Origin: Deltaproteobacteria bacterium
Lineage (GTDB): Bacteria; Desulfobacterota; Dissulfuribacteria; Dissulfuribacterales; QOAL01
Direction: 5' to 3'
Assembly: GCA_027003115.1 (NCBI GenBank)
Contig: JALWYS010000191.1
Span: 2,857 to 36,098, forward strand
DNA: 33,242 bases
Shown here: positions 1-33,242 of the stretch, in pieces
Position numbering within the stretch: position 1 is the stretch's first letter
Layout: the number at the start of each line of letters is the position of its first letter
Translations under genes and position numbers: made by a program
Notes under the pieces: generated by a model
Told to the model about the DNA's origin: nothing
What the model saw: the letters and a program-made list of their open reading frames with translations, nothing else
The model's database searches: none

Positions 1-2
1 TT

Positions 3-152
3 CTTAAGGGGTTCATAACGGAAAGGGGCAAGATACTCCCAAGGCGCGTTACAGGAACATGTGCCAAGCACCAGAGGCGGCTTACAAACGCCATCAAAAA
101 GGCACGGATCATGGCACTGTTACCCTTTACATCCGGACACGCCATTGAGTGA
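3..152 (+). CDS. rpsR: 30S ribosomal protein S18, C-terminal part (5' truncated by window)
   Basis: Frame 3 translates to [49 protein letters not shown], a characteristic bS18 C-terminus; followed by rplI as in the common rpsF-rpsR-rplI order. Confidence 0.93.
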
Positions 153-1150
153 AGCCTGATGGCGTGAATTTTCATCCTTCAAGAGGCAAAGACCCGGTAA
201 CAGGTGCGCCAACCAAAGACATTCTGGCTGGCGTTGGCGCACTCGTTATACCGTCTCTTCTGCCTTCGCTAAATTCCATTCTACAGCTTTTTATGCCGGG
301 GATAGCAGCTGCCTTTTTTAACCTCGGTTCTGTCAGACGCAGCCTGCTTCTATTATCTCTGGTTTACGTTGCGGCAAGCCTTTTATTCCTGGCAGCTGGT
401 ATGGCACCATCCTCACTCATACTTGCCCAGGCAGTTGTCATCTGTGGAGTCCTTCTCATCTCCGTATGGAAGAAAGTGGAGGCCCCCAAAACGGTTATAG
501 TCATGACCATCGCCATACTGGCAATGTCCCTTGTGGTTATGGGCGTGGCTTCAGGCTGGAGGTTTCATCACGTGTACACCAAGATGGTTTCATCCATGAC
601 CTCTGAATATGACAAGGCCGTTGAGTTATATAAAAAGAATGCAGGTGCCCAGCTTCCCGTTCAACTTGATGAGATAATTCTCCAGGTCAAGCAGACCCTT
701 GTTACCTACTTTCCCGGTATTGTGTGCAGCTTTTTTGTTTTTTTAGGCCTTTCAAATACCTTGGTCTTTATAAAGATGAACCAGGCACGGGGGAGGGCAG
801 AGAATCTTGCGCCTGATTTTCACCAGTGGCGTATGCCGTGGGCGCTTGTTTGGCTGTTTATACTGTTTGGATTCATGGCCCTTTTGCCAACTGCCCCTTG
901 GAATTTGGCAGGGAAGAACGGGGTGCTGGTGGTAAGCGTGTTTTATCTGATTCAGGGCTTTTCTATCATGCAATTTTTCTTTAAAGTAATGGAGACTCCT
1001 GCATATGTGCGTTACCTTGTTTACGCATTAATAGGTATTCAGTGGTACGGTTTGCTGTTGGTTGTCCTTACTGGACTTATGGACAACTGGTTCGATTTCA
1101 GAAGGCGTTTGGAGGCAAGGATGTCTCCCAAGGGAGACGACCAGGAGTAG
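149..1150 (+). CDS. DUF2232-like (YybS-type) multi-pass membrane protein
   Basis: 333 aa ORF with several hydrophobic helices; GTG start overlaps the rpsR stop (GTGA); located between rpsR and rplI, a typical locus for this family. Confidence 0.75.
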
Positions 1151-1211
1151 TATTCAGCCACCACGCTTTGAGCAAGGAGAAATAAAGACTATTGTTTTGG
1201 AGGATAAAGGC

Positions 1212-1655
1212 ATGGAAGTTATCTTGAATGAGAGCATTGAAAGCCTTGGTAAGGCAGGGGATATTGTCAACGTCTCTGACGGATATGCTAGAAACTATCT
1301 GATTCCCAAGGGAATTGCCATTGTTGCCAACAAGAAGAACCTTGTACAGATAGAAAAACAGCGTGCCGCCATCCTGGAAAGGGCTGCCAAGGTCCGCCAG
1401 GAGTTTGAGGCACTGGCAGAGCAGCTTTCAAAGCTCGACATAGAGATACCTGTCAAGGTTGGTGAGGAAGAAAAGCTATACGGCTCTGTCACTTCCATGG
1501 ACATAGCAAAGGCCATTGAAGATAAGGGCTACCAGGTGGACAGGAAGAAGATAGTCCTTCCTGAGCCAATCAAGGCCCTTGGTGAGTATGAGATCCCGGT
1601 AAAGCTTAGCCCGGATGTCACTGCCACAGTGAAGGTGAGGGTTGTATCCTCCTAG
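1212..1655 (+). CDS. rplI: 50S ribosomal protein L9
   Basis: MEVILNESIESLGKAGDIVNVSDGYARNYLIPKGIAIVANKKN is a classic bL9 N-terminus. The true start is ATG 1212, not 1062 as in the ORF track. Confidence 0.96.
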   Translation: MEVILNESIESLGKAGDIVNVSDGYARNYLIPKGIAIVANKKNLVQIEKQRAAILERAAKVRQEFEALAEQLSKLDIEIPVKVGEEEKLYGSVTSMDIAKAIEDKGYQVDRKKIVLPEPIKALGEYEIPVKLSPDVTATVKVRVVSS

Positions 1656-1667
1656 AATGCATCTGCA

Positions 1668-3047
1668 GTGAAGACCTTTGAAGTAAAGAGGCTCAAGCGG
1701 GATCAGTATCGTATCCCGCCCCAGAATATCGAGGCGGAACAGTGCGTCCTTGGTGGCATACTTATTGAGGCAGGCGCACTCCTTAAGGTCATCGAAATAA
1801 TAGAGCCGGATGACTTTTACAAGGAAAGCCACGCCATAATCTATTCTGCCATCATTGATCTTTTTGACAGGAATGAGCCTCAGGACCTTGTAACCGTACA
1901 CAACGAGCTGAAGCGCCGCGGACAGCTGGAGGCCGTTGGTGGCGCTATATACCTTGCCGAGCTTACTGAGACGGTTCCAGTTGCCTCAAACATCGATTAT
2001 TACGCAAGAATTGTACGGGATAAGGCCATACTAAGGAGGCTCATCAACAAAAGTTCAGATATAGTTTCCATGTGCTATGAGGAGGCAGAGGACGTTGACG
2101 ACATCCTTGAGTATGCAGAAAGTGCCGTCTTTGAGCTTTCTCAGGCCAAGATAAAGCAGTCCTTTCACAGGCTAAAGGACGTCCTAAAGGACAGTATAAA
2201 AAAGGTTGAAGATCTGTATGCAAAACGCGAGCTTGTCACTGGTGTCCCTTCCGGTTTCGCTGAACTTGACAAGCTTACGGCAGGATTCCAGCCATCTGAC
2301 CTCATTATAGTTGCAGGTAGACCTTCCATGGGGAAGACAGCGTTTGCGCTAAATATCGCCCAGCATGCCGCAGTTGCCAATAACATCCCCACAGCCATAT
2401 TCTCCCTTGAAATGTCAAAGGAGCAACTCGCCCTCAGGATGCTTTGTTCAGAGGCAATGGTGGATGCCCACAAGGTGCGTACAGGTTTTCTTGGAAGAGA
2501 AGACTGGACGAGACTCATCAATGCTGCCGGAGATCTTTCCAGGGCGCCCCTTTTCATAGATGATACGCCAGCCTTGAGCGTTCTTGAAATGAGGGCCAAG
2601 GCGCGAAGGTTGAAAAGTGATCAGGGAATTGGACTGGTTATCGTTGACTATCTGCAACTCATGCAGGGAAGAAGCGGAAGCGAGCGCAGGGAACAGGAAA
2701 TCTCGGAAATTTCAAGGTCGTTAAAGGCCATGGCCAAGGAACTCAATGTGCCTGTAATAGCCCTTTCCCAGTTGAACAGAAAGGTTGAAGACAGGCCAAA
2801 CAAGCGTCCCCAGATGTCCGATCTTAGGGAGTCTGGTGCAATAGAACAGGATGCAGATATCATTGCCTTTATTTACAGGGACGAGGTATACAACAGGGAC
2901 GAGAATAACCCTCGCCGCGGGAAGGCGGAGATAATAGTTGCCAAACAGAGAAACGGGCCAACTGGCACGGTTGTTTTGGCCTTTGTTGGAAAGTACTCAA
3001 CCTTCGGAAACCTTGCAGACGAAGAGCAGGCCCCAGATTTTGCTTGA
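1668..3047 (+). CDS. dnaB: replicative DNA helicase DnaB
   Basis: PPQNIEAEQCVLGGIL N-terminal domain; GRPSMGKTAFALNIA Walker A; VIVDYLQLM Walker B; GTG start. No intein insertion. Confidence 0.96.
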   Translation: MKTFEVKRLKRDQYRIPPQNIEAEQCVLGGILIEAGALLKVIEIIEPDDFYKESHAIIYSAIIDLFDRNEPQDLVTVHNELKRRGQLEAVGGAIYLAELTETVPVASNIDYYARIVRDKAILRRLINKSSDIVSMCYEEAEDVDDILEYAESAVFELSQAKIKQSFHRLKDVLKDSIKKVEDLYAKRELVTGVPSGFAELDKLTAGFQPSDLIIVAGRPSMGKTAFALNIAQHAAVANNIPTAIFSLEMSKEQLALRMLCSEAMVDAHKVRTGFLGREDWTRLINAAGDLSRAPLFIDDTPALSVLEMRAKARRLKSDQGIGLVIVDYLQLMQGRSGSERREQEISEISRSLKAMAKELNVPVIALSQLNRKVEDRPNKRPQMSDLRESGAIEQDADIIAFIYRDEVYNRDENNPRRGKAEIIVAKQRNGPTGTVVLAFVGKYSTFGNLADEEQAPDFA

Positions 3048-3693
3048 GGCCATAAGGACCGTTTCAAGGGCCTTTGACTTTCCCCTTAGTTCCAGCCAGG
3101 AAAGGAATCTTCTCACCTACTTTTCAACCCTGCATGACTGGAACAGATCCATAAATCTTACAGGAATCAGAGAGCCGGATATCCTTGTCTACAAGCACCT
3201 GGGGGACAGCCTTATTTTCGAAAGCTTTACCGATAAGGCAGCAGGTAGTCTTCTTGATATAGGCACAGGCCAAGGGGTACCAGGGCTTGTTCTGAAAATC
3301 ATAAGGCCTGATATCTACGTGGTCTTGGCAGAGGCGGTGAAGAAGAAGTGCTCCTTTTTGCGTTATGTCTCCTCCCTTTTAAGGCTCACCGGGATCGAGG
3401 TGGAAGAAGGACGGCTTGAAAAGGGGGCACGGCCAAAGGGCACGCCCGATGAGGGCTTTGACATGGTTGTAAGTCAGGCAGCAGGCAGCCTTGAATGGCT
3501 GCTTAACCTTTCTGCTCCCCTTGTTTCTGAAAAAGGAAAGATTGCCTCCCTCAAGGGGCCTTCTGTTAAAAAGGAGATCAATGTTATCAAGGAGAAGGCA
3601 AGGAGGCTTGGGTTTGGGGTGGTGGCAAAAGAGATAGTCCTTCCGGTATTAAATCATGAAAGGATCATGGTCCTTTTTGAAAGGGCCCTATGA
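3040..3693 (+). CDS. rsmG: 16S rRNA (guanine-527 N7) methyltransferase RsmG
   Basis: LHDWNRSINLTGIREPD...LLDIGTGQGVPGLVLKI...VVSQAAGSLEWLL typical of RsmG; probable TTG start at 3040 overlapping the dnaB stop (ORF track start 2938 is too far upstream). Confidence 0.85.
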   Translation: MLEAIRTVSRAFDFPLSSSQERNLLTYFSTLHDWNRSINLTGIREPDILVYKHLGDSLIFESFTDKAAGSLLDIGTGQGVPGLVLKIIRPDIYVVLAEAVKKKCSFLRYVSSLLRLTGIEVEEGRLEKGARPKGTPDEGFDMVVSQAAGSLEWLLNLSAPLVSEKGKIASLKGPSVKKEINVIKEKARRLGFGVVAKEIVLPVLNHERIMVLFERAL

Positions 3694-3756
3694 AACCTTA
3701 AATAGTCATATACTTGAGCTATTTTCATGGCTTTTGGTTTATTTTCAAAGCTGTTA

Positions 3757-5112
3757 TCAGTTTTTGCACGCCTTTTCTATATGGGCAGAAAGTTCCTTTC
3801 CGATCTGCTCGATTTCCTTCTCATCTTCTCCTTCCACCATGATCCTGATCACAGGCTCTGTCCCAGAGGGCCTGATAAGTATCCTTCCCCTTGAGCCAAG
3901 CGTTTCTTCTAGTTTTTCTTGAAGCTCTTTAAGACCTTGAATCTCATCAATGGGCCGCCTTTCCGTAAGCGTCACGTTGTACAGGACCTGTGGGAAGGTC
4001 TCCATTACGGAGGCCAGTTCAGAAAGTGGACGCTTGGTGCGCTGCATGACGGCAAGAAGTTGAAGTGCCGCAAGAATACCGTCCCCGGTTGTGATGTGGT
4101 CCATAAAGATGAGATGTCCTGACTGCTCGCCTCCAAAGTTGTACCCCTTCTCCCTCATGGCCTCCACAACGTAGCGGTCTCCAACCTTCGTACGAACCAG
4201 CCTTCCTCCCATTTTTTTAAGTGCCTTTTCAAGGCCCATGTTGCTCATTACCGTGGCAACAACTGTATTGTAGTTGAGCTTTTTGTTCTCTATCATGTCC
4301 TTGGCACAAATGGCCATAATGTGGTCGCCGTCCACTACGTTCCCCTTCTCATCTACCACTATCACCCGGTCACCATCTCCATCCAGGGCGATGCCCATAT
4401 CGGCACCGCTTGTACGCACAAGCTCCTGCATGAGATCGGGATAGAGTGCCCCGCAGTTTTCGTTTATGTTGATACCGTTTGGCTCAACCCCTATCTTTAT
4501 TACCTCTGCCCCAAGTTCCTCGAATACGGCAGGAGCGACTTTGTAGGTTGCACCATTGGCACAATCAAGCACTATCTTGAGCCCATCCAGGGTCAGCTCC
4601 TTGGGAAAGGTGTGTTTTGCAAAAACGATGTACCTTCCCCGGGCATCGTCTATCCTGTATGCCTTGCCCACGTCCTTTCCAGTGGGCATCTCTTTTTCTA
4701 GGGTGGGAGACTCCATGAGCTCCTCTATCCTTGCCTCAACACGATCTGGAAGCTTAAAACCGTCGTGAGAAAAGAGCTTGATTCCATTGTCCTGAAATGG
4801 ATTGTGAGACGCAGATATCACCACTCCAGCATCTGCCCTCATACTCTCTGTGAGAAAGGCAATGGCAGGGGTAGGCATGGGGCCAACCAGCAATACGTCC
4901 ACACCCATGGAACAAATGCCTGCTGCCAGAGCGTTTTCAAGCATGTAACAGGAAAGTCTGGTGTCCTTTCCAATAAGTATTCTTGGGTTTCTGCTTCTTT
5001 CGTTCTTGAATATGTAGGCCACTGCCCTGCCAAGGTTCATGGCCATGTCAGTAGTCATGGGATAGACATTTGCCAGTCCTCTTACACCATCTGTACCAAA
5101 AAGATTCCTCAT
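3757..5112 (-). CDS. glmM: phosphoglucosamine mutase
   Basis: [15 protein letters not shown] start, [16 protein letters not shown] active-site serine loop, DGDGDR metal motif, RPSGTEP C-terminal motif. Confidence 0.97.
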
Positions 5113-6035
5113 CTTATCTTCTCCCTGGATATTCTCACTTGGACCTTCTTGGGGATAATCTCAAGACATTCAAAGCCTGGTGGCCCCTGTGCCCTGGGCT
5201 CAACGGTATACCTGCCAGGTTGCAGGGACGTGGCGTTTACGCTTACACTGATATCCTCAATTCGGAGTTTCTTCAAGGCCGGGATCTCACCACAAAGTTT
5301 TACCGTCACCTCAGTGGGCCATACAGAGACTTTATATTGGCCCTGATAAATGCGCACAGGCACATGTTTTATCTGCCTTACTCCCTTCTTAGGACGTATG
5401 TAAACGGTAACCCTGAATTTGTAAGCCCCTTCCACGCTAATCCTGAGATTTCCAATGTCCGGACTTGAGATGGCCGTAAATGTCTTTCTTGCACCTGTCA
5501 GGTCAACTGGCAGGAGCTTCAGCTCCTTTATGGATGCCACCACCTTAGCCGGCCCGCTTATTTGTGTTGCAAGGGGCTGAACCATCACCCGTTCCACTTC
5601 GTATCCCTGGGCAGGCTTGTTTATCAGCACAGGCCTTACCGGAACCGTTTTCCTCAGAAGTGGTTGAAGTACTATTTCAATGATGCTTGGCTTAATCCTC
5701 AGGACCTTTACACCCCCGGGAAGGGAAAAGTCGTCTGCTGCCAGATGAATCAGCATCTTTCCGGGGGATGCGTCCTTTAGATCAATAACCTTGGTAAGAT
5801 TCTGAGAAGCAATGTTTCTTATGATGGAGCGGGGCCCGAAAACCCGTATTTGTATGTCCGAGGGGAGGTCGTTGGAAATGACCAGGTTAGAGGGAAGGTT
5901 TATTATTTCAATGGGAATAGACAGGCCTATCTCCGCCTTTTCCTGACCGACCACAAAAGACCACAGGGTAATGGAAAAGGCCAGTGCAATGATCTTTAGA
6001 TGCCAGTCCCTTATGAAGATGTCGCGCCAGTTCAT
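5109..6035 (-). CDS. cdaR: YbbR-domain protein (CdaR-like regulator of diadenylate cyclase)
   Basis: Single N-terminal TM, YbbR-type repeats, and location between cdaA and glmM. Confidence 0.85.
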
Positions 6036-6836
6036 CTACTTTAACCTCGAGCGCCAGCGGGAGGCCTCTTTTTCCTCGGTGGTTGAAAAGCTGTTGTGGA
6101 GAATGCGCCTCAAGATTCCTGGGCTTATGTCCCTTGTGATTCTGCCTGCTATTGCCACGGATATGGCCCCAGTCTCCTCTGATACTATTACGGTTACCGC
6201 ATCGGTCTGCTCGGTAATACCAATTCCTGCCCTGTGTCTTGTGCCCAGTCTTCTACTTATGGCCGGATTTGATGTAAGGGGAAGAACGCATCCGGCTGCC
6301 GCAAGTCGCCCGCCCTGGATAATCACGGCCCCATCATGAAGGGGGGTGCACTTGGCAAATATGGTGTTAAGGAGCATACGGCTCACCTCGGCATCTATCC
6401 TTGTGCCGGTTTCAATGTACTCATTAAGGCCAATGGTTCGCTCAAGGACTATTAGTGCACCAGTCTTTGTTGAGGAAAGTTCGGAAGCGGCCTTTGCCAC
6501 CTCTTCCAAGGCATGAAAGGTCTTGACCTTGTATCTGAGGAAGGGTGGCTGGCCAAACTGGGTGAGAACGCGCCTGATATCATCTTGAAAGACGATTACA
6601 ACCAGCAAAAAGATGGAGCTTAGGGCAGTGCCAAGGAGCCAGTGGAGGGTATAGAGTTGGAGCTGCTTGGCCACAAAGTAGATGAGGATTATTACCCCAA
6701 GCCCTGCAGCCATCTGAACGGCCCTGGTGCCTCTAATGAGCACCATGATCCTGTAGATTATGAAGGCTACAAGAAAGATATCTATTATGTCCTGCCAGCG
6801 CAGAATTGGGAGGAACTGGTGCAGGGAATCCATCAC
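6036..6836 (-). CDS. cdaA: membrane diadenylate cyclase (c-di-AMP synthase) CdaA
   Basis: Three N-terminal TMs followed by a DAC domain with LHDGAVII and GTRHRAGIGITEQTDA motifs. Confidence 0.94.
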   Translation of the reverse strand: MMDSLHQFLPILRWQDIIDIFLVAFIIYRIMVLIRGTRAVQMAAGLGVIILIYFVAKQLQLYTLHWLLGTALSSIFLLVVIVFQDDIRRVLTQFGQPPFLRYKVKTFHALEEVAKAASELSSTKTGALIVLERTIGLNEYIETGTRIDAEVSRMLLNTIFAKCTPLHDGAVIIQGGRLAAAGCVLPLTSNPAISRRLGTRHRAGIGITEQTDAVTVIVSEETGAISVAIAGRITRDISPGILRRILHNSFSTTEEKEASRWRSRLK

Positions 6837-7693
6837 TCAGATTCCCCTTTCCTTATTCTCAGCGCATGTGCAACCTTGATGGCATCGATACAGCATCCAG
6901 GTTCATGAACCCTAACAAGCCCTGCCCCGTTCAATACCGCTGCCACCACGGCCCCACAGGTGGCAACATCCCTGTGGCTCGGTGTCTTTATGCCTGTTAT
7001 CTCACCAAGAAAGGCCTTTCTCGACGGGCCAACGAGAATGGGTCTTTGAAGGTCCAGAAATGCTTTTATGTTATTGATGATGTCCAGGTTGTCCAGAAAA
7101 CGCTTTCCAAAGCCAATTCCAGGGTCAAGAATTATCTGATGCCTGCCTATGTCCCTGCTCAGGCAGAACTCTATTCTTTCTTCAAAAAAATCGTGTATTT
7201 CTTTGATTACGTCTTCATAGTAGGGGTTTAACTGCATGTCCCTGGGCGTGCCCTTCATGTGCATAAGTATCACTGGGACACCCCTTTGGGCAACAAGGTC
7301 AGCCATCCTTTCATCAAATCTTAGTGCACTGATGTCATTTATCATGTCTGCCCCTTTATCAAGGGCAGCCTTTGCAACCTCTGACTTTGTGGTATCAACC
7401 GAGATGGGGATATCAGAGAATGACCTTATGGCCCTTACTGCACTAGTCACCCTTTCTAACTCTTGTTCAAGGGGAACTGGCTCGGAAAAGGGGCGGGATG
7501 ATTCGCCTCCCACGTCGATTATGTGGGCTCCATCCGAAATGAGTTTTTTGCACTGGGTTGTTATGGCCGCATTATTAAGAAAGCGGCCTCCGTCTGAAAA
7601 GGAGTCAGGGGTCACATTGAGGACCCCCATTACAATGGTCTGTTTTTGAGGATTTAGGTCAGCATGTCGGCATCTTATTGCATAATTGGTCAT
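6833..7693 (-). CDS. folP: dihydropteroate synthase
   Basis: [45 protein letters not shown] signatures. Confidence 0.96.
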
Positions 7694-9543
7694 TTATCAG
7701 AAGGACCGTCGCTTTCCTCTTCTTTTTGTGATTCTGCATCCTCTTCTTTTTTTCGGCACTTGGAAAGGATTTCGTCAATATCCTTGGCGTCCAGGGTTTC
7801 GTTTTCAAGAAGACCCTCTGCAATTTGGTGCAGACATTCAATGTTTTCTGTCAGCAGCCGCTTTGTCTTGTCGTAGGTTTCCTTAACCAGCTTTTCAATG
7901 GCCTTGTCTATTTTCTGGGCTGTTGCCTCGCTGTATTCGCGAACATGACCGAAATCCCTGCCGAGGAATACTTCGTCGTTTTGTTTCTGAAAGGCAACCG
8001 GTCCTATGTCGTCACTCATGCCCCATTCACAAACCATCTTCCTGGCAAGGGAGGAGACACGTTCTATGTCGTTTCCGGCTCCGGTGGTATAGTCTTCAAA
8101 TATGATTTCCTCGGCTACCCTGCCACCTAAGAGTATGGCCAGATTGTTCATCAGGTAGGAACGCGGGTAGGTGTGCCTTTCATCCTCAGGAAGCTGCTGG
8201 GTAAGGCCAAGGGCCCTGCCTCTGGGGATTATGGTCACCTTGTGGACAGGGTCTGTTCCAGGAAGGAGCTTTGCTATCAGGCAGTGACCAGCCTCATGGT
8301 AAGCAGTGATTCTCTTTTCCTTGTCAGACATTATCATGCTTTTTCTTTCCACGCCCATGAGGACCTTGTCCTTGGCCATCTCAAAGTCCACCATTTCCAC
8401 CTTTTCCTTGTTGGCCCTTGCGGCAATGAGGGCGGCCTCGTTAACGAGGTTTTCAAGATCAGCCCCTGAAAAACCTGGTGTTCCCTTGGCAATTACGGAT
8501 ATGTCAACATCGTCAGCAAGGGGTGTCTTTGCCGCATGCACCTTGAGGATGGCCTCACGACCTCTCACGTCAGGCACAGGAACCACCACCTGCCTGTCGA
8601 AACGCCCTGGACGGAGAAGGGCAGGGTCCAAGACGTCGGGCCTGTTGGTGGCAGAAATGACAATAACGCCCTCGGATGTTTCAAAGCCATCCATCTCCAC
8701 TAGAAGCTGGTTGAGGGTTTGTTCCCTTTCGTCATGTCCGCCTCCAAGGCCTGCGCCCCTATGACGGCCAACTGCGTCTATTTCGTCTATAAATATGATG
8801 CAGGGTGCGTGTTTCTTTGCCTGAAGAAAGAGATCACGCACACGGGATGCGCCAACACCTACGAACATCTCCACGAAGTCCGACCCGCTGATGCTGAAAA
8901 AGGGAACTCCTGCCTCCCCAGCAATGGCCTTTGCAAGCAAGGTCTTACCTGTTCCCGGAGGTCCAACAAGGAGCACGCCCTTTGGAATCCTTCCTCCTAG
9001 TTTTGTAAATTTCTTTGGGTCCTTGAGGAAGTCTATTACCTCGGTCAGTTCCTCTTTGGCCTCGTCAACGCCTGCAACGTCCTTGAATGTCACGTTGATG
9101 TTCTGACCGTTAAGCATCTTGGCCTTGCTTCGACCAAAGGACATGGCCCGACCGCCTCCGGTTTGCATCTGTCGCATGAAGAATATCCACACTCCAATGA
9201 GCAGGAGCATGGGAAACCACGATATGAGGAGGGTGAGGTACCAGGGGGTTTCCTCAATGGGCTTAACCTGGATGGTTACGCCCCTTTTCTTGAGTTCAGG
9301 TATAAGATCCTGATCCTGAAACGGGATAGCTGTCTTGAATTTTTGCTGGTTTTCAAAGACACCATCCACCTTTTCATTTTGTATAATTACCTTGGCGACC
9401 TCGCCCTTTTCCACGTAATTAAGGAAATCGCTGTAGGTTATCTCCTGTACGTTGGTCTGGGGCTTGTTGAAAAGATTGAACAAAAATACGACAACAAGGC
9501 CTATTACAAGCCAAAGGCTGAGATTTTTATAAAAGGTATTCAA
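7690..9543 (-). CDS. ftsH: ATP-dependent zinc metalloprotease FtsH
   Basis: Walker [22 protein letters not shown] region [25 protein letters not shown] zinc site. Confidence 0.97.
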
Positions 9544-9717
9544 ATACGTTCCTCCAGTTTCAGTGTAATCAACCTGTTGGATTTATAGATTTTGGAAGTT
9601 GATCCAATTTTTTTCGAAAAAACAACTCTGACATCCATTTATTAAATTAACTGATGCCTCAATACAAATGCAACCAAAAAAGCAGCCTGTGGTGGTTGAG
9701 TGCTAAAAAAGCCCCTT

Positions 9718-11256
9718 TCACTTTTTTCTAAATTCAAAAATCGTCTTAAATATTCCAGTGGGCTCCCACGAGACCTTGAGGGCGCGTTCTCCTGTCACCC
9801 TGAACGGATGGGCAACCTCGATTCCGCAAATCCCTGCTATCTGGTCGTCTTTTACAAGGAGAGGGATGAAATCCCTGATTATCTTGGGTATGCGCTTTAC
9901 AATAAGAAAATCCTTGAGCTTAACAGGCTCCTTGAAACCATATGGGAAAAATCTGTCCCCTGGTCTCCTAAAACGGACACCAAGAGGCATGAGATCATTA
10001 TTATATCCCAAAAATATTGGTCTCGGATAGGATAAATTCCTGGAAAGCCAATATCCAATTGGTAAAAAATCTGTTTCCCTTAATTTAATCATTCCAAGAG
10101 CCGGGCCAAGGTCTATGTCTCCAGGGCCTTGGATCAAGGGCATCTCCCGTGTGCTATCTGACTTAAGCTTCTTGACAAAGTCACAGGAGATGAGGAGGTG
10201 ATCGTAAATGCGCACAGCAATGAAACCATCAGGGAGCCTGTAAGTTGATGAGGGGGTATCATCTCTTACCATGTGTTCCATCTTAAGGATGTGGTCAGAG
10301 ACAACCCTTTCCCTGGAAACCCCCGCATCTTTTAATCCAAAAAGCAGGACCCTTCGAAGAATGGAAGAAGGTTCACGAGATAGCCTGTCGATCCTTAAAA
10401 CCACCAAGGTTTCAGAAGCTTTTCCTCCATTTCTTTCTTGAAGGTCCTGCCGCGCACCTTCATAGGCCTTCCTTGCAAGCGTCATAAGGGCTTCTTCATC
10501 CTCTTGAAGCAGTATGGCAGTCCTTGAAAGGGATTTTGAGATGGAAGGGTTGAAATGTTTTCGTATAACCGGGATAAGGAGCTGCCTCACCTTGTTTCTT
10601 GTGTATTTGCCTTCAAGGTTTGACGAGTCTGTCACAAAGCCGATTCCCGTTCGGGAAAGGTGTTCAAGAATTTCCCTTTTAGTGGCAAAGAGAATGGGTC
10701 TTATGATGCCGTCATCCCGTCTAACTTTTATACCAGAAAGGCCCTCAAGGGATGCTCCCCTCATAAACCTGATTATCAACTCTTCAGCCTGGTCATCTGC
10801 AGTATGACCAGTAGCTATTACATCAATGGCATTTTTCCCGGCCACATCCTTCAGAAATTGGTAGCGGAGTCTTCTTGCCGCATCCTGAATGCCAAGGCCT
10901 CTTTTTTGGGAAAGTTCCTTCACATCTCCTTTTCCCAAAAAGAAGGGGATATGGTTTTCCTGGCATATCTTTTTCGAAAAGGCTGCATCCCTGTCCGCCT
11001 CGGCCCCTCTGAGCCCGTGGTGAAAGTGAGCGGCATAAAGCTGGAATCCTGCCCTTTTGGAAAGGAGAAAGAGCAGATTCAACAGGCAGACAGAATCTGG
11101 CCCACCTGAAAGGGCAACAAGGACCGAGTTTACATGGTTTATGAGCCTAAAATTTCGGACAAAGCCCTTGAATTTTTTGAACAGGGGAGAGTTTTTGCCT
11201 TTTGACAGGTCAAACTTTAAAGGGGACCGACCGCCCCCTTCCTTTAGCAGGCTCAC
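9718..11256 (-). CDS. tilS: tRNA(Ile)-lysidine synthetase TilS
   Basis: VLVALSGGPDSVCLLNLL PP-loop motif, AHFHHGLRGAEADRDA, TGHTADDQAEELIIRFMRG; C-terminal LKDFLIVKRIPK... domain. Confidence 0.92.
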   Translation of the reverse strand: MSLLKEGGGRSPLKFDLSKGKNSPLFKKFKGFVRNFRLINHVNSVLVALSGGPDSVCLLNLLFLLSKRAGFQLYAAHFHHGLRGAEADRDAAFSKKICQENHIPFFLGKGDVKELSQKRGLGIQDAARRLRYQFLKDVAGKNAIDVIATGHTADDQAEELIIRFMRGASLEGLSGIKVRRDDGIIRPILFATKREILEHLSRTGIGFVTDSSNLEGKYTRNKVRQLLIPVIRKHFNPSISKSLSRTAILLQEDEEALMTLARKAYEGARQDLQERNGGKASETLVVLRIDRLSREPSSILRRVLLFGLKDAGVSRERVVSDHILKMEHMVRDDTPSSTYRLPDGFIAVRIYDHLLISCDFVKKLKSDSTREMPLIQGPGDIDLGPALGMIKLRETDFLPIGYWLSRNLSYPRPIFLGYNNDLMPLGVRFRRPGDRFFPYGFKEPVKLKDFLIVKRIPKIIRDFIPLLVKDDQIAGICGIEVAHPFRVTGERALKVSWEPTGIFKTIFEFRKK

Positions 11257-11732
11257 CCTCCGCCTCTGCTAAAGTTGACCGCCCTTAGAATGTCCATGGC
11301 AGAGGCGGCCCGTACGGAGAGTATCTGGGCCTTTAAAAGCAGTTCCTTTCCTGCGGCAGGATGGTTGAAATCCGCAAGGACACTGTCTTCCCTGAGTTCC
11401 TTCACCATGAATCTCACAGGCTGACCTTGGGTATTTATTTCTTCATAGAGCTCGCCCTCTTTCAGGGCCTCGGGTCTTCTGATTTGGGAAAGGGGCAGCT
11501 CGTTTACAAGGCTTTCATCCCTTTTCCCAAATCCCTGTTCAGGTGGAATGGAGACCTCTACCTCATCACCTTCCGAGAGCTGAAATATTGCCCTTTCAAG
11601 GGCTGGAATGACAGGTTCCCTGCCGTAAAGAAATTCTGTCTTGAATATCCTTGAAAGCTCTGGCGGAGTGGTGCCGTCTTTGACCTCAAGCATATATTGT
11701 ATCTGGACAACCGTATCGTTTTCTACTTTCAT
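11253..11732 (-). CDS. FKBP-type peptidyl-prolyl isomerase, SlyD-like
   Basis: MKVENDTVVQIQYMLEVKDG...PEQGFGKRDESLV...DFNHPAAGKEL; likely start at the internal Met (11732) rather than 11762. Confidence 0.88.
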   Translation of the reverse strand: MKVENDTVVQIQYMLEVKDGTTPPELSRIFKTEFLYGREPVIPALERAIFQLSEGDEVEVSIPPEQGFGKRDESLVNELPLSQIRRPEALKEGELYEEINTQGQPVRFMVKELREDSVLADFNHPAAGKELLLKAQILSVRAASAMDILRAVNFSRGGG

Positions 11733-11865
11733 TTCGTTTCTCCTCGTTAAGGGATAAACCATTATAAACCAAATGAAAATTTTCTTAAAGTGGTTTTCAA
11801 GCCGTGGCCTTGTACTTTACAATAATTTGAAAAATGATTATACAAGGCCTTGGATTTTTTTCCAG

Positions 11866-11942
<77 letters not shown>

Positions 11943-12050
11943 AACCATGTATTGACAGGGGGGATGATGCCACTCGTTCCTCCTTTTTTGTTGCCCTGGA
12001 GAAATAAAGACTTCCTGGCCTGATACCACTTATCATAAAAGGCACTCATC

Positions 12051-14210
12051 GTGACTCTTAATCCCTTGAAATTAACACCTTTCCAGCGCGTCATTGCAAG
12101 CCTGCTGCTTGGAATATTTTTTGGCATCTTTCTTGGTGAACCCGCAGGGAAGCTAAACATTATAGGGAACATCTACATAAAACTCCTCCAGATGACGGTA
12201 ATTCCATATATAATGGTTTCACTCATTGGTGGGCTTGGACGGCTTGATCTGAAGATGGCAAGGCTTGTGGGAATCCGGGGAGGAGGACTCATTTTGTTTC
12301 TGTGGGTTCTTACCGCTGTGACCTTGACCTTTCTGCCCCTTGCATATCCAGAGTGGACCTCTTCATCCTTTTTCAGCACAAGCATGGTGGCAGAGGCCAA
12401 GAAAATAAACTTTCTGGATCTATACATACCTGCAAATCCCTTCTATGCCATGGCGCACACCATAGTGCCTGCCATAGTGGTCTTTAGCATATTTCTTGGA
12501 GTGGCTCTAATAACAGTGGAAAACAGAAAGGGCTTTATTCTAAGTATGAAGAATCTTAGTGATGCCCTCATGAAGATGGCATCTGTTGTGGCAAAAAGTG
12601 CGCCCATAGGCATCTTTGCCCTTTCTGCAGCAGCAGCCGGAACCCTCCATGTCTCCGAGCTGAGCCGTCTGCAGGTGTATCTCTGGGTCTACTTGGCTGC
12701 ATGGCTCATACTGGCCTTCTTTGCACTTCCAATGCTTGTAGCGAGGGCTACTCCCTTCAAGTATTCCGAGGTGATTAAGGATGCTCGCTTGGCAATGGTA
12801 ACCGCCTTTGCAACCGGCACTGTGCTGGTGGTCCTTCCAATGATCGCTGAAAAGACAAAGGCCCTTCTAAAGAAAAAGGGCATGAAGGATGCCATAACGG
12901 TGTCTGCAGTGGATGCCCTTGTACCAACTGCCTACAGCTTTCCCAGTGTTGGCACCATCCTTGGAATAGGCTTTGTGCTCTTTGCCTCCTGGTTCGTGGG
13001 CTCACCCCTTGGCATCTCCGACTATCCTGCTTTCTGCATACTTGGAATACTTACTGCCTTTGGCTCCATGGCAGTGGCAATACCCTTCATGCTGGATTTC
13101 TTCAAACTTCCGGCCGACCTCTTTCAACTCTACCTTTTGGGCAGTGTCTTCACCATGCGTTTTGCAACGGCCCTTGCGGCCATGCACGGGGTTATAATCT
13201 GTCTCCTTGGGGCATGTGCAATGGCTGGCAAGCTAAGCCTGCGAAAAATGGTGGAGGTGGCTGCAATAAGCCTTTGCATAACGGCAATTGTCATGGCAGG
13301 TCTAGGTTTTGTATTAACCCGGGTGATACCCTACGAATACACCGGTTATAAGACCTTGGTGAATATGGAGCTCCTAGGGCCCTTGGCAAAGGTCAAAAAG
13401 GGTGGCCCTATAAGCCCCCTTTCAAAGGCAGAACTGGCTGAGCCCAGGCTTAAGGTCATAAGGGCAAGGGGAAGTCTGCGTGTGGGGTATTCCAAGGACA
13501 GGTTGCCCTTTGCCTTCGTAAACGCCAAGGGACACGTGGTTGGATACGACATGGAGCTCATGCATGCCCTTGCCAGGGATCTTGGTGTTTCCCTTGAGAT
13601 AGTGAAGATTGAATGGCCAAAGATAGAAGATGCGCTTGATAGCGGCATCATAGACCTTGCGGTTGGAGGAATAAGTGTAAGTCCCAGGAGGGCCCTTCAC
13701 TTTGTCTTTTCAAGGAGCTATCTGGATGAATATCTTGGTCTGGTGGTGCGTGATTACAGACGAAACGAATTTTCATCCCTGGACAAGATCCGATCCATGA
13801 AGGGCCTGACCCTTGGTGTCACACCTTTTAGGTTAAAGGAAGGAGCTGGCCAGCGGCTATTCCCAAATGCGAGGCTGGTTGTGGTGAAATCTCCCAGGGA
13901 ATTTTTCAAGGGAAAGGTCAAGGATGTGGATGCAATGCTTTACACAGCCCAGACGGCTACTGCCTGGACGCTAATATATCCAGAGTGGACTGTGGTTGTT
14001 CCAAAGGGTTTAAAATATGAGTGCCCCATGGCCTTTGCCCTTCCCCATGACCAGGTGGAGTGGACATGGTATGTAAATACATGGCTTGAGACCGAGGTGA
14101 AATCAGGGCTTACAAAAAGCGTGTACGATTACTGGATACTAGGAAAGAAAGAGAAAAATAAAAAGGGCAGGTGGTCCATTGCCAAGGACGTTTTAGGATG
14201 GATCAAGTAA
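12051..14210 (+). CDS. Fusion: divergent dicarboxylate/amino acid:cation symporter (SDF) domain + C-terminal SBP_bac_3 periplasmic binding domain
   Basis: N-terminal ~430 aa resembles DAACS/GltP fold (LLLGIFFGIFLGEPAGKLNIIGNIYIKLLQMTVIPYIMVSLIGGL); residues ~458-719 LRVGYSKDRLPFAFVNAKGHVVGYDMELMHALARDLGV...GGISVSPRRALHFVFSRSY match bacterial extracellular solute-binding family 3. Confidence 0.87.
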   Translation: MTLNPLKLTPFQRVIASLLLGIFFGIFLGEPAGKLNIIGNIYIKLLQMTVIPYIMVSLIGGLGRLDLKMARLVGIRGGGLILFLWVLTAVTLTFLPLAYPEWTSSSFFSTSMVAEAKKINFLDLYIPANPFYAMAHTIVPAIVVFSIFLGVALITVENRKGFILSMKNLSDALMKMASVVAKSAPIGIFALSAAAAGTLHVSELSRLQVYLWVYLAAWLILAFFALPMLVARATPFKYSEVIKDARLAMVTAFATGTVLVVLPMIAEKTKALLKKKGMKDAITVSAVDALVPTAYSFPSVGTILGIGFVLFASWFVGSPLGISDYPAFCILGILTAFGSMAVAIPFMLDFFKLPADLFQLYLLGSVFTMRFATALAAMHGVIICLLGACAMAGKLSLRKMVEVAAISLCITAIVMAGLGFVLTRVIPYEYTGYKTLVNMELLGPLAKVKKGGPISPLSKAELAEPRLKVIRARGSLRVGYSKDRLPFAFVNAKGHVVGYDMELMHALARDLGVSLEIVKIEWPKIEDALDSGIIDLAVGGISVSPRRALHFVFSRSYLDEYLGLVVRDYRRNEFSSLDKIRSMKGLTLGVTPFRLKEGAGQRLFPNARLVVVKSPREFFKGKVKDVDAMLYTAQTATAWTLIYPEWTVVVPKGLKYECPMAFALPHDQVEWTWYVNTWLETEVKSGLTKSVYDYWILGKKEKNKKGRWSIAKDVLGWIK

Positions 14211-14301
14211 GTTTCTAATCTTTGTACTGTTCAACCAATATGTTGACAAGGGTTAAGCCTTGTCAGATAACGTTTCAAATAAAAGGAAGGATGGTTTTTT
14301 T

Positions 14302-15282
14302 ATGGAAAAATACATAGCCCAGGGATGGATACTTTACAGGCCTGATAAGAGCCTTGTTAAACAGGAAGATTATGAAATAGAGCGTCTAAAAGAGACGGCG
14401 CCCAGGTATGGTTACAAGGTCGAGGTGGTAAACCCGGATGAGCTTTCCTTCATCATAGGAATGGGTGGCAAGCCAGACCTTTTTCTGCGCGGAGAACATG
14501 TGGACAGGCTGCCAGATTTTGTGATTCCAAGAATGGGGTCTGCCACCAGTTATTTTGCCCTAGCAGTGCTCAGACACCTTGAAAAGCTAGGCATCTACAG
14601 CCTCAACAGCTCGTCAGCCGTGGCCCTTGCCCAGGACAAGCTGCTCCATCTTCAGAGGCTTTCCGATGCAGGACTGCCAGTTCCCAAGACAATACTCGTG
14701 CAGTTTCCGGTAAACATCGACCTTATCGAAAAGGAGATAGGGTTTCCCACTGTGGTAAAAACCAGGGTAGGCACCCAGGGAAGCGGAGTGCATCTTTGCG
14801 AGACACGCCAGGCCCTTAATGATCTTCTTCAGTTCGTAGAGGCCAACAACCCAGAGGCAGAGCTATTTCTTCAGCAGTTTCTTCCAGAGAGCAGGGGCAG
14901 GGACGTGAGGGTGCTGTCAGTGGGTGGGCTTATCGTTGGAGCCATGGAGAGAAAGGCGGCTGAAGGCTTTAAATCCAACTACTCCCAGGGTGGGAGCGCA
15001 GTCCCCTTTGAGTATGGCCCCAAGAACCAGCTGGCAGTGGCAGACACCATGAAGGTTCTGGGCATGGACATGGCTGGACTGGATTACCTGTACGACGACG
15101 AGGTGGGCATGAGGATTCTTGAAGTCAACTCTTCCCCGGGGTTTGAAGGCCTGGAGAAGACGTGCAAGGTGGACGTTGCAGCTGCCGTGTTCAGGTTTCT
15201 GGACGTAAAGCTCAAGATTTCCAATAAGCACAAGGCAAAGGTGCTTGGATGGAGCAGGCCTTCAGAGTGTATGCCCAATTAG
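14302..15282 (+). CDS. RimK-family ATP-grasp ligase (alpha-L-glutamate ligase-like)
   Basis: DKLLHLQRLSDAGLPVPKTI, FPTVVKTRVGTQGSGVHLCE, GRDVRVLSVGGLIVGAMERKA, ILEVNSSPGFEGLE. ATG at 14302 is favoured; TTG 14260 is possible. Confidence 0.88.
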   Translation: MEKYIAQGWILYRPDKSLVKQEDYEIERLKETAPRYGYKVEVVNPDELSFIIGMGGKPDLFLRGEHVDRLPDFVIPRMGSATSYFALAVLRHLEKLGIYSLNSSSAVALAQDKLLHLQRLSDAGLPVPKTILVQFPVNIDLIEKEIGFPTVVKTRVGTQGSGVHLCETRQALNDLLQFVEANNPEAELFLQQFLPESRGRDVRVLSVGGLIVGAMERKAAEGFKSNYSQGGSAVPFEYGPKNQLAVADTMKVLGMDMAGLDYLYDDEVGMRILEVNSSPGFEGLEKTCKVDVAAAVFRFLDVKLKISNKHKAKVLGWSRPSECMPN

Positions 15283-15421
15283 CAACAGGATTAAAGGCGC
15301 TTTATAGGATTGTCTTGCCTTGGTATATCTTGTTTATTATGTACTTTTTTATCAAGACTTGGCTATAAAAACCTGTCTGTTATTTCAAGCAGGGTCGTCA
15401 AAAAAAGGAGGTAAGCCCAAC

Positions 15422-15952
15422 ATGGTTCGCAGTTTAGTGGTCTTTCTCATGGCAGCATTTTTGCTGGTAAGCTGCTCAAGCCTGCGTGTCAGCAGCGATT
15501 ACAACCCCAGTTTCAATTTTTCCAAGCTCAAAACCTTTGCCATTGTTTACAACAGGCAAGGAAACTCACCCATGCAGCAACGAATAGTAGAGGCCTTGAC
15601 CCACGAGTTCAAGGCCAAGGGTTACGTTCCAGCTCCTAGGGAAAAGGCGGATTTCTTTGTGGTCTTTCATACCAACATCAAGAACAAACGCCAGGTGGTG
15701 ACTGATTACCAAAGGGTTGGGCTCTATCCTTACGGCTTTGGAACCTATGCAATGGTTCCCATTCAGAGGGAGTATGAGTACAAGGAAGGCAAAATAATCG
15801 TAGATGCCCTTGATCCAAAGACCAAAAACATATTTTGGAGAGGAATTGCCACAGACAGGTTGAAGTCGTACAAGACTCCCCAGGAACGCATGAAATACGC
15901 AATGGAGGTGGCAAGGGAGCTTTTAAAATCCTTTCCTCCGGCACAGCGATAA
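15422..15952 (+). CDS. DUF4136-like lipoprotein
   Basis: Signal peptide with lipobox MVRSLVVFLMAAFLLVSCSS; DYNPSFNFSKLKTFAI ... IFWRGIATDRL typical of DUF4136; RBS-like AAAGGAGG upstream. Confidence 0.82.
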   Translation: MVRSLVVFLMAAFLLVSCSSLRVSSDYNPSFNFSKLKTFAIVYNRQGNSPMQQRIVEALTHEFKAKGYVPAPREKADFFVVFHTNIKNKRQVVTDYQRVGLYPYGFGTYAMVPIQREYEYKEGKIIVDALDPKTKNIFWRGIATDRLKSYKTPQERMKYAMEVARELLKSFPPAQR

Positions 15953-16002
15953 AAGTGCTAATATCAGGCAACAAATAGAAAAATAGAATCGGTTATGTTT
16001 AT

Positions 16003-16045
16003 GGGGCTGATATTGGGCCGTAAAGGCCGTTTCAGCCCCTTTTTT
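16003..16045 (+). terminator. Rho-independent terminator after the DUF4136 gene
   Basis: GGGGCTGA ... TCAGCCCC (8 bp), with an inner GGCC-GTAAA-GGCC stem, followed by TTTTTT. Confidence 0.85.
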
Positions 16046-16058
16046 GTTCTTGGCACGT

Positions 16059-16739
16059 TTAGTTTTTCCGTCCTGTAGCCAGGAATACCGGAAACACCTT
16101 TGTCACTCCAGCCTCGGTTGTCTTTTTCATTTTGTGTGCCGTAAGTATCTTTATCTCCTTAAACCCAATATCAGAAAGTAGCTTCCTTATTTCTTCCCTT
16201 TCAAAACCGAAATGGGCTACACCGGGTACATCCTTGCCATGGAAATCACCATCTTCTTTGTCAAGGTCTGCAATCGCAAGCCAGCCACCAGGCCTTAAGA
16301 GCTGATAAAATCTGTGGAGGAGTTCCTTGACTGGGCCAATGTGGTGGAGTGTCATGCTTGAAAAGATGAGGTCCAGCTCCTTCAAAAAAGGTGCGGAGTC
16401 AAGTTGGCCATCTGTAAGATCCATCTGGTAAGTGGAGATGTTGTGTGGCTCTGGTTGCATGGCCAGTTTTTCCTCAAGGACCTTTAACATCTGCCTTGAA
16501 GTATCCACCGCCACTATCCTCTTTACATAGGGTGCAAGGGAAATGGAGATGATTCCTGTGCCACATCCATACTCCATGCATGAAAATTTTGGGCTTAAGT
16601 CAACGTTTTCCCTTATTGCACTTGTCACGGCCCGGGCCAGTTCAACCCTTGCAGGTTTTTCATCCCAGGTCTTTGCTGCCTTGTCGAAGTAATTGGTTTT
16701 CTTGTCCATTTTCTTGCAGTCTACACCTTTTGTACTCAT
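16059..16739 (-). CDS. class I SAM-dependent methyltransferase
   Basis: MEYGCGTGIISISLAPYVKRIVAVDTSRQML SAM-binding motif; FSSMTLHHI; LLRPGGWLAIADLD. Confidence 0.88.
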   Translation of the reverse strand: MSTKGVDCKKMDKKTNYFDKAAKTWDEKPARVELARAVTSAIRENVDLSPKFSCMEYGCGTGIISISLAPYVKRIVAVDTSRQMLKVLEEKLAMQPEPHNISTYQMDLTDGQLDSAPFLKELDLIFSSMTLHHIGPVKELLHRFYQLLRPGGWLAIADLDKEDGDFHGKDVPGVAHFGFEREEIRKLLSDIGFKEIKILTAHKMKKTTEAGVTKVFPVFLATGRKN

Positions 16740-16972
16740 TTGGGACAGTTGTTTCTCGGCCCTCTTTATAAATCATATTCTTTTTTGTTTTAAGCCATAG
16801 AATGTCTTCTTTATACGTTTAACAAAAAAGTAAGACAATGGTGATTGACTAAGAACTTGCAAGTACGCTTTTTGAAACTGGATAAAAAATCAGTCAAAAA
16901 GGCTTGTATGAGGAGGCAAAATAAATTACGTTATTAAAATAATTAATATAGCATAATTTTATTTTGGTGGCC

Positions 16973-18178
16973 ATGGCCCAAAACCCTTTCATAGTTCAAA
17001 GGCCCATAAAGTATGGGGAGCCTTTTTGCGACAGAAGGCCAGAGATGCAGCAGCTTGAGCAGGCTGCCAACAGGTCAGAGGCGGTTTGCATACTGTCCAT
17101 TCGGCGTTTTGGCAAAACCTCCCTGGTAAATCAGGTTATTGGAAGGCTTGAAGAAGCTGGTTGGCTTAGCATTCGTCTTGATCTTAGCCGTTGTTTCTCA
17201 TTGCGTTCAATGACCAGGGAATTTGAAAAGGCGCTCTTTTCTCTTGAAGGCAAATGGAGAAGATTGCTGGAGGGGCTTAAAAGTGTTTCCAGAATAAGGC
17301 CCCAACTTGGTATTGATCCTCTAACAAGCCAGCCCTCCATTGGCTTTGACTTTTCAAGGCCAGTTGATGAGATGGAGCAGCTCAAATACATACTGGAAAA
17401 GATTGTCAGCCTTCCTGAAAGGGCAGAAAGCGGAATTCGCCTTTGCCTTGTCCTTGACGAATTCCAAAACATAAGAAAGATAGACCCGAAACGGGATCTG
17501 GAATGGCTTTTTCGCTCGGTATTTCAGGAACGCGGCCGTTTTTTTGTGCCTTTTTTGCTGGGTTCTGAGCGCCATCTTTTGAATATGATGATTCGTGATG
17601 AGTCATCTGCCTTTTTCAAGAGTGTTACTCCCATGACCCTGGAGGTTTTGCCAGAAGGGGAGGTTGTCTCCTTCGTCAAGAACCATTTCAAATCTGGGCT
17701 TGGGCTGGACGTTCCAGAAGGCCGCATAAAAGGCATATACCGGATATTTGGCGGGCATCCTTTTGCCATAAACTGGTACTGGGCAGAGATATGGGATCTT
17801 CAGGAAAGAAGCGGCAAACCAGAGCCCACTGAAACGTGGGTGGAAGTGGCAATAAAAATAATCTTGAATCAGCGGGATTATTATGAGGCCATGAACAGTC
17901 GTCTGCCCATTGGGGCCAGAAAGGTGCTCTTTGCCATAGCTGCCAACGAGCCTGTAAAAAAGGTCTATTCCAGGAAATTCATGGTTGAGACCTTAGGCAT
18001 GGCACAGGGAAGCCTGCAAAGCGCCATAAAGGTCCTTTTCGAGGAGGACAAGATCCGAAAGACACCAAGGGGGCTGGTGATAAACGATCCTCTTGAGAGG
18101 TTGTCCATTGCCGTCTCAGAGCTTGATGAAGAGGCCATTGCGGCCTTTGTAAGGGAAAGAATAGATATTGGTAAATAG
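16973..18178 (+). CDS. AAA/archaeal-type ATPase (P-loop NTPase with C-terminal winged-helix-like region)
   Basis: P-loop ILSIRRFGKTSLVNQV, Walker B LCLVLDEFQNI, sensor-like FLLGSERHLL; C-terminal ~90 aa helical/wHTH-like. Start ATG 16973 or TTG 16964. Confidence 0.8.
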   Translation: MAQNPFIVQRPIKYGEPFCDRRPEMQQLEQAANRSEAVCILSIRRFGKTSLVNQVIGRLEEAGWLSIRLDLSRCFSLRSMTREFEKALFSLEGKWRRLLEGLKSVSRIRPQLGIDPLTSQPSIGFDFSRPVDEMEQLKYILEKIVSLPERAESGIRLCLVLDEFQNIRKIDPKRDLEWLFRSVFQERGRFFVPFLLGSERHLLNMMIRDESSAFFKSVTPMTLEVLPEGEVVSFVKNHFKSGLGLDVPEGRIKGIYRIFGGHPFAINWYWAEIWDLQERSGKPEPTETWVEVAIKIILNQRDYYEAMNSRLPIGARKVLFAIAANEPVKKVYSRKFMVETLGMAQGSLQSAIKVLFEEDKIRKTPRGLVINDPLERLSIAVSELDEEAIAAFVRERIDIGK

Positions 18179-18193
18179 GCAGGTGGGAAGGCC

Positions 18194-18697
18194 TTGAACT
18201 TTACTGCTATAGATTTTGAAACAGCCAACCACAAAAGGCATAGCGCATGTGCAATTGGCCTTGTTTGCGTTAAAAACGGCAAAATTGAAAGAAAAAAGGC
18301 CTTTTTGATACGCCCGCCAGAGCCCTACTTCAGATTTACACACATCCACGGCATCACCTGGGAAGATGTCAAGGACGCCCCCACCTTCAGGGAGTTATGG
18401 CCGGAGATCAAACCGCTTATTGCGTCAGGAGACTTTATTGCCGCCCATAACGCACCCTTTGACAGGTCTGTGCTTTTACATACATGCAGTTTTTACGATA
18501 TCAAGCCCCCTTCTGTTGAATTTAAGTGCACTGTCCAGATTGCCCGAAAAATTTTGGGAATAAGGCCTGCGGGGCTTTCCAATGTGTGTAGGAGGCTTGG
18601 GATTTTGCTAAATCACCACGAGGCCCTTTCAGACGCCATTGCCTGTGCCAAGATCGTCTTACATGCTTTAGATGCAGGCAAAAATCAACTTTTTTAG
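18194..18697 (+). CDS. 3'-5' exonuclease, DEDDh (DnaQ/epsilon-like) family
   Basis: FTAIDFETAN (ExoI), IAAHNAPFDRSVL (ExoII), HHEALSDA (ExoIII); TTG start. Confidence 0.9.
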   Translation: MNFTAIDFETANHKRHSACAIGLVCVKNGKIERKKAFLIRPPEPYFRFTHIHGITWEDVKDAPTFRELWPEIKPLIASGDFIAAHNAPFDRSVLLHTCSFYDIKPPSVEFKCTVQIARKILGIRPAGLSNVCRRLGILLNHHEALSDAIACAKIVLHALDAGKNQLF

Positions 18698-19063
18698 CAT
18701 TTTCTCTTAGGCCTTGAAAGGGCCTGCCATTGATCCTTGCCCGAGAAATTGCTTTAAAAAATTCAAAAGAGCCAAAATTTCATTGAAATTTCCGATTATC
18801 ACTAAAAATCGCAAAGTATCTTAAATAAGACCGACTTCTTCACAGGCTTTGTAATTGTCTTTTCTCAGAGGTCTTGCTGATTTCCATGGTTTTTTTCTGG
18901 CAACGTTTCTTGAATTTTACAAGTACTCCACAAGAAGGATAGAATTTTTCCAAAAAACCTCTCAATCATTAATTTTCATTCATTTACAATCTTGCACCCC
19001 TCCGCTTGTATAAAAACCCAAATATGTGTGAAAAAAATAATAATCCTTAGTGATATTTCTAAA

Positions 19064-19093
19064 TTGTAATAATAATCACAAAATATATTGTGA
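19064..19093. promoter_or_regulatory. Candidate Rex-like operator cluster upstream of the Mo-oxidoreductase/nuo operon
   Basis: TTGTAA-TAATAA-TCACAA matches TTGTGA-N6-TCACAA at 11/12 arm positions; immediately followed by AATATA-TTGTGA, giving an exact 6-bp dyad TCACAA-N6-TTGTGA. Confidence 0.35.
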
Positions 19094-19217
19094 AAGCTTT
19101 AATTTTCGCCAATTTTCTATATTTTTTATTGACAAATGACAAGAATTCGCTAACCATAAATAACTAGAGTCTTGACAATTTTATTTGTAAGGCAAAGCCA
19201 GAGCCAAGACCAGAGAG

Positions 19218-19237
19218 TTTGATCAGCAAAGATCAAA
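19218..19237 (+). other. 5' leader hairpin just upstream of the operon's first gene
   Basis: TTTGATC-AGCAAA-GATCAAA: perfect 7-bp inverted repeat 23 nt before the ATG at 19261 (counting the ORF-track start 19260). Confidence 0.35.
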
Positions 19238-19259
19238 AAAGCAAAAAGGAGATTGCAGT

Positions 19260-21344
19260 ATGGCAAGTTCTGTTTACAGCATCTGTGGAATGTGTGCAGT
19301 CCGTTGCCCGATTCGCGTAGAAGTTGAAGACGGCAGGGTCTCCTGGATAGAAGGCAATGCCAACGATCCAGGGATGGGAACAAGCCTTTGTGCCAAGGGT
19401 ATTGCCGGCAGGGCACTGCTTTACGACGACGAAAGGCTTCAGTACCCGATGATAAGGGATGGAGAGCGTGGATCTGGCAAATGGAAAAGGGTTTCATGGG
19501 ATGAGGCCTATGACTTTGTGACTTCTAAACTCAAGGAGATCATGCAAAAGCATGGTGCAAGAGCGGTGATGCTGAGCGACAGAGGCGGTCCCTTTGCAGA
19601 CATGAGAAAGGCCTTCATGAAGGCTATAGGTTCTCCAAACTACTGCAATCATGATTGTACCTGCGGAAGAAATACCCATCATGCGTCAAAGTCCGTGTAC
19701 GGTCTGGGAAGAAAGGGCCTGGCTTATGATTTCAAAAATGCGAAACAGATCGTGCTCTTTGGCAGGAACATGGCGGAATCCTTCAAAGTGAAGGAGGTCA
19801 AGTCCTTCATGCAAGGGGTCAAAAAAGGTGCAAAGGTCACCTATATTGATCCGAGGGCAGCGCTAACGGCCTCAAAGTCCGCAAGGTACTGGCAGATACG
19901 GCCTGGCACCGACTACGCCCTTCTTTTGGCAATAGCCAATGTCATTTTGAAAGACGGCCTTTACGACAAGGAATTCGTGAAGAAGTATGTTACGGGAATT
20001 ACCAAGTTCAAAAATTTTGTAAAGGGTTACACACCTTCATGGGCGGAAAAGGAGACGGGTATTCCTGCAGATGAGATCGTTTCCTTTTGTAAGGATATAG
20101 CAGCAGATAAGCCGCAAGTCATCTTCCATCCAGGTTGGCACCTTTCCAGATATAATGATTCCTTTTATGCGAGCCGCATGATCCATATCATGAATGTCTT
20201 GATGGGAAATATTGAGGTCCCTGGTGGCCAGTTTTATCCTAAGGCGCCTAAAGACGCCGGATACAAGGGGCTAAAGAGTTTAGGAGCCGACATTCCCAAG
20301 GTTGAAGAAAAGAGAGCAGATGGCTGTGGGTGGAAATACAAGCGATTTGACGCAGGCCCTGGCCTTCTGCACCTTATGTACGAAGCTATTGAAACAGAGG
20401 ATCCCTATCCAATAAAGGCCTACTTTGTTGTTAGGCATGACCCACTGCTGGCCCTTCCGGATCCTGAGGAACAAAAACGTATTCTAAACAAGCTTGATCT
20501 CATTGTGGTTGTTGACGTCAACTACAGTGAAACCTTTGGCTTTGCCGACGTGATCTTGCCTGAAAGCACATATCTTGAGCGCGACACCATGATGAGAACC
20601 GACAAGGGGCTTAAGCCTGGTTTCAGTATGAGAAAAAAGGCCGTGGAGCCCGTTTATGATACCAAGGCAGGCTGGGAGATCTGGACCGAGCTTGCCCACA
20701 GACTGGGAAAGGGCAATTATTTCCCGTACAAGACCATTGAGGATATCTGGAGGTATCAGCTTCAAGATACAGACATCAAGCTTCAGGACTTTGACGAAAA
20801 GGGCTTTGTCCAGCTTACCAAAGAGCCCATCTGGTATGACAGAAACAAGCTGAAGTTTCCTACCCCTTCTGGGAAAATAGAGCTGATTTCCAAGAAGCTG
20901 GAAGACGAGGGCATTCCCTCTTTTATCCCCTACGAAAGTCCCAAAAAGCCTGAAAAGGGCGAATTCAGACTCCTTTTTGGACGTACTGGCTATCAAACCC
21001 ACGGCCAGACAACCAATAATCCCATCATTTCCGAGCTCATGGGTACCAATTGTCTTTGGATAAACACCCAGGCAGCCAAGGAACTTGGCATTAAGGATGG
21101 CCAGGAGGTCGTTGTTAGCAACAAAGGTGTGACTGGAAAGATAAAGGCCAGGGTTACGGATTTTATACATCCTGAAGCTGTCTTCATGCTGCACGGCTAT
21201 GGCCGTTCAATCCCATTCCAGACCAGGGCCTACAAAAAGGGTCTGGCGGACCAGGTGTTCATGAAGGGGTTGTTGAAGGTTTGGGACAAGGCAGGAGGGA
21301 GCGTCTCTCTTTGTGAGTCCTTTGTAAAGGTCACGCCTGCATAA
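19260..21344 (+). CDS. molybdopterin (MopB superfamily) oxidoreductase, thiosulfate/polysulfide reductase-like catalytic subunit, no signal peptide
   Basis: N-terminal [4Fe-4S] motif CGMCAVRCPIRVEVEDGRVSWIEGN...C; SWDEAYDFV; FPTPSGKIELISKKLEDEG; no N-terminal twin-arginine leader. Confidence 0.88.
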   Translation: MASSVYSICGMCAVRCPIRVEVEDGRVSWIEGNANDPGMGTSLCAKGIAGRALLYDDERLQYPMIRDGERGSGKWKRVSWDEAYDFVTSKLKEIMQKHGARAVMLSDRGGPFADMRKAFMKAIGSPNYCNHDCTCGRNTHHASKSVYGLGRKGLAYDFKNAKQIVLFGRNMAESFKVKEVKSFMQGVKKGAKVTYIDPRAALTASKSARYWQIRPGTDYALLLAIANVILKDGLYDKEFVKKYVTGITKFKNFVKGYTPSWAEKETGIPADEIVSFCKDIAADKPQVIFHPGWHLSRYNDSFYASRMIHIMNVLMGNIEVPGGQFYPKAPKDAGYKGLKSLGADIPKVEEKRADGCGWKYKRFDAGPGLLHLMYEAIETEDPYPIKAYFVVRHDPLLALPDPEEQKRILNKLDLIVVVDVNYSETFGFADVILPESTYLERDTMMRTDKGLKPGFSMRKKAVEPVYDTKAGWEIWTELAHRLGKGNYFPYKTIEDIWRYQLQDTDIKLQDFDEKGFVQLTKEPIWYDRNKLKFPTPSGKIELISKKLEDEGIPSFIPYESPKKPEKGEFRLLFGRTGYQTHGQTTNNPIISELMGTNCLWINTQAAKELGIKDGQEVVVSNKGVTGKIKARVTDFIHPEAVFMLHGYGRSIPFQTRAYKKGLADQVFMKGLLKVWDKAGGSVSLCESFVKVTPA

Positions 21345-21356
21345 GGAGGGTATGAA

Positions 21357-21860
21357 ATGAGCAAATATCACGTTGAACAGGATATGACCCTTTGTATTGG
21401 CTGCTTGGCCTGCGAAGCAGCATGCAAGGACAAAAACAATGTTCCGGTTGGTTCCCACTACTGCAAGATGATACCCGTGGGGCCCAGGATGGTACGGAAT
21501 GTACCTGTGATCCAATATGTCTACATGGCTTGTTTCCACTGTGAAAAGCCCTGGTGTGTGGATGCCTGTCCCACAGGCGCTATGCAGAAACGGGAAAAGG
21601 ACGGGATCGTCTTCGTGGATGCAGAACTGTGTGTGGGTTGCAAGGCGTGCATCAAGGCTTGTCCTTGGGGGGTGCCCCAGTGGGATTCCAACACGGGAAA
21701 GGTTGGCAAGTGCGACCTTTGCAAGGACAGGATCGATCAGGGGCTTAAGCCCGCCTGTGTGACCAAGTGCACAACCGGCTCCCTGCAGTTTCTGACGCCG
21801 GAAGAGGCCTCTGAGAAAAAACGCAGGGATTTTGCCGAACAGATGCTGAAAACGGCTTAA
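21357..21860 (+). CDS. four-cluster [4Fe-4S] ferredoxin-like electron-transfer subunit (PsrB/PhsB/DmsB type)
   Basis: CIGCLACEAAC, CFHCEKPWCVDAC, CVGCKACIKAC, CDLC...ACVTKC motifs. Confidence 0.92.
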   Translation: MSKYHVEQDMTLCIGCLACEAACKDKNNVPVGSHYCKMIPVGPRMVRNVPVIQYVYMACFHCEKPWCVDACPTGAMQKREKDGIVFVDAELCVGCKACIKACPWGVPQWDSNTGKVGKCDLCKDRIDQGLKPACVTKCTTGSLQFLTPEEASEKKRRDFAEQMLKTA

Positions 21861-21872
21861 GAAAGGCGAATC

Positions 21873-22250
21873 ATGACACCGGGAACTTATCTACCAACCG
21901 AGTACCTGCCCGTACTGATAATGCTCCTTTTTGCAACGGGCTTTGGAGTTGTGACCCTTTGGGTGGGGAAATTCTTCAGGCTGAGAAGGCCCTATGCTGA
22001 GAAGCTTGAGGCCTATGAATCTGGAAACCCGCCATCGGCGCCTCCAAGGTTCAGGTTCTCCATCAAGTTTTATCTCATTGCCATTTTGTTCGTGGTTTTT
22101 GATGTGGAGGCCATTTTTCTTTATCCGTGGGCGCTGGTTTACGACAATATCGGCATCTTTGCCGTGATAGAGATGTTTCTTTTCATATTCTTGCTTCTCG
22201 TAGGATATGCATATGCTTGGCGAAAGGAGGCCTTGGAGTGGGAAAGATAA
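21873..22250 (+). CDS. nuoA: NADH-quinone oxidoreductase subunit A
   Basis: YESGNPPSAPPRFRFSIKFYLIAILFVVFDVEAIFLYPWA is the NuoA signature. Confidence 0.96.
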   Translation: MTPGTYLPTEYLPVLIMLLFATGFGVVTLWVGKFFRLRRPYAEKLEAYESGNPPSAPPRFRFSIKFYLIAILFVVFDVEAIFLYPWALVYDNIGIFAVIEMFLFIFLLLVGYAYAWRKEALEWER

Positions 22251-22759
22251 CCTCCCCGGATCTAGTGCCAGTGGCTGAAGGCATCAAGGTTATACCTGGC
22301 GCAAATACGTTTTTGATGCAGTTTGACAAGATTGTTAACTGGAGCCGAGCTGGCTCCATCTGGCCCGTCACATTTGGCTTGGCCTGATGCGCCATTGAAA
22401 TGATGGCTGCTGGAAGCAGCCACCACGATCTGGACCGCTTTGGAATAATCTTCAGGGCAAGTCCAAGACAGGCTGACGCCATGATAGTGGCAGGCACTGT
22501 CACCCAGAAAATGGCCCCGGTGGTTCGGAGGGTTTACGACCAGATGCCAGAACCAAGGTACGTCATTGCCATGGGAAGCTGTGCATGCAGCGGTGGCGTA
22601 TTCAAGACCTATCATACCGTTCAGGGAGTTGATGAGTTTTTACCTGTTGATGTGTACGTGCCAGGGTGTCCGCCAAGGCCCGAAGCACTGCTGGAAGGCT
22701 TTATTCAGCTCCAGCAGAAGATGATGAAGGAGGAAATGAGGTGGAGCCGCTGGAGATAG
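22238..22759 (+). CDS. nuoB: NADH-quinone oxidoreductase subunit B, candidate selenoprotein (in-frame TGA at 22385-22387)
   Basis: GTG start overlapping the nuoA end; continuous frame ...[16 protein letters not shown][TGA][19 protein letters not shown]...[13 protein letters not shown]...[17 protein letters not shown]. The TGA replaces the first Cys of the conserved CC motif, and both flanks are clearly NuoB in the same frame. Confidence 0.88.
22401..22425 (+). promoter_or_regulatory. Candidate bacterial SECIS element within nuoB
   Basis: UGAUGGCUGCU-GGA-AGCAGCCACCA: 8 contiguous bp plus a mismatch and 2 bp more; apical loop starts with G; loop begins 24 nt after the UGA. Confidence 0.65.
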
Positions 22760-23331
22760 CAAGGAAATTACAGGAGAGGTTCCCAGACCAGGTTATTGAA
22801 GTCACGGAATGTCGTGACCAGGTGGGAATCGTGGTCAGGAAGGACAGGATAGTGGAGATGCTTCGCTGGCTGCATGATGACCCATCCATGCAGTTCAACC
22901 ATCTGGCCGATCTATGTGGTGTTGACTACCTGGGTAAAAAGGACGTGCGTTTCGAGGTGGTTTACAACCTCTATTCCATTTCCCGCAGACACCGTATCCG
23001 CATACGTGCCCAGGTTCCAGAGGATGACTGCCAGATAGATTCTGTCACCTCCATCTGGATGGGTGCAGACTGGCATGAAAGGGAATGTTTTGATCTTTTT
23101 GGCATTACCTTCAACAACCATCCTGACATGAGGCGGATACTGCTTCCTGAAGACTGGGAAGGGTACCCGCTAAGAAAGGATTACCCGCTGGACGGTGGAG
23201 GCAAGAACTGGAAGGGTTATGACGAGGTCTTGGAAAAGTCAAAGAGGTTGAGGAAGTACGATTTTTACGGACAGTACCAGGATCCCACCAAGAAGACAGG
23301 GTTGGAAGAAGATGCAAGAGAACAAAGCTGA
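22741..23331 (+). CDS. nuoC: NADH-quinone oxidoreductase subunit C
   Basis: [14 protein letters not shown]...[26 protein letters not shown]...[48 protein letters not shown] start overlapping the nuoB end. Confidence 0.94.
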
Positions 23332-24535
23332 ATCAAAAGAAATAGTCAGGGAGGAAATGGCCTACGAGCCCTATACCATTGCCATGGGGCCTCAGCATCC
23401 AGCCACACACGGGGTGCTCAAGCTGGATCTGGAACTGGATGGTGAAACCATTTTGAACTGTACGCCCACAGTAGGCTTTCTTCACAGGGGTGTTGAAAAG
23501 CTTGCAGAAAACCTCTCCTATGCCCAGACACTGCCCCTTACGGATCGCCTGGACTACATCGCATCAATGGCCAACAATGTTGCCTACAGCATTGCCGTGG
23601 AAAAACTTCTGGGCATAGAGGTTCCCATGAGGGCCAAATACATAAGGACCATCGTCATGGAGATGGCAAGGCTTACCGGGCACCTTCTGTGGCTTGCAAC
23701 CCATGCCCTTGATATTGGTGCCATGACGGTATTCCTGTACTGTTTCAGGGAAAGGGAGAACCTCCTTGACATGTTCGAGGAGATTTGTGGCGCCCGTCTG
23801 ACAACAAGCTATACATGTGTAGGTGGTGTCAGGCAGGACGTAACAGGCCATTTCCTTGAAAGCCTCCATGCCTTCACCGAGGATTTTCCTTCCAAGATCG
23901 CTGAGTATGAGACATTGATCGACAAGAACCGCATCTGGCTAAAGAGAACCCAGGGGGTTGGAGTGGTATCTGCCGAGGATGCGGTCAGTCTTGGGCTTAC
24001 AGGGCCAACGCTAAGGGGATCGGGTGTCGATTATGACGTACGCAAACACATGCCCTACGATGCGTATCCCTACGTGGATTTCGAGGTGCCAATAGGCTCA
24101 AAGGGGGATGTATATGACAGGTACCGTTGCCGCATGGAGGAGATGCATCAGTCTAACTCCATTATCAGGCAGTGCATAGAGGCCCTGCCCAAGGGGCCAA
24201 TTTGTGCACCTGACGCTCCTGACCTGGTGATGCCCTATGGAGTACAAAAAAAGGTGGCAGCAGATGCAACCTTTGCTTCCGGTGTCATAAAACTTATGAG
24301 GGACAATGAGCACTACATCGATGGAGATGTCTATGTATCAGCAGAGGTCCCAAAGGGAGAGCTGGGATTTTACTTCGTAAGTGATGGGAGGGGCGTGCCA
24401 TACAGGATGCACATTCGCTCCCCCTCCTACATCCATATTGGCGCTTTGCCTTTCATGTGCAAGGGCCAGATGGTGGCAGATGTCATAGCAATAATAGGTA
24501 GTGTGGACGTAGTCCTGGGAGAGTGTGACAGATAA
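23312..24535 (+). CDS. nuoD: NADH-quinone oxidoreductase subunit D
   Basis: [21 protein letters not shown]...[12 protein letters not shown]...; C-terminal DVVLGECDR. Confidence 0.97.
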
Positions 24536-24549
24536 GGATTGGGGGATAA

Positions 24550-25518
24550 ATGGAACTGTTATGGATCCTCATTAAAATCTTGATTGTTTTTGCGGTGGTT
24601 ATGCTTCATGTAATGTACGCCACCTACTTTGAGCGCAAGGTAATAGGTCATATGCAGGTGCGTATGGGGCCCATGAGGGTTGGACCCCACGGTATACTGC
24701 AACCAATAGCAGACGGTCTTAAGCTTTTTTTCAAGGAAGACATCATGCCCACAGTGGCAGACAAAAAAGTCTTCTACGCAGCACCACTCATATGTCTCAT
24801 CTCTGCCCTTAGTGCAGTAGCGGTTATTCCCTTTTTCGAAGGCTTTGCCATTGCAAATATCAATATTGGGATCCTTTATATCTTTGCAATGAGTTCCCTT
24901 GCCTCATATGGTGTGGTGCTTGCTGGATGGTCGTCCAACTCCAAGTATTCTTTTCTTGGAGGCCTTCGCTCATCAGCCCAGGTCATAAGCTATGAGATTG
25001 CCATGGGGCTGAGTCTTGTAGGAGTAATGATGCTCTCTGGCTCCCTGAACCTGACAGACATAGTTCATGCCCAGATGAAGAGCCCCTTCAAGATATACCT
25101 TATTCCCCAAATAATAGGATTCTTCGTATTTGTCATTGCCATGTTTGCCGAGACCAACCGCACACCCTTCGATTTGCCAGAGGCGGAATCGGAACTGGTT
25201 GCAGGCTACTGCACCGAGTACAGCGGTATGCGCTTCGCCCTGTTTTTCATGGCGGAATACATTGGCATGATTGTCATGTCATGTCTTGCAGTGGTGTGCT
25301 TTCTGGGAGGCTGGAGCGGGCCCTTTGACGTGCCTGGGATTCCATTCTTCTGGTTCCTCATCAAGGTCTACTTCTTTATTTTCGTTTACTACTGGGTAAG
25401 GGCTACGCTTCCGCGTTACAGGTACGATCAGCTCATGGCCCTTGGCTGGAAGGTGTTAATCCCACTCGCCCTGTTCAATATTGTGCTGACAGGGACAATA
25501 AAGTCCATGTTTGGATAA
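24550..25518 (+). CDS. nuoH: NADH-quinone oxidoreductase subunit H
   Basis: YFERKVIGHMQVRMGPMRVGPHGILQPIADGLKLFFKED; AETNRTPFDLPEAESELVAGY. Confidence 0.97.
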   Translation: MELLWILIKILIVFAVVMLHVMYATYFERKVIGHMQVRMGPMRVGPHGILQPIADGLKLFFKEDIMPTVADKKVFYAAPLICLISALSAVAVIPFFEGFAIANINIGILYIFAMSSLASYGVVLAGWSSNSKYSFLGGLRSSAQVISYEIAMGLSLVGVMMLSGSLNLTDIVHAQMKSPFKIYLIPQIIGFFVFVIAMFAETNRTPFDLPEAESELVAGYCTEYSGMRFALFFMAEYIGMIVMSCLAVVCFLGGWSGPFDVPGIPFFWFLIKVYFFIFVYYWVRATLPRYRYDQLMALGWKVLIPLALFNIVLTGTIKSMFG

Positions 25519-25533
25519 TTCAGGCAGGTTGCT

Positions 25534-26172
25534 ATGAAAATAAAATACGACACACGGAAGAATCTGGCCGAGCGCATATTTTTACTGGAGATACTAAAAG
25601 GGCTTGGACTTACCCTGAAAAGGCTTTTCTCCAAGTCTGTTACCATCCAGTATCCCAAGGAACGAAAGAAGCTGTTTCCTGGCTTCAGGGGCAAGCATGC
25701 CCTTATAAGAGATCCGAACACCAAGGAATCCAGGTGTGTTGCGTGCATGAGATGTGCAACCGTGTGCCCTGCAAGGTGCATATCCATCAGGTTTTCAAAG
25801 GATGAAAAGACTCAGGCAAGGAAGGTGGAATCCTACGAAATAGATGCCCTGCGCTGCATATTTTGCGGTTACTGCGAGGAAGTATGTCCAGTAAACGCGG
25901 TGGTTCTCACCGAAGAGTATGAGTACTCCAATTACACCAGGGAACCATTCCACTTCGACATGGAAAGACTTCTCAAGAACTGGGATGAATTCGTTGAAAA
26001 GAACAAGATCGATCCGGAACAGTACAGGAATCCATTTCTCAGGCCAAGGGGACGGTCTTTGGGAGAGCTTCCCTCTGGTAAACGCATAGACGTCCCTGAG
26101 GAGTGGACCCTTGAAGGCCAGGTTATCTGGAAAGACGGCAGGGCCGTGTCTGCCAAGGAAGTTGTTTCATAA
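25534..26172 (+). CDS. nuoI: NADH-quinone oxidoreductase subunit I (2x[4Fe-4S])
   Basis: CVACMRCATVCPARCI and CIFCGYCEEVCPVNAV. Confidence 0.96.
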   Translation: MKIKYDTRKNLAERIFLLEILKGLGLTLKRLFSKSVTIQYPKERKKLFPGFRGKHALIRDPNTKESRCVACMRCATVCPARCISIRFSKDEKTQARKVESYEIDALRCIFCGYCEEVCPVNAVVLTEEYEYSNYTREPFHFDMERLLKNWDEFVEKNKIDPEQYRNPFLRPRGRSLGELPSGKRIDVPEEWTLEGQVIWKDGRAVSAKEVVS

Positions 26173-26186
26173 ATCGGGAGGGTTAA

Positions 26187-26702
26187 ATGGTTCAACTGTT
26201 ATTCTTTTATTTTGCCCTGGTTGTGATTGGGCTGGGTTTGCGCATTGTCACCTGCAAGAACCCTGTTCATAGCGTGCTTCTCATGCTGGTCCTGTTCTTT
26301 CATATGGCTGGCTTCTACCTGCTGCTCAATGCCGAGTTTCTGGCAGCGGTACAGGTCATAGTGTATGCAGGAGCCATTCTGGTCCTGTATCTGTTCGTCC
26401 TGTTTTTGGTAAACCTTCGGGAAGAGGTGAAGATGAGTCCCTTTATTGAAAAGGGCAAGTGGTTGGGAATAGTGGGCGCAGTTGTACTTTTCATAACCTT
26501 TTTAAGGGGTGTCATGAACTTTTCTCTTGGCCCCCACGGAGAGTACACCATTGAAAAGGTGCAACAGCTCACCCATACCAAGGCAATGGGAGAGGCCATC
26601 TACACCGCATACATACTTCCATTTGAGATTGCAGGTTTGATTCTTCTCGTGGCTGTGATCGGCGGATTGGCCCTGGCCAAGAAGGAAAAAAAGGGGGCAT
26701 AA
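26187..26702 (+). CDS. nuoJ: NADH-quinone oxidoreductase subunit J
   Basis: NAEFLAAVQVIVYAGAILVLYLFVLFLVNLR. Confidence 0.95.
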   Translation: MVQLLFFYFALVVIGLGLRIVTCKNPVHSVLLMLVLFFHMAGFYLLLNAEFLAAVQVIVYAGAILVLYLFVLFLVNLREEVKMSPFIEKGKWLGIVGAVVLFITFLRGVMNFSLGPHGEYTIEKVQQLTHTKAMGEAIYTAYILPFEIAGLILLVAVIGGLALAKKEKKGA

Positions 26703-26703
26703 A

Positions 26704-27006
26704 ATGGTTCATTTAAGCTGGTATCTCACTGTATCAGCCATGCTTTTCTGCATAGGGGTTTTTGGATTCCTGACAAGGCGGAACATCATAATGATGCTGT
26801 TGTCAATTGAGCTTATGCTCAACTCGGTAAACCTCAACCTTGCTGCCATGAGTCACTACATGGAGGATCTCCGTGGGCAGGTCCTGGTCTTTTTTATAAT
26901 AGCCGTTGCAGCGGCCGAGGCGGCAATAGGGCTGGGCATAGTGGTTACCCTGTTCCGCAATTACCGTTCGGTCCACACCGAAGACATAATTAAGCTGAAA
27001 GGATGA
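26704..27006 (+). CDS. nuoK: NADH-quinone oxidoreductase subunit K
   Basis: FLTRRNIIMMLLSIELMLNSVNLN...AAAEAAIGLGIVVTLFRN. Confidence 0.96.
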   Translation: MVHLSWYLTVSAMLFCIGVFGFLTRRNIIMMLLSIELMLNSVNLNLAAMSHYMEDLRGQVLVFFIIAVAAAEAAIGLGIVVTLFRNYRSVHTEDIIKLKG

Positions 27007-27013
27007 GGTAGAG

Positions 27014-28933
27014 ATGAATATTCCTATATACTTGCTGGTAATTCCGTTTCTGCCCCTGGCTTCCTTTGTATTCACCCTGCTTCTTGGGAAAAGGCTGGGA
27101 GAAAAGGCTCACTGGCCTCCCATAATCGCGGTTCTCATCTCTTTTCTTTGCGCCTGTTACGCATTTGACCAGGTGCTTCATGGCAACCACGTAAATGCGG
27201 ATCTTTACACCTGGTTTGCCTCTGCCAAGTTCAAGGCGTCCGTTGGCTTTCTCCTTGATGAGCTTACGGCAGTAATGCTCATAGTTGTTACCTCCATAAG
27301 CAGTCTTGTTCACATCTATTCCGTGGGTTACATGCACGACGATCCAGGGTACGCTAGGTTCTTCTCCTATTTGAGCCTCTTTACCTTCTCCATGCTCATG
27401 CTGGTCCTGGGGAACAACTTTTTGCAGCTCTATTTTGGCTGGGAAGCGGTTGGCCTTTCATCCTATTTGCTCATCGGTTTTTGGTATCACAAGAAGTCTG
27501 CATCTGACGCCGGCAAGAAGGCCTTTATTGTGAACAGGTTCGGAGATTTTGGTTTCGGCTTGGGAATAATAGTGGTTTTTCTCATCTTTGGCTCTGTTCA
27601 CTATGATACGGTCTTTGCCCATGTCCATGACGTGGTTGGTCAGACCTTCAACTTCATGGGCTTTAATTTCGACGTCATAAGTCTTATGGCAATACTGCTA
27701 TTTTGCGGTGCGGTAGGTAAGTCGGCCCAGATTCCGCTTCATGTTTGGTTGCCAGATGCAATGGAGGGCCCTACCCCCGTTAGTGCCCTTATCCATGCTG
27801 CCACCATGGTTACAGCAGGTGTATTTCTGGTTGCAAGATGTAACCCCATCTTCAGCCTGTCTCCTGCTGCCATGAACCTTGTAACAATAATAGGTGCACT
27901 TACGTGTTTCTTTGCCGCAACCATTGCTCTTGTGCAGGTGGACATAAAGAGGGTCATAGCCTATTCCACTGTGAGCCAGCTGGCCTACATGTTTATAGGT
28001 TGCGGTGTTGGCGCTTACGGGACAGGTATTTTTCACCTTTATACCCATGCCTACTTCAAGGCCCTTCTTTTTCTTGGTGCTGGTAGCGTAATTCACGCAA
28101 TGAGTGACGAGCAGGATATTAGAAAGATGGGAGGCCTCAAGAAATACCTGCCTGTAACCTACTTCACGTTTCTGTTAGCGTCTCTTTCCATTTCAGGAAT
28201 CCCGCCCTTTGCCGGCTTTTTCAGTAAGGACCAGATCCTTGCCGAGGCGTTTGCATCCCATGTTGCCTCTGGAAAGTTTGCGTGGTTCGTTGGTACGGTT
28301 GTTGCGGCAATGACTGCCTTTTACTCTTTCAGGCTCATATTCTTGACATTTCACGGTGAGTTCAGGGGAACAGAGGATCAGCGAAAGCATCTGCATGAAT
28401 CCCCCCTTTCCATGACCATACCCCTGACACTTCTAGCACTTGGAGCCCTTGCTTCTGGCTGGGTTGGTATTCCAGAGGTTCTTGGAGGGGAAAATGGCTG
28501 GGCGCATTTTCTAGCCCCGGTTGTTGGACATCCGGAAGTTCATCTCAGCGAATTTACCGAATGGGTGCTTATGGCAATCTCCGTGGCAGCGGGTATTGGT
28601 GGAATATATCTGGCATACGTCATGTACATGGTTAAGCCTGAGATTCCAGTGGAGCTTGCCCGTAAACATCCAAAGCTGTACGACACCCTTTTTAACAAGT
28701 ACTACGTGGATGAGTTTTATAGCGCAACAATTGTCCAGCCCACCATAAGTTGCGGCAGAAAGGTCCTTAGAGGCATAACGGACGGAAAGATTATAGAGGG
28801 GGTTGTAAACGGTGTTCCTGGTTTGATCGGCAAGTTCAGTCACGTACTTGCAAGACTCCAAAACGGAAGAGTCCAGCACTATGGCGGAGTGATGGCTGTG
28901 GGTGCCTTTATTCTTCTTTGGATATTCATGTAA
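27014..28933 (+). CDS. nuoL: NADH-quinone oxidoreductase subunit L
   Basis: SVGYMHDDPGYARFFSYLSLFTFSML...GKSAQIPLHVWLPDAMEGPTPVSALIHAATMVTAGVFL. Confidence 0.97.
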   Translation: MNIPIYLLVIPFLPLASFVFTLLLGKRLGEKAHWPPIIAVLISFLCACYAFDQVLHGNHVNADLYTWFASAKFKASVGFLLDELTAVMLIVVTSISSLVHIYSVGYMHDDPGYARFFSYLSLFTFSMLMLVLGNNFLQLYFGWEAVGLSSYLLIGFWYHKKSASDAGKKAFIVNRFGDFGFGLGIIVVFLIFGSVHYDTVFAHVHDVVGQTFNFMGFNFDVISLMAILLFCGAVGKSAQIPLHVWLPDAMEGPTPVSALIHAATMVTAGVFLVARCNPIFSLSPAAMNLVTIIGALTCFFAATIALVQVDIKRVIAYSTVSQLAYMFIGCGVGAYGTGIFHLYTHAYFKALLFLGAGSVIHAMSDEQDIRKMGGLKKYLPVTYFTFLLASLSISGIPPFAGFFSKDQILAEAFASHVASGKFAWFVGTVVAAMTAFYSFRLIFLTFHGEFRGTEDQRKHLHESPLSMTIPLTLLALGALASGWVGIPEVLGGENGWAHFLAPVVGHPEVHLSEFTEWVLMAISVAAGIGGIYLAYVMYMVKPEIPVELARKHPKLYDTLFNKYYVDEFYSATIVQPTISCGRKVLRGITDGKIIEGVVNGVPGLIGKFSHVLARLQNGRVQHYGGVMAVGAFILLWIFM

Positions 28934-28954
28934 CCAAGGGGAGGAATAGCGAAC

Positions 28955-30496
28955 ATGGATTACGGATTTCCAATACTTAGTTCCCTGATTTTTCTACCAA
29001 TGATCGGGGCAGCGGCACTGCTTTTCATACCGCGTTCAAACGAAGACGATGTAAGGCGTATGGCGCTACTTATCACCATAGTGGAGTTTCTGCTCTCTCT
29101 TCCTCTGTGGTTTCAATTCGACAAGTCTTCACATCTCATGCAGTTTGTGGAAAAACACCCCTGGATTCCTGCATGGAACGTCAACTACTACCTGGGGATA
29201 GATGGAATCAGCATACTGTTCGTGCTTCTTTCCACCCTTATCACCATTCTTTGCGTTCTTGTTTCCTGGACAGCAATTACTGACAAGGTAAAGGAGTTCT
29301 TCGCGGCATTGCTCTTCCTGGAAGGTGCCATGATCGGGGTGTTTTGCTCCCTTGACTTTTTCCTGTTTTACATATTCTGGGAGGCCATGCTCATTCCCAT
29401 GTACCTGATAATAGGTGTATGGGGCGGGCCTGGCAGGCTGTACGCTGCCATAAAGTTCTTTCTATACACCCTGGTGGGAAGTGTGTTGATGCTGGTTGGA
29501 ATTATCACACTCTATTATCAAGGGGGGCACACCTTTGATATTTTAAAGCTTTCTGCAAATGCCTACCCCTTGAAGCTACAGATGATTCTCTTCTGGGCCT
29601 TCTTTGCAGCCTTTGCAGTCAAGGTGCCCATGTGGCCAGTACACACCTGGCTGCCAGATGCCCATACCGAGGCCCCTGCTGCAGGCTCTGTCATCCTTGC
29701 CGGGATCCTCATCAAGATGGGGGCTTACGGATTCCTCAGATTCTCCATGCCCATGTTTCCCCAGGCAACCCAGGCAATGATGGTACCCATGCTGATACTT
29801 TCCATAATCGCCATTGTTTACGGGGCGGTTATATGCCTTGGGCAGGACGATATGAAAAGGCTCATCGCCTATAGCTCGGTCAGCCACATGGGTTTTGTAA
29901 CCCTTGGCATGTTCGCACTTAATTACCAGGGGCTTGAAGGTGCTATTCTCCAGATGGTCAATCATGGGGTTGTCACAGGGGCGCTATTTCTTTCAGTGGG
30001 AATAATTTATGAACAGACACATACCAGGGAGATTTCCGATTACGGAGGGTTAGCAACTCTTACCCCCATCTTTGCGGGCTTTTTTATGGTCTTCACACTG
30101 GCAGCAGTTGGCTTACCTGGATTGAATGGGTTTATTGGCGAATTTCTCATAATACTTGGTGGCTTTGCAACCAAGACGTGGGCCGGATTCTTTGCTGCAA
30201 CAGGAATCATCATTGGGGCAGGTTACATGCTCTGGCTATATCAGCGAGTATTTTTCATGGAGAAGAATCCTAAGATGGTAGCGCTTGGGCTTCGTGACTT
30301 GAACTGCAGGGAGCTTATAACCCTTTTGCCCATGCTGCTTCTCATATTCTGGATTGGAATTTATCCAAACGTTTTTTTGAGCTATATGCATGCCTCTGTT
30401 GTCCACTTGCTGCAACAGGTCCATGCATCAACGGGCAGTGTCCAGGCCAATACCAACGCCATAGTAGAATGTGCGCTTCGATTCGTAGGAGGCTAG
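28955..30496 (+). CDS. nuoM: NADH-quinone oxidoreductase subunit M
   Basis: FWEAMLIPMYLIIGVWGG...KVPMWPVHTWLPDAHTEAPAAGSVILAGILIKMGAYG. Confidence 0.97.
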   Translation: MDYGFPILSSLIFLPMIGAAALLFIPRSNEDDVRRMALLITIVEFLLSLPLWFQFDKSSHLMQFVEKHPWIPAWNVNYYLGIDGISILFVLLSTLITILCVLVSWTAITDKVKEFFAALLFLEGAMIGVFCSLDFFLFYIFWEAMLIPMYLIIGVWGGPGRLYAAIKFFLYTLVGSVLMLVGIITLYYQGGHTFDILKLSANAYPLKLQMILFWAFFAAFAVKVPMWPVHTWLPDAHTEAPAAGSVILAGILIKMGAYGFLRFSMPMFPQATQAMMVPMLILSIIAIVYGAVICLGQDDMKRLIAYSSVSHMGFVTLGMFALNYQGLEGAILQMVNHGVVTGALFLSVGIIYEQTHTREISDYGGLATLTPIFAGFFMVFTLAAVGLPGLNGFIGEFLIILGGFATKTWAGFFAATGIIIGAGYMLWLYQRVFFMEKNPKMVALGLRDLNCRELITLLPMLLLIFWIGIYPNVFLSYMHASVVHLLQQVHASTGSVQANTNAIVECALRFVGG

Positions 30497-30503
30497 GAGA
30501 GAC

Positions 30504-31943
30504 ATGGTTACAGGATTTTCTTTACCAATCATTGCACCCCTGGGGCCTGAAATTTTTCTGGCAGTCATAGGCTGCGCGGTGATACTTGCCGATATCATCT
30601 GGAGGGAGCAACGATATGTTGTCCCCATAGTGGCAATGGCGGGTGCAACCGCCACAGTGATAATGGTTTTAAAGGCCTCTGGCGTCTCTTTTTCTGGGAT
30701 GTACACAGTGGATGCCTTTAGCGCATTCTTCAAGATAGTCTGCCTCCTTGGGCTCATGCTTGCCATCCTCATGTCTCTGCGCCACCTGGACATAATGGGT
30801 GTTAAAAGGGTGGGGGAGTACTACAGCCTCATGGTCTTTTCCTGCGTTGGCATGATGATAATGGCCTCTGCAACAGACCTCATAGTTCTGTACCTTGGAC
30901 TGGAATTAATGGCCCTCAGCGTCTACTGTCTCGTAGGGCTTTTAAAGACCGATCCCAGGGCCTCAGAGGCTGCGGTCAAGTATTTGCTTCTCGGTGCCTT
31001 TGCCTCTTGTCTGCTTCTTTTTGGCATGTCCTATCTTTATGGTACAACTGGAACCACCGATATGAGCCAGATATCAAAGGCCATGGCCCAGGGCAAGCTT
31101 ACTGATAATCCTGCCTTTATGATGGGCCTTGGTCTGGTGGTAATAGCCTTTTGCTTCAAGATCGCAGCGGCTCCATTTCACATGTGGACTCCTGATGCCT
31201 ATGAAGGGGCCATGACCCCTGTTACTGCCTTCATGTCTGTTGGGCCAAAGGCGGCAGGCTTCGCAGCACTTGGAAGGGTCCTCATGGAGGCCTTTCCAAA
31301 CGCCCATTCCGACTGGATGACAGTCCTTGTAATTTTGGCCTTTCTCACCATGGCCATTGGTAACATTACAGCCCTTTGTCAGACATCCATCAAAAGGATG
31401 CTTGCCTACTCATCCATTGCCCATGCTGGTTACGCCCTCATAGGCTTTTTGCCAGGCACTGCAGAAGGCGCCTCTGCCACCATGAACTATCTCTTTATTT
31501 ACCTCTTTATGAACATGGGTGCCTTTGCAGTGATAATTCTCTTGCAATACAAAGGGCTTGTAGGTGAGGCTCTGGAAGACTACAAGGGCCTTGCAAAGAC
31601 GCATCCAGTGGCAGCAGCCCTTATGCTTGTCTTCATGTTCTCCCTTACAGGAATCCCCCCAACGGCAGGCTTTATCGGCAAGTTCAATCTCTTCATGGCA
31701 GCACTTCATGCAGGTTACACCTGGATAGTCATATTTGCCGTGCTCTTTAGCGCCATATCTGCATATTTTTACCTTAGGGTAATCATGCTCATGTACATGT
31801 ATGAGCCAGAAAAGGAGATGAAACTTGCACCTTCTGGCGCCCTTTCGGCAGTCCTGGCTATAGCCCTTACAGGGGTTATTCTCCTTGGCTGCTATCCAAA
31901 CGGCATTCTTTCCTACGCATCAAAGGCCATTATGGGACATTGA
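30504..31943 (+). CDS. nuoN: NADH-quinone oxidoreductase subunit N
   Basis: YLGLELMALSVYCLVG...KIAAAPFHMWTPDAYEGAMTPVTAFMSVGPKAAGFAAL. Confidence 0.97.
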   Translation: MVTGFSLPIIAPLGPEIFLAVIGCAVILADIIWREQRYVVPIVAMAGATATVIMVLKASGVSFSGMYTVDAFSAFFKIVCLLGLMLAILMSLRHLDIMGVKRVGEYYSLMVFSCVGMMIMASATDLIVLYLGLELMALSVYCLVGLLKTDPRASEAAVKYLLLGAFASCLLLFGMSYLYGTTGTTDMSQISKAMAQGKLTDNPAFMMGLGLVVIAFCFKIAAAPFHMWTPDAYEGAMTPVTAFMSVGPKAAGFAALGRVLMEAFPNAHSDWMTVLVILAFLTMAIGNITALCQTSIKRMLAYSSIAHAGYALIGFLPGTAEGASATMNYLFIYLFMNMGAFAVIILLQYKGLVGEALEDYKGLAKTHPVAAALMLVFMFSLTGIPPTAGFIGKFNLFMAALHAGYTWIVIFAVLFSAISAYFYLRVIMLMYMYEPEKEMKLAPSGALSAVLAIALTGVILLGCYPNGILSYASKAIMGH

Positions 31944-31976
31944 TTACAAAAGACGCCTCCTTTTGTTTTATGGCAG

Positions 31977-32007
31977 GGCACCCGGGTTTTTTCTGGGTGC
32001 CTTTTTT
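31977..32007 (+). terminator. Rho-independent terminator at the end of the nuo operon
   Basis: GGCACCCGG-GTTTTTT-CTGGGTGCC (9 bp with one G-U) followed by TTTTTT. Confidence 0.92.
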
Positions 32008-32117
32008 AGTGCAAAAAATGCAGGTTTTTGTTGACTTCGTTTATAATTTTAAGTAGATGATTTTTTAATCACTCAAGATTTGCGGGGAGTGGGGAAATCA
32101 ATGCGGGAGGTATGTTA

Positions 32118-33242
32118 ATGAATACTAAGCTGTTGTTGTTGACGCTGTGTATCCTTTGTGCCTGTCCTTCCTTGTCTTTTAGTCAAGTATTCCACGTTAA
32201 TGATTCGGCTTCATTTCAATCTGCTCTTACCAATGCGGAATCAAACGGACAGGATGACACTATTTACGTGGCTGCCGGGACATATAACCTGACGTCCATG
32301 TTGCACTATGGTGCCAATGATGGTGACGGCTCTCTAACCATAGTAGCCGAGGATCCCAATAACAGGCCAGTATTGGATGGTCAAGGCAATACAATAATAT
32401 TCAATATAGATAATGATCAAAATGGAGACGAAACAGGTGATGATGGCAATGTAATCACAATTCGGTATTTAATATTTCAGCGTGGATATAATTCACTCGC
32501 CCATGGTTTCAACGGCCGTGGCGGTGGACTTTCAATACACGTAGGCGCTGCAGATATCCGAATAGAAAATTGTATCTTTCAAAACAACGTGGCTGATTAT
32601 GAAGGCGGAGGGGCATGGATTCTTTCGAAGTCCGGAGACCTCACCATGTCGAACAATGAGTTTACCACTAACAGGGCAGGAAGAAAAGGCGGCGGCTTTA
32701 GCTTTTCTTCATGGCATTTTCCGAGTAATACTTGGGGTTCAGCTTCTGCAATGATTTCAGGTAACACCTTTAATTCAAATCGGGTGACTTCATCACCTGC
32801 TGCTGGCGGTGGCGGCTTCTTTGCTGGGTCCGCCCGTGGCGGCTTTACTGTTACCAACAACGATTTTCAAAATAATTATTCTTCTGAAAAAGGTGGCGGT
32901 GCACTTTTCGGAAGTGGGGGAAGGCAGCCTATCACGATTACGGGAAATACCTTTACGGGAAATATTGCAGAGGTAGATCGCGGGGGAGGCCTTGCTACAG
33001 GTTTTCATGGTGGTAACAGCACTATTACCGTCTCCAACAATGTTTTCCTAAATAATTCATCTAGGGACGATAACGGCGGTGGGCTTAGCCTTCTTCTATT
33101 AAAGGGTCGGCACGGACCTAGCACCGGCACTGCAAATATAACTAATAACGTCTTTGTGGGAAATAGTGCCGATGATAATGGAGGAGGTTTAAAGCTTACA
33201 TCTAGTTCGGGGACTTTGAATGTTACCAACAATACTTTCTAC
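32118..33242 (+). CDS. exported parallel beta-helix repeat protein (3' truncated by window)
   Basis: Open frame to the window end: MNTKLLLLTLCILCACPSLSFSQVFHVNDSASFQSALTNAESNGQDDTIYVAAGTYNLTS... with recurring 'NNxFxxNxxxxxGGGxxx' coils; GGAGG RBS 7 nt upstream. Missing from the supplied ORF track because it has no stop in the window. Confidence 0.87.
   Translation, partial: MNTKLLLLTLCILCACPSLSFSQVFHVNDSASFQSALTNAESNGQDDTIYVAAGTYNLTSMLHYGANDGDGSLTIVAEDPNNRPVLDGQGNTIIFNIDNDQNGDETGDDGNVITIRYLIFQRGYNSLAHGFNGRGGGLSIHVGAADIRIENCIFQNNVADYEGGGAWILSKSGDLTMSNNEFTTNRAGRKGGGFSFSSWHFPSNTWGSASAMISGNTFNSNRVTSSPAAGGGGFFAGSARGGFTVTNNDFQNNYSSEKGGGALFGSGGRQPITITGNTFTGNIAEVDRGGGLATGFHGGNSTITVSNNVFLNNSSRDDNGGGLSLLLLKGRHGPSTGTANITNNVFVGNSADDNGGGLKLTSSSGTLNVTNNTFY

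Follow-up and report, generated by a model that had tools for sequence, protein, structure and literature searches.

The question raised by this locus is whether an in-frame TGA in a gene for the respiratory complex I subunit NuoB marks a broken gene or a selenocysteine (Sec) codon. The window (the whole stretch of DNA analysed, 33,242 nucleotides from a Deltaproteobacteria bacterium, with all features described here on the + strand) contains a nuoB gene at 22238-22759 that would encode a Sec-containing NuoB of 173 residues (U50). As had been claimed in a sequence-only reading of the same DNA, translation of this frame was interrupted solely by the TGA at 22385-22387, with NuoB encoded on either side of it. 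When this codon was read as U, the protein scored 251.6 bits against the NCBIfam NuoB model (cut-off 116) and 240.0 bits against TIGR01957 (cut-off 142.7). The same reading had placed the TGA at the first Cys of a tandem pair, both members of which are ligands of cluster N2, and this was borne out by alignment to solved complex I structures. The four N2 ligands of Yarrowia are C85, C86, C150 and C180 (PMC8042128), and in the Yarrowia subunit NUKM (6gcs_K) these correspond to U50, C51, C115 and C144 of the window NuoB, at an alignment offset of 35 that becomes 36 past one insertion. The window protein is a whole-length homologue of NuoB/Nqo6/PSST (NDUFS7; TIGR01957, PF01058) that exceeds the curated cut-offs, is encoded together with nuoA, C, D and H-N, and retains all four N2 ligand positions, one of them as the predicted Sec; it differs in that the first tandem residue, which is Cys in NuoB homologues, is specified by UGA and accompanied by a SECIS-like hairpin.

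The integrity of the gene was assessed from its boundaries and its pattern of codon change. The GTG start (22238-22240) is overlapped by the end of nuoA (21873-22250, stop codon at 22248-22250), with AAAGGAGG upstream of the GTG. In comparisons of all pairs among nine congeners and one close relative, the 49 codons upstream of the TGA showed 717 synonymous against 382 nonsynonymous differences, and the 122 codons downstream showed 2291 against 322. Judged by these codon differences, purifying selection acts on the TGA-bearing nuoB both before and after the TGA, and the gene is not decaying, in keeping with the earlier reading, which had argued for an intact gene from the nuoA overlap.

Conservation of the TGA in relatives, which had been proposed as a check, was borne out. 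The same nuoB codon was TGA in 9/9 genomes of the genus and also in further families, both within the order and elsewhere in the phylum. A pattern search of an even sample of the phylum recovered TGA at the first Cys in 34 of 395 genomes (16 of 245 genera) and at the second Cys in none of the 395 (Fisher p about 6e-11), and Sec at the second Cys was rejected on this count. Further matches were obtained by scanning 84,980 species, each represented by a single genome, with the degenerate pattern FGLA-TGA-C-A-x-E-M. All 82 stretches recovered (two of them truncated where the stored DNA ends) were NuoB genes reading FGLA-U-C, in frame on either side of the TGA. Their record titles named Desulfobacterota and related 'Deltaproteobacteria', Thermodesulfobacteriota, Candidatus Tharpella and Nitrospirota, a taxonomy that comes from the depositors and may be imprecise, and the majority were metagenome assemblies. 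One, however, was the isolate Thermodesulfatator autotrophicus S606, a named strain, so that errors of metagenome assembly cannot account for the TGA in general; no plasmid record matching the Thermodesulfatator locus was found.

A bacterial SECIS-like hairpin was identified at 22401-22425, with a GGCUGCU/AGCAGCC stem and an apical loop, GGA, that starts 24 nt after the UGA. The published bSECIS model calls for an apical loop of 3-9 nt with an early G, a stem of at least 4 bp, a distance of 16-37 nt from the UGA and an MFE of at most -7.5 kcal/mol (PMC13188914), and the window hairpin agrees with it in each respect. Scoring took the best hairpin with a loop 16-37 nt past the UGA and a G at loop base 1 or 2; its energy was set against those of recodings that preserved the protein. 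The window hairpin, taken as a fixed structure at 22401-22425, reached -13.0 kcal/mol against a mean of -5.3 for 5000 synonymous recodings, only 0.8% of which were as stable. The 78 distinct TGA sequences averaged -10.5 kcal/mol (recodings, -5.2), whereas the 71 Cys homologues averaged -5.5 (recodings, -5.2) and were thus not beyond chance; the two groups differed in hairpin strength with a Mann-Whitney p of about 1e-10, in a comparison of related sequences that are not independent. The bSECIS description fitted 79% of the TGA sequences and 37% of the Cys sequences. Strength was uneven, as 21% of the TGA sequences fell short of -7.5 kcal/mol under strict loop rules. The sequence-only reading had held that relatives all encoding Cys, with no SECIS-like hairpin, would tell against Sec; instead, a hairpin accompanies TGA, and Cys homologues stand at chance level.

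The stems were lineage-specific, each built around a G-bearing loop at a nearly equal distance from the UGA: GGCUGCU-GGA-AGCAGCC in the window, UGACGA-CGGGA-UCGUCA in Nitrospirota, GGCUGC-AGGU-GCAGCC in Caldimicrobium, and a further variant, AGUUGCC-AGUUC-GGCAACU. Ser codons alternated between AGC and TCG, pairing with the codons upstream, and compensatory changes were seen, with columns 6/24, for example, occurring as GC, CG, AU and UG. Because the register of the stem varies (i+j sums of 54, 55, 56, 58 and 59), pairs were counted in one register only; in that register paired cells, cells changed on both sides and a covariation score exceeded all 500 shuffles, while two other measures did not. 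Under phylogenetic pairing, only four well-supported contrasts were independent; hairpin strength differed in the expected direction in them, but they are too few for significance to be reached.

The presence of selA, selB, selC and selD in the host had also been put forward as a check, and all but selA were detected. The host genome carries a tRNA-Sec with anticodon UCA (74 bits), SelB, and a SelD (locus L199) that is itself a Sec form, with an in-frame TGA at the catalytic GUAAK position. The host draft, which is 90% complete, yielded no SelA; since 7/9 congeners have it and just one other draft of the genus lacks it, a gap in the assembly probably accounts for this. A tRNA-Sec was detected in 15 of 17 TGA-NuoB genomes of the relatives set and in 25 of 30 other Sec-NuoB genomes. 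Sec decoding is widespread in the phylum (131/148), and the host machinery is therefore necessary rather than specific evidence.

In a tree of 154 rows, a quick one built from a short protein, Sec and Cys forms of NuoB were interspersed, with at least 11 changes between them, at least four of which are forced by well-supported branches. One close pair consists of a Sec form with a continuous stem (L165) and a Cys sister (L155) with the same stem in a damaged state. Retention of this damaged version suggests that L155 is a Sec-to-Cys reversion, perhaps a recent one. Congeners additionally contain a second nuoABCDHIJKLMN set with a Cys-type NuoB (L191, L192), at about 51% NuoB identity.

The window operon spans 19260-31943. 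At its head, in place of NuoEFG, stand a PhsA/FdhA-like molybdopterin oxidoreductase (MopB; 19260-21344), which matched PRK15488 thiosulfate reductase PhsA with 594 bits, below the 694 cut-off, and a DmsB-like multi-[4Fe-4S] electron-transfer subunit (FeS; 21357-21860), with 149 bits to DmsB, below the cut-off of 214. These are followed by nuoA and nuoB, by nuoC (22741-23331, placed by homology with a likely GTG start at 22741 that overlaps nuoB), by nuoD (23312-24535), and by nuoH, I, J, K, L, M and N (24550-31943). No nuoE, nuoF or nuoG was found in this operon, and it does not correspond to an NADH-oxidising, 14-subunit complex I; the MopB-FeS head points to a Mo/W enzyme feeding this complex I. 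The same head was also observed in Thermodesulfatator autotrophicus (L096), and MopB-FeS genes accompany nuo genes in another order in some Nitrospirota (L088, L067, L129). An 11-subunit, complex I-like enzyme without NuoEFG is known from Thermosulfurimonas dismutans (PMC4911364), resembling the nuoABCDHIJKLMN set of the window; it differs in that the PhsA-like and DmsB-like head belongs to the window, and that paper reports no Sec.

Across genomes, Sec-NuoB occurred in at least three operon settings. A MopB-FeS head without NuoEFG characterises the window genus, Thermodesulfatator, Caldimicrobium and some Nitrospirota. In most Nitrospirota, nuoABCD precedes ORFs of NuoE/F/G size, taken to be these genes on account of their size and order and of weak NuoI/MopB hits, and in Syntrophaceae and Tharpella nuoABCD precedes an ORF of about 660 residues. 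Sec thus goes with NuoB itself, irrespective of the type of electron-input module. Two Nitrospirota assemblies (UBA665 and NC_groundwater_1709) each had two Sec-NuoB copies on separate contigs (L065/L129 and L067/L086), one copy in a nuoABCD-type operon and the other in a MopB-linked operon. In two Nitrospira-titled loci (L121, L125), NuoD homology was split in two by a gap of about 350 nt, perhaps owing to a divergent or longer loop.

Several other explanations of the TGA were weighed. If the TGA arose by sequencing error or recent nonsense mutation, or marks a pseudogene in decay in a cell that relies on another complex I, it would look identical at one codon, where a single substitution suffices, and the second, Cys-containing complex I of the congeners would fit such a scenario. 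It is nevertheless exceedingly improbable, given the recurrence of TGA in 9/9 congeners, 34 phylum genomes and 82 stretches that include an isolate, the lack of TGA at the neighbouring Cys, the purifying selection on either side and a hairpin selected beyond the protein sequence; error and pseudogene were accordingly rejected on conservation, codon pattern and the isolate genome. The caveat of the sequence-only reading, that a substitution or sequencing error might lie behind the TGA, is contradicted by the congeners and the isolate. That reading had also regarded a second complex I beside a decaying TGA copy as evidence against Sec: the genus does have the second complex, but the TGA copy is not in decay. 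Very unlikely, too, is that UGA is read without selenium as Cys or Trp, through an altered genetic code or a suppressor tRNA. Homologues have Cys at this position, and a dedicated Cys-tRNA(UCA) might have gone unseen by a tRNA scan that covered tRNA-Sec-like tRNAs only; however, the UCA-anticodon tRNA that was found is tRNA-Sec, the nuoB stop codon of some relatives is itself UGA, and the SECIS-like hairpin tracks the UGA. As UGA also ends many genes of the window, its reassignment was rejected.

A different possibility accepts the insertion of Sec and sees in it mainly a switch that responds to selenium, or an almost neutral exchange of little catalytic gain, with the Cys paralogue serving when selenium is lacking. 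Possession of both Sec and Cys complex I by the congeners would suit this view, and the recurrent exchange in the tree suggests that the two residues are nearly interchangeable. Many Sec copies, however, belong to the principal nuo operon in Nitrospirota, and two genomes have Sec in two NuoB copies at once, so that we consider a mere switch or neutral exchange rather unlikely. The reading preferred here is that the window nuoB is a genuine selenoprotein gene, which we hold to be very probable from the sequence evidence. Of the checks put forward in the sequence-only reading, each one that could be run turned out in favour of Sec. SelB with Sec-tRNA-Sec would decode the UGA at 22385-22387 under direction of the hairpin at 22401-22425, and the product would be a full-length NuoB in which Sec50 replaces the first tandem cysteine and acts as one of the four ligands of the [4Fe-4S] cluster N2, the electron donor to quinone. 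Sec insertion is inferred with high confidence because the UGA is conserved, selection is purifying on both sides, a SECIS-like structure is present, the host has Sec machinery and Sec and Cys have been exchanged repeatedly. Ligation of N2 by Sec50 would follow from its position by homology.

The locus shares with known prokaryotic selenoprotein families a UGA at a redox Cys position, a downstream bSECIS, Cys homologues and host Sec machinery (PMC13188914). NuoB is, however, absent from the 119 families or subfamilies of that 2026 inventory. The sole entry there that sounds like complex I, 'NADH:ubiquinone oxidoreductase subunit E' (PF02508; PMC13188914), is NqrE (COG2209 in PMC9312934), a different protein family. 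NuoB was not among the NCBIfam selenoprotein-type models matching the window protein, and no report of a Sec-containing NuoB emerged from literature text searches, the reach of which excluded bioRxiv and most subscription papers. The sequence-only reading had known of no characterised Sec-NuoB either. On the grounds of inventory, models and text searches, the window-type NuoB appears to be a previously unreported selenoprotein form, as far as found, of a near-universal respiratory subunit. HdrA and the [NiFeSe] hydrogenases offer a parallel, having Sec for Cys near or on a metal centre of an anaerobic electron-transfer enzyme, and by profile match the small subunits of NiFe hydrogenases are distantly related to NuoB. 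In the [NiFeSe] hydrogenase, though, the Sec sits on the Ni of the large subunit, whereas NuoB would have it on the [4Fe-4S] cluster N2.

Complex I is among the most studied respiratory enzymes, with N2 as its electron donor to quinone, and the reason for two adjacent cysteines at N2 is still debated. A softer and more acidic selenolate could, speculatively, tune the potential of N2 or a coupled proton, or shield the strained ligand pair from oxidation, ideas favoured only because the site is the exact ligand adjoining the quinone site. That N2 is Sec-ligated in many Desulfobacterota and Nitrospirota, the selenolate retuning electron or proton transfer to quinone or protecting the cluster, seems reasonably probable. 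In many sulfur-cycling bacteria, NuoB seems to exist as a selenoprotein, with one cluster-gripping Cys encoded as Sec. Genome annotation is likely to record Sec-type nuoB genes as truncated or broken, so that complex I may be underrated in the sulfur- and nitrogen-cycle bacteria concerned. A natural Sec at one N2 ligand, repeatedly swapped with Cys, provides a handle on N2 potential, proton coupling and oxidation sensitivity, and, if true, Sec-NuoB would constitute a natural experiment that probes what the strained pair of tandem ligands does.
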